Of a stretch of 64,000 bases of DNA, positions 1 to 64,000 are shown piece after piece. The notes under the pieces are model-generated. The model ran no database searches. It saw only the letters and a program-made list of their open reading frames with translations, and was not told where the DNA came from. Position numbers and translations under genes: made by a program. The DNA comes from Streptomyces griseoviridis (GTDB lineage: Bacteria > Actinomycetota > Actinomycetes > Streptomycetales > Streptomycetaceae), in assembly GCF_005222485.1 (NCBI RefSeq), contig NZ_CP029078.1, positions 4,367,501 to 4,431,500 of the forward strand, read 5' to 3'. Numbering within the stretch: the first letter of the stretch is position 1; every line of letters starts with the position of its first letter.

Positions 1-164
1 ATTAGACCCCGTTTCCAGGGCTTGTCCCAGAGTGCAGGGCAGATTGCCCACGTGTTACTCACCCGTTCGCCACTAATCCACCCCGAAGGGCTTCATCGTT
101 CGACTTGCATGTGTTAAGCACGCCGCCAGCGTTCGTCCTGAGCCAGGATCAAACTCTCCGTGAA
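1..164 (-). rRNA. rrs: 16S ribosomal RNA, 5' end only
   Basis: The reverse strand reads into the universal 16S 5' region: the 27F primer site AGAGTTTGATCCTGGCTCAG, then the conserved GACGAACGCTGGCGGCGTGC and the AACACATGCAAGTCGAACG block. The mature 5' end lies at about 162-164. The rest of the gene, and presumably 23S and 5S, lie to the left of the window. Transcription runs leftwards out of the window. Confidence 0.97.
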
Positions 165-360
165 TGTTTTCCCGTAATCGGGATGACACCACGAGAGCGG
201 TGCGAGGAGAGGAATAATCCCCTCGCACACAGCGTCCTCGCTGTGTTTTCTTCAAAGGAACCTCGCCCCGGTCATGATGACCGGAGACGGGGTATCAACA
301 TATCTGGCGTTGACTTTTGGCACGCTGTTGAGTTCTCAAGGAACGGTCGCTTCCTTTGTA
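165..360 (-). promoter_or_regulatory. 16S rRNA leader with processing region
   Basis: The reverse strand upstream of the 16S start contains CTTGAGAACTCAACAGCGTG near 326-345, the conserved actinomycete rRNA leader element. It is followed by several short inverted repeats, among them GGTCATCATGACC at 270-282 and CTCGCACACAGC/GCTGTGT near 222-245. These are the usual sites for transcript anti-termination and RNase III-type processing of the pre-rRNA. No protein gene is credible here. Confidence 0.75.
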
Positions 361-404
361 CTCACCCTCTCGGGCTTTCCTCCGGGCTTCCCTTCGGTGT
401 TGCG

Positions 405-602
405 TTTCCGACTCTATCAGATCTTTCTGATCCGATTTCCTCGGTGCTTTCCGGGGTTTTCGCTTTCGCGCTTTCCCTTTCCGGCGGTTCCGACTCTATC
501 AGATCCTTTCGGGCCTGATTCCCAGTCAGCGGGTTTCGCCTTCCGGGCTGTTGGGCCCTTCCGACGTCCCAAACCTTAGCGGATCCGTCCGGCGATTCCC
601 AA
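405..602 (-). promoter_or_regulatory. tandem rrn promoters, proximal set
   Basis: On the reverse strand there are three -10-like boxes: TAGAGT at 411-416, TAGAGT at 493-498 and TAAGGT at 573-578. The last is preceded by TTGGGA at 597-602 with an 18-base spacer. The two TAGAGT boxes sit in a repeated block (GATCTGATAGAGTCGGAA) occurring twice, 82 bases apart, which suggests promoter duplication. Multiple tandem promoters are normal for Streptomyces rrn operons. Confidence 0.6.
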
Positions 603-744
603 TCGGGCCGCCGAGCCCCTATTCGAATTGAATTCGGGCACGCCGAAATCAACCCGGTCGGGAGATCGTGCTGAAGGTGTGGAGTTGCCGCTGTGAGCGA
701 CTGAGGTGCTGCCGAGAACCGGTACGGCTCTGTGGCAACCCGAA

Positions 745-776
745 GAACTTTACGGATCGGGGAGGGGCGTGTCAAG
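745..776 (-). promoter_or_regulatory. strong distal rrn promoter
   Basis: The reverse strand shows a consensus -35 TTGACA at 770-775, a 17-base spacer and TAAAGT at 747-752. This is the best vegetative (HrdB-type) promoter in the rrn upstream region. It lies about 580 bases from the 16S start and just past the stop codon of the neighbouring MarR gene, which is also transcribed leftwards. Confidence 0.75.
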
Positions 777-817
777 CAGCCCCTGTCAAGATCTTTTCGT
801 GGGTCGGACGGGTGACG

Positions 818-1372
818 TCAGTCCAGATCGGTGAGGCGGCCGCCGGCGTCCGGCTGGGCGTGCTCCACCCGGCGGAGCAGGCGGGTGAGCACCTCGTCGA
901 GGACCACGCGCTCCTCGGGGGCGAGGTCCTGGAGCAGTTCCTCCTCGAAGACCGAGGCGAGGCGCATGGCCTCCAGCCACTTCTCGCGGCCGTCCGTGGT
1001 CAGCTCCACGATCACCCGCACCCGGTTGGACTCGTCGCGCTCCCGGGTCACCAGGCCCTCCGCGACCATGCGGTCGATGCGGTGGGTCATCGCGGCCGGC
1101 GTCAGGCCGAGCCGCTTGGCCAGGTCGCTCGGGCCCAGCTGGTACGGCACCCCGGAGAGGACGAGGGCCTTGAGGACCTCCCACTCGGCGTTGCTTATGC
1201 CGAGGGCCGAGGTCTGGCGGCCGTAGGCGACGTTCATCCGGCGGTTCAGCCGGGACAGCGCCGAGACGATCTTCTCGACCTGGGGGTCCAGGTCCTGGAA
1301 CTCGCGCTGGTACGCCGCGATCTGCTCGTCGAGGGTCGGTTCGCTGCCGAGGTTGCCGGGTGTGTCGCCCAT
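818..1372 (-). CDS. MarR family transcriptional regulator
   Basis: A 184-residue protein with a winged-helix MarR core at about residues 55-150: the recognition region LAKRLGLTPAAMTHRIDRM followed by the wing RERDESNRVRVIVELTTDGR. It is divergent from an MFS transporter at 1501, the usual arrangement in which a MarR repressor controls an efflux pump and itself. The ATG at 1372 follows a CATACT -10-like box (1379-1384) by only six bases, so the mRNA may be leaderless, although a weak GGAG also sits there. The ligand cannot be deduced. Confidence 0.9.
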   Translation of the reverse strand: MGDTPGNLGSEPTLDEQIAAYQREFQDLDPQVEKIVSALSRLNRRMNVAYGRQTSALGISNAEWEVLKALVLSGVPYQLGPSDLAKRLGLTPAAMTHRIDRMVAEGLVTRERDESNRVRVIVELTTDGREKWLEAMRLASVFEEELLQDLAPEERVVLDEVLTRLLRRVEHAQPDAGGRLTDLD

Positions 1373-1404
1373 CTCCGCAGTATGGCACGCAGCTGCTTGG
1401 CGTT

Positions 1405-1451
1405 GAAGTTCTTCTAGGTGTACCGTTTACCTTCGAACTTTAGCTTCGAAG
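1405..1451. promoter_or_regulatory. MarR-type operator in divergent promoter region
   Basis: A perfect inverted repeat has arms CTTCGAA (1431-1437) and TTCGAAG (1445-1451) around a 7-base centre. A second imperfect dyad, GAAG-TT-CTTC, lies at 1405-1414. Both sit between the divergent marR and MFS genes, where the repressor would block both promoters. Assignment of the site to the adjacent MarR is inference from position and symmetry. Confidence 0.6.
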
Positions 1452-1500
1452 TCTTCCGCGCTAAGTGCTGAAGGCCTTCAACTACCTGAGAGAGGTGACC

Positions 1501-2787
1501 GTGACCAGGGCGAGGGGCGCAGTGATGCGCCGGATCCATGTGGGTAACGCACTCAGCGCGTTCGGGCTCGGCTTCACCGTCCCCTACCTGTACGTCTATG
1601 TGGCGCAGGTGCGGGGCCTTGGAGCCATGACGGCGGGGCTCGTCCTCGCCGTCTTCGCCGTGGCCGCGCTGGTCGTGCTGCCGTTCGCCGGGCGGGCCAT
1701 CGTCCGGCACGGGCCCCTGCCGGTCCTGCTCGCCGCCCTGGTCACCGCCGCTCTGGGCGCGCTGGGCCTCGGGCTCGCGGGGAACGCGACGGCGGTGCTG
1801 CTCGCGGCGACGGCGCTCGGCGCCGGGCAGGCCGTGACGCAGCCGGCGCTCGCCACGATGATCGTCGACTCGTCGACGACGGAGACCCGCTCGCGCGCCT
1901 TCGCCACCCAGTTCTTCCTGCAGAACCTCGGTCTCGGCGTCGGCGGGCTGATCGGCGGGCACCTGGTGGACACCACGCGGGTGTCGTCGTTCACGCTGCT
2001 GTTCGCGATCGAGGCGGCGATGTTCCTGGTGCTGGTCGCGGTGATGGCGACCGTGCGGCTGCCGCGCGCGCCGCGGGTCGAGAACGCGCCGTCCGGGTCG
2101 GGCGCCGGGAGCTGGAAGCGGCTGCTGGGGAACCGGGCGATGGTGCAGCTGTGCGTGCTGGGCTTCGTGCTGTTCTTCGCCTGCTACGGGCAGTTCGAGT
2201 CGGGGCTGAGCGCCTACGGGGTGGAGGCCGCCGGGATCTCGACGTCCACGCTCGGGACCGCGCTGGCCGCCAACACGCTGATGATCGTCGTCGCGCAGTT
2301 CGCGGTGCTCAAGTTCGTCGAGCGGCGCAGGCGGTCGCGGGTGATCGCGGCGGTGGGGCTGATCTGGGCCGTGGCGTGGGTCGCGGCCGGGTTCGCCGGG
2401 CTCGGGCACGGCAGCCAGGAGATGGCGACGGCCGCCTTCGTGTCGACGTACGCGCTGTTCGGGCTCGGGGAGGCGATGCTGTCGCCGACCGTGGCGCCGC
2501 TGGTCGCCGATCTGGCGCCGAGCGGTCTCGCCGGGCAGTACAACTCGGCGTTCGCCCTGGTGAAGCAGCTCGCGCTGGCCGTGGGTCCCGCGGTGGGCGG
2601 CCCGATGGGGGCCTCCCTGCACGCGCCCTACATCGTGACGTTCCTGCTGTTCTCCCTCGGGATCAGCGTGCTCGCCGTGCGGCTCGGGCGGCAGCTGACC
2701 GACGTCCAGGACCAGCCGTGGGCGGCGCGCAGCCGGGTCGTGGTGCGGGGCGGGGCGGCCGCAGAGCCCGTGGCCGCCGACGCCTGA
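1501..2787 (+). CDS. MFS efflux transporter
   Basis: About 428 residues with 12 predicted hydrophobic segments and the layout of the 12-TM drug/proton antiporter group. An internal loop with charged residues near residue 190 splits the two halves. I chose GTG 1501 because GAGAGAGG at 1488-1495 is well spaced before it; an in-frame GTG at 1465 lacks a site, and ATG 1525 is a further alternative. It is divergent from the MarR gene with a palindromic operator between, so drug or metabolite export under MarR control is likely; the substrate is unknown. It ends one base before the convergent phosphatase gene. Confidence 0.85.
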   Translation: MTRARGAVMRRIHVGNALSAFGLGFTVPYLYVYVAQVRGLGAMTAGLVLAVFAVAALVVLPFAGRAIVRHGPLPVLLAALVTAALGALGLGLAGNATAVLLAATALGAGQAVTQPALATMIVDSSTTETRSRAFATQFFLQNLGLGVGGLIGGHLVDTTRVSSFTLLFAIEAAMFLVLVAVMATVRLPRAPRVENAPSGSGAGSWKRLLGNRAMVQLCVLGFVLFFACYGQFESGLSAYGVEAAGISTSTLGTALAANTLMIVVAQFAVLKFVERRRRSRVIAAVGLIWAVAWVAAGFAGLGHGSQEMATAAFVSTYALFGLGEAMLSPTVAPLVADLAPSGLAGQYNSAFALVKQLALAVGPAVGGPMGASLHAPYIVTFLLFSLGISVLAVRLGRQLTDVQDQPWAARSRVVVRGGAAAEPVAADA

Positions 2788-2788
2788 G

Positions 2789-4441
2789 TCACGGCTTGGG
2801 GAGCACGAACTCGCACCACACCGCCTTGCCGCCGCCCGGGGTCCTGCGCGAGCCCCAGTTGGTGGCGATCGTCGCGACGATGGCGATGCCGCGGCCCGAC
2901 TCGTCGGCGGGTTCCGCGCGGCGGCGGCGCGGCAGGTGGTCGTCGCCGTCCGTCACCTCGATGATCAGGCGGCGGTCGGTGCGGCGCAGCCGCAGCCGCA
3001 TCGGCGGGATGCCGTGCTGGAGGGAGTTGGCGACGAGTTCGCTGGCCGCGAGGACGCCGAGGTCGTGCAGTTCGGCCGGGAAGCGCCAGCTGGTCAGGAC
3101 GCCGGAGGCGAAGGCACGCGCGCGGGGTGCCGCCTCGATGCCGCCGAGGAGTTCCAGGGCGGCGTTGCGGAACAGGTCGCCCGTGGGGCCGGTGCGGGCC
3201 GGGTGCTGGAGGACGAGGACGGCGACGTCGTCGTCGTGGTCGGCGGTCACGCCCGCCGAGCGGACCAGGCGGTCGCAGACGACCTGCGGGGTGCCGGTGG
3301 CGCCCGCGAGGGCGCGTTCCAGGGCGGCGATGCCCTCGTCGAGGTCCTGGTCGCGGCGTTCGACCAGGCCGTCCGTGTAGAGGACGGCGGTGGAGCCGGG
3401 GCCGAGCGCGATCGAGCCCGAGGCGTGCATCCAGCCGCCGGTGCCCAGCGGCGGGCCGGTGGGTTCGTCGGCGCGCTGGACGACCCCGCTCTCGTCGCGC
3501 ACGAGGATCGGCAGATGGCCGGCCGAGGCGTACACCAGCCGGCCCTCGTTCGGGTCGTGGATCGCGTACACGCAGGTGGCGATCTGGTTGGGGTCGATCT
3601 CGGCGGCGAGGCCGTCGAGGAGCTGGAGCACCTCGTGCGGGGGCAGGTCGAGGCGGGCGTAGGCGCGGACGGCGGTGCGCAGCTGGCCCATGACGGCCGC
3701 CGCGCGCACGCCTCTGCCCATGACGTCGCCGATGACCAGGGCGGTGCGGCCGCCGCCGAGGGTGATGACGTCGTACCAGTCGCCGCCGACGGCGGTCTCG
3801 GTGCCGCCGGGGTGGTAGGTGGCGGCGATGCGCAGGTCGTCGGGTTCCTCCAGTTCCTGCGGGAGCAGGGAGCGCTGGAGGGTGACGGCGGTCTCGCGCT
3901 GGCTGCGTTCGCTGGCGCGCAGGCGTTCGGCGGCCTCGGCGTGGTCGGTGACGTCGGTGGCGAAGAGGAGGATCGCGCCGCCGTCGTCGGCGTCCTCGGT
4001 GACCGGGGTGCAGGTGAACGTGTAGGAGCGGCCGTCGGGTGCCTTGCGGGACTTGAGGGTGCGGTCTCTGCCGCTGCGCCGGACCTGGTCGAGGAGCGGG
4101 AGCAGGCCCAGTTCGTCGAGTTCGGGCAGGGACTCGCGGACGGGTTCGCCGAGGGGGCGGACGCCGAAGGCGGCGACGTAGGCGTCGTTGACGTACGCGA
4201 CCCGGTGGTCGGGGCCGTGGACGAGGGCGACGAGTGCGGGGACGCGGTCGAGGACGTCACGGACGGGGAGTTCGTCGACGGCGGGGATGTGCGGGTGCTC
4301 GTCGGTGAGGTGTTCGGCGCGGGCCGCGGGGACGGCGCCCGCGCTCTCCCCCCGCCGGTCGGGGGTGCCCGGGTGGTCGGTCCGCGCTGCCGCGCGGCGC
4401 TGCGTTCCGGGAAGCCGGGCGCTCCAGCGCGTGAAGTTCAC
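2789..4441 (-). CDS. PAS-SpoIIE phosphatase-anti-sigma ATPase protein
   Basis: A 550-residue multidomain signalling protein. A PAS sensor domain lies at about 65-175 (VAYVNDAYVAAFG). A PP2C/SpoIIE serine phosphatase follows at about 190-405, with GGDWYD and VIGDVMGRGVRAAAVM supplying metal-binding aspartates. A C-terminal HATPase_c domain of the RsbW anti-sigma kinase type lies at about 425-545 (ASELVANSLQHG and ESGRGIAIV). Such proteins switch anti-sigma-factor antagonists on and off. GTG 4441 is preferred (GAGG nine bases upstream); the open frame continues to 4693 but that extension is Pro/Arg-rich and unlike a protein start. No partner anti-sigma antagonist lies alongside. Confidence 0.88.
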   Translation of the reverse strand: MNFTRWSARLPGTQRRAAARTDHPGTPDRRGESAGAVPAARAEHLTDEHPHIPAVDELPVRDVLDRVPALVALVHGPDHRVAYVNDAYVAAFGVRPLGEPVRESLPELDELGLLPLLDQVRRSGRDRTLKSRKAPDGRSYTFTCTPVTEDADDGGAILLFATDVTDHAEAAERLRASERSQRETAVTLQRSLLPQELEEPDDLRIAATYHPGGTETAVGGDWYDVITLGGGRTALVIGDVMGRGVRAAAVMGQLRTAVRAYARLDLPPHEVLQLLDGLAAEIDPNQIATCVYAIHDPNEGRLVYASAGHLPILVRDESGVVQRADEPTGPPLGTGGWMHASGSIALGPGSTAVLYTDGLVERRDQDLDEGIAALERALAGATGTPQVVCDRLVRSAGVTADHDDDVAVLVLQHPARTGPTGDLFRNAALELLGGIEAAPRARAFASGVLTSWRFPAELHDLGVLAASELVANSLQHGIPPMRLRLRRTDRRLIIEVTDGDDHLPRRRRAEPADESGRGIAIVATIATNWGSRRTPGGGKAVWCEFVLPKP

Positions 4442-4655
4442 GAATCCTTGCCTCGTGTCGTCGTCTTCGGCCGGCTCGGGACCCGGCCGTGGGTCCGGTG
4501 CTCGGCACCCCGGGGTGCGGCTCTGATGGGGACAGCCTGGTGGTGCGAGGGGCGAGCGTGCGCTCGTTGCTGGGGCGGGGGTCAGTCTGGCAGTGCGAGC
4601 GGCCGGGGCGACATCCGTCAGACGCCCCACATGCCGTGGGAGTTCCCCGGTCCGG

Positions 4656-6020
4656 TCAGGACGACCCCTTCGGGTCGGTGGAAGGCTCTCCACCGGCCGC
4701 GCGTTCGAACTCCGCTCGGGGATGTTCGAGGGAGCCGAGGGAGACGATCTCCCGCTTGAAGAGGCCGGAGAGCGTCCATTCGGCCAGGACCCGGGCCTTG
4801 CGGTTGAAGGTGGGGACCCGGCTGAGGTGGTAGGCGCGGTGCATGAACCAGGCAGGGTAGCCCGTCAGGGTGCGGCCGCGGAGCTGGGCGACGCCCTTGT
4901 GGAGGCCGAGGGAGGCGACCGCGCCGGTGTACGCGTGCGCGTACGTCTCGAGTTCCTCGCCGCGCAGGGCGTGGGCGATGTTGTCGCCGAGGACCTTGGC
5001 CTGGCGCAGCGCGTGCTGGGCGTTGGGCGCGGTGTGCGCGCCGGGTTCCGCGGTGACGTCGGGCACGGCGGCCGCGTCGCCGGCGGCCCACGCGTGCGGG
5101 ACGCCGTCGACGGTGAGGTGGGCGGTGCATTTCAGCCGCCCCCGGTCGGTGCGCGGGAGGCCGGTCAGGGCGATCAGGGGGTGCGGTCGGACGCCCGCGG
5201 TCCACACGACGGTGCGGGTCGGGAAGCGGGAGCCGTCGCTGAGGACGGCCACCCGGTCGGCGCAGGACTCCAGGCGGGTGGTGAGGCGTACGTCGATGTT
5301 GCGGCGGCGCAGTGCGGTGACCGTGTAGCGGCCGAGTTCCTCGCCGACCTCGGGCAGGACGCGGTCGGACGCCTCGACGAGGATCCATTTCATGTCGTCG
5401 GGCTGGACGTTGTGGTAGGAGCGGGAGGCGTAGCGGGCCATGTCCTCCAGTTCGCCGAGCGCCTCCACGCCCGCGTAGCCGCCGCCGACGAAGACGAAGG
5501 TGAGGGCCGCGTCGCGGAGGGCGGGGTCGCGGGTGGAGGAGGCGATGTCCATCTGTTCGATGACGTGGTTGCGCAGTCCGATGGCCTCCTCGACGGTCTT
5601 GAAACCGATGCCGTGGTCGGCGAGGCCGGGAACGGGCAGGGTGCGGGCGACGGAGCCGGGGGCGAGGACGAGTTCGTCGTACTCCAGCTGGTCGGGGCCC
5701 GTGCCCTCCTCCTCGGTGGCGAGAGTGGTGAGGTGCGCGGTGCGTTTGGCGTGGTCGAGCGCGGTGACCTCGCCGACGACGACCCGGCAGTGGTCGAGGA
5801 CCCGGCGCAGCGGCACGACGACGTGCCGGGGTGAGATGGATCCGGCCGCCGCCTCGGGAAGGAATGGCTGATACGTCATGTAGGGGTCGGGGGTGACGAC
5901 GGTGATCTCCACCTGGCCCCCGCGCAGTTCGCTTCTCAGCTTCCGCTGGAGGCGCAGCGCCGTGTACATCCCGACGTAGCCGCCGCCGACAACGAGAATG
6001 CGCGCACGTTCCTTCACCAT
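4656..6020 (-). CDS. ndh: type II NADH dehydrogenase (NAD(P)/FAD oxidoreductase)
   Basis: A 454-residue single-subunit, non-proton-pumping NADH:menaquinone reductase. An FAD-binding Rossmann motif VVGGGYVGMYTALRL lies at the N-terminus and a second nucleotide-binding motif FVFVGGGYAGVE at about residue 180. The family signature TYQPFLPEAAAGSISPRHVV and the WAAGDAA FAD motif near the C-terminal third are present. The start ATG 6020 matches the conserved beginning VKERARILVV; an in-frame ATG at 6065 would add 15 residues. It feeds electrons from NADH to the quinone pool at the cytoplasmic membrane face. Confidence 0.9.
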   Translation of the reverse strand: MVKERARILVVGGGYVGMYTALRLQRKLRSELRGGQVEITVVTPDPYMTYQPFLPEAAAGSISPRHVVVPLRRVLDHCRVVVGEVTALDHAKRTAHLTTLATEEEGTGPDQLEYDELVLAPGSVARTLPVPGLADHGIGFKTVEEAIGLRNHVIEQMDIASSTRDPALRDAALTFVFVGGGYAGVEALGELEDMARYASRSYHNVQPDDMKWILVEASDRVLPEVGEELGRYTVTALRRRNIDVRLTTRLESCADRVAVLSDGSRFPTRTVVWTAGVRPHPLIALTGLPRTDRGRLKCTAHLTVDGVPHAWAAGDAAAVPDVTAEPGAHTAPNAQHALRQAKVLGDNIAHALRGEELETYAHAYTGAVASLGLHKGVAQLRGRTLTGYPAWFMHRAYHLSRVPTFNRKARVLAEWTLSGLFKREIVSLGSLEHPRAEFERAAGGEPSTDPKGSS

Positions 6021-6391
6021 CCCATGACGCACCCGACGCTGGAGTTTGTCCACAGCCTCGACCATCTGTATGACTGCCGGCCGGGGACCTCCACAGTTGG
6101 CCGGATTGCCGGAGTACCCGTCAGATGCGCAGGTCAGCGGGGTGGGTGGGGGCGCGTTCCGGGGTGCAATCCGGGCGTATGCGACCCGTACTCCGATCGG
6201 GGGGCGCTCCGTGCGGAACCTGCCCCTTCTGAATTGACCCTCACTCAACTATGTTCGTCTGTCGACGGGGTGTAGGGGGTGCGCTCATCGGGTCCGCGAC
6301 GGGCGGGCGCGAGAAACGGGCTTGTTCCTGAGCCTCGGCTTGCAATGGCGGGGAGTCTCCGGGGGGAGACGTCATTACCGGGGGATCATTC
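6021..6391. promoter_or_regulatory. divergent intergenic region, ndh / tetR
   Basis: This 371-base gap lies between divergent ndh and the TetR gene and holds no convincing gene. A short dyad TTGA...TCAA occupies 6234-6248 (TTGACCCTCACTCAA), overlapping a possible -35 TTGACC. A GGGGGA ribosome site precedes the TetR start. Promoters for both genes must lie here but I cannot fix their -10 boxes. Confidence 0.4.
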
Positions 6392-7165
6392 ATGAGCATT
6401 CAGGAATCTCATTGGTCGACCGCAGCCGCTCTCGCAGCGAGCGGCATGGTGGGCGCGGCGGGCGGTGGACGCGGGGACGCCTCGCGGACGGCGCCGCTGC
6501 GTGTGGACGCACAGCGCAATCTGGAGCACGTACTGCGCGCGGCGCGCGAGGTCTTCGGCGAGCTGGGGTACGGCGCGCCGATGGAGGACGTGGCGCGGCG
6601 GGCGCGGGTGGGCGTGGGGACGGTGTACCGGCGCTTCCCGAGCAAGGACGTGCTGGTGCGTCGGATAGCCGAGGAGGAGACCTCCCGGCTGACCGACCAG
6701 GCCCGTACGGCGCTCGGCCAGGAGGACGAGCCGTGGTCGGCGCTCTCGCGCTTCCTGCGGACGTCGGTCGCCTCGGGTGCCGGGCGGCTGCTGCCGCCGC
6801 AGGTGCTGCGGGTGGGGGTCGCGGACGAGCGGGGCGGCGAGCACGGCGGCGCCGGTCCTGACGAGGCGCGGGTGCCGCAGCAGCGCAGTCAGCCAGGCGC
6901 GGGTGAGCTGCGGCTGGTGTCGGACAGCACGCCGGTGCCGGCGGCCGACGACGACACGGGCGCCGCGGCGCTCCTGGAGGTCGTGGGCAAGCTGGTCGAC
7001 CGGGCGCGGGCCTCGGGTGCGCTGCGGCCCGACGTGTCGGTGTCGGACGTCCTGCTGGTGATCGCCACGGCGGCGCCCGCGCTGCCCGACGCGGCGCAGC
7101 AGGCGGCTGCCTCGGCGCGGCTGCTGGACATCCTGCTGGAGGGGCTGCGTTCGCGCCCGATGTGA
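6392..7165 (+). CDS. TetR family transcriptional regulator
   Basis: A 257-residue protein. The TetR DNA-binding helix-turn-helix spans about residues 45-95 (HVLRAAREVFGELGYGAPMEDVARRARVG then VGTVYRRFPSKDVLV). The C-terminal half is helical with a low-complexity insert around residues 145-175 (GGEHGGAGPDEAR...). A GGGGGA site lies nine bases before ATG 6392. The first 35 residues are a non-conserved extension. It is divergent from ndh and may regulate it or itself; no ligand can be assigned. Confidence 0.88.
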   Translation: MSIQESHWSTAAALAASGMVGAAGGGRGDASRTAPLRVDAQRNLEHVLRAAREVFGELGYGAPMEDVARRARVGVGTVYRRFPSKDVLVRRIAEEETSRLTDQARTALGQEDEPWSALSRFLRTSVASGAGRLLPPQVLRVGVADERGGEHGGAGPDEARVPQQRSQPGAGELRLVSDSTPVPAADDDTGAAALLEVVGKLVDRARASGALRPDVSVSDVLLVIATAAPALPDAAQQAAASARLLDILLEGLRSRPM

Positions 7166-7473
7166 GGCGTCAGGCGTCAGTCTCCGTTGACGGCGGGTGA
7201 CTCGAAGGGGTGATGGTGGGGGCGTGGGCGGCGGTCCGCCCGCGCGCCCGGCGTGAGCCGGGAACACACCGGACAATTCGGGCCACTCGCCGAACGGGGC
7301 TGGCCGGGAAGCCGCTGGTTCCTTCCCCGAACGGGTGGCTCCTAGTACCACCGCACGGCAAGTCCCCACGGACGAGTGGACAGAGCACCCCGCGACCGTC
7401 CTGAACAAAAGCCAATATGGCACTCTGACCCGATGTTCGGGACTGGCAGGGCAGGCGGCGGGGGCTTTCCGCG
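7166..7473 (+). promoter_or_regulatory. upstream region of the tethered sigma factor gene
   Basis: A 308-base gap with no credible ORF. It holds two GAACGGG blocks (7291 and 7329) and an AATATG/TATGGC -10-like stretch near 7414, the only AT-rich patch. The promoter of the sigma gene is probably within the last 80 bases. Confidence 0.3.
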
Positions 7474-9780
7474 ATGAGCGTTGACGGGCGGGACGAGCCG
7501 CACGGCGCGTCGCGGGGCGATGACGACGGTGGGGTCCACGAAGTCGACGGCGTCCGCGAAGTCGACGGCGTCCACGGCGTCCGTGGCATGCATGACGCTG
7601 ACGGTCGCGGTGACCGCGAGGATCTCGACGGCGGTGGCGGCCAGGGCGACCGTGACCCTGCCAGCGCCGGTCACGGCGACGGCCCTGCCGGACACGGCGG
7701 CCACCGCGGTCGGGACGGCGACGCCTTCGACGGGGCCCCGCAGGTGCCGAGCCAGGGGGGCCGCGGGGGCCAGCCGCGTGGAGATGGACCGCACGGCGAT
7801 GTGCCGGACAGTGGTGCACCTGGCGGGGACGAGCCTGTCGGGGATGAGCCTGTCGGGTCGGCTTCCTTCGTCGAGGAGACCGTTCCCGCCCAGCGCGACC
7901 GGCGCGAGGACGGCAGTGTCCTGCCACCGCCCCGCGAACTGCCGCCCGCCGACGCCGAACTGATCGGACGGATGCGCGCGGGCGACGACAGCGCCTACGA
8001 GGAGCTGTACCGCCGGCACGCCGACGCCGTCCGCCGCTACGCCCGCACCTGCTGCCGGGACGCTGACACCGCCGACGACCTCACCGCCGAGGTCTTCGCC
8101 GCGATGCTCCAGGCGGTGCGCGGCGGCTCCGGACCCGAACAGGCCGTCCGCGCCTACCTGTTGACCTCCGTGCGCCGAGTGGCCGCGCGGTGGACCAAGT
8201 CCGCGCGACGCGAGCAACTCGTCGACGACTTCGCGGTCTTCGCCGACCAGGCCGCCGGTTCCGAGGCCGCCGACGACGACACTCTCGGCCTCGGCGCCGA
8301 CGTGCGCGCGCTGCACGAGGCCGAACGGTCCATGGCCATGCGGGCGTTCAGGTCGCTGCCCGAGCGCTGGCAGGCGGTGCTCTGGCACACCGAGGTCGAG
8401 GACGAGTCGCCCAGCGAGGTCGCCCCCCTCTTCGGGCTCGACGCCAACGGCACCCGGGTGCTCGCCAGCCGCGCCCGCGAGGGCCTCAAACAGGCCTACC
8501 TCCAGGCGCACGTCAGCGCCACCCTGGCCGGCGACGCCGAGTGCGCCCGCTACGCCGACCGGCTCGGCGCCTACGCCCGCGGCGGACTGCGCACCCGGGC
8601 CGAACTCGGGCTGCGCAAGCACCTCGACGAGTGCGCCCGGTGCCAGCTGGCGGCCGGGGAGATCAAGGAAGTCGCGAGCGGCATCCCGGCGGTCGTGCCG
8701 GTCGCCGTCATCGGCTGGTTCGGCGCGGCCGGGTACGCCAAGGCCGCCGTGTTCCTCGCCGGCGGCGCGGGCGCCGGAGCGGCCGGGGCCGCGGGGGCCG
8801 CCGCTGCGGCGACGGGCAAAGCCTCGGGCGGAGCGGCGGCGGCGGGCAAGGCGGCGAGTGGAGCGGCTGCGACGGGCAAAGCGGCGAAGGGCGCGGCTAC
8901 GGCGGGCAAAGCGGCGAAGGGCGCGGCCTCGGCAGGCAAAGCCGCGAAGGGCGCGGCTACTGCGGGCAAAGCCGCCGAGGGGCTCGGGACGCCCGCGAAG
9001 GTCGGGATCGCGGTCGGTGTGCTCGCCGTGACGGCCGCGGTGGCGTTCGCGCTGACCGGCGACGAGACCCCGGTCAGGAAGGCCGACGCCAAACCGCCGG
9101 CCTCCGCGCCGGTGGTGCGCGACACCCCTTCTCCGTCGGCGCCGAGGCCCACGCCGGCGCCTCCGACGAAGGGACCCGCTTCCGCGCCGCCGGTGATCGC
9201 GCCCTCGCCCGCGCCGAAGCCGAAGCCGAGGCCGACGCCTACCCCCACGCCCACCCCGTCGCCCTCACCCTCGCCGTCGCCCTCGTCGAGGCCCACCCCC
9301 ACGCCCACGCCTTCCCCGACCCCGCCGCCTCTCCCGGCGCCCGCACCGGCCGTCTACCAGTGGAACGAGCTGTCCTACAACCTGACCGGGGACGGCAGCG
9401 CGCCCGAGATGCGGCGCGGGGAGAGCAGTTGGGTGTGGCAGCGGTACGGGGTGTCGATCGGGGGGCGGCGGTACGACCACGGGGTGACCGTGCGCGGCCT
9501 GTCGTCCGTCACCATCGACCTCAACCGGCCCTGTTCCGCCTATGACGCGCTGGTCGGGGTCGACGACCTCGCCCTGGGCGTCGGCCGGGTCACCTTCTCC
9601 GTCTACGCGGACGGTGAGCGGCTGTGGCGGTCGGGGGAGATCCGGGCGGGCGAGGCGGGGGTGGCGGTGCGGGTGGGGCTCTCGGGGCGGAAGACGGTAC
9701 GGCTGGTGGTCGAACCCGGCGTTCCCTTCTCCGCGTTGACGCCGGTGGACTGGGCCGAGTCGAAGTTCACCTGTTCGTAG
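7474..9780 (+). CDS. membrane-tethered ECF-type sigma factor with ZAS motif and NPCBM domain
   Basis: A 768-residue fusion. Residues 1-150 are disordered and Gly/Asp/His-rich. Sigma region 2 lies at about 159-235 (ADAELIGRMRAGDDSAYEELYRRH) and region 4 at 289-345 (AFRSLPERWQAVLWHTEVE). A zinc-finger anti-sigma-like segment follows at about 349-397 with H383-x3-C387-x2-C390. A hydrophobic stretch, then Ala/Lys repeats (GKAAKGAA type) at about 440-500 lead to a transmembrane helix at 510-528. A Pro/Thr/Ser-rich linker runs to about 625, and residues 626-768 form an NPCBM putative carbohydrate-binding domain (YQWNELSYNL, DHGVTVRG, VGVDD, DWAESKF). Sigma regions would be cytoplasmic and NPCBM outside. 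ATG 7474 has only a G-rich upstream stretch, and later starts before residue 150 are possible. No separate anti-sigma gene is adjacent. Confidence 0.88.
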   Translation: MSVDGRDEPHGASRGDDDGGVHEVDGVREVDGVHGVRGMHDADGRGDREDLDGGGGQGDRDPASAGHGDGPAGHGGHRGRDGDAFDGAPQVPSQGGRGGQPRGDGPHGDVPDSGAPGGDEPVGDEPVGSASFVEETVPAQRDRREDGSVLPPPRELPPADAELIGRMRAGDDSAYEELYRRHADAVRRYARTCCRDADTADDLTAEVFAAMLQAVRGGSGPEQAVRAYLLTSVRRVAARWTKSARREQLVDDFAVFADQAAGSEAADDDTLGLGADVRALHEAERSMAMRAFRSLPERWQAVLWHTEVEDESPSEVAPLFGLDANGTRVLASRAREGLKQAYLQAHVSATLAGDAECARYADRLGAYARGGLRTRAELGLRKHLDECARCQLAAGEIKEVASGIPAVVPVAVIGWFGAAGYAKAAVFLAGGAGAGAAGAAGAAAAATGKASGGAAAAGKAASGAAATGKAAKGAATAGKAAKGAASAGKAAKGAATAGKAAEGLGTPAKVGIAVGVLAVTAAVAFALTGDETPVRKADAKPPASAPVVRDTPSPSAPRPTPAPPTKGPASAPPVIAPSPAPKPKPRPTPTPTPTPSPSPSPSPSSRPTPTPTPSPTPPPLPAPAPAVYQWNELSYNLTGDGSAPEMRRGESSWVWQRYGVSIGGRRYDHGVTVRGLSSVTIDLNRPCSAYDALVGVDDLALGVGRVTFSVYADGERLWRSGEIRAGEAGVAVRVGLSGRKTVRLVVEPGVPFSALTPVDWAESKFTCS

Positions 9781-9835
9781 GGTGAGTGGGTGGGTGCATG
9801 GGTGAGTGGGTGAGTGGGTGGGGGTGGCGGGGCGC
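9781..9835. repeat. GTGAGTGGGTG short tandem repeat
   Basis: Directly after the sigma-factor stop codon the sequence repeats GTGAGTGGGTG-type units about four times (9781-9825), ending in a G-rich run. It is an uninterrupted simple repeat with no coding potential. Confidence 0.7.
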
Positions 9836-9889
9836 TTCCGGGCGGGCCGGGGAGTTCTTCGCCCCCGCCGCCCCTACCCGTCCCGTCCT

Positions 9890-10035
9890 CGGGGGCTGCC
9901 GCCCCCGAACCCCCGCTTCGGCCTGAACGGCCTCGTCCTCAAACGCCGGACGGGCTGACAGGGCGGGTGGGTAAACGGCCATCCCCCGTACTCCTCCCTT
10001 AACGCCGGACGGGCCGACAGGGGCGGGCAAGTGGC
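9890..10035. repeat. Streptomyces-type dispersed intergenic repeat, two partial copies
   Basis: The block at about 9893-9960 contains GGGGGCTGCCGCCCCCGAAC, CTTCGGCCTGAACGG and CAAACGCCGGACGGGCTGA. I recognise this as a palindrome-rich element scattered between genes in many Streptomyces genomes. A shorter second copy (AACGCCGGACGGGCCGACAG) lies at about 10001-10020. It sits between convergent genes, where it may act as a transcription terminator for both. Confidence 0.65.
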
Positions 10036-10065
10036 CAGGTAGGTCGGAAATGGCCAGCGTGATTC

Positions 10066-12165
10066 TCACGCCACCCCCGCGCCCCCTCCTGACGCCAGTG
10101 CTCCCCTGCGGGGGGCGATGCCCTCGGGGACCGCTCGTTGGCGGGCCGGGGTGCCGGTCCAGCAGGTGCCTCTGCGGGAGAGGAGGCGGCGGAGCCAGAG
10201 TTCCAGGGCGACGAGGTCGGCGAGGCCGTCGATCGGGAGGGGTTCGCCCTCCGCCGCCGCGCGCAGTGCCTTGCGGACCACCCGGGCCTCCACCAGGCCC
10301 GCCTCCGCCAGGAGAGGGGTGCCGAAGAGGGTGGTCAGGGAGGCCGCCGCGGCGCGCAGGCCGGCGTGGGCCGCCTGGGACGCCGGGCCGTGGGAGGGGG
10401 CGCCCCAGCCGGGCGGCAGTTCGCTGACGCCGGCGCCCTCCAGGACCGTCCTGAGGATGTCGGCGCGGGCGCCCGGCTGGACGCGCAGGGCTTCCGGCAG
10501 GGCGCGGCAGGCGCGGACGACCTGGTTGTCGAGGAACGGGGTGTGCAGGCGCTGGGAGCGGATCTCCGCCGCCTGTTCCAGGACGCGCAGTTCCGCGGCC
10601 TGGCGGGCCAGGGCGGCCCGCGCGCGGTAGTCGCCGGGACGCTGGTTGGGGGCGAGCGAGGCACGGCGCGCCGACGCCTGGAGGCGAACCGATACTTCGG
10701 CGAGCGCCTCCCCGGTCAGCCAGCGCGCGGCGGGACCGGGTCTGGCCCAGGTGAGCGCGGCGAGCGAGGCGCCGACCGCGCCGCCGGGCTCGTCGAAACG
10801 GCGTTGGAGGAGCCGTTCCGCGAGGAGTTCGAGGCCGTCGAGGTAGGGGGTGCGGGCCAGTCGGCGGGCCGCGCCGTACACGCGGGCGGGGACGAGGACC
10901 GAGCCGTCGGCCTTGGCGAGCGCGGCGACCGGGCGGACCAGGTGGCGGCGTTTGCGGTCCATCAGGAGGTCGGCGAGGCGGGCCGGGTGGGCGTCGAGGA
11001 CCTGGCGGGCGCCGTAGCCGGTGAAGTGGTCGGCGCTGCCCGCAGCCAGCCGGGCCCGGTGCCTGGCGGCGCTCACCAGGCAGCGGCCCGGCTCGTCGGT
11101 GAGGGGCCCTTCGAGGTCGGCGTAGGGCAGGGTGTCCTCGTCGCCGGTCACCACCACGTGGTGCAGGCGCGGGTTGGCCGCGAGGGTGCCCGCCCGCTGC
11201 ACCTCGGCCTCCCGGCCGCCGGTCACCAGGTCGTTGAAGGTGACCGCGAGGAGCCGTTCCCCGGCGCCGGTGCCGTGTCCGAGGACGGTGCCCGGCATGC
11301 CGGGCAGGCCGGCCGCGAGGAGCGCGAGGGTGCCCGAGGCGGGGCCGCCCGAGAGGTCGGCGCCGATGCCCGCGACCGGCATCCCGCGCGCGGCGCGCCG
11401 CTCGGCGGGGCCCATGCCGGGGACCGGTCCCTGGTCCATCTCTATGCCGGGGACGTGCCGGGGCGCCGACAGCCGCGCGCGGACCGCGTCGACGAGCGCG
11501 TCGCGCACGGCGTCGACGGCGCTGTCCGGGTCGGCGGAGGGTGCCGCGACGGCCAGGGAGGCGACGGGCTCGTAACCGGCGACCTCGCGCGCCCCCGCGC
11601 GCAGGATCAGCGCGTGCCCCGGCGGAACGCGCCTGACGCCCTCGTAGGGCGTGGAGTCCTGGAGGGCGGCCGGTACGTCGGGGGCGGCCAGCAGGGCGGC
11701 GAGGTGGCCGAAGTCGAGGTTGGCCTCGACGAGGTCGGCGAGCGGCAGCGCGGCCGTCGCGTACGCGGTGCCCTGTGCCCAGGGGGTGTGGAACACCGGT
11801 CGCGCGCCCGCCAGATCGCCGCAGACGGTGATCCGGCGGCCGGCCTGGACGACCGCCGTGTAGCTGCCCGCCCAGGCCGTCAGATGGCGCAGCGCGCCGC
11901 CGCGGGCGGCGAACAGGCCGACCCGCAGCTCCTCGTCGGAGGCGGCGCAGGTGCCGAGGACGGCGATCCGGTTCTCCGGGTCGGCCTTGACGACGCGGAC
12001 CTCGTCGGGGCGCCAGTCGCCGACCGCCCAGAGCGGATCGGGGTCGCCCCACAGGAGTTGGGAGCCCACCGGGTGCACGGTCTCCCCGTCGGTCCCGGTC
12101 GCTCCCGCGGAGCCGATCCCGGCGCTCCGCGCGGCGGTGCTGCTCCATCCCACCAACCACCGCAT
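10066..12165 (-). CDS. asparagine synthase-like protein
   Basis: A 699-residue protein with the overall plan of class B asparagine synthetase. The N-terminal half resembles the glutaminase fold but begins MRWLVGW and lacks the catalytic Cys2, so it cannot use glutamine in the normal way. The C-terminal half has a degenerate PP-loop, DLSGGPASG at about residues 295-303 instead of SGGxDS, and a conserved tail with [21 protein letters not shown] site precedes ATG 12165 by five bases. From memory it is conserved next to the sporulation gene in Streptomyces; no substrate is known. Lasso-peptide cyclases share this fold, but no precursor peptide is seen nearby. Confidence 0.8.
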
Positions 12166-12777
12166 GGACGCCTCCACAGCCTGTGGACAACCAGTGCACC
12201 GTACGAACGATTCACCATGCTGCCATGAAGAACGCGCCACAGAGAGGCGGTGACACCGCCGACGACCCGGGGGACGCGCCCCTGCGCCCACCCTGTCAGG
12301 AGACCGGACGCCGGTGGCGGGCGGGTGCGTTGCGACGCGAATGCGCCCCCGTCGCGCGCCCCGAGAACGCCCTTCGCGCCCTCAACTCCCGTGGTAGGAA
12401 GGGTGATCGGGCACCGAAGACAGGATCGATTTTCGGCCAATTCGGCTCAGCGGAAACGGAGTTGGGGATCCCGCGCACACGCTCCGTGTCCGGAGCCGGC
12501 CGTCCGAGCGGCCCTCGTACCGCGTCAGCCCGGGGGGCGGGACTCGCCCCCCGGGCCGGTTCCGCCGCCCGCGGGGATGAAGGCGGCGGCGTCCCCCAGC
12601 CCACTGGATCCAGTACAGCGGGCCGACCCACGCAAGGTCCATGGAAGCGCTCCCCCGGTGGCCGGAGTAGAGCGCACGGACAGGCGCACGGCCACACAGC
12701 GGGAGCACGCCGCGACTGCGCGTGTCGGCGCCGCACTCGCGTGCGGACCACAATCCCGCCATCCGGAACAATGCCTC
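12166..12777. promoter_or_regulatory. long divergent region, asparagine-synthase-like / ORF1590-like
   Basis: About 600 bases without a credible gene. The leftward gene has a TACGGT -10-like box at about 12200-12205 (reverse strand), and GGCGG-TGACA-CCGCC forms a small dyad at 12246-12260. The reading frame of the rightward gene stays open throughout but its translation is Arg/Pro-rich and not protein-like until about 12771. A strong hairpin sits at 12530-12556. Confidence 0.4.
12530..12556. terminator. strong GC hairpin inside divergent region
   Basis: Perfect 11-base arms CCCGGGGGGCG (12530-12540) and CGCCCCCCGGG (12546-12556) enclose the loop GGACT. There is no U-tract, as is common for Streptomyces terminators. 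Its place between two divergently transcribed genes means no annotated gene ends here, so it may insulate the two promoters or end an unrecognised short transcript. Confidence 0.55.
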
Positions 12778-12806
12778 TTAACGCTTGGGATGCGGCGAAC
12801 TACGCT
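12778..12806 (+). promoter_or_regulatory. promoter of the sporulation gene
   Basis: TTAACG at 12778-12783, a 17-base spacer and TACGCT at 12801-12806 give a plausible vegetative-type promoter. Transcription would begin near 12813, leaving a leader of about 57 bases before ATG 12870. It lies inside the possible N-terminal extension of the gene (from ATG 12771), so transcripts from it can encode only the short product. Confidence 0.5.
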
Positions 12807-12869
12807 GGGTTTACGAATGCCGCGTGCTTATGCCAAGCGTCGGCAGCCGTCTGTGTCGAGGGGTGGCGC

Positions 12870-14294
12870 ATGTCCAGGGAGCAACGCGGGCCGAACGAAA
12901 AGCTCGGCACCGTTCTCGCCCTCGCGGGAATCAGCAACGCAGGACTCGCGCGTCGCGTCAACGACCTTGGCGCCCAACGCGGGTTGACACTTCGCTACGA
13001 CAAGACGTCGGTGGCGCGCTGGGTGTCGAAGGGCATGGTGCCGCAGGGTGCCGCCCCTCATCTCATCGCCGCCGCGATCGGCCAGAAGCTGGGCCGCCCT
13101 GTGCCGCTCCACGAGATCGGCCTGGCGGACGCCGACCCGGCACCGGAGGTGGGCCTCGCCTTCCCCCGGGACGTCGGGCAGGCGGTGCGCTCCGCGACGG
13201 AGCTGTACCGACTCGACCTCGCGGGCCGCAAAGCGGGTTCCGGTGGCATATGGCAGTCGCTGGCCGGCTCCTTCGCGGTCAGCGCGTACGCCACGCCCGC
13301 CTCACGCTGGCTGATAACCCCGGCCGACTCCTCGGTCGCGCGCGAGGTGGGGCCCGCCGAGGGCTCCGGCGCACCGCAGAAAGTCGGCCACAGTGATGTG
13401 CAGAAACTGCGCGAGGCCGCCGAGGACGCCCGCCGCTGGGACTCCAAGTACGGGGGCGGGGACTGGCGTTCGTCGATGGTCCCCGAGTGCTTACGGGTGG
13501 AGGCGGCACCGCTGCTGCTCGGCGCGTACTCGGACGAGGTCGGCCGGGCCCTGTTCGGGGCCAGCGCCGAACTCACCCGCCTCGCGGGCTGGATGGCGTT
13601 CGACACCGGCCAACAAGAGGCGGCGCAGCGCTACTACATCCAGTCCCTGCGGCTGGCCCGCGCCGCGGCCGACGTCCCCCTCGGGGGATACGTGCTGGCG
13701 TCCATGTCCCTCCAGGCGACCTACCGGGGCTTCGGCGACGAGGGCGTCGACCTCGCGCAGGCCGCGCTGGAACGCAACCGGGGCCTGGCCACCGCCCGCA
13801 CCATGAGCTTCTTCCGTCTCGTCGAGGCACGCGCCCACGCCCGCGCGGGTGACGCGCAGGCCGCGGGCACCGCGCTGAAGGCCGCCGAGGGGTGGCTCGA
13901 GCGGGCCAGGGACGGCGACAACGACCCCTCGTGGCTGGGTTTCTACTCCTACGACCGGTTCGCCGCCGACGCGGCCGAGTGCTACCGCGACCTGAAGGCA
14001 CCACGCCAGGTACGCCGGTTCACGGAGCACGCGCTGTCGAAGCCGACGGAGGAGTTCGTGCGCTCGCACGGGCTGCGGCTCGTGGTGTCCGCCGTGGCGG
14101 AACTGGAGTCCGGGAACCTGGACGCGGCGTGCGAGCAGGGGGTGCGGGCCGTGGAGGTGGCCGGGCGGATCTCGTCCGCGCGCACCACCGAGTACGTCAA
14201 GGACCTCCTGCACCGGCTGGAGCCCTACGGCGACGAACCCCAGGTCGTGGAGTTGCGGGAGCGGGCCAGGCCGCTGCTGATGGCGCCGGCGTGA
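12870..14294 (+). CDS. sporulation-associated regulator, ORF1590 / NsdA-like, with TTA codon
   Basis: A 474-residue protein. An N-terminal HTH-like domain spans about 10-85 ([21 protein letters not shown], then [13 protein letters not shown]) and helical TPR-like repeats fill about 180-465. It matches, from memory, the Streptomyces sporulation-associated protein first described as ORF1590 in S. griseus and is related to NsdA. ATG 12870 has GAGGGG about six bases upstream. Codon 208 (13491-13493) is TTA, read by the bldA tRNA, so translation should be bldA-dependent. The frame extends upstream to a possible ATG at 12771, adding 33 residues and a second TTA (12828-12830). S. griseus ORF1590 is reported to give two in-frame products. 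A role in development is established for the family; the mechanism is not. Confidence 0.85.
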
Positions 14295-14390
14295 GAACGG
14301 CCTGGTGATCTCCGTCTCGACGGTGCGCTGCCTCGCGTTTGAAGTGAGTGTCAGTGGCGCAGTGCACTATCGAGGTGGGAGGTGGTGCAG

Positions 14391-15602
14391 GTGCGGTCGG
14401 CGGTCGCCCATGACTGTGACGTGCTCGTGATCGGTGGGGGGATCGTCGGGCTCTCCACCGCCTACGCGATCACCCGTGCCGCGCCGGGCACCAGGGTGAT
14501 CGTCCTGGAGAAGGAGCCGGGCCCGGCCAGACACCAGACCGGGCGCAACAGCGGGGTGATCCACAGCGGGATCTACTACCGCCCCGGCTCGCTCAAGGCC
14601 GCCTACGCGGTCCGGGGCGCGGCCGAGATGGTCAAGTTCTGCGCCGAGTACGGCATCGCGCACGCGGTCACCGGCAAGCTGATCGTGGCGACCGAGCGGG
14701 CCGAGCTGCCCCGGCTGCACGCGCTCGTGCAGCGCGGCCGGGAGAACGGCATCCCGGTCCGTGAGCTGGGCGGCGCGCAGATCGCCGAGTACGAGCCCGA
14801 GGTGCGGGGGCTCGCCGCCATACACGTCGGCACGACCGGCGTCTGCGACTTCGTCGGGGTCGCCCGCCGGCTCGCCGACGCCTCGGGCGCGGAGATTCGC
14901 TACGGGTCCCGGGTGGTCCAGGTCGACCGCCGTCCGGAGCGGGGCGTCGCGGTGCGGACGGCCCGCGGTGACGTGGTGCGCGGCCGCGCCCTGGTCAACT
15001 GCGCCGGGCTGCACTGCGACGAGGTGGCCCGCCTCACCGGGGACGACCCGGAGATGCGGATCGTGCCCTTCAGGGGCGAGTACTACACCCTGGACCGGCC
15101 GGAGCTGGTGCGGGGCCTGGTCTACCCGGTGCCCGACCCGGCGTTCCCCTTCCTCGGCGTCCACCTCACCCGCGGGATCGACGGCGGCGTCCACATCGGC
15201 CCGAACGCGGTGCCCGCGCTCGCCCGCGAGGGCTACGGCTGGGGCGTCGTGCGCCCCCGCGAGCTGGCCGGGACGCTCGCCTGGCCGGGCACCTGGCGCA
15301 TGGCGGCCAGGCACTGGCGCTACGGCGCGGGCGAGCTGCGCCGCTCCCTGTCCAGACGGGCGTTCACGGAGGCGGTACGGCGGCTGCTGCCTGCGGTGCG
15401 CGAGGACGACCTGATCCGCACGGCGGCCGGGGTGCGCGCCCAGGCGGTCCTGCGCGACGGCACCCTCGCGGACGACTTCCTGATCAAGGAGTCCCCCCGC
15501 GCGATCCACATCCTGAACGCCCCGTCCCCGGCGGCGACGGCCTCCCTCCCGATCGGCCGCGAGATGGCCCGCCGGGTCCTGGCCCTGCTGGAGGAGGGGT
15601 GA
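14391..15602 (+). CDS. lhgO: L-2-hydroxyglutarate oxidase
   Basis: A 403-residue FAD-dependent oxidase of the DAO superfamily that converts L-2-hydroxyglutarate to 2-oxoglutarate and clears this metabolic by-product. The N-terminal FAD motif is VIGGGIVGLSTAYAI. The family signature GRNSGVIHSGIYYRPGSLKA and the C-terminal HILNAPSPAATASLPIG loop are clear. GGGAGG at 14377-14382 is eight bases before GTG 14391, which I take as the start; GTG 14382 and 14385 are in frame but overlap the site. It ends at 15602 over a GTG of a possible longer trmB frame. Confidence 0.88.
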   Translation: MRSAVAHDCDVLVIGGGIVGLSTAYAITRAAPGTRVIVLEKEPGPARHQTGRNSGVIHSGIYYRPGSLKAAYAVRGAAEMVKFCAEYGIAHAVTGKLIVATERAELPRLHALVQRGRENGIPVRELGGAQIAEYEPEVRGLAAIHVGTTGVCDFVGVARRLADASGAEIRYGSRVVQVDRRPERGVAVRTARGDVVRGRALVNCAGLHCDEVARLTGDDPEMRIVPFRGEYYTLDRPELVRGLVYPVPDPAFPFLGVHLTRGIDGGVHIGPNAVPALAREGYGWGVVRPRELAGTLAWPGTWRMAARHWRYGAGELRRSLSRRAFTEAVRRLLPAVREDDLIRTAAGVRAQAVLRDGTLADDFLIKESPRAIHILNAPSPAATASLPIGREMARRVLALLEEG

Positions 15603-15625
15603 GGCCGAAGCCCGACCTCGCCGAC

Positions 15626-15698
15626 CCCGCCGACCTCGCCGAACCCACCCCCGCACCCTCTGCCGAACCCGCCGACCTCGCCGAACCCACCCCCGCAC
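15626..15698 (+). repeat. 31-base direct repeat, Pro-rich
   Basis: An identical 31-base block (beginning CCCGCCGACCTCGCC) occurs at 15626-15656 and 15668-15698, period 42. In the frame of trmB it would encode repeated PADLAEPTPA. It lies between lhgO and the preferred trmB start, so it is either non-coding or a disordered TrmB extension. Confidence 0.7.
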
Positions 15699-15885
15699 AC
15701 CCCACCGAACCCATTCACCCCGCACACCCCGCACACCCCGCGCCGGAAGCCCGGTACCAGGAGCCCCGCGCCCCAGCCCCGCACAGAAGCCCCGTACCGC
15801 ACACCCCGCGCCGAAGCCCCGTGCCGAAAGCTCCCCGCGGGGCCGCCGTGCCCGGCCGCGGCCGAAGCCGCCGTTCCCGGCCACG

Positions 15886-15904
15886 TAAAATCGGCCCCAC
15901 TGTG
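15886..15904 (+). promoter_or_regulatory. -10 box and leaderless start of trmB
   Basis: TAAAAT at 15886-15891 lies ten bases before GTG 15902, with no ribosome-binding site between. Transcription would begin at or next to the start codon. The -35 region is poorly matched. Confidence 0.5.
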
Positions 15905-16837
15905 TCTGACTCCCCTCGCACCCCCGAACCCCCCGCGGAGCACCCCGGCTCCCCGCGGCCCCGCCACGCCGTCCAGCCCACGGGTGAGGCCCTGGGCGGG
16001 CCCGAGCGGCCCGCCCGGCCGGAGCGCGAGCCGCACCACCCCGCCAGGCCCAAGGGCGAGCCGCGCTTCCCCGACGGGCCCCAGCCCGATCCCGCCGGTT
16101 CGCACTTCGAGCGGCGGATCCGCAGTTTCCAGCCCCGGCGCAGCCGGGTCACCTCGGGGCAGGCCGACGCCCTCCAGCGGCTGTGGCCCGCGTGGGGCCT
16201 GGACATCGACGGGCAGCGGGTCGTCGACCTCGCCGAGCTGTTCGGGAACGAGAATCCCGTCGTCCTGGAGATCGGCTTCGGCATGGGCGAGGCCACCGCG
16301 CGGATGGCGGCGGCCGACCCGGCGACCGACATCCTCGCCGTGGACGTGCACACGCCGGGCCAGGGCCACCTCCTGCACCTGGCCGAGCAGCACGGCCTGA
16401 CCAACGTCCGGGTCGGCAACGGCGACGCGATCATCCTGCTCCGCGAGATGCTCGCCCCGGACAGCCTCGACGGCCTGCGCGTCTACTTCCCCGACCCGTG
16501 GCCCAAGAAGCGGCACCACAAGCGGCGGCTGATCCAGCCGGAGTTCCTCGACCTGGTCGCGACCCGCGTCCGCCCCGGTGGCACCGTGCACTGCGCCACC
16601 GACTGGGAGCCGTACGCGGAGCAGATGCTCGACGTGCTGAGCGCGCACCCGGCGTTCGAGAACACCCGGCCCGAGGGCGGTTTCACGCCGCGTCCCGGGT
16701 TCCGGCCGCTGACCCGTTTCGAGGGACAGGGACTGGAGAAGGGTCATGTCGTGAACGACCTGCTCTTTCGCCGCGTTCCGCATCACGACCCGTCGTGCCG
16801 CGAACCGCGTCACGACCAGTCGCCCACCGGCGGCTGA
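15902..16837 (+). CDS. trmB: tRNA (guanine-N7-)-methyltransferase
   Basis: A 311-residue SAM-dependent enzyme that makes m7G46 in tRNA. SAM motif I is VVLEIGFGMGEAT (about residues 119-131). The signature YFPDPWPKKRHHKRRL at about 197-212 is diagnostic, and the C-terminal TRFEGQGLEKGH is conserved. Residues 1-70 are Pro-rich and not conserved. GTG 15902 is chosen because it gives the normal N-terminus and has a -10 box just upstream. An upstream GTG at 15599 overlaps the lhgO stop (GTGA) and would add 101 low-complexity residues; translational coupling from there cannot be excluded. Confidence 0.9.
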   Translation: MSDSPRTPEPPAEHPGSPRPRHAVQPTGEALGGPERPARPEREPHHPARPKGEPRFPDGPQPDPAGSHFERRIRSFQPRRSRVTSGQADALQRLWPAWGLDIDGQRVVDLAELFGNENPVVLEIGFGMGEATARMAAADPATDILAVDVHTPGQGHLLHLAEQHGLTNVRVGNGDAIILLREMLAPDSLDGLRVYFPDPWPKKRHHKRRLIQPEFLDLVATRVRPGGTVHCATDWEPYAEQMLDVLSAHPAFENTRPEGGFTPRPGFRPLTRFEGQGLEKGHVVNDLLFRRVPHHDPSCREPRHDQSPTGG

Positions 16838-16858
16838 CCGCTCGTTAGGGTCGATGCC

Positions 16859-18250
16859 GTGGCCGCCTTCCCCCCGTACCCGACGCATCCGCCGCACCCG
16901 GGTGGTGCGCCCGGCGGAGTGCTCGGGCACGCGCACTGGTGGCAGCGCCGATGGGTGCGCTACGGCGCGCTCGTCACCCTGCTCGCGCTCTCGGGGCTGG
17001 TCATCCTGGGCCTGGTGCGCAGGCAGACCGGCAGCGAGGGGTTCCTGGTCGGGCTGGGGCTCGCGGTGCTGCCCGTCCCGCTGCTGATCGCCGCGTTCCG
17101 CTGGCTCGACCGGGTCGCCCCGGGCCCCTGGCGCAATCTGCTGTTCGCGTTCGCGTGGGGCGCCTGCGCGGCGGCGCTGATAGCGATCGTCGCCAACAGT
17201 TTCGCGACCCGCTGGATCGCGACGGCCACCGCGGACCCGTCGGGCGCCGACACCCTCGGGGCGACGGTGATAGCTCCCGTCGTCGAGGAGTCCGCGAAGG
17301 CCGCGGCGGTCCTGCTGGTCTTCCTGTTCAGGCGCCGGGACTTCACCGGGATCGTCGACGGCGTGGTGATAGCGGGCGTCACGGCGACCGGGTTCGCCTT
17401 CACCGAGAACATCCTCTACCTCGGCAACGCGTTCGGCACCGACCAGCTCACCGGCGGCAGCGGCTTCGTGTCGGTGACGGCGGCGACGTTCTTCGTGCGG
17501 GTCGTGATGTCGCCGTTCGCGCACCCCCTCTTCACCGTCCTGACCGGCATCGGCTTCGGTGTCGCCGCGATGAGCGCCGACCATCAGCGGGTGCGGCGGA
17601 CGCTGCTGCCGCCGGCCGGGCTGCTGCTCGCGATGGGCATGCACGCGCTGTGGAACGGCTCCTCGACGTTCGGCACGTACGGGTTCTTCGCCGTGTACGC
17701 CGCGTTCATGGTGCCCGCGTTCGGGCTGCTGACCTGGCTGGTGATCTGGACCAGGCAGCGGGAGCTGCGCACGGTGCGCGAGGAGCTGCCCGCGTACGCG
17801 GCGGCCGGCTGGCTCAGCGCGCCCGAGCCGTACGCGCTCGGCTCGATGCGGGCCCGCCGGACGGCCCGTGACGCCGCCGCCCGCCACCTGGGCAAGGAGG
17901 CGGGCCGCACGGTCGCCGAGTACGAGGCGTACGCGACGTCCCTGGCGTTCCTGCGGCACCGGGGCCGCATGGGCAGGGCGGGCGCCGACTTCGTCGTCAG
18001 GGAGCGGGAGTTGCTGCACGAGCTGTGGCACCGCCGCGACACCGCGCGCCCCGCCCTGGAGCACGCGGCCCGTGTGACGGCCCCCGCGGGCCCGGCCCAG
18101 CCGCCCGCCTACGGACACGGCTACGGGTACGGGTACGGGTACGGGTATCAGCCATATGCGGGGCCGCCGTACCCGGGCCAGCCGTACGCGCCCCCGTCCC
18201 CCGCCCACCCGACGGCGGCGTACGACCCGTACCGGCCGTACCGGCCCTGA
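16859..18250 (+). CDS. PrsW family intramembrane metalloprotease
   Basis: A 463-residue membrane protein with about eight hydrophobic segments between residues 35 and 310. It carries the PrsW signature motifs VVEESAK (EExxK), GFAFTENILY and MHALWN, whose Glu and His residues form the metal site. In Bacillus subtilis PrsW makes the first cut in the anti-sigma factor RsiW. The C-terminal 150 residues are cytoplasmic and end in Tyr/Gly/Pro-rich sequence. GTG 16859 has TAGGGT (16846-16851) seven bases upstream and no ribosome-binding site, suggesting a leaderless mRNA. A tethered sigma factor gene lies about 7 kb to the left, a possible substrate. Confidence 0.85.
   Translation: MAAFPPYPTHPPHPGGAPGGVLGHAHWWQRRWVRYGALVTLLALSGLVILGLVRRQTGSEGFLVGLGLAVLPVPLLIAAFRWLDRVAPGPWRNLLFAFAWGACAAALIAIVANSFATRWIATATADPSGADTLGATVIAPVVEESAKAAAVLLVFLFRRRDFTGIVDGVVIAGVTATGFAFTENILYLGNAFGTDQLTGGSGFVSVTAATFFVRVVMSPFAHPLFTVLTGIGFGVAAMSADHQRVRRTLLPPAGLLLAMGMHALWNGSSTFGTYGFFAVYAAFMVPAFGLLTWLVIWTRQRELRTVREELPAYAAAGWLSAPEPYALGSMRARRTARDAAARHLGKEAGRTVAEYEAYATSLAFLRHRGRMGRAGADFVVRERELLHELWHRRDTARPALEHAARVTAPAGPAQPPAYGHGYGYGYGYGYQPYAGPPYPGQPYAPPSPAHPTAAYDPYRPYRP
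18120..18150 (+). repeat. TACGGG hexanucleotide repeat in prsW
   Basis: Five near-perfect TACGGG units in the prsW 3' end encode alternating Tyr-Gly in a disordered tail. Hexamer slippage would change tail length by two residues without shifting frame. Confidence 0.75.
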
Positions 18251-18278
18251 GCCGGGGGCGGGCGGGCTCAGGCCGGGG

Positions 18279-19226
18279 TCAGAGCGACGACGCCTGGGTC
18301 AGACGGTCCAGCTCCGGCCGCGTCAGGGTCAGATCGGCCACCGCGAGGAGCGCGGGAAGCTGCTCCGGTGTGCGGGCCGAGGCGATCGGGGCCGCCACCG
18401 TGGGCTGGGCGGCGAGCCAGGCCAGGGCCACCGTGGGGATCTCGGCGTCATGGGCGGCGGCGATCTCGTCGAGCGCGGTCAGGACGCTGCGGCCCCGCTC
18501 GGTCTCCAGGTGGGCCGCGGCCTTGCCGGCGCGGGCGCTGTCCACCGTCGCGCCGGGCCTGTACTTGCCGGTGAGGAAGCCGGACGCGAGCGCGAAGTAG
18601 GGGACGGCGGCGAGGCCGGCGCGCGCGGCGACGTCCTGGAGGCCGCCCTCGTAGGTGTCGCGGGAGACGAGGTTGTAGTGCGGTTGGAGCGCCACGTACC
18701 GGGCGAGTCCCTCGCGGTCGGAGTGGTCGAGGGACTCCTGGAGCCGCTCGGCGCTGATGTTGGAGGCCCCGATCTGCCGGACCTTGCCCGCCCGCACCAG
18801 TTCGTCGAGCGCGCCGATGATCTCCGCGACCGGCACCTCGGGCTTGTCGAAGTGGGGGTAGTAGAGGTCGATGCGGTCGGTGCCCAGACGGCGCAGCGAC
18901 GCGTCGGCCGCGGCCTTGATGTTGGCGGCCGACAGGCCCGGGTAGTCGGGGTGCTCGCTGACCTTCGTGGCGATGACGACGTCGTCGCGGTTGCCGCGGG
19001 CGGCGATCCACTTGCCGATGATGGTCTCGGACTCGCCGCCTGAGTTGCCGTCGATCCAGGCCGTGTACGAGTCGGCGGTGTCGAGGAAGTTGCCGCCGGC
19101 CGCCGTGTAGGCGTCGAGGACGGCGAACGAGGTCGCCTCGTCGGCCGTCCAGCCGAAGACGTTGCCGCCGAGGGCGAGCGGGAAGACCGCGAGGTCGGAT
19201 GAGCCGAGCGTGCGCAGAGAAGTCAT
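18279..19226 (-). CDS. aldo/keto reductase
   Basis: A 315-residue TIM-barrel NADPH-dependent oxidoreductase of the YajO/Tas-like group. Asp and Tyr of the catalytic tetrad are in NFLDTADSYTAW, the Lys in VVIATKVSEH and the His in LYYPHFDKP. The cofactor-binding C-terminal part contains ALAWLAAQPTVAAPIASART. ATG 19226 is the first good start; there is no clear ribosome-binding site. It runs leftwards between the PrsW gene (convergent) and the M23 peptidase. Substrate unknown. Confidence 0.87.
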   Translation of the reverse strand: MTSLRTLGSSDLAVFPLALGGNVFGWTADEATSFAVLDAYTAAGGNFLDTADSYTAWIDGNSGGESETIIGKWIAARGNRDDVVIATKVSEHPDYPGLSAANIKAAADASLRRLGTDRIDLYYPHFDKPEVPVAEIIGALDELVRAGKVRQIGASNISAERLQESLDHSDREGLARYVALQPHYNLVSRDTYEGGLQDVAARAGLAAVPYFALASGFLTGKYRPGATVDSARAGKAAAHLETERGRSVLTALDEIAAAHDAEIPTVALAWLAAQPTVAAPIASARTPEQLPALLAVADLTLTRPELDRLTQASSL

Positions 19227-19316
19227 GTCTGGTTCAACGGTCACGGCGGTGCCCGCCATTCCGCCGCAATCCGGACACGCCCGCAAAGATCACGCAAAGC
19301 CCTCGGCCGGGCGGGG

Positions 19317-20378
19317 TCAGGGGGTGAGGCCCTTGCCGCGCAGCCACGCCGCCGGGTCGATGCCCTCGGCCTGGCCGCCGGGGTGGACCTCCAGGTGGAG
19401 GTGGGGTCCGGTGACGTTGCCCGTCGCGCCGACGCGTCCGATGACGTCACCGGTGGCGACCTTCTGGCCGACGCTGACGTTGATCGAGGACTGGTGGCAG
19501 AACCACAGCTCGGTGCCGTCGTCGAGGGTCAGGATCGTGCGGTAGCCGTAGGAGCCGGCCCAGCCCGCCTCGGTGACCGTGCCGCTGTGGACGGCCTTGA
19601 TGAGGGTGCCGGTGGGCGCGGCGAAGTCGAGTCCCGTGTGGTAGCCGGACGACCACATGGAGCCGGCCTGCCCGAAGGTGCCGGTGATCGTGTAGGAGGA
19701 GGTCGGCAGCGTGTACTGCTTGGCCAGTGCGGCGAGCCGCTCGGCCTCGGCCTTCTTCGCGGCCTGGGCCTCGGCCTTCTCCTTCGCGGCGGCGGCCTTG
19801 GCGGCGGCTTCCTTCTCCGCCTTGGCGGAGGCGTCGGCGATCTGCCGCGCGGCGGCCTCCTGGGCGGTGACCTGGGCCTTGGTGTCGATCTGGACCTGCT
19901 GGCTCTCGGCCTGCGCCATGATCCGGTCGCGCAGCAGGTCGCCCGCGTCCCTGGCGCCCTCGGTGGTCTCCTGGGTGGCCACGCCGAGGGAGCTGAGCGC
20001 GGTGGCCGAGCCCTCGGACACGGGTTCCGCGTCGGAGTCGTCGCCGAAGACGGCGCCCACGGAGGGCAGGTCGGGTATCGAGATGGAGACCGGCGGCTTG
20101 CCGGTGTTGGCGCTGGCCATGCCGCCCGCGCCCATCGCGGCGATGACCCCGACGCCGAGGACCGTGGAGCTGCGGGCGAGTCCGCCGCCGCGCTGCTTGG
20201 CGACCCGGTGCCTGCCGCGTACCGGCGGGAGGGCCTCGGCGGTGGGGTTCCACTCCTGCCAGGGGCCCTCGTCGGTGCGGTAGTCGCCGTAGCCGAAGGT
20301 GTCGGCGGCGGGCCGGCCGGGAACGGCCTGGTTCACCGGGACCGTCGGCACAGTCGGAGCAGGCCTGTTGGACGCCAC
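19317..20378 (-). CDS. M23 family metallopeptidase, cell wall hydrolase
   Basis: A 353-residue exported protein. A long cytoplasmic N-terminus precedes a hydrophobic export segment at about 72-92 (STVLGVGVIAAMGAGGMASA). An Ala/Lys/Glu coiled coil lies at about 165-215 and the C-terminal lysostaphin-type M23 domain at about 228-345. Zinc ligands are visible in GYHTGLDFA (HxxxD) and HLHLEV (HxH). It should cut peptidoglycan cross-bridges during growth or spore germination. GTG 20378 follows AAGGAAGGAG. Expression is under the c-di-AMP riboswitch immediately upstream, the usual control for wall hydrolases in this genus. Confidence 0.93.
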   Translation of the reverse strand: MASNRPAPTVPTVPVNQAVPGRPAADTFGYGDYRTDEGPWQEWNPTAEALPPVRGRHRVAKQRGGGLARSSTVLGVGVIAAMGAGGMASANTGKPPVSISIPDLPSVGAVFGDDSDAEPVSEGSATALSSLGVATQETTEGARDAGDLLRDRIMAQAESQQVQIDTKAQVTAQEAAARQIADASAKAEKEAAAKAAAAKEKAEAQAAKKAEAERLAALAKQYTLPTSSYTITGTFGQAGSMWSSGYHTGLDFAAPTGTLIKAVHSGTVTEAGWAGSYGYRTILTLDDGTELWFCHQSSINVSVGQKVATGDVIGRVGATGNVTGPHLHLEVHPGGQAEGIDPAAWLRGKGLTP

Positions 20379-20399
20379 GTAGGCGCACTCCTTCCTTCT

Positions 20400-20535
20400 C
20401 GCCTACCGGGTTAGCTGACGGGTTCGGAGCAGGAAGGTCTCCTACGCGCGTATACCTGTCGTGCGGGCACGACGGACAGACGCGTGATTCACCCCAAGGT
20501 GGTGGTTCCCCGGTTCCCTCGCGGGATTCGGCGCG
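20400..20535 (-). ncRNA. c-di-AMP riboswitch (ydaO/yuaA type)
   Basis: The leader of the M23 peptidase gene, on the reverse strand, has the conserved core of the ydaO class. GGGAACCGGGGAACCACC followed by TTGGGGTGAATC lies at about 20485-20516, and GTCAGCTAACCCGGTAGGC at about 20401-20419 near the 3' side. A variable stem lies between. In Streptomyces such riboswitches turn off resuscitation factors and wall hydrolases when c-di-AMP is high. The element ends about 22 bases before the start codon; the switching hairpin is not separately visible. Confidence 0.93.
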
Positions 20536-20773
20536 TGCGCGCGGAGCCGCCTTGTGACGGCTGGGACGACCGCGCTGCGTTATCGAACGTTAATAGACAC
20601 GGGGTGGGGATTCCAAGCCGTTCCCCTTGATCATTAACGAATTCGGCCTGGACGTACGGGCCATGAGCACCGAAAGACGGGCGAGTCGACCTCGCCGCCG
20701 AAACCCCCTGGATTTTGACCGTGTGTCAGTTGTTATCGGAGGGAGGTCGCCCGCTCACCCCCGGTGACAACGA
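20536..20773 (-). promoter_or_regulatory. promoter region upstream of the riboswitch
   Basis: Between the riboswitch and the next leftward gene the reverse strand holds TTGGAA followed after 15-18 bases by TATTAACG, near 20588-20616. This is an AT-rich patch and the likely promoter of the riboswitch transcript. No gene is seen here. Confidence 0.4.
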
Positions 20774-21883
20774 TCAAGGGCGGCGGACGGCGAGCAGCGC
20801 CATGTCGTCCGTGGTGCCGCCGCCGGTGTACTGGCGCACCTCCTGGGCGAGGGTGGCGAGCAGGGTGCCCGGGTCGGCGAAGACCCGCCCCGCGAGCCTG
20901 GCCTCCGGGTCGAAGAACTCCCCGCGCTCGTCCCGCGCCTCGGACAGCCCGTCGGTGTACAGCAGCAGGATCGCGCCGCTCGGGAACTCGCTCTCCTCGA
21001 CCCGGTCGGGCCAGGTGCCGAGATCGCCCATGCCGAACGGCAGGGCGTGGTCGTGGGGGGAGAGCGGACGGATTGTGCCGTCCTGGCCGAGCAGCAGCGG
21101 CGGCGGATGGCCCCGGGTGACGATCCGGACGACGCCGTCGCCGTGCGGGAGTTCGGCGAGGACGGCGGTGGTGAACCCCTCGGAGGCCTCCAGCCCCTCG
21201 CGTCTGATGCCCTCCCGGGCGAACGCCCGCTCCAGCCGCTGCGCCACCGCCTCCAGGGTGGTCTCCTGCTCCGCCGCCTCCCGGAACGCCCCGATCAGGA
21301 CGGCGACGGCGCCCACCGCGCCCATCCCCTTGCCGCGCACGTCCCCGACGACCAGGCGGACGCCGTGCGGGGTGTCCTGGACGGCGTAGAGGTCGCCGCC
21401 GATGGAGGCGTCGGCCTGCGCGGCCTCGTAGCGGGCGGCGATGTCGAATCCGCCGATCCGCTGGGCCGGCTCGGGCAGCACGGCCCGCTGGGCGGCCTCG
21501 GCGATCTCGCGCTGGGAGGCGAGCCTGGCGTTGCTGCGGCGCACCAGGACGTTGATGAAGACGGCCAGCACGACGACGGTCGCGACGGTCGCCAGCTCGG
21601 TCAGGGAGTCGGCGTGCAGGGCGCCGCCGATCCGCAGGTGGATGACGAACACCGCGAGCACGGAGGCGGTGCCGGTCAGGATCGTGCCGCGCAGCGAGTA
21701 GAGGGGGGCGGCGACCAGGGGCGCGGCGGCGAACAGCGGGGAGGCGGTGAACTGCTGCGGGGTGAAGTAGTCGTAGACGAACCCGACGACGATCAGCAGG
21801 ATCGGGAGCAGCCGGGCCGAGCCGCCCACCACGGAGGCCCGCGTCCCTTGATCCGCCGGTCCCTTCTTGTCAGCAGGCCCCAC
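20774..21883 (-). CDS. membrane-bound SpoIIE-type PP2C phosphatase
   Basis: A 369-residue protein. Three to four transmembrane helices lie in the first 115 residues (LLPILLIVVGFVYDYFTP, LRGTILTGTASVLAVFVIHL, ELATVATVVVLAVFINVLV). A cytoplasmic SpoIIE serine phosphatase follows at about 140-365, with DASIGGDLYAV, VVGDVRGKGMGAVGAVAVL and TTDDMALLAV supplying metal-binding acids. Such phosphatases act on anti-anti-sigma proteins. GTG 21883 has GGAG eight bases upstream; the frame stays open further but that sequence is low-complexity. No sigma-regulon partners are adjacent. Confidence 0.88.
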   Translation of the reverse strand: MGPADKKGPADQGTRASVVGGSARLLPILLIVVGFVYDYFTPQQFTASPLFAAAPLVAAPLYSLRGTILTGTASVLAVFVIHLRIGGALHADSLTELATVATVVVLAVFINVLVRRSNARLASQREIAEAAQRAVLPEPAQRIGGFDIAARYEAAQADASIGGDLYAVQDTPHGVRLVVGDVRGKGMGAVGAVAVLIGAFREAAEQETTLEAVAQRLERAFAREGIRREGLEASEGFTTAVLAELPHGDGVVRIVTRGHPPPLLLGQDGTIRPLSPHDHALPFGMGDLGTWPDRVEESEFPSGAILLLYTDGLSEARDERGEFFDPEARLAGRVFADPGTLLATLAQEVRQYTGGGTTDDMALLAVRRP

Positions 21884-22105
21884 TGCTCGTCTCCCAGGTC
21901 TCCGGTGTGAGTACCAGGTTTCCCGCCCGGGGCGCGGACGGCGAGCGGGGTGGGCCGAGCGGATGAGGGGCCGGCGCGGGGAGAGGGAGAGAGAGAAGAA
22001 AAAAGCGCTGCCGAGGGGAGAGGGGAGAAGAGACGAGGACGAGACGGGAGAGAGAGGGGAGAGCAGGAGGGAGAAGAGAGGGGATGCCACGGTGCCCGAA
22101 CGCAC

Positions 22106-22140
22106 CGATGGCCGGAACCCTTGAAGGATTCCGGCCATCG
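22106..22140 (-). terminator. terminator after tRNA-fMet
   Basis: Arms CGATGGCCGGAA (22106-22117) and TTCCGGCCATCG (22129-22140) form a perfect 12-base stem with an 11-base loop. It begins eight bases beyond the 3' end of the leftward tRNA gene. Confidence 0.8.
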
Positions 22141-22148
22141 GCCTTGAG

Positions 22149-22222
22149 TAGCGGGGACAGGATTTGAACCTGCGACCTCTGGGTTATGAGCCCAGCGAGC
22201 TACCGAGCTGCTCCACCCCGCG
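22149..22222 (-). tRNA. initiator tRNA-fMet (CAU)
   Basis: The 74-base cloverleaf has anticodon CAT in the loop CTCATAA. Initiator marks are present: an unpaired first base (C1 opposite U72) and three consecutive G:C pairs (GGG/CCC) at the base of the anticodon stem. TTCAAAT fills the T-loop. CCA is not encoded. A terminator hairpin follows directly. Confidence 0.97.
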
Positions 22223-22296
22223 TCGGTGTTCCTTAACCATACGCCATCCGCGGGGCCGAACGCACACGCGTCCTCCGCTGCCGCTCCCGGCGGCGG

Positions 22297-23526
22297 TCAG
22301 TCGGCGGGGTTGCGGGCGTGGGTGAGGGTCTCCCAGGAGACGAAGAGGTCGTCGGTGCCGGAGGGGCGGTCGCGCTCGGCGAGCTTGCGGGCCTCCGGCA
22401 CGGGCAGGTCGAGCCGGTCCTCCAGGTGGTTGAGGGCGACCTCCAGGTCCGCGCCCATGCTGCGGTCGATCCTCCCGCCGCAGAGCCAGCCGGGGGCGGG
22501 CTCGCCGAGCTGGTAGCGGGCGTGCAGGGCAAGCGCGGCCCGCAGCCGGTCCTTGACGTCGTCGTAGAGGTCGACGCCCTGGTGCCAGGCGGTCTCGGCG
22601 ATGTGGCCGGTGGCGGCGAGCGAGTAGCCGACGTGCTTGAAGTTGCGGCAGGTCTCCTGCGCCAGGCCGTCCTTGAACGTCGTCTGCTTGAACCAGTACG
22701 ACGTGAGTCGCTGCGGGGTGGTCATCGTGGAGCCGGGCGGGGTGAGCGGGACCTTGCCGTCCTTCTCCAGGTAGAAGTAGGCGGGCACCCGGTCGCGGAA
22801 CCGGCTCACGGCGGTGTCGAAGCCCTTGTGGTCGTCGGTGAAGACGGCGATGCCGATGGCCGCGTCCGTCATCGCGAGGTCCCAGTTGCCGTTGTAGTCG
22901 GGCACCCGGCGGGTGACGTTCGGGAGGTAGGCGGTGCGCAGCATCGTCTCGAACCGTCTGACCCGGTCGGCGGGCCAGCCGGCGCCGGGCGCGTACCGGA
23001 CGATCTCGGCGGCCCGCGCCCAGGTGGAGCCGGCCCACGCGGTCTGGAGGCCGGCGTCCTCCTCGGTGTGCCGCTTGATCTTCGCCGACCAGGCGTCCAT
23101 GATCTCCCGCGCCTTGGCCGCGTGCTGCTGCTTGCCCGTGACGGTGTAGAGCAGGGCCTGGGTGTAGGCGGCGATGGCGTCCTGGCGTTCCTCGAGGCAG
23201 CCGTGCGCGGGCTCGGCCGCCTTGTCGCCGCCGGGGCAGTCGACGCTCTCGTAGGGCTGCGGCCGGTACTTGTACGACCCGTACTTGCTGTCCCGCATGT
23301 CGAGGAACGCCCCGAGCCACGGCTGCTTGCCCGCGTTGACGTGCTCGCGGACGGCGTCGAGCTGGCCCTTGCTGACCAGCACGCCGGGGTGGGTGAACGC
23401 GGCGTCCGGCGGAAGGGCGCGGGCCATGGTGCGGTTGCCGCCGCCCGTGACGCCGCAGGAGGCGACGGCAGCCGTGAGCAGCGCCACCGCCCCGAGCGCC
23501 GCCGCTCGCCTTCGTACTGACCTCAC
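22297..23526 (-). CDS. alginate lyase family lipoprotein
   Basis: A 409-residue exported protein. A signal peptide (RSVRRRAAALGAVALLTA) ends in the lipobox VASC at about residues 21-24. The body is an alpha/alpha toroid of the alginate-lyase superfamily, with WAGSTWARAAEI, NGNWDLAMTDAAIGIAVF and the HxxY-type stretch near QETCRNFKHVGYSLAATGHIAETAW. It would act on uronic-acid polysaccharides outside the cell. GTG 23526 is taken as the start because GGAGG lies five bases before it. It is transcribed alone, downstream of the rib-type gene. Confidence 0.85.
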   Translation of the reverse strand: MRSVRRRAAALGAVALLTAAVASCGVTGGGNRTMARALPPDAAFTHPGVLVSKGQLDAVREHVNAGKQPWLGAFLDMRDSKYGSYKYRPQPYESVDCPGGDKAAEPAHGCLEERQDAIAAYTQALLYTVTGKQQHAAKAREIMDAWSAKIKRHTEEDAGLQTAWAGSTWARAAEIVRYAPGAGWPADRVRRFETMLRTAYLPNVTRRVPDYNGNWDLAMTDAAIGIAVFTDDHKGFDTAVSRFRDRVPAYFYLEKDGKVPLTPPGSTMTTPQRLTSYWFKQTTFKDGLAQETCRNFKHVGYSLAATGHIAETAWHQGVDLYDDVKDRLRAALALHARYQLGEPAPGWLCGGRIDRSMGADLEVALNHLEDRLDLPVPEARKLAERDRPSGTDDLFVSWETLTHARNPAD

Positions 23527-23651
23527 TGCCACCTCCACGTCGTCAGGACCGGGTCACTCGCAGAGTGACCCGGCGGGCGGCGGCGCGCAGGATCTGTTGG
23601 GCCGATCGGCCGCCGCCGGTCCGCGGCGGCGGGCGTCCCGGCAGGCGCGGG

Positions 23652-24782
23652 TCAGGGCCGCAGATGGGCGTTGGGCTCCTGGGCGTGGCGGGCGTGCTCG
23701 GGCAGGACCAGGACCTCGACGCCCCGGGCGGTGAGGAGGCCGGTGCCGTCGGCGTCCGTCACGAAGGTGTCCGGCTCCCGCCACGCCGTGACGACCCGCC
23801 GCACCCCGGCGTCGAGGATCAGGCGGGCGCACGGCCGGGGGCGGGAGGCGCGGTGGGCGCAGGGTTCGAGGCTGGAGTAGACGGTCGCGCCCGCCAGCCG
23901 CGGGTCGGCCGGGTCGAGTTTGCCGAGGGCGGCCTCCTCGGCGTGCACGACCGGGTCGCCGCCCTCCCGGGAGTGGCCGCGCGCCAGCTCCGTCCCGTCG
24001 GCCGCGACGACCACCGCGCCGACGCTGAACGCGGTGCCGGACGGCGGGCAGAGCGCGGCCAGCTCGCAGGCGAGCCGCAGCCAGTGGTGGTCGGCGGCGG
24101 CCGGCAGCGGTCCGGTGCCGGGGGCGGTGGGCTCGTAGCGGGTCAGGACGACGTCCTCGATGCGCCGGGTCTCCAGCAGGCGCAGCCGCCCTGCCTGGTA
24201 GCCGCCCGGCCCGAAGAGGCGGGGGGCGTGCGGCTGCCCGACGAAGAGGGGCGCGACGACGAGCTGGAGCTCGTCGGCGAGGCCCTGCTGGAGGAGCTGG
24301 GTGTGGACGCGGCCGCCGCCCTCGACCATCAGCCGTTCGACGCCGTAGCCGGCGCGCAGGTGGGTGAGCAGGGCGCGCCAGTCGAGATCGGGGCCGAGCG
24401 GGACGACGTCGGCGGCGAGGCCGAGTCCGCGGGCGCGGTCGGCGCCCTTGTCGGTGGTGTAGACGACCTTCGCGCCGCCGGTGTGCCAGAAGTTCGCGGC
24501 CGGGTCGAGGTCGCCCGAGCCGCTGACGGTCACCTTGAGGGGGTAGGCGGGCCGGCCCTCGGCGACCCGGGCGGCCCGCCGGTCGGGCGAGTTGACCAGC
24601 AGGCGCGGGTTGTCGGCGCGGAGGGTGCCGGCGCCGACCAGGATCGCGTCGGAGGCGGCGCGGACCTCGTCGACCCGGTCGAAGTCCGCGGGGCTGGAGA
24701 GCAGCAGGCGTTCCGGTCCTGTGTCGTCGAGGTAGCCGTCGAGGGAGACGGCGGCGGACAGCAGGACGTAGGGGTGGGGCAT
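23652..24782 (-). CDS. RibD-like reductase-deaminase fusion, reversed domain order
   Basis: A 376-residue protein. The N-terminal half (about 1-215) is a RibD C-type, dihydrofolate-reductase-like domain (VLLSAAVSLDGYLDD, SDAILVGAGTLRADNPRLLV, RLMVEGGGRVHTQLL). The C-terminal half (about 230-360) is a zinc cytidine-type deaminase with HAEEA and SSLEPCAHRASRPRPCARLIL. This is the reverse of classical RibD, where deaminase comes first. Together they would carry out riboflavin steps two and three, deaminating and reducing the pyrimidine from GTP cyclohydrolase II. GGGGAG lies eight bases before ATG 24782. It is divergent from a MarR regulator whose likely operator lies between them, and a GTP cyclohydrolase II gene with the same motif follows. 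Confidence 0.85.
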   Translation of the reverse strand: MPHPYVLLSAAVSLDGYLDDTGPERLLLSSPADFDRVDEVRAASDAILVGAGTLRADNPRLLVNSPDRRAARVAEGRPAYPLKVTVSGSGDLDPAANFWHTGGAKVVYTTDKGADRARGLGLAADVVPLGPDLDWRALLTHLRAGYGVERLMVEGGGRVHTQLLQQGLADELQLVVAPLFVGQPHAPRLFGPGGYQAGRLRLLETRRIEDVVLTRYEPTAPGTGPLPAAADHHWLRLACELAALCPPSGTAFSVGAVVVAADGTELARGHSREGGDPVVHAEEAALGKLDPADPRLAGATVYSSLEPCAHRASRPRPCARLILDAGVRRVVTAWREPDTFVTDADGTGLLTARGVEVLVLPEHARHAQEPNAHLRP

Positions 24783-24847
24783 CGACGTACTCCCCGGTCG
24801 GGTCGGTGGTGGAATGGGGCGGCTGTGCGGGAGGGCTCGCGGCATGC

Positions 24848-24876
24848 TTGGTTCAAGTTTGAAACAAACCTACACT
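24848..24876 (+). promoter_or_regulatory. marR promoter with overlapping palindromic operator
   Basis: TTGGTT (24848-24853), a 17-base spacer and TACACT (24871-24876) form the promoter of the MarR gene, six bases before its ATG. The palindrome TTCAA-GT-TTGAA at 24852-24863 lies in the spacer. The same motif recurs twice before ribA at 25563-25574 and 25609-25620. Confidence 0.65.
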
Positions 24877-24882
24877 GGTGGC

Positions 24883-25401
24883 ATGACGACTCGCTGGCTC
24901 ACCCCGAAGGAGCAGCGCGCCTGGCGCGCGTACATCGCCGCGACGCACCTCGTCGAGGACGCGCTCGACCGGCAGCTCCAGCAGGACGCCGGCATGCCGC
25001 ACCTCTACTACTCCATCCTGGCCAACCTCTCCGAGTCCCCCGGCCGGCAGCTGCGGATGACCGACCTGGCCGAGCGCACGAAGATCACCCGCAGCCGGCT
25101 GACGTACGCGGTGACCCGGCTGGCGAAGGACGGCCTGGTCCGGCGGGAGGACTGCAGGTGGGACAAGCGGGGCAGCGTCGCCGCCCTCACCGACGAGGGC
25201 ATGGCGGTGCTGGAGCGGACGGCACCCGGGCACGTCGGCCGGGTGCGGGCGGCCCTGTTCGACCATCTCACCGAGGAGCAGGTCGGGCAGTTGGAGGAGA
25301 TCTGCGCGGGGATCACCCGGGCGATGGAGACGGAAGGCTCCCGGCCCGCGACGGACGACGTGCCGTGGCGCCGACGGTCGGCACCGCCGCCCTGCGGGTG
25401 A
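24883..25401 (+). CDS. MarR family regulator of the rib-type module
   Basis: A 172-residue protein with a MarR winged helix at about residues 45-125: MTDLAERTKITRSRLTYAVTRLAKDGLV then the wing RREDCRWDKRGSVAALTDEG. ATG 24883 lies six bases after a TACACT -10 box, so the mRNA is probably leaderless; earlier in-frame starts cross the operator. Its position between the divergent reductase-deaminase gene and ribA, with one palindrome type in front of both, makes it the likely repressor of the module. The inducer could be a flavin or pyrimidine intermediate, but nothing in the sequence shows this. Confidence 0.9.
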   Translation: MTTRWLTPKEQRAWRAYIAATHLVEDALDRQLQQDAGMPHLYYSILANLSESPGRQLRMTDLAERTKITRSRLTYAVTRLAKDGLVRREDCRWDKRGSVAALTDEGMAVLERTAPGHVGRVRAALFDHLTEEQVGQLEEICAGITRAMETEGSRPATDDVPWRRRSAPPPCG

Positions 25402-25715
25402 ATGGCGGGGGTGGAGTCGCGGGGGGCCGCGGGGGGGTGTGGGGGCCGCGGGGTGGGCGCCCGTCGCCATGCGCGTGGCCGGGCCGCGAGGCGCCGGTGC
25501 CCCGTGCCGCCCCGCGAATGACCCCTGTGCACGGCTCGTGGCCTGCGTCGCGAAGTGATTGCTTCAACTTTAAAGCATGGGGTAGGGTCGGCGCATCGCG
25601 ACGCTTGCTTCAAATCTGAAGCAAGCGCCACGGTCGACATCCGCCGCACGAGCGCCCGCCGCCGAGACCCACGGGCGCCGTCCCACACCCACCCCACCGG
25701 ACCGGGAGAACCCGC
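25402..25715 (+). promoter_or_regulatory. ribA upstream region with two MarR operators
   Basis: A 314-base gap. TTGCTT (25559-25564), an 18-base spacer and TAGGGT (25583-25588) form a promoter. GCTTCAACTTTAAAGC at 25561-25576 overlaps the -35. A long palindrome with 11-base arms CGCTTGCTTCA (25602-25612) and TGAAGCAAGCG (25617-25627) around AATC lies just downstream of the expected start. The core TTCAAnnnTGAA matches the site before marR. The first 150 bases are G-rich filler with no gene. Confidence 0.7.
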
Positions 25716-26474
25716 ATGCCCGACACCCCCGCCGCCACCTCGCGCGCCCGCGTCCGGGTACCGCTGCGCTTCCAGGACGGCTACGGCGTCGACGCCGAAC
25801 TCGTCACCTTCCACGGCCTGGCCGACGGCGCCGAACACGTGGCCGTCGTCCTCGGCGACCCGGCCCCCGGCACCGTCCCGCTGGTCAGGCTGCACTCCGA
25901 GTGCCTGACCGGCGACGTCTTCGGCTCCGCCCGCTGCGACTGCGGCCCGCAACTGCGCGAGGCCGTCGAGCGCATCGCCGAGCGCGGCGGCGTCCTGCTC
26001 TACCTGCGCCAGGAGGGCCGGGGCATAGGTCTGTACAACAAGCTGGACGCCTACGCCCTCCAGGACCAGGGCCTCGACACCTACGAGGCGAACGCCGCGC
26101 TCGGCCTGCCGGAGGACGACCGCGACTACACGGCCGCCGCCCAGATGCTGCGGGCCCTCGGCATCACCGCACTCGACCTGCTCTCCAACAACCCCGACAA
26201 GGCCGCCCAACTCCGCTACCTGGGCATCTCGGTGCGGGACCGGGTCCCGACCGGCGTCTTCACCACCGCGCACAACGTCCGCTACCTGCACGCGAAGGTG
26301 GTCAAGACCCAGCACACGCTGCCGCTGGCGAACCTCCCCGACATCACGGCCGTCACGGACGTCACGGCCCTCACGGACGTCACCGACCTCACGGACGTCA
26401 CCGGCCTCACGGCGCACCCGGAACGGGCCGGGCGCGCGGGCGTCACGGGGCTGGCGGAGCGCGACGCGGGCTGA
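25716..26474 (+). CDS. ribA: GTP cyclohydrolase II
   Basis: A 252-residue enzyme that opens GTP to 2,5-diamino-6-ribosylamino-pyrimidinone phosphate, the first step to riboflavin. Zinc ligands are C63, C74 and C76 (HSECLTGDVFGSARCDCG). The GTP/catalytic motif LRQEGRGIGLYNK lies at about 105-117 and SNNPDK at about 165. It is the stand-alone RibA form without the RibB half. The last 45 residues are a Thr/Asp/Val repeat (ITAVTDVTALTDVTDLTDVT) from a roughly 15-base DNA repeat and are not needed for the fold. GGGAG lies about nine bases before ATG 25716. Control by the neighbouring MarR is inferred from operators. Confidence 0.93.
   Translation: MPDTPAATSRARVRVPLRFQDGYGVDAELVTFHGLADGAEHVAVVLGDPAPGTVPLVRLHSECLTGDVFGSARCDCGPQLREAVERIAERGGVLLYLRQEGRGIGLYNKLDAYALQDQGLDTYEANAALGLPEDDRDYTAAAQMLRALGITALDLLSNNPDKAAQLRYLGISVRDRVPTGVFTTAHNVRYLHAKVVKTQHTLPLANLPDITAVTDVTALTDVTDLTDVTGLTAHPERAGRAGVTGLAERDAG
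26338..26412 (+). repeat. tandem CACGGACGT-type repeat at ribA 3' end
   Basis: About five degenerate 15-base units built on CACGGACGTCAC extend the RibA C-terminus. Encoded peptide units are (T)DVTxL. Typical of repeat-expanded, disordered tails. Confidence 0.7.
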
Positions 26475-26551
26475 TCACGGCCCGGTGGCGGCGCCGGTGT
26501 GGTCCGCGCACCAGCCCCGCACCGCGACGGGACCGGCCGCCCGCCCGCAGC

Positions 26552-27706
26552 TCACCACACGCAGGGCAGCCGGGCCTCGACCACGGTGGGGCCGCCCGGC
26601 GGGCTGGAGATCTCCACGGTCCCGTCGAGCGCGGCCACCCGGCGCCTGATGCCGACCAGACCCGAACCCGCCGTCTCGTCGGCGCCCCCGCCGCCCTCGT
26701 CGGCGACCCGCACCAGCAGCCCGCGCCTGACCCGCTCCAGCCGGACCGCCGCCCCGGGCGCACCGCTGTACTTGGCCGCGTTGGTCAGCGCCTCCGCGAT
26801 CACGAAGTAGGCGGCGGCCTCCACCGCGGCCGGCGCCCGCACCCCGTCGTCCTCAAGGCCCGCCACCTCGACGCCGACCCGCAGTCCGCTCACGGCGGCC
26901 AGCGCGCGCACCGCGCCCACCAGGCCCCGGTCGGTGAGGATCGGCGGGTGGATGCCGCGCACCACGTGCCGCAGCTCGGTGAGCGCCTGCTCGGCCTGCG
27001 CCTGCGCCTCGTCGAGCAGCCTGCGCGCGGTGTCCGGGTCGCGGTCGTAGGCGCGTTTGGCGAGGCCGATCCGCATCGAGAGGGCGACCAGGTTGGCCTG
27101 CGCGCCGTCGTGCAGGTCCCGTTCGATCCGGCGCAGCTCGGCGCCGTGCGCGGCGATGGCGTCGGCCCGGGTGGCCGCCAACTCCTCTACCCGGGCCGAG
27201 AGTTGAGCCGCGGGGGACGGTTTGAGGAGGGCGGTCGACCAGTCGGCCTCCAGGTCGGCGAGCCTGACGATCAGCGGCAGCACGAGGGGCCTCGCGCGCG
27301 GCAGCCCGGCCCGGACGCCGTCCACGACCAGGGCGACCGGCCACAGCGGGACGGCGACGACGACGAGGACGCCGTAGACGTAGGCGGCGAACATCCAGCG
27401 CAGGTCGGTGCGGGTACCGGGGTCGCGCACGGCCGTGCGGACGCGTTCCCTGACGGTTCCGGTGAGCGGCAGATACGCCTCCGGGATGCGCTGCCCGGTC
27501 CAGCGGGCGGTCAGCTGCCGCTTGGCCCCGGCGATCCGCCGCACCAGCAGCACGGCCTCCGGCAGCAGCCACGCCCCGACCACCAGGAGCGTGCCGAAGA
27601 CGGCGATGAGCAGCACGGTCGTGAAGAGCCACAGACCGAACGTCATCGCCGCGGCCACCGCGAGATGCCTGGTGGCCCGCCCGGCGTCCCGCACGCTCTT
27701 CCCCAT
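26552..27706 (-). CDS. sensor histidine kinase, HisKA_3 type, orphan
   Basis: A 384-residue protein. Two pairs of transmembrane helices lie at about 15-55 and 103-132. A HisKA_3 dimerisation domain has the phosphorylation site H199 in RRIERDLHDGAQANL. A HATPase_c domain follows at about 285-380 (EALTNAAKYSG, DEGGGG, GSGLVGIRRRV). This type normally pairs with a LuxR-type response regulator, but no such gene lies on either side. TAGCGT at 27713-27718 (reverse strand) is six bases before ATG 27706, pointing to a leaderless mRNA. Confidence 0.9.
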   Translation of the reverse strand: MGKSVRDAGRATRHLAVAAAMTFGLWLFTTVLLIAVFGTLLVVGAWLLPEAVLLVRRIAGAKRQLTARWTGQRIPEAYLPLTGTVRERVRTAVRDPGTRTDLRWMFAAYVYGVLVVVAVPLWPVALVVDGVRAGLPRARPLVLPLIVRLADLEADWSTALLKPSPAAQLSARVEELAATRADAIAAHGAELRRIERDLHDGAQANLVALSMRIGLAKRAYDRDPDTARRLLDEAQAQAEQALTELRHVVRGIHPPILTDRGLVGAVRALAAVSGLRVGVEVAGLEDDGVRAPAAVEAAAYFVIAEALTNAAKYSGAPGAAVRLERVRRGLLVRVADEGGGGADETAGSGLVGIRRRVAALDGTVEISSPPGGPTVVEARLPCVW

Positions 27707-28029
27707 ACGGCAACGCTAGACGGGACGGGGGCGCGGGGCGGTGTAGCGGGCTCCACCTTCGCGGGGTCGGCGCAGCGGGACCCGGCCGAGCGCACCAGGT
27801 GATGGGGCGCGGGGGGCGATCCAGGTTCTCTCTTTCCCTCCCCCGCTGACGGCCGGGCGGCGTGTCACGGGCCCGTGACCGCTTGTTACCAAGCGCGGAC
27901 AGAACCGGATGAACAACGGCGGCCGGAGTGCCGTCTCACGGGGTGCAACTGACCACAGGGCCGGACGGGCGCACCGCGAGAGCGGGCGGACCCGCCGGGC
28001 CCGCTCCAGATCGCCACGGGGACAACGCC

Positions 28030-28755
28030 ATGACCAAGCGCCACGTTCGCCACACCGCCCGCACCCTCCGCGCCACCCGGACCGCCCGCTCCGCCGGCCT
28101 GCTGGCCGTCGCCGCCGTCGCCGCGCTGTCGCTGACGGCCTGCCAGACGGGCGGCGACGACGGGGCCGCGGGCGCGAGGACGAAGGTGTCCGCGTCGGCG
28201 CCCGCGTCCGAGGCCGGCGGCAACGGGGCGAGCGCGCAGACCGTCGCCCGGAGCGAGGCGCCGACCGGCGACCGGACGACGGCACCGGCCGCCGCGGGCG
28301 GCACGACCACCACGAGCGGCACGACGAGCAAGGCGGTCGCGGCCCCGATCCGGACGGTCACACTCGTCGACGGCAGCAAGGCCGAGGTCTACCGGGTCGG
28401 CACGCAGCGCTACCAGGCGAAGATCGTCAACAACGGCGATCTCCTGGCGACGCTCGACACGAAGAAGGGCGACGACGGGCTCGACGCCAACGGCATGTAC
28501 GTCGTGCTCACGATGGGCGGCGAGGTCCGCTCCTGGATGGGCGGCGAGCACCAGGGTCCCGGCACGTTCACCCTCGCGGGCGGCTGGAAGGCCAAGGTCA
28601 CGAAGGTCGGTGAACTCCACTACCGGGCGCAGATCATCGGCCGCGAGGGCGCGGTGGAGGCCACGATGGACGCGAACCAGCACGACACCGGCCTCGACGC
28701 CAACGCGGTGTACATCGTGCTGAGCGCGGGCGGCGTGATCAGCTCGCACGCGTAG
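28030..28755 (+). CDS. exported lipoprotein with duplicated beta-repeat
   Basis: A 241-residue protein. The signal peptide (about 20-38) ends in the lipobox LTAC. A Ser/Ala/Thr-rich linker runs to about residue 110. The C-terminal part is two similar halves of about 60 residues, each with a V-Y/L-R-V-G-x-x-x-Y-x-A-x-I core ending in GLDAN-x-x-Y-(I/V)-VL: LVDGSKAEVYRVGTQRYQAK... and AGGWKAKVTKVGELHYRAQ.... The duplication suggests an internal gene duplication; I do not recognise a named domain. GGGGA lies about eight bases before ATG 28030. Expected on the outer membrane face; function unknown. Confidence 0.8.
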   Translation: MTKRHVRHTARTLRATRTARSAGLLAVAAVAALSLTACQTGGDDGAAGARTKVSASAPASEAGGNGASAQTVARSEAPTGDRTTAPAAAGGTTTTSGTTSKAVAAPIRTVTLVDGSKAEVYRVGTQRYQAKIVNNGDLLATLDTKKGDDGLDANGMYVVLTMGGEVRSWMGGEHQGPGTFTLAGGWKAKVTKVGELHYRAQIIGREGAVEATMDANQHDTGLDANAVYIVLSAGGVISSHA

Positions 28756-28785
28756 GGGGTGGGGACGGCCCTCGCGGGCGCTCGG

Positions 28786-28862
28786 TCGGTGGGGCGGGCT
28801 GGTGACGACCCGCGCGGACCGTCCGCCGGTGGGGCGGGCTGGTGTCGGCCCGCGCGGCCCCT
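28786..28862. repeat. 40-base direct repeat between lipoprotein and gcvH
   Basis: GGTGGGGCGGGCTGGTG occurs at 28788-28804 and again at 28828-28844, followed in both by CGnCCCGCGCGG. The period is 40 bases. It lies between two convergent genes and could work as a terminator region. Confidence 0.6.
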
Positions 28863-28906
28863 CGGCCCCGGGGACGGCGCGAGTACGGGACCCGGCCCGG
28901 CGCCGG

Positions 28907-29302
28907 TCAGTCGCCCTGGCTCCGCAGGTACTCCTCGTAGCCGGCGGCGTCGAGCAGTTCGTCGGTCTCGGCGCCGGGGGTCGGCCGCCCCCGGAACAGC
29001 CACCCGTCGCCGTACGGCTCGGTGTTGACGGCTTCGGGCTCGCTGGAGAGCAGAGCGTTCCCGTCGACGACCTCGCAGGCCACCGGCGTGTACATCTCGC
29101 TGGCCGCCTTCACCGACTCCACCGTCGCGACGGCCTCACCGAGCCCGCACTGCCGCCCCGCCTCCGGGATCTCGACGAAGACGATGTCACCCAGGGCGCG
29201 CTGGGCGTGATCGGTGATACCCACTTCCACGTTCCCGTCGGGCAGGTGACGCACCCACTCATGGGTCCGGGTGTACTTCAGATCGGAGGGGACGTTCGAC
29301 AT
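28907..29302 (-). CDS. gcvH: glycine cleavage system H protein
   Basis: A 131-residue lipoyl carrier. The lipoylation site is K65 in VATVESVKAASEMY, and the typical start DLKYTRTHEWV and the end GDGWLF are present. It shuttles the aminomethyl group between the P, T and L proteins of glycine cleavage. AGGAG lies eight bases before ATG 29302. No gcvT, gcvP or lipoyl-ligase gene is near, so this is a solitary, possibly second, copy. An H protein can also serve in lipoate transfer. No glycine riboswitch core is seen in the 236 bases upstream. Confidence 0.92.
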   Translation of the reverse strand: MSNVPSDLKYTRTHEWVRHLPDGNVEVGITDHAQRALGDIVFVEIPEAGRQCGLGEAVATVESVKAASEMYTPVACEVVDGNALLSSEPEAVNTEPYGDGWLFRGRPTPGAETDELLDAAGYEEYLRSQGD

Positions 29303-29538
29303 GCCGGGGCTCCTGGAAAAGGGCGGGACGGTAAGCGGGGCCTTCCGACCACGGACCCGAGTCCGCCGCCACGAGCCCCCGAGATCCCAACGACCGACGG
29401 GGGCGGGGGCAACGGAGGGGCGCAGCCGGAGACCTCGTGTCGACGAGGCCTGGCCCTCCCGCCTCCCCTGCGGCCTAGCCAAGCACGGTGCTGAAGCGGC
29501 CCGCTCCCCTTCGGGAGGCTGGGGCCACATTTGTACGG

Positions 29539-30789
29539 TCAAACGAGCAGCAAGTGCCCGTGCCCGGCCAGAACGTCGCGCACCTCGGGAACGTCGTCGT
29601 ACTCCGTCAGCCGCTCGAGCACGGCCCGGACTCTGGCCGCCGTCCGGGTCGACGACAGTTCCCGGGACAGCTCGACGACCCGCAGCGCCTCGGCCGCAGC
29701 CTGCTCAGGCTCGTTCGCGTCCGCGAGGGCGACCGCCAGCCACGACCGGTACAGCGCCAACTCCCGGGCGCGCGTCGCGTCGTACCGGGTCAGCACATCC
29801 GTCAGCAGAGGGACCGCGCGCAGCGGCCGGTGGAGCTCCGTGAAGACGCGGGCGTCCATCACCTCCAGCTCCTCCCGCGACACCCAGTACGCCCACAGCG
29901 GCGCCTCGTCGTCGGCCCCGTCGTCGAGGGCGTCGTGCGCCTCGCCCAGGGCGCGGACGGCCTGTTGCGCGTGCGGGCGTCCGAGCCGGGTGTGCGCCCA
30001 CGCGACCCGGTCGTGGAACAGCGCGCGCGTCTGCCCAGGGGCGTCGACACCGGCCTCGGCGAGCGCGGCCGTCGCGAGATCCACACCGTCCCGCTCTCGC
30101 CCCGTGTTCGACCACTGGTAGGCCAGCGACCCGGCGAGATGTGCGACGAGCGGCCCGTCACCAGCCTGTTTCGCTGCGGAGATCCCGAGCCGGTACGCGC
30201 GCTCCGCATCATCCACACGGCCGGCATCCGAGGCGACCCATCCGGTGATCTGCGCCAACTCGCCGATCTGCACGAGGAGTCCGCGGCCGGTGTCGCTGCT
30301 GTACGAAGCACCCCGGTACAGGGTGATCGCCTTCGTCAGCTCACGGAACGCGGGCGCGATCAGGTCACCGCCGGACAGGACATCGTCGGCAAGGCGCAAC
30401 GCGTGTACGCGGCCGGCGAGGCCGGTCACCGCGTCGGCGCCCACCCGCTGCCCCGTGCGGGCTCGTAACGGCTCCAGCGGATCGCCCGGGGGCAGAAGAT
30501 GCGCGAGCATGGCAGTGGCCCCCGGGAGCTGCGCGAGGCTGTCGCCGCGGGCGTAGGCGACGGCCTGACGCAGTTGCGTCTCGGGCGTCGCGAGGGCGGC
30601 CGCGAGGTAGGGCAGCCATACGTCCGGGATCCGGCCGCCTCTCTCCCAGCGCGACACCTCGGTGCGGGTGACGGACTGAGTGCCCGACAGCGAGCACAGC
30701 ACCGCGGCCAGCTGTCGCTGCGACTTGCCCGTGGCTCGACGCAGCCCGGCTAGGTACTGGCCGAACTGTTGTCGCCGGTCATCACCCAT
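29539..30789 (-). CDS. HTH-TPR transcriptional regulator with TTA codon
   Basis: A 416-residue protein. An XRE-type helix-turn-helix lies at about residues 8-70 (GQYLAGLRRATGKSQRQLAAVL then VTRTEVSRWERGGRIPD) and TPR-like helical repeats occupy about 150-410. GGAAGGGGG lies five bases before ATG 30789. Codon 108 (30466-30468, reverse strand) is TTA, so translation should need bldA tRNA. It is divergent from two small overlapping genes and close to tRNA-Lys, an arrangement common for accessory modules in Streptomyces. DNA target and signal are unknown. Confidence 0.85.
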   Translation of the reverse strand: MGDDRRQQFGQYLAGLRRATGKSQRQLAAVLCSLSGTQSVTRTEVSRWERGGRIPDVWLPYLAAALATPETQLRQAVAYARGDSLAQLPGATAMLAHLLPPGDPLEPLRARTGQRVGADAVTGLAGRVHALRLADDVLSGGDLIAPAFRELTKAITLYRGASYSSDTGRGLLVQIGELAQITGWVASDAGRVDDAERAYRLGISAAKQAGDGPLVAHLAGSLAYQWSNTGRERDGVDLATAALAEAGVDAPGQTRALFHDRVAWAHTRLGRPHAQQAVRALGEAHDALDDGADDEAPLWAYWVSREELEVMDARVFTELHRPLRAVPLLTDVLTRYDATRARELALYRSWLAVALADANEPEQAAAEALRVVELSRELSSTRTAARVRAVLERLTEYDDVPEVRDVLAGHGHLLLV

Positions 30790-30934
30790 GCGGCCCCCTT
30801 CCGTCGCCAGTGTGGCCCCTCCCTGGCCCCCTGTGCGGCTCCTTCCCTCCGTTGTCACCCGCGATTCGATGGCAGACAGCACCCCGGCGAGGCGGCAAGA
30901 CCTCCCGGGGCTTGGCCGACTGACTGGAGTCGAC

Positions 30935-31144
30935 ATGCAGGAGATTACGCAGCCCGCGTCCGTTCCCGACACCCCCGTTCCGGTCCCCGCCGGGCACGGC
31001 TGGTGCAGCTGGCACCACGGCCCCGGCGAGGGCCTGCTCCTTGTCACCGCCGTGGAGCAGGGCAGCGGACCCGGGGCCAACCACCGGGCATGCGCCCACT
31101 GCCGACGGACGTACCGGCTCGTCCCCTTCGGGGAGCAGCGGTGA
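30935..31144 (+). CDS. small cysteine-containing protein, unknown
   Basis: A 69-residue protein with GHGWCSWHH and ACAHCRR, giving three cysteines and several histidines that could bind a metal. A CTGGAG site lies five bases before ATG 30935. Its stop overlaps the GTG of the next gene by four bases (GTGA), so the two are translationally coupled. I do not recognise the family. Its place next to a divergent HTH-TPR regulator suggests joint control. Confidence 0.7.
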   Translation: MQEITQPASVPDTPVPVPAGHGWCSWHHGPGEGLLLVTAVEQGSGPGANHRACAHCRRTYRLVPFGEQR

Positions 31145-31542
31145 CCGACCGGCCGGCCGTGACCGTCGAGCCGCCGCCGGACCTGGTCGTGATGCGGGAG
31201 ACCGCCGCCATCGCCCTCGCCGAGGACACCCACCCCGAGGACCATGCCGCGCTCGCCGCGATGCTCCGCGGACATCTGCACGAACTGGTCCCGCGGGTCG
31301 AGGAACTGATCCCCGGACGGCCGACCGTCGTCGACCAGTACTGCGCGCTCGCCTGCCTGGGCGAGGCCCGCCGCAAGCTGTCCCAGGAGGCGGCCCGGGT
31401 CGCGGGCGGCCAGACGGCGCACGCACGCCGCCTCGCCCGCGTCCTGGACGCCCTCGTCACTCACTGGGAGCAGCTGGCCGGGGCGATTCCGGCCGCCCGC
31501 GCCCCTGGAAACGACTACGGCCCCCAGCCAGACCAGGTCTGA
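31141..31542 (+). CDS. DUF6415-like small helical protein
   Basis: A 133-residue, largely alpha-helical protein (ALAAMLRGHLHELVPRVEELI, YCALACLGEARRKLSQEAARV) resembling the DUF6415 proteins that, from memory, accompany HTH regulators in Streptomyces. GTG 31141 overlaps the preceding stop codon. No catalytic residues are evident. It ends 15 bases before the 3' end of the convergent tRNA-Lys gene. Confidence 0.7.
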   Translation: MTDRPAVTVEPPPDLVVMRETAAIALAEDTHPEDHAALAAMLRGHLHELVPRVEELIPGRPTVVDQYCALACLGEARRKLSQEAARVAGGQTAHARRLARVLDALVTHWEQLAGAIPAARAPGNDYGPQPDQV

Positions 31543-31557
31543 CCAGGGGCCGAGTGG

Positions 31558-31630
31558 TAGGCCCTGTGGGACTCGAACCCACAACCAATGGATTAAAAGT
31601 CCACTGCTCTGCCAATTGAGCTAAGGGCCC
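31558..31630 (-). tRNA. tRNA-Lys (UUU)
   Basis: A 73-base cloverleaf on the reverse strand with acceptor GGGCCCT, anticodon TTT in the loop CTTTTAA, T-loop TTCGAGT and discriminator A. CCA is not encoded. The 3' end faces the regulator/DUF6415 module, the usual side for element integration, but I see no duplicated 3' end of this tRNA elsewhere in the window. Confidence 0.97.
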
Positions 31631-31732
31631 AGGCGATGTTGCCCCCACGAGCATAGCCGGACCCGGCCGGGTCTCCGATCGGGTATCGGGTGGTCGGCCG
31701 GGTCGGGGGCGAAACCCGGGGGGCGAGGGTGG

Positions 31733-33268
31733 TCAGGGAGTTGTCCGCTCCGAGTGTGTGGCGGGCGTCTGGTCCTGGGGCGTGTTGCGGGCGTGGTCCG
31801 GGTTCAGGAACCAGTGGCGGGCCGACGCCAGCCACCAGGTCGCCGCGAAGCCGAGGACGACCAGGACCGCGACCGGCGCGTAGTTGAAGGTGTCCGTGGT
31901 GACCGGCGAGACCTGCGGCAGCATGAACAGGACCGTGATGACGCCGACCCAGACCACCGCCACCACGCCGATCGCCCGTGACCAGCGGCCCAGGTGCCAG
32001 GGGCCGCGGGCGAAGTCGTCGCCCTTGCGCAGCCGCAGCAGGGTCGGGATGACGTAGGCGATGTAGAGGCCGATCACCGCGATGGACGTCACGGCCGCGT
32101 ACGCGGTCACGTTGATGAGGTAGGGCAGGCCGAGGACGAGGGCTCCGACGGCCGCGAGCCACACCGCGGCGACCGGGGTGCGGGTGCGCGGGCTGACCGT
32201 GTGCCAGACGCGGGAGAAGGGCAGCGCGCCGTCCCGCGAGAACGCGTAGATCATGCGGCTGTTGGCCGTGACGGACGCCATCCCGCAGAACAGCTGCGCC
32301 CCGATGACGACGAGCAGCAGCAGCTTGCCCGCGGTGGCGCCGAGCGCGTCGAGGAGGATCTGCGCGGGCGGCGCCCCGGTCGGGGAGGCCAGTTCCCTGT
32401 CGTAGTTCTGGATGGCGTACGTGAAGCCGAGCAGCAGGACGAAGCCGGCGATCCAGGAGGTCCAGATGGAGCGGACGATGCCCTTGGGGCCCGCCGTGGA
32501 GGCGTCGTGGGTCTCCTCGGTCATGTGCGCGGAGGCGTCGTACCCGGTGAAGGTGTACTGGGCCATCAGGAGCCCCAGCAGCACCACGTACACCCCGCTG
32601 CCCCAGCCGGTGTTGTTGACGAAGTGGGTGAAGACGAAGGACGTCGACTGATGCCGGTCAGGCACGAGGGCGAGCGCGCCGACGATGACGGCGACCCCGA
32701 CCACGTGCCACCAGACGCTCACGCTGTTGAGGAGGGCGACGATCCGTACGCCGAACGTGTTCAGCAGGCCGTGCAGCAGCAGGATCGCGGCGAACAGCAG
32801 GACCGTGCGGCCCGGTGTCACCTCGAAGTCGAACTGGAGGTTCAGGTAGGCGCCGAGGAAGGACGCGGCCCCGAAGTCGATGCCGGCGGTCACCGCGACC
32901 TGGCCGAGCACGTTGAACCAGCCGGTGAACCAGGCCCAGGCGGCGGCCGTGCGGGGCGGCGCGAGCCGGTGGGCCCAGAAGTAGAGGCCCGCGGAGGTCG
33001 GGTAGGCCGAACAGATCTCGGCCATCGCCAGGCCGACGAAGAGGGTCATCAGGCCGACGCCTATCCAGCCCCAGGTGATCACGGCGGGACCGCCGGTGTT
33101 CATCCCGAACAGGTACAGCGTCAGACAGCCGGAGAGGACCGAGATGATCGTGAAGGAGACCGCGTAGTTGGAGAACGCCGACATCCGGCGCGCGAGTACC
33201 TGGGTGTAGCCGAGCTGGGCCAGCCGTTCTTCGTCCGACGGCCCCTGCGCCCTGGCGTCATCTGTCAT
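31733..33268 (-). CDS. APC family amino acid permease
   Basis: A 511-residue integral membrane protein with 12 predicted helices. It matches the amino-acid/choline transporter (GABA permease-like) branch of the APC superfamily: LARRMSAFSNYAVSFTIISVLSG at helix 1, YTFTGYDASAHMTEET in the middle, and GPWHLGRWSRAIGVVAVVWV near the end. ATG 33268 follows GGGGA closely. It would import an amino acid or amine by ion-coupled transport. It stands alone; a bidirectional terminator separates it from the helicase gene upstream. Confidence 0.9.
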   Translation of the reverse strand: MTDDARAQGPSDEERLAQLGYTQVLARRMSAFSNYAVSFTIISVLSGCLTLYLFGMNTGGPAVITWGWIGVGLMTLFVGLAMAEICSAYPTSAGLYFWAHRLAPPRTAAAWAWFTGWFNVLGQVAVTAGIDFGAASFLGAYLNLQFDFEVTPGRTVLLFAAILLLHGLLNTFGVRIVALLNSVSVWWHVVGVAVIVGALALVPDRHQSTSFVFTHFVNNTGWGSGVYVVLLGLLMAQYTFTGYDASAHMTEETHDASTAGPKGIVRSIWTSWIAGFVLLLGFTYAIQNYDRELASPTGAPPAQILLDALGATAGKLLLLVVIGAQLFCGMASVTANSRMIYAFSRDGALPFSRVWHTVSPRTRTPVAAVWLAAVGALVLGLPYLINVTAYAAVTSIAVIGLYIAYVIPTLLRLRKGDDFARGPWHLGRWSRAIGVVAVVWVGVITVLFMLPQVSPVTTDTFNYAPVAVLVVLGFAATWWLASARHWFLNPDHARNTPQDQTPATHSERTTP

Positions 33269-33400
33269 GTCCCCAGCGATTCCCCAGGGACGCTCGTGAC
33301 ATGCGTCACAGGATGGCTCGAAATCAACCCGTGCCCCACCCGCACTCGCACTCGCACCCGCGCCCCGGATGCCTGGGCCGCACACCGGGGCCGGACGCAC

Positions 33401-33433
33401 CGGGGCCCGTACGACATCGTCGTACGGGCCCCG
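33401..33433 (-). terminator. terminator of the DEAD-box helicase gene
   Basis: A perfect 15-base stem, with arms starting CGGGGCCCGTACGAC (33401-33415) and GTCGTACGGGCCCCG (33419-33433), encloses the loop ATC. It lies 20 bases beyond the helicase stop codon. Confidence 0.85.
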
Positions 33434-33453
33434 GAAGGTCACTTCACCCGGCG

Positions 33454-35676
<2,223 letters not shown>

Positions 35677-36018
35677 GCGTATGCGAAACCTTCCGGAGTC
35701 TCGTCGGCACGCGCCCGTCAACTCCGTGATTCGCTCTACGACCGCCTCTATGCGGTCCGCCACGGCAAAGGAGAGTACGCGCCACACGGCGCGCTCTGCG
35801 TTGGCGCCGGGCAAATGGGATCAAACGATCTACCACCATACGCACCCACCCACCCCGAAGGCAAACCGACGGCATCACCACAGGCCAGAGGGGGTACGCA
35901 AGGGCCCGTCCCGCCTCCCGGGCGACCCCTCGGACGGACCCCGGCCCCACCCCACCGGCGGCCCGTCGGGCGGACCCCGGTTCCCACCCCACCGCGACCC
36001 CGCCCGGACGCAGGCCCC
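35677..36018 (-). promoter_or_regulatory. upstream region of the helicase gene
   Basis: A 342-base gap between the lipoprotein gene (whose stop is at 36019) and the helicase start. GCGCGCC/GGCGCGC forms a dyad near 35780-35805. An AT-richer patch around 35818-35850 (TTTGATCCCATTTG on the reverse strand) is the best promoter candidate. If so, the helicase mRNA has a leader of over 100 bases, as seen for cold-induced helicases elsewhere. No gene seen. Confidence 0.4.
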
Positions 36019-36537
36019 CTACACCGGTGACCCCGCCTCGGGCGCCGGCTCCCGCTGCACCAGCTGCGGTCCCGGCTCCTCGTGCGCCGACGACGACGGC
36101 TCCGCGACCGTCGGCGACGGATCGCCCGACGGCGGCTGGACCGGCGGGGTCGGCGGCTGTTCGACGGTCCTGGTCGGCGTCGGCTCCGCGGTCCGCGTCG
36201 GGGTGGGGCGCGCCGTCTGCCCCGGCTTCCCCGGCTCGGGCGCCGACTCGCTCGCGCCGTCCGACGGCGAGGTCGACGGGGACGCCGACCCCGTGCCGTC
36301 CGCGCCCTCGCCCGCGTGCTCCCCGTGCCCGCGCTTGCCGTCCCCCGCCCCGCCGTGCCCCGAGCCCCAGGCGGAGCCCGCCGCACCGCCGTCCGACGCC
36401 GCGCCGCCCGGCAGACCGGCGGAGTGCGACGGCTTCGCGCCGCCTCCGCCGCCGTCACTCACGCTCATGCATCCTGCGGCTGCGGCGACGACCACGACCG
36501 TGGCGGCCAGACGGAGAGAAACGTTCTTGGGGCGCAC
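36019..36537 (-). CDS. Pro/Ser/Gly-rich lipoprotein, unknown
   Basis: A 172-residue exported protein. The signal peptide RPKNVSLRLAATVVVVAAAAG precedes a lipobox Cys (AAGC) at about residue 22. The rest is low-complexity: Gly-rich, then PTPTRTAEPTPTRTVEQPPTPP, giving a surface stalk with no fold. GGAGG lies eight bases before GTG 36537. It runs in the same direction as the zincin gene at 36622-36972. Function unknown. Confidence 0.7.
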   Translation of the reverse strand: MRPKNVSLRLAATVVVVAAAAGCMSVSDGGGGGAKPSHSAGLPGGAASDGGAAGSAWGSGHGGAGDGKRGHGEHAGEGADGTGSASPSTSPSDGASESAPEPGKPGQTARPTPTRTAEPTPTRTVEQPPTPPVQPPSGDPSPTVAEPSSSAHEEPGPQLVQREPAPEAGSPV

Positions 36538-36621
36538 GGGAGCAACCTCCGAGGCGGGGAGAGGAGTTGCCCTGCCCAACTCCCGCCGCCCCGAAGAGGA
36601 CACGCGCCCCGCACGCGAGGC

Positions 36622-36972
36622 TCAGCCGTAGCCGAGGGCGTGCAGCCTGGCGTCGTCGATCCCGAAGTGGTGCGCGATCTCGTGGACGACGGTGATCTCG
36701 GTCTCCGCGACGACCTCCTCGCGCGTCGCGCACATGCGCAGCGTCGGCCCCCTGAACACCGTGATCCGGTCAGGCAGCACCCCCGCGTACCACTCGCCCC
36801 GGTCGGTCAGCGGCGTCCCCTCGTAGAGCCCGAGCAGCTCGGGGTCGTCGGCGGGCGGTTCGTCCTCGACGAACACCGCGACGTTGTCCATCAGCCGCGT
36901 CAGCTCGGCCGGAATCCGGTCGAGCGACTCGGCCACCAGTTCCTCGAACTCCTCACGCGTCATCTCCAGCAC
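36622..36972 (-). CDS. small zincin-like metallopeptidase
   Basis: A 116-residue protein of the MMP-like/Zincin_1 family. The zinc-binding signature HEIAHHFGIDDARLH lies at the C-terminus (HExxHxxG-like, with a third ligand D or H). The conserved N-terminus MTREEFEELVAE and DNVAVFVEDEP are present. GTG 36972 is chosen because homologues begin LEMTREEF. A GACAAT box (36979-36984, reverse strand) sits six bases upstream, suggesting a leaderless transcript; ATG 36963 is the alternative. Its physiological substrate is unknown. Confidence 0.85.
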   Translation of the reverse strand: MLEMTREEFEELVAESLDRIPAELTRLMDNVAVFVEDEPPADDPELLGLYEGTPLTDRGEWYAGVLPDRITVFRGPTLRMCATREEVVAETEITVVHEIAHHFGIDDARLHALGYG

Positions 36973-37188
36973 GCACCCATTGTCGGCCACGGGGGCGCGC
37001 GACGGGCGGGGGACGACGAGCCCGACGGCCCGGCGGATCGCCGGGGCGGCGGATCGACCCGGAGTTCCGGCGGGCCCCGCGCCCGGTCGGGGCGGTGGAC
37101 GGGACCGCCGGTGTCCGTGCCGATCCCGGGGCGAGGTCCGGTGGGTGCTGGTCGCATAGGGGGGCGGGGGCATGGGCAGGCGGCACCA

Positions 37189-38886
37189 ATGGCTCGTGTC
37201 CCCGCCCGCATGTCCCGGATTCCCGGCGTCCGCAAGGTTTCCCGTCCCGGCCGCACCGCGCGGTCCGGCGGGGGCCGCAGGCCGCCGGGCGGTCTTCCGC
37301 GTCTCGAACTCGCCTCCCGGCCGCGGCCCTGGTCGCGCGCCCTGGGGCTGACCGTCGTCGTGCTGTCCGGTGCCTGGCTGGGGCTGCTGGCCGTCGGTGA
37401 CGTCCGGGTCCCGGTCGGGCCGATGGACACGACGATGACCCTGCGCCCGTCCCTCACCGGCGGCACGAAGATCAACGTGTCGCCGCTCGGCGCGCTCAGC
37501 CTCGACAGCCACCACGGCCCGGTCCGCCTCGACGTCAACGTCGACCAGCTCGACCCGGCCCGCTCCGCCGCGCTCGTCGACCACCCCGAGCGGCTCTCCG
37601 GGCTCCAGGACGAGGTGGCGCGGGACGTCGAGCACGGCACCCTCGACCTCGCCGTCCGCTCCGGAGTGGCGGTCGTCGCGGGCGCGACCGCGCTCGGGCT
37701 CGCCGTCTACCGCCGTCCGCGGACCGCGCTCACCGCGGGCGGCCTCGCGCTCACCCTGCTCACGGCGTCCGGGGCGTCGGCGTACGCGACCTGGAACCCG
37801 GAGTCGGTCCTCGAGCCGAAGTACTCGGGGCTGCTCTCCTCGGCGCCCTCACTGGTCGGCAACGCGCGCAGCATCGTCACCGAATTCGACGTGTACCAGA
37901 AGGAGTTGGCCCGTCTGGTGACGAACGTGACGAAGCTCTACGACGTCACCTCGACGCTCCCCGCCTACCGGCCCGACCCGACCACCCTGCGCGTCCTGCA
38001 CGTCTCCGACATCCACCTCAACCCGGCGAGCTGGAAGATCATCGCGTCGCTGGTCGACCAGTACAAGGTGAACGTGATCGTCGACTCGGGCGACACCATG
38101 GACCACGGGACGGCGGCCGAGAACGGCTTCCTCGACCCGATCGCCGACCTCGGCGCCCCCTACGTGTGGGTCAGGGGCAACCACGACTCGCGGGCCACCC
38201 AGCGCTATCTGGAGCGCATGAGGAACGTGCGGGTCCTGGACGACGGCCGGGCCGTCTCCGTCGCCGGGCTGCGCTTCGCGGGCATCGGCGACCCGCAGTT
38301 CACGCCCGACCGCTCCGAGGGCGCGGGCGCGGACGCCTCCGAGGAGATCGCGGGCGCCCGGCTGGCGTCGGCCCTGCGCGACCAGAGGGCGGCGGGCACC
38401 CCCGTCGACGTGGCGGTCGCGCACGAGCCGTCGGCCGCGCGGCTGGTGGACGGCGAGGTGCCGCTGGTGCTGGCCGGGCACATCCACCACGAGAAGACGG
38501 AGGTCATGCGGTACGGCACCCGGCTGCGCGTGGAGGGCTCCACCGGCGGCAGCGGACTGCGCGCGGTGGAGGGCACCCACCCCGACCCGATCGAGGCGTC
38601 GATCCTCTACTTCGACCGGGACAGCAAGCGGCTGCAGGCGTGGGACGAGATCAAGCTGGGGGGCCTCGGCCTGACGACGGCGGAGGTCAGCCGCCACCTC
38701 CCGAAGGAGAACCAGCCGGGCGCCGCCCCCGCCACGGGCACCCCGACCGCGTCGGCGTCGGCGTCGTCGTCATCGTCGCCGTCATCGGCGTCGGCGTCGT
38801 CATCGTCGCCGTCCGCGTCGGTCTCGGGCAGCCCCTCCGGGCCGGCCGGCGGCACCCGGTCGGCCCCGCGTCCGCCGTCCCCGTGA
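37189..38886 (+). CDS. membrane-anchored metallophosphoesterase
   Basis: A 565-residue protein. A membrane segment lies near residues 40-65 (ALGLTVVVLSGAWLGLLAVG) and further hydrophobic helices at about 160-205. A calcineurin-like phosphoesterase domain follows at about 265-500, with its metal-binding motifs DIHLNPA (D-x-H), DSGDTMDHG (GD), GNHDS (GNHD), AHEPSA and GHIHHEK (GHxH). The C-terminal 60 residues are a Ser/Ala tail. The catalytic part should face outside, with phosphodiester or phosphomonoester substrates. ATG 37189 has AGGCGG five to six bases upstream. Divergent from the zincin gene. Confidence 0.87.
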   Translation: MARVPARMSRIPGVRKVSRPGRTARSGGGRRPPGGLPRLELASRPRPWSRALGLTVVVLSGAWLGLLAVGDVRVPVGPMDTTMTLRPSLTGGTKINVSPLGALSLDSHHGPVRLDVNVDQLDPARSAALVDHPERLSGLQDEVARDVEHGTLDLAVRSGVAVVAGATALGLAVYRRPRTALTAGGLALTLLTASGASAYATWNPESVLEPKYSGLLSSAPSLVGNARSIVTEFDVYQKELARLVTNVTKLYDVTSTLPAYRPDPTTLRVLHVSDIHLNPASWKIIASLVDQYKVNVIVDSGDTMDHGTAAENGFLDPIADLGAPYVWVRGNHDSRATQRYLERMRNVRVLDDGRAVSVAGLRFAGIGDPQFTPDRSEGAGADASEEIAGARLASALRDQRAAGTPVDVAVAHEPSAARLVDGEVPLVLAGHIHHEKTEVMRYGTRLRVEGSTGGSGLRAVEGTHPDPIEASILYFDRDSKRLQAWDEIKLGGLGLTTAEVSRHLPKENQPGAAPATGTPTASASASSSSSPSSASASSSSPSASVSGSPSGPAGGTRSAPRPPSP

Positions 38887-38914
38887 ACCGTTTCTCCCCG
38901 TCCCCGGAAACCGT

Positions 38915-38944
38915 TTTGGCGATACCTCCCGGCATCCCATATGC
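38915..38944 (+). promoter_or_regulatory. promoter of the tRNA-Glu/Asp/Phe cluster
   Basis: TTGGCG at about 38915-38920, an 18-base spacer and TATGCT at about 38939-38944 precede the first tRNA by about 45 bases. Confidence 0.55.
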
Positions 38945-38989
38945 TTCTCACGTCCCCGAGGCGCCGCAAGGCGCCCAGGCGGGCCGATA

Positions 38990-39062
38990 GCCCTCATCGT
39001 CTAGCGGCCTAGGACGCCGCCCTTTCAAGGCGGTAGCACGGGTTCGAATCCCGTTGGGGGCA
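38990..39062 (+). tRNA. tRNA-Glu (UUC)
   Basis: A 73-base cloverleaf: acceptor GCCCTCA pairing with TGGGGGC, anticodon TTC in CTTTCAA, T-loop TTCGAAT, discriminator A. First of three tRNA genes in a row. Confidence 0.97.
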
Positions 39063-39098
39063 CGTAAGACCGTGTGCAACACTGTTGCGCGCACGCTT

Positions 39099-39173
39099 GG
39101 TCCTGTGGAGCAGTTTGGAGTGCTCGCCACCCTGTCAAGGTGGAGGCCGCGGGTTCAAATCCCGTCAGGACCG
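39099..39173 (+). tRNA. tRNA-Asp (GUC), copy 1
   Basis: A 75-base cloverleaf: acceptor GGTCCTG pairing with CAGGACC, anticodon GTC in CTGTCAA, T-loop TTCAAAT, discriminator G as expected for Asp. An identical copy lies at 44618-44692. Confidence 0.97.
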
Positions 39174-39196
39174 CTGAGGTTTCTTCGGAACCTCGT

Positions 39197-39270
39197 GGCT
39201 GGGTAGCTCAGTTGGTACGAGCGATCGCCTGAAAAGCGATAGGTCGCCGGTTCGACCCCGGCCCCAGCCA
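39197..39270 (+). tRNA. tRNA-Phe (GAA)
   Basis: A 74-base cloverleaf: acceptor GGCTGGG pairing with CCCAGCC, anticodon GAA in CTGAAAA, T-loop TTCGACC, discriminator A followed by an encoded CCA (39271-39273). Confidence 0.96.
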
Positions 39271-39277
39271 CCACCCT

Positions 39278-39309
39278 CTCAGGGCCCCGTTCTCGGACGG
39301 GGCCCTGAG
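39278..39309. terminator. bidirectional terminator, tRNA cluster / membrane protein gene
   Basis: Arms CTCAGGGCCCCGT (39278-39290) and ACGGGGCCCTGAG (39297-39309) enclose a 6-base loop. It lies between the rightward tRNA-Phe and the leftward membrane protein gene ending at 39314, so it can serve both. Confidence 0.85.
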
Positions 39310-39313
39310 TCGT

Positions 39314-40399
39314 TCACACGGGTGCCGCGTGCAGCGGCCGGGTGCCGCGACCGCCCGGATGCCGGTGGCGCCAGAACCAGAACAGACCGCACGACAGCAG
39401 CGCCCAGGCGGCCAGCACCAGGAACGGGAACGCGTGCTGCGCCCCCTGGAAGTAGACCGCCGAGTGCTGCGCGTTGACCGAGGCGCCCGGCGGCAGCCAC
39501 TGACCGATCCGGCCGATCACCGTCGGCAGCAGCGGGGGCGCCACCGCGCCGCCCGACGCCGGGTTGCCGAGCAGCACCAGCAGGCCCCAGGTCGGGATCA
39601 TCGCCCAGCGGTGGAAGAACGTGTTGAACATCGTGAAGACCATGCCGCAGGTGAACATGGTCAGCGCGAGGATCAGCCAGGACTCGACGAACGGCAGATC
39701 GACCGCGCCGAGCCACCAGTCCGCGACCGCCGCCACCGCGAACCCGCCGAGCAGCGCGTAGGCGAGCGTGAAGGCGATCCGTTCGGCCGGGTTCAGGGCG
39801 CGCGCGTGCACGCTCAGCTGGATCGCCCCGACGAACCCGATGATCACGGCCGCGAGCGAGATGTAGAAGATCGTCAGGCCCCGCGGGTCCCCGCTCTGCA
39901 ACGGGTTGAGGTCCCTGACGGTGACCGGGATGCCGGTCGCCCTGCTGACCGCGGGCCCCGCCTCCGTGAACACCTGGGCGACGGTGAACCCGGACGCCCC
40001 CGAGACGTCGAGGCCGACCCGCGCGCCGCCGTCGCGCACGTCGAGGACCGCGTAGATCCGCTGCTGCTCGACGGCCTCATGGGCGGCCGCCGCCGAGTCG
40101 TAGGGCTTCAGGTCCAACTGGGCGTCGAGCGCCTTCTCCATCCCGGCGAGGAACTCCTTGCCGCGCGCGCTCTGGTACTGCCCGGTCACCCCGGTGGGGA
40201 TGTGGTGCGGGGTCGGGTTGGCCATGGAGTACGTGTACGCCGCCGCGAACAGCGCGGCAGCCGCCGCCAGGATGAACACGAGCACGGTCGCCGGCAGGAA
40301 GGGCGACCCGGTGAAGGAGGCCCAGCGCTCGGACGCGCTCGGCGGCCGGCCGTGCTCTCCGTGCCGGGACTGAGGGGTTCCCTCGGGCAAATGCGACAT
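39314..40399 (-). CDS. DUF3533-like / ABC-2-type membrane protein
   Basis: A 361-residue integral membrane protein. One N-terminal helix (PATVLVFILAAAAALFAAAYTYS) is followed by an extracytoplasmic domain of about 110 residues, then five to six C-terminal helices, the layout of YhgE/Pip and DUF3533 transporters. No ATPase partner is adjacent. TAGCGT at 40406-40411 (reverse strand) is six bases before ATG 40399 with no ribosome site, suggesting a leaderless mRNA. Divergent from hrpA. Function is likely export, unproven. Confidence 0.75.
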   Translation of the reverse strand: MSHLPEGTPQSRHGEHGRPPSASERWASFTGSPFLPATVLVFILAAAAALFAAAYTYSMANPTPHHIPTGVTGQYQSARGKEFLAGMEKALDAQLDLKPYDSAAAAHEAVEQQRIYAVLDVRDGGARVGLDVSGASGFTVAQVFTEAGPAVSRATGIPVTVRDLNPLQSGDPRGLTIFYISLAAVIIGFVGAIQLSVHARALNPAERIAFTLAYALLGGFAVAAVADWWLGAVDLPFVESWLILALTMFTCGMVFTMFNTFFHRWAMIPTWGLLVLLGNPASGGAVAPPLLPTVIGRIGQWLPPGASVNAQHSAVYFQGAQHAFPFLVLAAWALLSCGLFWFWRHRHPGGRGTRPLHAAPV

Positions 40400-40536
40400 A
40401 GCTGAACGCTAGGCCAGGAGGACCGCCCACACATCAGGACGAACGCCGCGCACCCCTCCCCCGCACCCGGGCCGCGCGGTCCGCCGGGCAAAAGCGTTCG
40501 CCATGGATTTCCCCGGGATGAGATCCTGGGACGCGT

Positions 40537-43500
40537 ATGTCTACGCACCCAGCCCCCGCCCTCGGCGCCCTCGCCCCCCGCCTGACCGAGCTGTCCCTGC
40601 GCGACGCGCACCGGCTCGGGCGCAGGCTCGAAGGCGCGCGCAAGATCCGCAAGCCCGAGGCGCGCGCCGCCGTGCTCGCCGAGATCGGGGCGGAGGTCGA
40701 GAAAGCCGAGGAGCGGATGGGCCGCAGGCGCGGCCGGGTGCCCGCCGTCAGCTATCCCGAGCAGCTGCCGGTCAGCCAGAAGAAGGACGTGATCGCCGAG
40801 GCGATCCGCGACCACCAGGTCGTGATCGTGGCCGGTGAGACCGGCTCGGGCAAGACCACCCAGATCCCGAAGATCTGCATGGAGCTGGGGCGCGGGGTCC
40901 GGGGCATGATCGGGCACACCCAGCCGCGCAGGATCGCCGCCCGCACCGTCGCCGAGCGGGTGGCCGAGGAGCTGGACACCCCGCTCGGGCAGGCCGTCGG
41001 CTGGAAGGTGCGGTTCACCGACCAGGTCGACCCGGACGCCACCTTCGTCAAGCTGATGACGGACGGCATCCTGCTCGCCGAGATCCAGACCGACCGCGAG
41101 CTGCGCGCCTACGACACGATCATCATCGACGAGGCCCACGAGCGGTCCCTGAACATCGACTTCCTGCTCGGCTACCTCGCCCAGCTGCTGCCCAGACGCC
41201 CCGACCTGAAGGTCGTCATCACCTCGGCGACGATCGACCCCGAGCGGTTCTCCCGGCACTTCGGCGAGGCCCCGATCATCGAGGTCAGCGGGCGGACGTA
41301 CCCGGTGGAGGTGCGCTACCGGCCGCTCCTGGAGGACGTCACCGAGGAGTCCGCGGACTCCGACCGGGACCAGATCACCGCGATCTGCGACGCCGTCGAG
41401 GAGCTCCAGGGCGAGGGGAAGGGCGACATCCTGGTCTTCCTCTCCGGGGAGCGGGAGATCCGCGACACCGCCGACGCGCTGGAGAAGAAGAAGTACCGGT
41501 TCACCGAGGTGCTGCCGCTGTACGCCCGGCTCTCGCACGCCGAGCAGCACCGGGTCTTCCAGCCGCACACCGGCCGCCGGATCGTGCTCGCGACGAACGT
41601 CGCCGAGACCTCCCTGACCGTCCCCGGCATCAAGTACGTCATCGACCCGGGCTTCGCCAGGATCAGCCGCTACAGCCACCGCACCAAGGTGCAGCGGCTG
41701 CCCATCGAGCCGGTCTCGCAGGCCAGCGCCAACCAGCGCAAGGGCCGCTGCGGCCGGACCAGCGACGGCATCTGCGTCCGGCTCTACAGCGAGGACGACT
41801 TCAACGCGCGCCCGGAGTTCACCGACGCCGAGATCCTGCGCACCAACCTCGCCTCCGTCATCCTCCAGATGACCGCGGCCGGCCTCGGCGACATCGAGAA
41901 GTTCCCCTTCATCGACCCGCCCGACCACCGCAACATCCGCGACGGCGTGCAGCTCCTCCAGGAGCTGGGGGCGCTCGACCCGGCGCAGCAGGACGTCCGC
42001 AAGCGGCTCACCGACACCGGCCGCAAGCTGGCCCAGCTGCCGGTCGACCCGCGCCTGGCCCGGATGGTCCTGGAGGCCGACCGCAACGGCTGCGCCCGTG
42101 AGGTCATGGTCATAGCCGCCGCGCTCTCCATCCAGGACCCGCGCGAGCGCCCCGCCGACAAGCAGGCCCAGGCCGACCAGCAGCACGCCCGCTTCAAGGA
42201 CGAGACGAGCGACTTCCTCGCCTACCTCAACCTGTGGCGGTACGTGCGCGAGCAGCAGCGCGAGCGGGGTTCGTCGTCGTTCCGGCGGATGTGCAAGCAG
42301 GAGTACCTGAACTTCCTGCGGATCCGCGAGTGGCAGGACATCTACACCCAGCTGCGCACGGTCGCCAAGCAGATGGACATCCGGGTCGAGGAGGCCGCCG
42401 AGAGCGACGCGCCCGCCGACCGCATCCATGTCTCGCTGCTCGCCGGTCTCCTCTCGCACATCGGCATGAAGGACGTGAAGGACGCCGGGGCGGAGAGCGG
42501 CAGGGGCTCGGGCAAGAACGAGTACCTGGGCGCCAGGAGCGCCAAGTTCGCGATCTTCCCCGGCTCCGCGCTGTTCAAGAAGCCGCCGCGGTTCGTGATG
42601 TCGGCGGAGCTGGTGGAGACCTCGCGGCTGTGGGCGCGGGTCAACGCGCGCATCGAGCCGGAGTGGGTGGAGCCGCTCGCCGGGCACCTGGTGAAGCGGA
42701 CGTACAGCGAACCGCACTGGGAGAAGGACCAGGCGGCCGTGGTGGCGTACGAGAAGGTCACGCTGTACGGCGTCCCGATCGTCGCCCAGCGGAAGGTGAA
42801 CTACGGCCGGATCGACCCCGAGGTCTCCCGCGAGCTGTTCATCCGCAACGCCCTGGTGGAGGGCGACTGGCGCACCCACCACAAGTTCTTCGCCGACAAC
42901 CGCAGGCTGCTGAGCGAGGTCGAGGAGCTGGAGCACCGGGCCAGGCGCCGGGACATCGTCGTGGACGACGAGACCCTCTACGACTTCTACGAGCAGCGGG
43001 TGCCCGAACACGTGGTGTCCGGCGCCCACTTCGACTCCTGGTGGAAGCACAAGCGGCAGGAGCAGCCGGAGTTCCTCGACTTCGAGCGGGCGATGCTGAT
43101 CCGTGAGTCGGCCGAGGCGGTCACCAAGGCCGACTATCCGGACTCCTGGCGGCAGGGGCAGCTGAAGTTCCGGGTGACGTACCAGTTCGAGCCGGGCGCG
43201 GACGCCGACGGTGTGACCGTGCACGTGCCGCTCCAGGTCCTCAACCAGATCACCGACGAGGGCTTCGACTGGCAGATCCCGGGGCTGCGGGAGGAGGTCG
43301 TCACCGAGCTGATCCGCTCCCTGCCCAAGCCGATCCGCCGCAACTACGTGCCCGCGCCGAACTTCGCGAAGCGCTTCCTGGACAGCGCCGTGCCGCTCCA
43401 GGAGCCGCTGACGACGACCATGGCGCGGGAGCTGAAGCGGATGGTCGGGGTGCCTTTCGAGGCGGACGACTTCGACTGGGCGAAGGTCCCCGACCACCTG

Positions 43501-44523
43501 AAGATCACGTTCCGGATCGTCGACGAGCGGCGCCGGAAGCTGGCCGAGGACAAGGACCTGGAGGCGCTGCGGCTGCGGCTGCGGCCGAAGGCGCGGCAGG
43601 CGCTGTCCCAGGCGGCGGCCGCGACCGCCGAGCGCGAGGGCGGCGAGTCCCTGGAGCGCACAGGGCTCACGGACTGGACGATCGGCGCCCTCACCCGCGT
43701 CTTCGAGACCCGCAGGGCGGGACAGCCGGTGAAGGCGTACCCGGCGCTGGTCGACGACGGCGACACGGTCTCGGTGCGGCTGTTCGACACCGAGGCGGAG
43801 CAGGCCGAGGCGATGTGGCGGGGCACCCGCCGGCTGATCCTGCGCAACATCCCGGTCAATCCGGCGAAGTTCGCGTCCGAGAAGCTGACCAACGCGCAGA
43901 AGCTGGCGCTGTCGTCGAATCCGCACGGTTCGATCCAGGCGCTGTTCGACGACTGCGCGACGGCGGCGGCGGACCGGCTGATCGCGGACTTCGGGGGTCC
44001 CGCGTGGGACGAGGAGTCGTACCGGAAGCTGTTCGACAAGGTGCGCGCGGAGATCGTCGACGCGACCGTACGGACGGTCGGGCAGGTGCAGCAGGTGCTG
44101 GCCGCCTGGCAGGCCTGTGAGCGCCGTCTGAAGGGCGTACGGAGCCCCGCGCTGCTGGCCAACCTCCAGGACGTGCGCGGGCAGTTGGACGGCCTGGTGC
44201 GGCCGGGCTTCGTGACGGCTGCCGGGCTGCGGCGGCTGCCCGACCTGATGCGCTACCTGGTGGCGGTGGACCGGCGGCTGCAGCAGATGCCGACCAACGT
44301 CCAGCGGGACACCACCCGCATGGAGAAGGTGCGGGAGATGCGCGACGAGTACGCGTGGCTGCTCGAACAGCTGCCGCGGGGCCGTCCGGTGCCGTCCGCG
44401 GTGACGGACGTCCGCTGGATGATCGAGGAGCTGCGGGTCAGCTACTTCGCGCACGCGCTGGGCACCGCGTACCCGGTCTCGGACAAGCGGATCGTGAAGG
44501 CGATCGACGCCCTCGCCCCGTGA
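40537..44523 (+). CDS. hrpA: ATP-dependent RNA helicase HrpA
   Basis: A 1328-residue DEAH-box helicase, close to full length for the family. Walker A GETGSGKT lies at residues 100-107, DEAH at 198-201, SAT (ITSATID) near 229 and QRKGRCGR motif VI at 400-407. The helicase-associated and OB-fold parts follow, and the C-terminal half is the DUF3418 region typical of HrpA. In E. coli HrpA helps rescue stalled ribosomes and process mRNA. The upstream GGGA is weak. ATG 40537 fits the conserved start. Transcribed alone, followed by a tRNA-Asp gene. Confidence 0.95.
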   Translation: MSTHPAPALGALAPRLTELSLRDAHRLGRRLEGARKIRKPEARAAVLAEIGAEVEKAEERMGRRRGRVPAVSYPEQLPVSQKKDVIAEAIRDHQVVIVAGETGSGKTTQIPKICMELGRGVRGMIGHTQPRRIAARTVAERVAEELDTPLGQAVGWKVRFTDQVDPDATFVKLMTDGILLAEIQTDRELRAYDTIIIDEAHERSLNIDFLLGYLAQLLPRRPDLKVVITSATIDPERFSRHFGEAPIIEVSGRTYPVEVRYRPLLEDVTEESADSDRDQITAICDAVEELQGEGKGDILVFLSGEREIRDTADALEKKKYRFTEVLPLYARLSHAEQHRVFQPHTGRRIVLATNVAETSLTVPGIKYVIDPGFARISRYSHRTKVQRLPIEPVSQASANQRKGRCGRTSDGICVRLYSEDDFNARPEFTDAEILRTNLASVILQMTAAGLGDIEKFPFIDPPDHRNIRDGVQLLQELGALDPAQQDVRKRLTDTGRKLAQLPVDPRLARMVLEADRNGCAREVMVIAAALSIQDPRERPADKQAQADQQHARFKDETSDFLAYLNLWRYVREQQRERGSSSFRRMCKQEYLNFLRIREWQDIYTQLRTVAKQMDIRVEEAAESDAPADRIHVSLLAGLLSHIGMKDVKDAGAESGRGSGKNEYLGARSAKFAIFPGSALFKKPPRFVMSAELVETSRLWARVNARIEPEWVEPLAGHLVKRTYSEPHWEKDQAAVVAYEKVTLYGVPIVAQRKVNYGRIDPEVSRELFIRNALVEGDWRTHHKFFADNRRLLSEVEELEHRARRRDIVVDDETLYDFYEQRVPEHVVSGAHFDSWWKHKRQEQPEFLDFERAMLIRESAEAVTKADYPDSWRQGQLKFRVTYQFEPGADADGVTVHVPLQVLNQITDEGFDWQIPGLREEVVTELIRSLPKPIRRNYVPAPNFAKRFLDSAVPLQEPLTTTMARELKRMVGVPFEADDFDWAKVPDHLKITFRIVDERRRKLAEDKDLEALRLRLRPKARQALSQAAAATAEREGGESLERTGLTDWTIGALTRVFETRRAGQPVKAYPALVDDGDTVSVRLFDTEAEQAEAMWRGTRRLILRNIPVNPAKFASEKLTNAQKLALSSNPHGSIQALFDDCATAAADRLIADFGGPAWDEESYRKLFDKVRAEIVDATVRTVGQVQQVLAAWQACERRLKGVRSPALLANLQDVRGQLDGLVRPGFVTAAGLRRLPDLMRYLVAVDRRLQQMPTNVQRDTTRMEKVREMRDEYAWLLEQLPRGRPVPSAVTDVRWMIEELRVSYFAHALGTAYPVSDKRIVKAIDALAP

Positions 44524-44546
44524 CCGGCCGCCCACCCTGGGTGAGT

Positions 44547-44576
44547 TTTACCAGGAGGCGCAGGCTCCTGTAGAGT
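44547..44576 (+). promoter_or_regulatory. promoter of the second tRNA-Asp gene
   Basis: TTTACC (44547-44552), an 18-base spacer and TAGAGT (44571-44576) lie about 40 bases before the tRNA. The spacer contains AGGAG...CTCCT, a small dyad. Confidence 0.6.
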
Positions 44577-44617
44577 CCTGTCTCGCAGCGCAACGCACGA
44601 ATCGCACTGCGAAACCT

Positions 44618-44692
44618 GGTCCTGTGGAGCAGTTTGGAGTGCTCGCCACCCTGTCAAGGTGGAGGCCGCGGGTTCAAATCCCGTCAGGACCG
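44618..44692 (+). tRNA. tRNA-Asp (GUC), copy 2
   Basis: Base-for-base identical to the tRNA-Asp at 39099-39173 across all 75 positions, with its own promoter and terminator. Confidence 0.97.
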
Positions 44693-44700
44693 CAGTAAAG

Positions 44701-44729
44701 AGAGAGCCCGGACATCGTCCGGGCTCTCT
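44701..44729 (+). terminator. terminator after tRNA-Asp
   Basis: A perfect 13-base stem, AGAGAGCCCGGAC (44701-44713) and GTCCGGGCTCTCT (44717-44729), with the loop ATC. Confidence 0.9.
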
Positions 44730-44877
44730 CGCGTTGTCCGCGCGCGCCTCGGCCGCCGGATTCCCGTCCGTCGGGGGCCCGTTCACCGGAGTGCCGCCCT
44801 CCGTCCTTGACGGTGCCCGGGTCCGCCGGTAACCAGATGTCAGGACCCGTCGCGGGCGCGGGTGCTGGAGGTGGCGC

Positions 44878-45087
44878 ATGGCGGCTCCGGTGAGGCACGA
44901 GACGCGGGCGCTGCTGCGCGCGCATCTGTCGGCCGCGCTGCCCTACCGCCACCGGACCCGGCACTGCCCGATCTGCCATCGCCTGCTGCGACTCGCGATG
45001 GACTCGGGGCCGCCGCCGGCCCCAACTCCCGCCCCGCGCAAGGACGCTGGAATCGAGGGCTCCTCTAGCGCAGCCGCGTCCGGGTGA
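44878..45087 (+). CDS. DUF6274-like small CxxC protein
   Basis: A 69-residue protein with a positively charged N-terminal half and the zinc-knuckle-like HCPICHRLLRL at about residues 29-39; the C-terminus is Pro/Ala-rich. GGAGG lies six bases before ATG 44878. I recall proteins of this kind (DUF6274) next to bldC in Streptomyces. Function unknown; a partner protein or nucleic acid contact is possible given the basic charge. Confidence 0.75.
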   Translation: MAAPVRHETRALLRAHLSAALPYRHRTRHCPICHRLLRLAMDSGPPPAPTPAPRKDAGIEGSSSAAASG

Positions 45088-45355
45088 CAAGGACTCCGGC
45101 ATGTGACGGGTGTCACCGCATAAAAACCGCACGTGCCGGTTCTTACTCACCTCCTACAACCGGTCAATTTAATATGTGCAATTGCACTCCCCCCGGGACT
45201 CCCCGTACGGGCCTCTCAGGAGCCCCCGCGGAGACGGTGTGACAGCACCCCCACAGGAGATCCGACAGGCCTCCCCAGAGTCCGACAAGGCCGCTCACAG
45301 AGCCTCCGCCGGCGCCCCCGGGGCGAACAAAGTCGCCCGGAAGGCACCGGACACA
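45088..45355. other. intergenic region with CRP-like dyad and anti-SD hairpin
   Basis: A 268-base stretch between DUF6274 and the bldC terminator. It holds TGTGAC-GGGT-GTCACC at 45102-45117 (CRP-like symmetry). A hairpin CCGGTT (45136-45141)/AACCGG (45158-45163) has in its loop TCACCTCCT (45147-45155), identical to the 16S anti-Shine-Dalgarno sequence. The palindrome GTGCAATTGCAC follows at 45176-45187 in an unusually AT-rich patch. No protein gene is convincing; a frame from 45176 rightwards is antisense to bldC at its end. Confidence 0.45.
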
Positions 45356-45394
45356 AAAAAGATCGCGCTGGACCCGGCGGAGTCCAGCGCGATC
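45356..45394 (-). terminator. rho-independent terminator of bldC
   Basis: Arms GATCGCGCTGGA (45361-45372) and TCCAGCGCGATC (45383-45394) form a 12-base stem. On the reverse strand the hairpin is followed by six T residues, a classical intrinsic terminator and rare in this GC-rich sequence. It lies about 145 bases after the bldC stop codon, leaving a 3' UTR. Confidence 0.9.
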
Positions 45395-45539
45395 GACGAC
45401 GCACCCATGTCACGTTCTTGGGAGGCTCCGAGGAGCCGGGGCGTGGGGTCCGTTGGGGCGGACTCCGCGTCGTATGGAGCTAGTTTTCGGGCGTTTCGGC
45501 ACGTTGGGGGACGTGTCGCACCACCCTGCTATGAAGTTG

Positions 45540-45746
45540 TCAGGCCTCGGTGCGCTGCTGCGGAATACCCGCGAGCAGTGCGCGCACCTCGGCCTCGCGG
45601 TAACGGCGGTGTCCGCCGAGCGTGCGGATGGACGTGAGCTTTCCGGCCTTCGCCCACCGCGTGACCGTCTTGGGGTCGACACGGAACATGGTGGCGACCT
45701 CAGCCGGGGTCAGCAGCGGCTCGGCATCAGGGGTGCGAGCGGTCAT
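45540..45746 (-). CDS. bldC: developmental regulator BldC
   Basis: A 68-residue MerR-like winged-helix protein (LLTPAEVATMFRVDPKTVTRWAKAGKLTSIRTLGGHRRYREAEVRALL), essentially the whole protein being the DNA-binding domain. BldC binds direct repeats cooperatively and delays entry into sporulation in Streptomyces. GAGGAGG lies before ATG 45746. A hairpin ends about four bases ahead of that site in the leader. It is transcribed alone, with a 530-base region upstream. Confidence 0.97.
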   Translation of the reverse strand: MTARTPDAEPLLTPAEVATMFRVDPKTVTRWAKAGKLTSIRTLGGHRRYREAEVRALLAGIPQQRTEA

Positions 45747-45860
45747 GAGCGGCCTCCTCGGGAGAACCGAACCTTCTCGGTTCTTTCCTCTAAATTCTGC
45801 ACCTTGACCCGCGTTGCCCGAAATGGCGGACGCGGGTCGAGTCGGTTATAGGACGAACGG
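45747..45860 (-). promoter_or_regulatory. bldC promoter and leader hairpin
   Basis: On the reverse strand TATAAC at 45845-45850 is the best -10 candidate, giving a leader of about 90 bases. A stem AGAACCGA (reverse strand)/TCGGTTCT occupies 45763-45784 with a 6-base loop, ending close to the GAGGAGG ribosome site (45752-45759). Such a hairpin could modulate bldC translation. Confidence 0.55.
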
Positions 45861-46277
45861 CTTGTCCTCGGCACTACAACTACACCATCCGTCCAGCCGC
45901 GTCGGCCAAACCGATGGAATTGCCCTCCCAGGTAGTCATCAGCCGCGGAAGCCGATGGACCATGCCATAGCGGACAGTCACGCCTCTGTGACGATCAGTC
46001 ACATGGCGATCAGGAGTCACCAGACCCCCCAAAGCAAGCAAAGCTGAGATTCCGCCCACAGTGGTACGTACTGGAACGGATAGAGCCCTCCCCGGACTCC
46101 TTGTCCTATTTTGGCATGAGGAGGGGCAAGCGGCGCAAGGGCCGCGTACGTGCGGTCCGTCACGCTTGACACAAAAGCCCGGATCGGGACGTAGGTCCCG
46201 ACGTGCCGGGATCCCCTGGTGGAACCCCGAGACCCCAGGGGCAGGACGAAACCCCAAAACGGGCGTCCCGTCAAACG
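45861..46277. other. long region upstream of bldC with dyads and hairpins
   Basis: GTCAC (45978-45982) and TGTGAC-GATCA-GTCACA (45987-46003) form overlapping dyads, followed by a GATCAG...GTCAC direct repeat to 46020. Further right are CGGGAC/GTCCCG near 46186-46202, CCCCTGG/CCAGGGG at about 46214-46242, and a short ACGGG/CCCGT hairpin at 46259-46271. On the reverse strand the last is followed by TTTT and probably terminates the gene ending at 46278. No protein gene is supported; a 17-codon Arg-rich frame from ATG 46118 lacks a ribosome site. Confidence 0.45.
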
Positions 46278-47120
46278 TCAGTTCGCCGAGCGCCGGTCCC
46301 TGACCGCCCGCCAGCGCTCCGCGAGCCGGGCGTACGCCAGCCCCGCCGCCGCCCCGTCGCCCTGCCGCAGCGCCTCGATGCCGGCCGCCACGTCGGCCGC
46401 CGACCGGTCGTCCTCCAGCTCGCCCGCCGACAGGATGTGCACGAGACCGCCGTAGTCCAGCTCCACCAGCGAGCGCGGGTGGAACTCCTCCAGCCAGCGC
46501 CCCACGTCCAGCAGGCCCTCGACCATCGGCCCCTCGCCGATGGAGTCCTTGAGGGTCCGCAGACCGCGCGCCACCCGACGCCTGGCCTGGACCATCGGCG
46601 TGCGGTAGCGCAGCATCGGCGGCACCTCGCCGCACCCCGCGTCGTAGCGCCGCTCCTCGTCGCCCACCAGCACGAACCAGTGCAGCGGCACCTGCCAGGT
46701 CCCGGTGCGGATCCACGGCCTGGCGTCCGGGTTGCGGGTCAGCCAGCGCTCGTAGTCCTGCGCGGCCTGCATCCGCACCAGCGGCGGCAGCACCGCGTCG
46801 AGCACCGGCGCGGGCAGCTCCTCGGGCAGCTCGGCCAGCGCCTGCCAGCCGCGCAGCCGGGTCCGCCACGGGCAGACGCACACCACGCCGTCGCTCTCCA
46901 GCACGAACGCGTCGGCGCTCTCGTGCACCGGCACCGGGATCGGCGGGGTGGGCAGCAGATCGGCCAGCGAGCGGCGCAGCTCGTCCTGGTAGGAGGGGCG
47001 TTCGGAGCGGCGCGCGTACCGCGCCCAGTGGTCGCGCTCCGGCTCGGGGAAGGCGGCCAGCGGCTCGTAGACACGCAGGTACGCCGCGTACGGGACGGTC
47101 ACCGAGGACACCTTGGGCAC
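46278..47120 (-). CDS. conserved Streptomyces protein, unknown
   Basis: A 280-residue soluble protein with no signal peptide or membrane segment. It begins [21 protein letters not shown] and has a central [19 protein letters not shown] followed by helices with [19 protein letters not shown] do not recognise a domain. Its steady place beside bldC and vdh (from memory) shows it is core. GTG 47120 has GGAG about six bases upstream. Possible short terminator just downstream. Confidence 0.75.
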
Positions 47121-47340
47121 GCCTGCTCCCTCCCCCGCCCACCACCGGGGAAAACTGCCGGACCCGCCGACAAACGCGCGGGAAATCTATGCAAATCGTC
47201 GCACGGCCGTAACCCGGTGGTGGGTGATCCTGAGCACTGCGCGGTGGCGGGGCCCCGCAGGCCCTAATCTCGTCCTCACAGCCCCGCCACCCGCACGGGA
47301 GCTGGTCTCCACCCGCCGCTATTTACTAGGAGTCACTACC

Positions 47341-48438
47341 GTGACCGACGTAACCGGCGCACCTGCTGACGTACTGCACACCCTGTTCCACTCGGACCAG
47401 GGCGGCCACGAGCAGGTCGTGCTCTGCCAGGACCGCGCCACCGGACTGAAGGCCGTGATCGCCCTTCACTCCACCGCCCTGGGCCCCGCCCTCGGCGGTA
47501 CGCGCTTCTACCCGTACCCGAGCGAGGCGGCGGCCGTCGCCGACGCGCTGAACCTCGCCCGTGGGATGTCGTACAAGAACGCCATGGCCGGGCTCGACCA
47601 CGGCGGCGGCAAGGCCGTCATCATCGGCGACCCCGACCAGCACAAGACCGAGGAACTGCTGCTCGCCTACGGGCGGTTCGTGGCCTCCCTGGGCGGCCGC
47701 TACGTGACCGCGTGCGATGTCGGCACCTACGTCGCCGACATGGACGTCGTCGCCCGCGAGTGCCGCTGGACGACCGGGCGTTCACCGGAGAACGGCGGCG
47801 CGGGCGACTCCTCGGTGCTCACCGCGTTCGGCGTCTACCAGGGCATGCGGGCCAGCGCCCAGCACCTCTGGGGCGACCCCTCGCTGCGCGGCCGGCGGAT
47901 CGGGGTCGCGGGCGTCGGCAAGGTCGGCCACCACCTCGTCACCCACCTCCTGGCGGAGGGCGCCGAGGTCGTCGTCACGGATGTCCGCGAGGACGCCGTC
48001 CAGCGGATCCTGGAGCAGCACCCGGCGGGCGTGACGGCCGTCGCCGACACCGAGGCGCTGATCCGCGTCGAGGGCCTGGACGTGTACGCGCCGTGCGCGC
48101 TCGGCGGGGCGCTCGACGACGCCTCCGTGCCGGTGCTGACCGCCAAGGTGGTCTGCGGCGCCGCCAACAACCAGCTCGCCCACCCGGGCGTCGAGAAGGA
48201 CCTCGCCGACCGCGGGATCCTCTACGCGCCGGACTACGTGGTGAACGCGGGCGGGGTCATCCAGGTCGCCGACGAGCTGCACGGGTTCGATTTCGAGCGG
48301 TGCAGGGCGAAGGCCGCGAAGATCTTCGACACCACGCTGGCCATCTTCGCACGTGCGAAGGAAGACGGGATTCCGCCGGCCGCGGCGGCCGACAGGATCG
48401 CCGAGCAGCGGATCGCCGAGGCGCGCGCCGCACGCTGA
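47341..48438 (+). CDS. vdh: valine (branched-chain amino acid) dehydrogenase
   Basis: A 365-residue NAD-dependent enzyme that deaminates valine, leucine and isoleucine to keto acids, which supply branched fatty-acid and polyketide precursors in Streptomyces. The catalytic Lys region is [18 protein letters not shown]. The Rossmann motif [12 protein letters not shown] is at about 183-194, and [10 protein letters not shown] is conserved. AGGAG lies eight bases before GTG 47341. A TAATCT -10-like box sits near 47267. Transcribed alone. Confidence 0.93.
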
Positions 48439-48744
48439 ACCAGGTCACGCCCCCTGTTCTCGGGCGTCGGGCGGTACCCGCCGGCGGGCAGTTGGAGAGA
48501 ACTCTCACGTTCGTCGGCGGGTCGCTCGCCAAGAAGTGGTTAAAATCGCGGTTGACCAGCGGGGACGACGCGCCCCGCGGGTCCTGGGGTCGGGCCCGAA
48601 GTGCGGGCGACGTACCGTATGGGCGCGGGCTCAGGTACCGTGGATGCCCTACGGACCGGTCTTTCTGCGGAGAGCCCGTTCCAGATCATGAACGCGTGTC
48701 AAGACTCTGGGGCCGTCGAGCCCCGTCACCGAGGGGGTCGAGCC
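48439..48744 (+). promoter_or_regulatory. intergenic region before the DUF3073 gene
   Basis: A 306-base gap. TTAAAAT at 48539-48545 and the pair TACCGT (48611) and GTACCGT (48634) are the only -10-like boxes. TTGACC lies at about 48552-48557. No gene supported; GAGGGGG before ATG 48745 is the ribosome site of the next gene. Confidence 0.35.
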
Positions 48745-49008
48745 ATGGGGCGCGGCCGGGCCAAGGCCAAGCAGACGAAGGTCGCCCGCCAGCTGAAGTA
48801 CAACAGCGGCGGGACTGACCTGTCGCGTCTGGCCAACGAGCTGGGCGCTTCGACTTCGAGCCAACCGCCGAACGGCGAGCCGTTCGAGGACGACGACGAA
48901 GACGATGACGACCCGTACGCCCAGTACGCGGATCTCTATAACGACGACGATGACGACGACGACGGAGACCAGTCCGGTCCCGCGTCGCGACATCGTCGCG
49001 GTGCTTGA
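48745..49008 (+). CDS. DUF3073 family small protein
   Basis: An 87-residue protein. The basic N-terminal half MGRGRAKAKQTKVARQLKY is the conserved DUF3073 signature of actinobacteria. The C-terminal half is an acidic run rich in Asp (EDDDEDDDDPY, DDDDDDDGD). The split charge suggests an RNA- or ribosome-binding role, unproven. GAGGGGG lies eight bases before ATG 48745. A terminator hairpin follows at 49064. Confidence 0.88.
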   Translation: MGRGRAKAKQTKVARQLKYNSGGTDLSRLANELGASTSSQPPNGEPFEDDDEDDDDPYAQYADLYNDDDDDDDGDQSGPASRHRRGA

Positions 49009-49063
49009 CCCGACGGTCTCAGCAGTTCACCGGTCCGTCCGGCTGTTCTTGCGACTGCACCTC

Positions 49064-49095
49064 ACCCGGTCCGGGGCCTCAGCGCCGGACCGGGT
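49064..49095. terminator. bidirectional terminator between DUF3073 and purM
   Basis: Arms ACCCGGTCCGG (49064-49074) and CCGGACCGGGT (49085-49095) with a 10-base loop lie between the convergent DUF3073 and purM genes. Confidence 0.8.
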
Positions 49096-49108
49096 TTCGT
49101 GCTGACCG

Positions 49109-50200
49109 TCAGGAGTAGTCGCCAACCAGCTCGGCGCCGGTCGCCCTGGTGCCGCGCTCGGTGATCTCACCGGCGACCCAGGCTTCGACGCCCCGGTCGG
49201 CGAGGGTCGCGAGGGCGACGTCCGCGGACTCCTCGGGGACGATCGCGATCATGCCGACGCCCATGTTGAGGGTCTTCTCCAGCTCCAGGCGCTCGACCTG
49301 GCCGGTCCTGCCGACGAGGTCGAAGACCGGGGCAGGCGTCCAGGTGGAGCGGTCCACGACGGCGTGCAGCTCGTCGGGGACGACCCGGGCCAGGTTGGCG
49401 GCGAGGCCGCCGCCCGTGATGTGCGAGAAGGCGTGCACCTCGGCGGTCCTGGTGAGCGCCAGGCAGTCAAGGGAGTAGATCTTGGTGGGCTCCAGCAGCT
49501 CCTCGCCGAGCGTGCGGCCGAACTCCTCGATCCGCGTGTCGAGGGCGAGCCCGGCCTGCTCCAGCAGGACGTGCCGGACCAGCGAGTACCCGTTCGAGTG
49601 AAGCCCGGAGGCGGCCATGGCGATGACCGCGTCCCCCGTACGGATGCGGTCGGGGCCGAGCAGCCGGTCGGCCTCCACGACGCCCGTACCGGCGCCGGCG
49701 ACGTCGAAGTCGTCCGCGCCGAGCAGCCCCGGGTGTTCGGCCGTCTCGCCGCCCACCAGGGCGCAGCCGGCCAGCACACAGCCTTCGGCGATGCCCTTGA
49801 CGATGGCGGCGACCCGCTCGGGGTGGACCTTGCCGACGCAGATGTAGTCGGTCATGAAGAGCGGCTCGGCGCCGCAGACGACGATGTCGTCCATGACCAT
49901 GGCGACCAGGTCGTGGCCGATGGTGTCGTACACGCCGAGCCGGCGGGCGATGTCGACCTTGGTGCCGACGCCGTCCGTGGCGGAGGCCAGCAGGGGCCGC
50001 TCGTAGCGCTTGAGGGCGGAGGCGTCGAAGAGGCCGGCGAAGCCGCCGAGGCCGCCGAGGACCTCGGGGCGCTGCGTCTTCTTCACCCACTCCTTCATCA
50101 GCTCGACGGCGCGGTCGCCCGCCTCGATGTCGACGCCCGCGCTCGCGTAGCTGGCACCGGCGCCCGGAAGCGGAGCGCGCTGATCAAACTCAGCAGACAT
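49109..50200 (-). CDS. purM: phosphoribosylformylglycinamidine cyclo-ligase
   Basis: A 363-residue AIR synthetase, step five of purine synthesis. Conserved SYASAGVDIEAGD at the start, GGFAGLF and SATDGVGTKVDIA in the ATP site, and GVGMIAIVP near the end identify it. Normal length. It lies 33 bases downstream of purF and is probably co-transcribed with it. ATG 50200 has only a weak ribosome site. A terminator follows. Confidence 0.96.
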   Translation of the reverse strand: MSAEFDQRAPLPGAGASYASAGVDIEAGDRAVELMKEWVKKTQRPEVLGGLGGFAGLFDASALKRYERPLLASATDGVGTKVDIARRLGVYDTIGHDLVAMVMDDIVVCGAEPLFMTDYICVGKVHPERVAAIVKGIAEGCVLAGCALVGGETAEHPGLLGADDFDVAGAGTGVVEADRLLGPDRIRTGDAVIAMAASGLHSNGYSLVRHVLLEQAGLALDTRIEEFGRTLGEELLEPTKIYSLDCLALTRTAEVHAFSHITGGGLAANLARVVPDELHAVVDRSTWTPAPVFDLVGRTGQVERLELEKTLNMGVGMIAIVPEESADVALATLADRGVEAWVAGEITERGTRATGAELVGDYS

Positions 50201-50233
50201 GGGGTGAGAACTTTCGTGTCGTCCTGCGGGGGC

Positions 50234-51763
50234 TTACGGGCGACGGATCGCGTCGGCCGCTGCCGTGCCGGCCGGACCGGCCGCCAGCTCGGTCTCCAGG
50301 AGCTGCTTGCCGAGCAGCTCGGGGTCCGGGAGCTCCATCGGGTACTCGCCGTCGAAGCAGGCGCGGCAGAGGTTCGGCTTGGCGATCGTGGTCGCCTCGA
50401 TCATGCCGTCGATGGAGATGTACGAGAGGGAGTCGGCGCCCAGCGAGGTGCCGATCTCCTCGATCGTCATGCCGTTGGCGATCAGCTCGGCGCGGGTGGC
50501 GAAGTCGATGCCGAAGAAGCACGGCCACTTGACCGGCGGCGAGGAGATCCGGATGTGGACCTCGGCGGCGCCCGCCTCGCGGAGCATGCGGACCAGGGCG
50601 CGCTGGGTGTTGCCGCGCACGATCGAGTCGTCGACGACGACCAGGCGCTTGCCCTTGATGACTTCCTTGAGCGGGTTCAGCTTCAGGCGGATGCCGAGCT
50701 GCCTGATGGTCTGCGAGGGCTGGATGAAGGTCCGGCCGACGTAGGCGTTCTTGACGAGGCCGTTGCCGAACGGGATGCCGGAGGCCTCCGCGTAGCCGAC
50801 CGCGGCCGGCGTGCCGGACTCCGGGGTCGCTATCACCAGGTCGGCCTCGACCGGGGCCTCCTTGGCGAGGCGGCGGCCCATCTCGACGCGGGAGAGATAG
50901 ACGTTGCGTCCGGCGATGTCGGTGTCGGGGCGGGCCAGGTAGACGTACTCGAAGACACAGCCCTTGGGCTTCGCGTCCGCGAATCGTGAGCTGCGCAGGC
51001 CGTTCTCGTCGATCGCGATGAACTCGCCCGGCTCGATCTCGCGGACGTAGCTTGCGCCGCAGATGTCGAGGGCGGCGGACTCGGAGGCGACGACCCAGCC
51101 GCGCTCCAGGCGGCCGAGGACCAGCGGGCGGATGCCCTGCGGGTCGCGGGCCGCGTAGAGGGTGTGCTCGTCCATGAAGACGAGGCTGAAGGCGCCGCGC
51201 ACCTTCGGGAGCACCGCGTGCGCGGCCTCCTCGATGGTCAGGGGCTTGCCGTCCTCGTCGGCCTGGGCGGCGAGGAGCGCGGTCAGCAGGTCGGTGTCGT
51301 TGGTCGCCGCGACGCGCGGGGTCCGGCCGCCCTCCTGCTTGGGCAGGTCGGCGACCATCTCGGCGAGCTGCGCCGTGTTGACGAGGTTGCCGTTGTGGCC
51401 GAGCGCGATGGAGCCGTGCGCTGTGGCACGGAACGTCGGCTGGGCGTTCTCCCACACGGAGGCGCCGGTGGTCGAGTAGCGGGCGTGTCCGACCGCGATG
51501 TGACCCTGGAGCGATCCGAGCGAGGTCTCGTCGAAGACCTGGGAGACCAGGCCCATGTCCTTGAAGACGAGGATCTGGGAGCCGTTGCTGACCGCGATTC
51601 CCGCGGATTCCTGGCCCCGATGCTGGAGGGCGTAGAGCCCGAAGTACGTGAGCTTGGCGACCTCTTCGCCCGGAGCCCAGACACCGAAGACGCCGCAAGC
51701 GTCCTGGGGGCCCTTCTCGCCGGGGAGCAGGTCGTGGTTGAGTCGTCCGTCACCACGTGGCAC
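50234..51763 (-). CDS. purF: amidophosphoribosyltransferase
   Basis: A 509-residue enzyme for the first committed purine step, PRPP plus glutamine to phosphoribosylamine. The glutaminase nucleophile is C23 (DACGVFG), exposed by propeptide removal as in the Bacillus type. The PRPP site VVVDDSIVRGNT is at about 355-366. Iron-sulfur cysteines appear in KPKGCVFEY, KWPCFFG and NLCRACFDGEYP. GTG 51763 has TACACT (51771-51776, reverse strand) seven bases upstream and no ribosome site, so the purF-purM mRNA may be leaderless. Confidence 0.96.
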   Translation of the reverse strand: MPRGDGRLNHDLLPGEKGPQDACGVFGVWAPGEEVAKLTYFGLYALQHRGQESAGIAVSNGSQILVFKDMGLVSQVFDETSLGSLQGHIAVGHARYSTTGASVWENAQPTFRATAHGSIALGHNGNLVNTAQLAEMVADLPKQEGGRTPRVAATNDTDLLTALLAAQADEDGKPLTIEEAAHAVLPKVRGAFSLVFMDEHTLYAARDPQGIRPLVLGRLERGWVVASESAALDICGASYVREIEPGEFIAIDENGLRSSRFADAKPKGCVFEYVYLARPDTDIAGRNVYLSRVEMGRRLAKEAPVEADLVIATPESGTPAAVGYAEASGIPFGNGLVKNAYVGRTFIQPSQTIRQLGIRLKLNPLKEVIKGKRLVVVDDSIVRGNTQRALVRMLREAGAAEVHIRISSPPVKWPCFFGIDFATRAELIANGMTIEEIGTSLGADSLSYISIDGMIEATTIAKPNLCRACFDGEYPMELPDPELLGKQLLETELAAGPAGTAAADAIRRP

Positions 51764-51816
51764 GGCACCGAGTGTAGGCGAGATCGACCACTGGTCCGAA
51801 TTGGGGATACTCGCGC

Positions 51817-52614
51817 CTAGTGGATCTCCGATGCCGCGACGGCGTCGACGGTTTCGCCGTTCTTGCTGGTCAGCGTGAGGGTGCGGTGGTCGATCCGGTA
51901 GTCGACCCGGCCGTCGAAGAGGCGCAGGAGGGCCTTCTCGGTCTTCATGAGTGAGGTGTCGCACATCATGCGGGTGGTGGACGGCCTGCCGAGGGTGATA
52001 TGCCCGTCGCGGACCGTGGCGCCGGCGGTGACCTTGTTGCAGCCGAGACTGCCGCTGACCTTGGCGGCCTTGGTGTCGAAGGTCAGCCGGGCGCCGGTTT
52101 TCGCGGGGACGGCGGTGGCGGTGCCGTCGGCACCCAGTGCCGTGACCGTCCAGGCGGTGCCGCGCAGCGGGGCGTCCGGCTCCTTGGTGAGGTGGACGCG
52201 GTCGCCGTCGTCGGTGGTGAGGGTCAGCCGGTCGCCGGTGCCCTTCAGGGCGAGCGGGCCCGCGCCGAGGGTCGCGGAGAGCCGGCGCTCGAAGTCCGTC
52301 GGGGTGTCGTCGCAGGCCATGCCGGTCGACTCCAGCCGGCCGAAGGAGACGCGGTCGCCGGTGACGGACGCCTCGCCGCCGAAGGTGTTGCAGCCGAGGT
52401 CGCCGCTGGTCCTGCCGTTGTCGTCGATGCGGAGGTAGGCGCCCGCCGGTGCCTCGCTGGTCCGGCCGTCGGCGGTGAGGCTGTCGACGCTCCAGTGCAC
52501 GCCCTTGACGGAGGGGCCCGCGCCGACCGAGGAACTGTCCGCTTTCTGCGCACCGCACGCGACGACGAGCGGGAGCACGGTGAGGGCCGCCAGGGTCAGT
52601 CGGTGTGTGTTCAT
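51817..52614 (-). CDS. lipoprotein with two META (HslJ-like) domains
   Basis: A 265-residue exported protein. The signal peptide ends in a lipobox (LVVAC) at about residue 20. Two META domains lie at about 35-145 and 148-258, each with the Cys pair pattern LGCNTFGG...MACDD and LGCNKVTAG...MMCDT. HslJ-type domains are linked to heat and novobiocin stress in E. coli; the role in actinomycetes is unclear. ATG 52614 lacks a strong ribosome site. It runs in the same direction as purF, 53 bases upstream of the purF start codon. Confidence 0.88.
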   Translation of the reverse strand: MNTHRLTLAALTVLPLVVACGAQKADSSSVGAGPSVKGVHWSVDSLTADGRTSEAPAGAYLRIDDNGRTSGDLGCNTFGGEASVTGDRVSFGRLESTGMACDDTPTDFERRLSATLGAGPLALKGTGDRLTLTTDDGDRVHLTKEPDAPLRGTAWTVTALGADGTATAVPAKTGARLTFDTKAAKVSGSLGCNKVTAGATVRDGHITLGRPSTTRMMCDTSLMKTEKALLRLFDGRVDYRIDHRTLTLTSKNGETVDAVAASEIH

Positions 52615-52659
52615 GACGATGGGACGGGAGAGACCCGGTACCGGTTCCGCCGGGCGGGT

Positions 52660-53466
52660 TCAGCCCAGCAGCGGCAGCAGCCCGCCCAGGTCGGCCCGTT
52701 CGCCGCTCGCGCTGACCTTCGCGTCGTCGAGCGCGTCCCGCCAGGAGAGCCGTCCGGTGGCGAGCCTGATCCAGGTGAGCGGGTCGGTCTCGACGACGTT
52801 GGGCGGGGTGCCGCGGGTGTGCCGGGGCCCCTCGACGCACTGCACGACGGCGAACGGCGGGACGCGCACCTCGGTGGAGCCTCCGGGCGCCTTCGCGGCG
52901 AGGGCGTCGGCGAGCAGCCGGGTGCAGGCGGCCAGGGCCTGCCGGTCGTAGGGCACGTCGAGCCCCGGCACGGCGGCGTTCAGGTCGTCGGTGTGGACGA
53001 CGAGTTCGACGGTGCGGGTGACCAGGAGGTCCGCGAGGGAGAGGGCGCCGGTGCGGGTGGCGACCAGGCGGTGGTCGGGGGCGGCGGCGAGCGCGTCGGT
53101 CAGGCGCTGGGCCGCGCCGTCGTAGAGGGCGTCGAGGCCGCCGGGTCCCGCGTGGGCCGCGGCCAGTCGACGGGTGTCGTCCGCGATGGCGTCGGCGCGC
53201 CCGGCGGTGGCGGACGGCCACTCCAGGAGCGTCAGTCCTGCCTTCGGCGGCTCGGGGCTCGCGAGGCCGCGGCCGACGGCGTCCACGGCCATCGTCAGAT
53301 GCGCGGCCACCTCGCCGACGGTCCAGTCGCCGAGCCGGGTCGGCGCGGCCGACTGCGCGGGCGTCAGGGTGCGGACGGCGTCCCGCACGTGCCCGAACTG
53401 GGCGAGGACGGCGGCACGGGTCCTGGCGGGGTCGTAGCTGCGGGGGCGCTTCTTGGCCGGGGGCAT
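52660..53466 (-). CDS. mycothiol-dependent maleylpyruvate isomerase-like protein
   Basis: A 268-residue protein of the DinB/MDMPI superfamily. The N-terminal four-helix part has metal-ligand histidines in GDWTVGEVAAHLTMAVD and RTVELVVHTDDL; the C-terminal domain (about 185-265) is SCP2-like (EVRVPPFAVVQCVEGPRHTRGTPPNVVETDPLTWIRLATG). Such enzymes use mycothiol, the actinobacterial thiol. The reaction here is unknown. Transcribed leftwards, 45 bases from the META lipoprotein gene and possibly co-transcribed with it. Confidence 0.85.
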   Translation of the reverse strand: MPPAKKRPRSYDPARTRAAVLAQFGHVRDAVRTLTPAQSAAPTRLGDWTVGEVAAHLTMAVDAVGRGLASPEPPKAGLTLLEWPSATAGRADAIADDTRRLAAAHAGPGGLDALYDGAAQRLTDALAAAPDHRLVATRTGALSLADLLVTRTVELVVHTDDLNAAVPGLDVPYDRQALAACTRLLADALAAKAPGGSTEVRVPPFAVVQCVEGPRHTRGTPPNVVETDPLTWIRLATGRLSWRDALDDAKVSASGERADLGGLLPLLG

Positions 53467-53513
53467 GGGGTGAGCCTATTGCGGGCCCGGGGCGGCCCTG
53501 GCGGGGGACCGGG

Positions 53514-54158
53514 TCAGGCCGGGCGGCGGGCGTAGTCGCCGAGGCCGTGCTCCACCAGGGCGAAGGCGTGCGCGGCGCGGGCGGCGGCGTCGGCGGCGAC
53601 CGTGTCGACGCTCTCGCCCGCGTCGATCCGCCGGTGGTGCTCCTCGACGAGGGCGTTGCGGGCCGCGGTGAGGGTGGCGGCGGCGATCAGGGCCTGGACG
53701 GCGTCGCCGGTCTCCCCGGTGAGCAGGTCGGCGAGTTCCCGCGCGCCCTTCTCGGAGGACGCGTAGGCGCGTTCCCTGAGCGCGGGGGTGGTCATCATGA
53801 CGCGGCGGATGCGGCGGCCGAACGGTTCGGCGTGCAGGCCGATCGAGGGGTCGCGGGCCGTGACCATCTCCAGGAAGTCGCGGCGCACCGCCTCCAGCGC
53901 GGACTCGCCGGGGAGCCGGTCGCGGACGGCGCGGACGGCGTCCTGGAAGTGCTCCTCCATCGGCCGGAAGATCAGATCCTCCTTGGAGCCGTAGTAGTTG
54001 AAGACGGTCATCTTGGAGACCTCGGCGGCGTCCGCGATCTCCTGCACGGAGACCTCGTCGAAGCCGCGCTCGTCGAACAGGGCGAGGGCGGTGCGGTGGA
54101 TCCGCAGTGCCGTCTCGGCCTTCTTGCGTTCGCGCAGCCCCGGCGCCCCGTCAGCCAT
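53514..54158 (-). CDS. TetR family repressor of the adjacent MFS pump
   Basis: A 214-residue protein. The TetR helix-turn-helix is at about residues 12-60 (ALRIHRTALALFDERGFDEVSVQEIADAAEVSKMTVFNYYGSKEDLI). The rest is the helical ligand domain. TACGGT (54165-54170, reverse strand) is six bases before ATG 54158, a leaderless arrangement. It is divergent from an MFS exporter, with a 30-base inverted repeat between them, the classical TetR layout. Confidence 0.93.
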   Translation of the reverse strand: MADGAPGLRERKKAETALRIHRTALALFDERGFDEVSVQEIADAAEVSKMTVFNYYGSKEDLIFRPMEEHFQDAVRAVRDRLPGESALEAVRRDFLEMVTARDPSIGLHAEPFGRRIRRVMMTTPALRERAYASSEKGARELADLLTGETGDAVQALIAAATLTAARNALVEEHHRRIDAGESVDTVAADAAARAAHAFALVEHGLGDYARRPA

Positions 54159-54201
54159 GACGGCACCGTACCAAGACCGGTCCGGCCCCCCGGAGCATTC
54201 A

Positions 54202-54248
54202 TGTACCGAGAATAAATATTGACTCGGTACACAAATATCGGGCACAGT
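54202..54248. promoter_or_regulatory. TetR operator and MFS promoter
   Basis: Inverted repeat with 9-base arms TGTACCGAG (54202-54210) and CTCGGTACA (54223-54231) around an AT-rich 12-base centre. The right arm overlaps TTGACT (54219-54224), which with an 18-base spacer and CACAGT (54243-54248) forms the MFS promoter. Repressor binding here would block it directly. Confidence 0.75.
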
Positions 54249-54255
54249 GCCGCTC

Positions 54256-55734
54256 ATGACCGAGACTCAGCGGAAAATCGGCCTCCTCGTCTGCCTCGTG
54301 ACGATCGTCCTGGCCATCCTCGACCTCCAGATCGTGTCCGCGGCCACCGTCCCGATCGCCCGCGACCTCGACCCGGGCCACGGCATCGACTCGATCCCCT
54401 GGCTGGTCAGCGCCTACGCGCTGGCCTCGGCGGCGATGCTGCCGCTCTACGGCAAGCTCTGCGACGTCGTCGGCCCGAAACGCGTCTTCACCGGCGCCAT
54501 CGCCGTCTTCCTGGCCGGCTCCGCGCTCTGCGGCGCCGCCCAGTCCATGGGCCAGCTCATCGCCGCCCGCGCGGTGCAGGGACTCGGCGGCGGCGGACTG
54601 ATGAGCGTGACCATGGTGGTCATCGCCCACCTCCGCGGCCCCGGCGACCAGGACAGCGGCAAGGGCGCCACCGCGGGCGGGCTCGTCTCCGGCGCCGCGA
54701 TGGCCGTCGGACCCTGGGTCGGCGGCCTGCTCGCCGACCACGCGAGCTGGCGGTGGATCTTCTACGTCAACCTGCCGGTCGGCCTCGCCGTCCTGGTCGG
54801 CTCCGCCGTCGCCCTGAGACTCCCCGAGCGGCACGTCAGGCGCCCGCTCGACTGGGCGGGCGCCGCGCTCGCCGCCGTCTTCTCCAGCTCGCTGCTGCTG
54901 GTGACCGACTGGGGCGGCGGCCGGTACGCCTGGTCGTCACCCGTCGTCCTCGCCCTGATCGCCACCACCGCGCTCGCCCTCGCCCTGTTCGTGCGCCGGC
55001 AGCTCTCGGCGCCCGACCCGGTGCTCCCGCTCTCCCTGTTCCGCGTCCGCGAACTGCGCCTCGGCTTCGGCGTGCAGGCCGTCCTCGGCGCCTCGATGAC
55101 CGGCGCCATCTACTACGTGCTCGTCTACCTCCAGGTGGTGCGCGGCATCGCCAGCTCCGCCGCCGCCCTCTACCTGGTCCCGATGGCGTTCGGCCTCGCC
55201 GCCGGCGGACTGCTGACCGGGCCGCTCGCCGCCCGCGGCTGGACCGCCAGGACCTCCGCGATCGCCGGCACCGCCACCTCGTCCGTCGCCTTCGCGCTGC
55301 TCGCCGCCACCACAGGGCCCGACACCTCGCTCTGGCTGATCCGCGCCGAACTCCTGCTGATCGGGGCCGGGTTCGGGCAACTGCTCGGCCAACTGGTGGT
55401 GCTCGTCCAGAACGCGGCCCCGGCCGGGCGGCTCGGCGTCGCCACCACCTCCGTGCGCTACTTCCAGACCCTCGGCAACGCCCTGGGCACCGCCCTGTTC
55501 GGCACCGTCCTGACCCGGCTGTACGCCGACCGGGGGCCGGGCGGCGACGTGACGGCGCTGGCCGGGCTGACCGGCGCCGCCCGCGCGAGCGGCCTGCGGG
55601 CCTTCGTCGACGCGACGGGCGTGGTGTTCTGGAGCGGCGCCGCGCTGATGGCGCTGGCCACCGTGCTGGCGCTGCGGCTGCCCAGGACACCGGAGCGCGC
55701 TCCCGCACAGGACGGCGACCGGGTCGCCGCGTGA
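54256..55734 (+). CDS. MFS drug transporter, EmrB/QacA (DHA2) type
   Basis: A 492-residue membrane protein with 14 predicted helices. DHA2 motifs are visible: LDLQIVSAATVPIARDL in helix 1, LPLYGKLCDVVGPKR (motif A) after helix 2 and GAAMAVGPWVGGLL (motif C-like) in helix 5. ATG 54256 lies seven bases after the CACAGT -10, suggesting a leaderless mRNA; a GTG at 54247 is in frame. Likely exports toxic compounds under the divergent TetR. The stop codon lies inside a 40-base palindrome. Confidence 0.93.
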   Translation: MTETQRKIGLLVCLVTIVLAILDLQIVSAATVPIARDLDPGHGIDSIPWLVSAYALASAAMLPLYGKLCDVVGPKRVFTGAIAVFLAGSALCGAAQSMGQLIAARAVQGLGGGGLMSVTMVVIAHLRGPGDQDSGKGATAGGLVSGAAMAVGPWVGGLLADHASWRWIFYVNLPVGLAVLVGSAVALRLPERHVRRPLDWAGAALAAVFSSSLLLVTDWGGGRYAWSSPVVLALIATTALALALFVRRQLSAPDPVLPLSLFRVRELRLGFGVQAVLGASMTGAIYYVLVYLQVVRGIASSAAALYLVPMAFGLAAGGLLTGPLAARGWTARTSAIAGTATSSVAFALLAATTGPDTSLWLIRAELLLIGAGFGQLLGQLVVLVQNAAPAGRLGVATTSVRYFQTLGNALGTALFGTVLTRLYADRGPGGDVTALAGLTGAARASGLRAFVDATGVVFWSGAALMALATVLALRLPRTPERAPAQDGDRVAA

Positions 55735-55771
55735 CGAGGGCCCCGCCGGTCGACCGGCGGGGCCCTCGTCA
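55732..55771. terminator. perfect 40-base palindrome, bidirectional terminator
   Basis: Each half reads TGACGAGGGCCCCGCCGGTC; the right half is its exact reverse complement, centred on TCGA. The MFS stop codon is its first three bases, and the palindrome ends 10 bases before the purL stop codon on the other strand. It should terminate both convergent transcripts. Confidence 0.9.
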
Positions 55772-55781
55772 GCGGTGCGGG

Positions 55782-58036
<2,255 letters not shown>

Positions 58037-58040
<4 letters not shown>

Positions 58041-58717
58041 GCGTTGACCAGCTTCTTGAGGATCGAGGTGAAGAACGGCAGGCCGTCGGTACGACCGGTA
58101 CCGATCAGCGACTCGACGGCGTGCTCGGGGTGCGGCATGAGACCGACGACGTTGCCGGCCGCGTTGGTGATGCCCGCGATGTCGCGCAGCGAGCCGTTGG
58201 GGTTCATCCCGAGGTAGCGGAAGACGACCCGCCCCTCGGCCTCCAGCTCGTCGAGCGTGCGCTCGTCGGCGACGTACCGGCCGTCCATGTTCTTCAGCGG
58301 GATGTGGATCTCCTGGCCGGCCTCGTAGTCGCCGGTCCAGGCGGTGTCCGCGTTCTCCACCCGCAGCTTCTGGTCGCGGCAGATGAAGTGCAGGTGGTTG
58401 TTGCCGAGCATGGCGCCCGGCAGCAGGTGGGCCTCGGTGAGGACCTGGAAGCCGTTGCAGATGCCGAGCACCGGCAGCCCGGCCCTCGCCTGCTCGATGA
58501 CGGTCTCCATCACCGGTGAGAAACGCGAGATGGCGCCGGCCCGCAGATAGTCGCCGTAGGAGAACCCGCCGGGCAGCACCACGGCGTCGACCTGGTGGAG
58601 GTCCTTGTCCTTGTGCCACAGGGCGACCGGTTCGGCGCCCGCGAGACGGATCGCCCGCTGGGTGTCCCGGTCGTCGAGACTGCCGGGGAAAGTGACGACG
58701 CCAATACGAGCGGTCAC
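58037..58717 (-). CDS. purQ: phosphoribosylformylglycinamidine synthase subunit PurQ
   Basis: A 226-residue class I glutamine amidotransferase feeding ammonia to PurL. The nucleophile Cys is in [11 protein letters not shown] and the catalytic His-Glu in [12 protein letters not shown] 58717 overlaps the purS stop by four bases (GTGA) and its own stop overlaps purL. Normal length. Confidence 0.97.
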
Positions 58718-58986
58718 TTGGCGGCCTCCGCGACTTCCGCCGCCTCTTCGACCTTGACGGTGAAGTCCTCGATCACCGTGTTGGCGAGGAAGGATTCCGC
58801 AAGATCGTGGATGCGGGCGAGCGCGGCCTCGTCGACCGGCCCGTCAACTTCCAGTTCGAATCGCTTTCCCTGACGTACATCGGAGATGCCTTCGAAACCC
58901 AGCCGCGGCAGTGCGCGCTGCACCGCCTGGCCCTGGGGGTCGAGGATCTCCGGCTTGAGCATGACGTCGACTACGACGCGTGCCAC
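58714..58986 (-). CDS. purS: phosphoribosylformylglycinamidine synthase subunit PurS
   Basis: A 90-residue beta-alpha protein that joins PurQ and PurL ([28 protein letters not shown]). First gene of purSQL. GTG 58986 is preferred, with GGGAG five bases upstream; GTG 58992 would leave no spacing. Divergent from lsrL, with an inverted repeat at 59038-59066 between them. Confidence 0.95.
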
Positions 58987-59037
58987 TGGCACTCCCGGTG
59001 TTGTGGTGCTGAGCAGGTTCCTACAAGTGACTTCAGA

Positions 59038-59066
59038 CTACCCGCACAAAATTTCTACGCGGGTAG
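59038..59066. promoter_or_regulatory. inverted repeat upstream of purS
   Basis: Arms CTACCCGC (59038-59045) and GCGGGTAG (59059-59066) flank a 13-base AT-rich centre. It lies about 50 bases before the purS start in the purS-lsrL gap, so it is a good candidate operator for the purSQL operon. No equivalent repeat is seen before purF. Confidence 0.5.
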
Positions 59067-59198
59067 CGTTGGAGGAAGCTACGTGACGGCCGTCACGGAC
59101 GCGTGGAAGGGTGTCCGTGGTCGAAAAGTTCCGGGAAAGATCCGAGATCGACACCCGATACCTATTGCGCTCGGACACGCGGGAGGATTTAGTCGAGC

Positions 59199-59228
59199 TT
59201 CACATTGCAATGCAAGGCACTGTACAAA
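59199..59228 (+). promoter_or_regulatory. lsrL promoter
   Basis: TTCACA (59199-59204), an 18-base spacer and TACAAA (59223-59228) lie in an AT-rich stretch about 40 bases before the lsrL start. Confidence 0.6.
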
Positions 59229-59266
59229 TGAATTTGGCAACGTGCCGTACGGAGGGACCGATATTC

Positions 59267-59584
59267 GTGGCGCAGAAGGTCGTGGTCACGCTCTCTGACG
59301 ACATCGACGGCTCGGAAGCGGCGGAAACGATCGCCTTCGGACTCGACGGCAAGTCGTACGAGATCGACCTGAATCAAACCAATGCCAGGAAACTGCGTAA
59401 GGCGCTGGCGCCGTACGTGGAAGCCGGCCGCAAGCGGTCGCGCTCCGGCAAGACCTACCGGCAGACGGAGGTCGCCCCCGACCCCGCCGCCGTCCGCGCC
59501 TGGGCCCAGGCCAACAAGATGGACGTACCGGCCCGCGGGCGCATCCCCAAGAAGGTGTACGAGGCTTTCAGCGCGGCCCAGTGA
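59267..59584 (+). CDS. lsrL: Lsr2-like nucleoid-associated protein
   Basis: A 105-residue Lsr2-family protein. The N-terminal dimerisation beta-sheet is QKVVVTLSDDIDGSEAAETIAFGLDGKSYEIDL. The C-terminal DNA-binding domain (about 68-105) carries the AT-hook-like RGR in VPARGRIPKKVYEAF. Lsr2 proteins silence AT-rich, often acquired, DNA. The position next to purSQL matches the Streptomyces paralogue LsrL from memory rather than the main lsr2. GGAGGG lies ten bases before GTG 59267. Confidence 0.9.
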   Translation: MAQKVVVTLSDDIDGSEAAETIAFGLDGKSYEIDLNQTNARKLRKALAPYVEAGRKRSRSGKTYRQTEVAPDPAAVRAWAQANKMDVPARGRIPKKVYEAFSAAQ

Positions 59585-59720
59585 ACGGCGGGCCGCCGAG
59601 GGGCCGACGACCGGTCATCGGCCCCTCGGGAGAACCGACTTGCGTTGCACCCCTCTGGGTCGGCTAGAGTCTGGAGCACGCCGAGGGGCGAGGCCGAAAG
59701 GCCCGGTCCGAGGAGTACAT

Positions 59721-59792
59721 GCGGGTGTAGTTCAGTAGTAGAACATCCCCCTTCCAGGGGGAAGGCGCAGTGTGCAATTCCTGTCACCCGCT
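59721..59792 (+). tRNA. tRNA-Gly (UCC)
   Basis: A 72-base cloverleaf: acceptor GCGGGTG pairing with CACCCGC, anticodon TCC in CTTCCAG, T-loop near TGCAATT, discriminator T. TAGAGT at 59665-59670 upstream is a promoter box. Confidence 0.93.
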
Positions 59793-59873
59793 CTGCACCG
59801 CCGGTCCTGACCAGTCCTCTGGCTCAGGTACGCTGGTGCCCGCGCCGATCGGTGGGAGCCGGTCGGAAGCAAT

Positions 59874-59946
59874 GCGGACGTAGCTCAGTTGGTAGAGCGC
59901 AACCTTGCCAAGGTTGAGGTCGCGAGTTCGAGCCTCGTCGTCCGCT
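59874..59946 (+). tRNA. tRNA-Gly (GCC)
   Basis: A 73-base cloverleaf: acceptor GCGGACG pairing with CGTCCGC, anticodon GCC in TTGCCAA, T-loop TTCGAGC, discriminator T. Second glycine tRNA, about 80 bases after the first and probably in the same transcript. Confidence 0.96.
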
Positions 59947-59951
59947 CGTGA

Positions 59952-59984
59952 CGAAGACCCCGGTCCATCGGACCGGGGTCTTCG
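59952..59984 (+). terminator. terminator after tRNA-Gly genes
   Basis: A perfect 15-base stem, CGAAGACCCCGGTCC and GGACCGGGGTCTTCG, with the loop ATC. Confidence 0.9.
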
Positions 59985-60078
59985 CGTTGTCCCGACGACA
60001 CCGTTCGGCTTCCGCCTTCCGTGTTCAGCTTGCCGTCTTCCGGCTTCCGGCTTCCTTCCGGCCTCCCCGCTGTTCTTC

Positions 60079-60105
60079 TGACATTTGTCATGGCGGGCGA
60101 TGACA
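60079..60105. promoter_or_regulatory. response-regulator-type operator before the ABC operon
   Basis: The palindrome TGACA-TT-TGTCA lies at 60079-60090 and a further half-site TGACA at 60101-60105, 22 bases (two helical turns) from the first. GTCAT/ATGAC also form a dyad at 60087-60104. It lies 45-70 bases before the ABC ATPase gene. The likely binder is the LuxR-type response regulator encoded at the end of the same operon. Confidence 0.6.
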
Positions 60106-60148
60106 CCGCGCACTGCCGACGGGACCCGTCCGGCGGAACGCTGAGGAC

Positions 60149-61138
60149 ATGGCAACCCACGACATCCACGAACACGAACACGTGATTGAGGTCACCGACC
60201 TCCACCGCGTCTACGGGGGCGGGTTCGAGGCCGTACGCGGAATCGGCTTCCAGGTCGGCCGCGGTGAGGTCTTCGCGCTGCTCGGCACCAACGGCGCGGG
60301 CAAGACCTCCACCGTCGAAGTACTCGAAGGACTCGCCCCGGCCAGCTCGGGCCGGGTGCGGGTGCTCGGCCACGACCCGTACACCGAACGCGGTGCCGTC
60401 CGCCCGCGCACCGGCGTCATGCTCCAGGAGGGCGGCTTCCCCTCCGAACTGACCGTCACCGAGACCGCCAGGATGTGGGCGGGCTGCGTGAGCGGGGCGC
60501 GGCCCGAGGCCGAGGTCCTCGACCAGGTCGGGCTCGGCGGGCGCGGCGACGTCCGGGTCAAGCAGCTCTCCGGCGGCGAACGGCGCCGCCTCGACCTCGC
60601 GCTCGCCCTGCTCGGCGACCCCGAGGTGCTGTTCCTCGACGAGCCGACGACCGGACTCGACGCCGAAGGGCGCCGCGCCACCTGGGAGTTGGTGCGCCAA
60701 CTGCGCGCCACCGGCACCACGGTGCTGCTGACCACGCACTACCTGGAGGAGGCCGAGAACCTCGCCGACCGGCTCGCGATCATGCGGGAGGGACGGATCG
60801 CCGTCACCGGAACCCCCGCCGAGGTCACCGCCGCCCAGCCCGCCCGCATCTCCTTCCGACTGCCCGACGGCTACCACCTCGGCGACCTGCCGCCGCTCGG
60901 CGCGCTCGGCGTCTCGGGGCACGAGCTCGACGGGAACGTCGTCCGGCTGCGCACCCGGGAACTGCAACGGGCCGCCACCGGACTGCTGACCTGGGCCGAA
61001 GGCGCCCGGGTCGAACTGCGCGGACTCGACGTGCGGTCCGCGTCCCTCGAGGAAGCGTTCCTCGGGATCGCCCAGCAGCAGGCCGGAGCGCGGCAGAACC
61101 CGGCCGCCCAGGACGCGAAGCCGGAGGCCCTCGCATGA
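60149..61138 (+). CDS. ABC transporter ATP-binding protein
   Basis: A 329-residue ATPase of the DrrA/CcmA-like group that powers ABC-2 exporters. Walker A GTNGAGKTS is at about 48-56, the signature LSGGERRRLDLA near 138, Walker B VLFLDEPTTGLD and the H-loop TTHYLEEAE follow. The C-terminal 90 residues are the usual DUF4162-type tail. Its stop overlaps the permease ATG (ATGA). First gene of a four-gene operon with a sensor kinase and regulator. Confidence 0.95.
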   Translation: MATHDIHEHEHVIEVTDLHRVYGGGFEAVRGIGFQVGRGEVFALLGTNGAGKTSTVEVLEGLAPASSGRVRVLGHDPYTERGAVRPRTGVMLQEGGFPSELTVTETARMWAGCVSGARPEAEVLDQVGLGGRGDVRVKQLSGGERRRLDLALALLGDPEVLFLDEPTTGLDAEGRRATWELVRQLRATGTTVLLTTHYLEEAENLADRLAIMREGRIAVTGTPAEVTAAQPARISFRLPDGYHLGDLPPLGALGVSGHELDGNVVRLRTRELQRAATGLLTWAEGARVELRGLDVRSASLEEAFLGIAQQQAGARQNPAAQDAKPEALA

Positions 61139-62010
61139 ACGACGTCATGGACGACGCCGCGAACAGCGGCACGGACAGCACCGCGACCACCGGCGCGGGC
61201 CGCACCGCTCGCGGCGCCGCGCACGCCACCGTGCCGCCCGCAGGACGGGCCACCCCGGGCCGCAGGCTGCGCGCCCTGGCCCGCGCCGAACTGACCCTGC
61301 TCGGGCGCAACCGCACCGCCGTCTTCACCGCGCTGCTGGTGCCGCTGGCGCTGCCGTTCAGCGTCCGGCCCGCCCTCGACCAGCTCGACCTCAAGGGCCA
61401 GGGGCTCAGCGTCGGCACGGTCCTGCTGACCGCCGCGATCGGCTTCGCCTTCCTCTTCGCCGTCTACACCTCCCTGGTCAGCGCCTATGTCTCGCGCCGC
61501 GAGGAACTCGTCCTCAAGCGGCTGCGCACCGGGGAGATCGGCGACACCGAGATCCTGATCGGCACCGCGCTGCCCTCCCTGTGCGTCGGCCTCGCGCAGT
61601 GCGTGATCGTCGCCGTCGGCTGCGGGCTGCTCCTGGGGACCGGGGCGCCCGAGGAGCCGTTGCTCGCGGTGCTGGGGGTGGTGCTCGGGCTCGTGCTGAG
61701 CGCGGCGCTCGCGGCGGTCACCGCCGGCATCACCAGGACCGTGGAGAGCGCCCAGGTCACCGCGTTGCCGCTGATGTTCCTCTCGATGCTCGGCTCCGGG
61801 ATGGCCGTGCCGCTGGAGACGCTGCCCGACCGGCTCGCCGACATCTGCCGGTTCCTGCCGCTCTCCCCCGCCGTCCGGCTGGTGCAGGGCGGCTGGACCG
61901 GCCGGCTGAGCGGCCAGGAGACGCTGGTCACCCTGGTGATCGCGCTGGCCTGGACCGCGCTGGCCGTGTTTGCTGTACAGCGGTGGTTCCGCTGGGAGCC
62001 GAGGCGCTGA
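61135..62010 (+). CDS. ABC-2 type transporter permease
   Basis: A 291-residue membrane protein with six helices after a 45-residue polar N-terminus. It carries the ABC-2 pattern RAELTLLGRNRTAVF at the start of helix 1 and PLMFLSMLGSGMAVPLETLPDRL between helices 5 and 6. It partners the ATPase encoded just before, to which it is translationally coupled. Probable export of a drug, lipid or lantibiotic-like compound. Confidence 0.92.
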   Translation: MNDVMDDAANSGTDSTATTGAGRTARGAAHATVPPAGRATPGRRLRALARAELTLLGRNRTAVFTALLVPLALPFSVRPALDQLDLKGQGLSVGTVLLTAAIGFAFLFAVYTSLVSAYVSRREELVLKRLRTGEIGDTEILIGTALPSLCVGLAQCVIVAVGCGLLLGTGAPEEPLLAVLGVVLGLVLSAALAAVTAGITRTVESAQVTALPLMFLSMLGSGMAVPLETLPDRLADICRFLPLSPAVRLVQGGWTGRLSGQETLVTLVIALAWTALAVFAVQRWFRWEPRR

Positions 62011-62099
62011 GCCGGGCACAGGTCCGCGCCCCGGCCGTCGTCCGCGCCCCGGAACGGAGACCGGTGCCGGCCGGGACACCGGTGACGGCGAGGAGACCG

Positions 62100-63433
<1,334 letters not shown>

Positions 63434-63437
<4 letters not shown>

Positions 63438-64000
63438 GTGTGCGGGTGCTGCTCGCCGACGACGAGCATCTGATCCGGGGCGCGCTGGCCGCGCTGCTGG
63501 GCCTCGAGGACGACCTCGTCGTGGTCGCCGAGGCCGCGTCGGGGCCCGAGGCCCTGGCCATGGCGCGGGCCCACGAACCGGACGTCGCGGTCCTCGATCT
63601 CCAGATGCCCGGCGCGGACGGTGTGAAGGTCGCCACATCCCTGCGCGGCGAACTGCCCGGCTGCCGGGTCCTCATCGTCACCAGCCACGGCCGCCCGGGA
63701 CATCTGAAACGGGCCCTCGCCGCCGGTGTGCGGGGATTCGTCCCGAAGACGGTGAGCGCCCAGCGGCTCGCCGAGATCATCCGCACGGTGCACGCCGGAA
63801 ACCGGTACGTCGACCCGGAGTTGGCCGCCGACGCGATCGCCTCCGGCGACTCGCCGCTGACCGCGCGGGAGGCCGAGGTGCTGGAACTCGCCGCCGACGG
63901 CGCACCCGTGGCGGAGATCGCCGAGCGGGCCGCGCTGTCCCAGGGGACCGTGCGCAACTACCTGTCGTCCGCCGCCACCAAACTGGGCGCGGAGAACCGG
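63434..64000 (+). CDS. LuxR-family response regulator, cut by window end
   Basis: The first 189 residues are visible. A receiver domain has phospho-acceptor D55 (DVAVLDLQMPG), the conserved acidic pair near the start (LLADDEH) and the Lys in VPKTVS. A LuxR-type helix-turn-helix begins at about residue 140 (SPLTAREAEVLELAADGAPVAEIAERAALSQGTVRNYLSSA). AGGAGG lies seven bases before GTG 63434. It is the cognate partner of the preceding kinase and the likely binder of the TGACA-TT-TGTCA site before the operon. Confidence 0.95.

Follow-up and report, generated by a model that had tools for sequence, protein, structure and literature searches.

The first ECF52 sigma factor to be characterised is SCO4117 of Streptomyces coelicolor, the parts of which, as set out in PMC5826349, stand in the same order as those of the protein described here. 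Deletion of SCO4117 delayed development and actinorhodin production and lowered CDA. Sporulation was less impaired in a strain keeping just the first 305 residues than in the deletion, and compared with the wild type this sigma-only strain was still delayed in actinorhodin production and sporulation and made less CDA (PMC5826349). Proteolysis or a conformational change has already been proposed for ECF52, including by Pinto and Mascher as quoted in PMC5826349, and a passage in a review proposes proteolysis for ECF52 alongside IutY (PMC8999054). IutY of Pseudomonas putida (ECF243) is a sigma/anti-sigma fusion that answers the siderophore aerobactin and whose activation proceeds through cleavage by Prc and RseP (PMC8999054). 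ECF48 and ECF53 of Actinobacteria carry a C-terminal zinc finger together with one or two membrane helices (PMC8999054), and glycosyl hydrolase or carbohydrate-binding domains are attributed to some ECF52/53 proteins (PMC10766802).

The DNA analysed here, referred to as the window, is a stretch of 64,000 nucleotides from Streptomyces griseoviridis (contig NZ_CP029078.1, positions 4,367,501 to 4,431,500 of the forward strand). A preliminary description had read in it one 768-residue frame joining sigma regions 2 and 4, a zinc anti-sigma-like segment, a membrane helix, a Pro-rich stalk and an NPCBM domain, and this reading was borne out. The features of the gene and of its surroundings are as follows:

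4656-6248, minus strand: NDH-2-type NADH dehydrogenase-like gene, which we take to be in the position of SCO4119
6392-7165, plus strand: upstream gene of the TetR family, occupying the place of atrA (SCO4118; location of atrA as given in PMC5826349)
7364-7379, plus strand: conserved upstream block 1 (alignment of 109 sequences)
7416-7441, plus strand: conserved upstream block 2 (alignment of 109 sequences)
7474-9780, plus strand: complete fused gene, 768 amino acids, almost certainly the SCO4117 (ECF52) ortholog
7474-7944, plus strand: N-terminal low-complexity region by composition, residues 1-157, 61% G+D+R+E+H
8005-8211, plus strand: sigma region 2, residues 178-246
8335-8481, plus strand: sigma region 4, residues 288-336
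8542-8646, plus strand: zinc anti-sigma-like (zf-HC2) segment, residues 357-391, match above cut-off
8671-8745, plus strand: residues 400-424, conserved hydrophobic helix that follows the zinc segment, putatively part of the inhibitor
8746-9000, plus strand: Ala/Gly-rich linker containing a lineage-specific tandem Lys/Ala array
9001-9057, plus strand: strongly predicted membrane helix by hydropathy, residues 510-528, with one in the orthologs too
9058-9369, plus strand: Pro-rich stalk, residues 529-632, 104 amino acids, about 38% Pro
9370-9777, plus strand: NPCBM/CBM51-type domain, residues 633-768, with conserved C687 and C767

When published SCO4117 oligonucleotide stretches, as printed or reverse-complemented, were compared with the window they matched at the three expected places, over the start codon (7465, 0 mismatches), at the end of sigma region 4 (8487, 1 mismatch) and at the start of the outer domain (9353, 1 mismatch), with a chance expectation of 0.00-0.01 at three mismatches or fewer. 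The two proteins are also alike in domain order, in the TetR-family neighbour at the atrA position and in the position of a phosphosite: Thr231, reported as a phosphosite in SCO4117 (PMC5826349), corresponds to T270 here by an offset of 39 residues, which also links residue 305 to residue 344, and Thr is found at this position in 69 of 87 orthologs. The window copy differs in its longer N-terminal part (offset 39 residues) and in a Lys/Ala minisatellite between the zinc segment and the helix. The protein has sigma regions 2 and 4, a zinc-finger segment and at least one transmembrane helix predicted by hydropathy, and a long Pro-rich extension that is predicted to end in a carbohydrate-binding-type domain, all of them ECF52 features. 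It is almost certainly an ECF52 sigma factor orthologous to SCO4117, the orthology resting on the oligonucleotide sites, the neighbour and the residue offset.

The closest database protein, among the best 120 of 4385 proteins under the E limit, is from Streptomyces griseoviridis and is identical across residues 155-400. Core matches at E <= 1e-60 occur in 108 of 121 genomes of the same genus, and the genome of the window holds one NPCBM match. After removal of 27 of 114 sequences (24 cut at the 3' end and 3 duplicates) 87 complete orthologs were left, and in 83 of these sigma, zinc segment, helix and NPCBM are encoded by one continuous frame. The fusion is already known, with a characterised ortholog, and is ordinary for Streptomyces; the novelty that the same description had implied falls away, SCO4117 having already been characterised as ECF52 (PMC5826349). 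Counts on NPCBM were made on 83 proteins, with L030, L058, L069 and L188 also dropped from the 87. L058 is a draft ortholog in which NPCBM is matched downstream, outside a shortened sigma frame of 401 residues, resembling the S. clavuligerus case discussed below.

Among other known systems, ECF48 and ECF53 have outer parts different from that of the window protein. IutY is analogous in that sigma and inhibitor lie on one membrane-spanning chain for which, as proposed here, release would be proteolytic, whereas in the window protein the segment is of the zinc type and the chain bears a sugar-binding-type outer domain of its own. The C-terminal part of IutY is FecR-like; searches of the window protein at E up to 1 gave no FecR-type match, and neither a SnoaL-like nor a TPR C-terminal domain of the ECF41/ECF42/ECF56 type.

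Upstream of the gene the stretch between the two conserved blocks is variable among the 109 aligned sequences, and the blocks themselves are possibly an autoregulated promoter or a regulator site. A scan with promoter and terminator consensus sequences gave 0 and 0 hits, such consensus being uninformative for ECF promoters, for which CSGYN-17-SRHA is a published motif. On the other side the gene is adjoined by an asparagine-synthase-like protein (10066-12291, minus strand), which resembles the albusnodin/ikarugamycin macrolactam cyclase family (NF033561, 207.6 bits, under the cut-off of 300).

The N-terminal residues 1-157 are probably disordered, as far as can be told from composition, and the length of this region differs among the orthologs, with 47-218 residues before the core when start sites are taken mechanically. 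The match to sigma region 4 lies under the Pfam cut-off and is backed by TIGR02937, by the core profile and by the predicted fold; the presence of this fold in structure prediction was a check set beforehand. An alignment of cores, comprising the window and 112 of 191 loci thinned by script (34-89% identity to the window), showed that C357, H383, C387 and C390 are invariant in 113 of 113 sequences, as they are in 87 of 87 orthologs. These residues, the presumptive zinc ligands, are C208, H234, C238 and C241 of the aligned piece and belong to its twelve invariant columns. Zinc anti-sigma (ZAS) proteins bind through the set H-x3-C-x2-C and a fourth, upstream ligand, to which H383, C387 and C390 together with C357 presumably correspond; the motif can also be seen in the sequence of L138. 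When run against PDB the core profile matched, in the zinc segment, RslA (E 1.1e-4), ChrR (0.004) and RsiW (0.007), the inhibitors of the pairs RslA/SigL, ChrR/SigE and RsiW/SigW, in which sigma and inhibitor are separate chains, unlike in the window protein. It is likely that the zinc segment inhibits the sigma part in cis.

The Lys/Ala array is a minisatellite of 30 bases at 8806-8975, with 5.7 copies of 10 residues per unit, lying within the coding sequence. Among 120 close homologs GKA occurs in one, P0001, of the same or a sister species, and is lacking from the other 119 including the next closest, P0002. The linker holds 11 Lys in the window and 1-3 in 86 of 87 orthologs, and the distance from the zinc motif to the membrane helix is 74-151 residues (median 81, 83 orthologs). 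The basic repeat had been thought of as a possible lipid or DNA contact; this was rejected as a trait of the family, and a general function is not upheld by the distribution, which is that of a local, lineage-specific minisatellite.

NPCBM was found in 83 of the 87 complete orthologs and both C687 and C767 are kept in all 83. A separate alignment of this domain comprised the window, L138 and 56 of 78 other NPCBM pieces (those thinned from 82). The model of the outer domain (pLDDT 91.3) gave as its top match in Foldseek the CBM51 of Akkermansia alpha-1,3-galactosidase B (E 2.6e-9), followed among the matches considered by the GlcNAc complex of ZmpB CBM51-2 (E 1.3e-8) and the galactose-bound GH95 CBM51 (E 6.3e-8). 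The outer domain is thus modelled with confidence as having a CBM51-type sugar-binding fold, and its role in sugar binding is putative. The modelled fold is the same as in the CBM51 modules of Clostridium perfringens GH95 and ZmpB and of the Akkermansia enzyme, but those modules are attached to glycosidases or a protease and that of the window to a sigma factor.

To place the outer domain, cysteines beyond the main helix were counted in 73 complete distant relatives, the two that were too short (L184 and L185) and one cut at the 3' end (L179) having been dropped from 76. The counts were 0 in 14 proteins, 2 in 25, 3 in two, 4 in 24, 5 in two, 6 in five and 12 in one, giving an even number in 69 of 73 (14 of these zero) and an odd number in 4. 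Non-zero counts were even in 55 of 59 proteins, and when proteins were grouped by similarity of the outer domain the modal count was even in 22 of the 23 clusters that hold cysteines. As a control the region from core start to helix, minus the three zinc cysteines, gave 50 proteins with none, 5 even and 18 odd; this control is weak, 50 of 73 having no further cysteine and 13 just one, and shows no pairing tendency. The even counts favour disulphide-bonded domains outside the cell, and cytosolic metal sites could also give them. The outer domain very probably lies outside, and the fusion of sigma, inhibitor-like and outer-sensor-like parts proposed in the preliminary description is backed by Pfam, PDB-profile, conservation and cysteine-parity evidence.

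Charge was less consistent. Lys and Arg at the main helix of 87 orthologs were more numerous on the inner flank in 3, equal in 16 and fewer in 68, the net charge in 83 orthologs was higher on the inner flank in 42, equal in 26 and lower in 15, and among 74 distant relatives Lys and Arg favoured the inner flank in 37, were equal in 22 and spoke against it in 15. The charge rule, being mixed to contrary in the orthologs, was left out as support for the topology. The hydrophobic stretch at 400-424 is conserved, its best window in 74 distant relatives having a median Kyte-Doolittle value of 1.60 and reaching 2.44, and leaves doubt in a topology drawn from hydropathy, since a second membrane helix would put NPCBM inside. 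As a sigma part inside and a C-terminus outside need an odd number of helices, residues 400-424 are more likely part of the inhibitor than a membrane helix.

In a class-wide search 143 of 394 genomes gave a core match at E <= 1e-12, the fusion being checked for a subset. From the matches listed 76 distant relatives were picked by hand, not at random, and 75 of them have one or more hydrophobic segments beyond the core region. Pfam scans were run protein by protein for 30 of the 76, and on the post-helix parts together for 74. In the latter scan (E <= 0.001) the outer parts matched RicinB_lectin_2 in 11 cases, Big_6 in 6 and Ig I-set in 4, with one match each to NPCBM, DUF642, F5/8C, DUF11 and CAP, so that ricin-B lectin, Ig I-set, Big_6, F5/8C, DUF642 and DUF11 domains of surface or secreted types stand in the outer position. 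The outer parts of the 73 complete distant relatives fall into 33 clusters with no detectable similarity between one and another. When pairs were sorted by core identity a detectable common outer part was found in 19 of 990 at 40-50%, 71 of 395 at 50-60%, 9 of 125 at 60-70%, 23 of 69 at 70-80%, 30 of 35 at 80-90% and 11 of 11 at 90-100%; the pairs are not independent, and owing to low-complexity masking and the threshold of 60 residues at 1e-6 these counts are lower bounds of homology. Outer parts apparently turn over faster than cores, the core staying while the outer domains differ. Fast turnover of the ectodomain was not met in the titles, abstracts and passages of the literature searched, a search that the main ECF classification papers lay outside.

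Some single relatives may be mentioned. In L169 the outer part borne by the sigma-zinc-helix core shows Ig I-set domains along with a match to ricin-B lectin. Three genomes of the same genus (G252, G317 and G243) hold an SCO4117-like core plus the further sigma-zinc fusions L113, L114, L124, L125 and L129, whose outer parts are ricin-type for L113 (under the cut-off, with L114 and L124 clustering with it), F5/8C for L125 and DUF642 for L129. Short relatives are represented by L184 and by frames in G115 and G350, with open frames of about 305-317 amino acids; L184 (295 amino acids) stops shortly beyond the zinc segment and showed no hydrophobic helix, and relatives of this type are possibly soluble sigma-inhibitor fusions. 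In L154, L162, L171 and L182 the open frame has 211-408 residues ahead of the sigma core, the start sites being provisional.

Taken as a whole, it is reasonably probable that the window protein is an ECF52 one-chain sensor with inhibition in cis and proteolytic release. The sigma part and the zinc segment would lie in the cytoplasm, where the zinc segment would fold back on the sigma domains in cis and, at the membrane, keep them away from RNA polymerase. Held on its stalk in or beyond the cell wall, the CBM51-type domain would sense a glycan of the wall or the environment, and a change in its bound state may make the stalk or helix accessible to proteolysis, first by a wall-side protease and then by an M50 site-2 protease. 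This would free the cytoplasmic part, and with the zinc segment lost or refolded the sigma factor could act on genes for development and antibiotics. M50-protease matches are present in two open frames of the genome of the window, and since such proteases occur in all 14 control genomes their presence says little. The milder phenotype of the sigma-only truncation compared with the deletion suggests that the sigma part acts by itself; that this strain remains below the wild type suggests that the tail-less sigma falls short of full activity, something not expected from a pure inhibitor model. With sigma and inhibitor on one chain, processive proteolysis could destroy the sigma part too, so that the protease must stop before it. 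We lean towards activation by proteolysis rather than by a conformational change alone; the preliminary description had offered both cleavage and a conformational switch, an idea already in print in passages of PMC5826349 and PMC8999054.

Conformation alone would mean that glycan binding or wall tension acts through stalk and helix until the zinc segment lets go, with no cleavage, the sigma factor working while tethered or bringing polymerase to DNA near the membrane. The proposal of Pinto and Mascher as quoted in PMC5826349 allows for this, the linker from core to helix (74-151 residues, median 81) is long and probably flexible, and the wild type was not regained when the tail was removed entirely (PMC5826349). 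A membrane-held sigma factor would nevertheless have to reach many scattered promoters, and IutY, the studied fusion, is activated by proteolysis (PMC8999054), so that this mechanism seems to us rather unlikely. Distinctly less probable is that the zinc segment acts as a cytoplasmic redox or metal sensor in cis, with an outer domain that serves chiefly to anchor or position the protein. The usual stimulus of soluble zinc anti-sigma factors is oxidative stress (PMC8999054). Short relatives such as L184 that end soon after the zinc segment exist, and the outer domains vary widely while the presumptive zinc ligands are constant in the 113 aligned cores. Membrane-bound zinc anti-sigma factors such as RsiW, however, are released by proteolysis and not by redox, and an NPCBM in 83 of 87 orthologs with both cysteines in 83 of 83 is more than an anchor would need.

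If both 400-424 and 510-528 were membrane helices, NPCBM would be cytoplasmic and would sense internal sugars or sugar nucleotides. Besides the hydrophobicity and conservation of 400-424 (median Kyte-Doolittle 1.60, up to 2.44) and the Lys and Arg counts, which lean that way in the orthologs, ECF52 proteins are said to vary in the number of membrane helices (PMC5826349) and a role for NPCBM domains within cells, in conflict systems, has been proposed (PMC8195603). The arrangement is nonetheless very improbable in view of the even cysteine counts past the main helix (69 of 73 proteins, 22 of 23 clusters), the extracellular-type outer domains of the relatives and the Lys-rich loop of the window, which would then be outside. 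It is hardly credible that an ordinary ECF sigma factor bears a C-terminal extension of no significance here, or that separate genes have been joined artificially. For S. clavuligerus a stop that divides the parts is reported, which may be an error of sequencing (PMC5826349), and the draft locus L058 has its NPCBM outside the sigma frame, but in 83 of the 87 complete orthologs a single frame continues through NPCBM, every one of the 83 having both cysteines, and this refutes the idea in silico for most orthologs.

The reading preferred here, a one-chain ECF52 sensor released by proteolysis, concerns in SCO4117 a regulator of development and antibiotics in Streptomyces, and the presumptive zinc ligands, the CBM51-type fold and the paired cysteines give handles on the switching of a membrane-bound sigma factor. 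More tentatively, the sigma-zinc-helix core might be a plug-in receptor chassis across actinomycete families, with an outer domain exchanged much faster than the core. If true, these would be one-chain receptors in which lineage-specific binding by lectin, Ig-like or discoidin domains outside leads to direct promoter choice inside, and a constant core with rapidly exchanged outer domains would turn the family into natural chimeras for rewiring outside signals to promoters.
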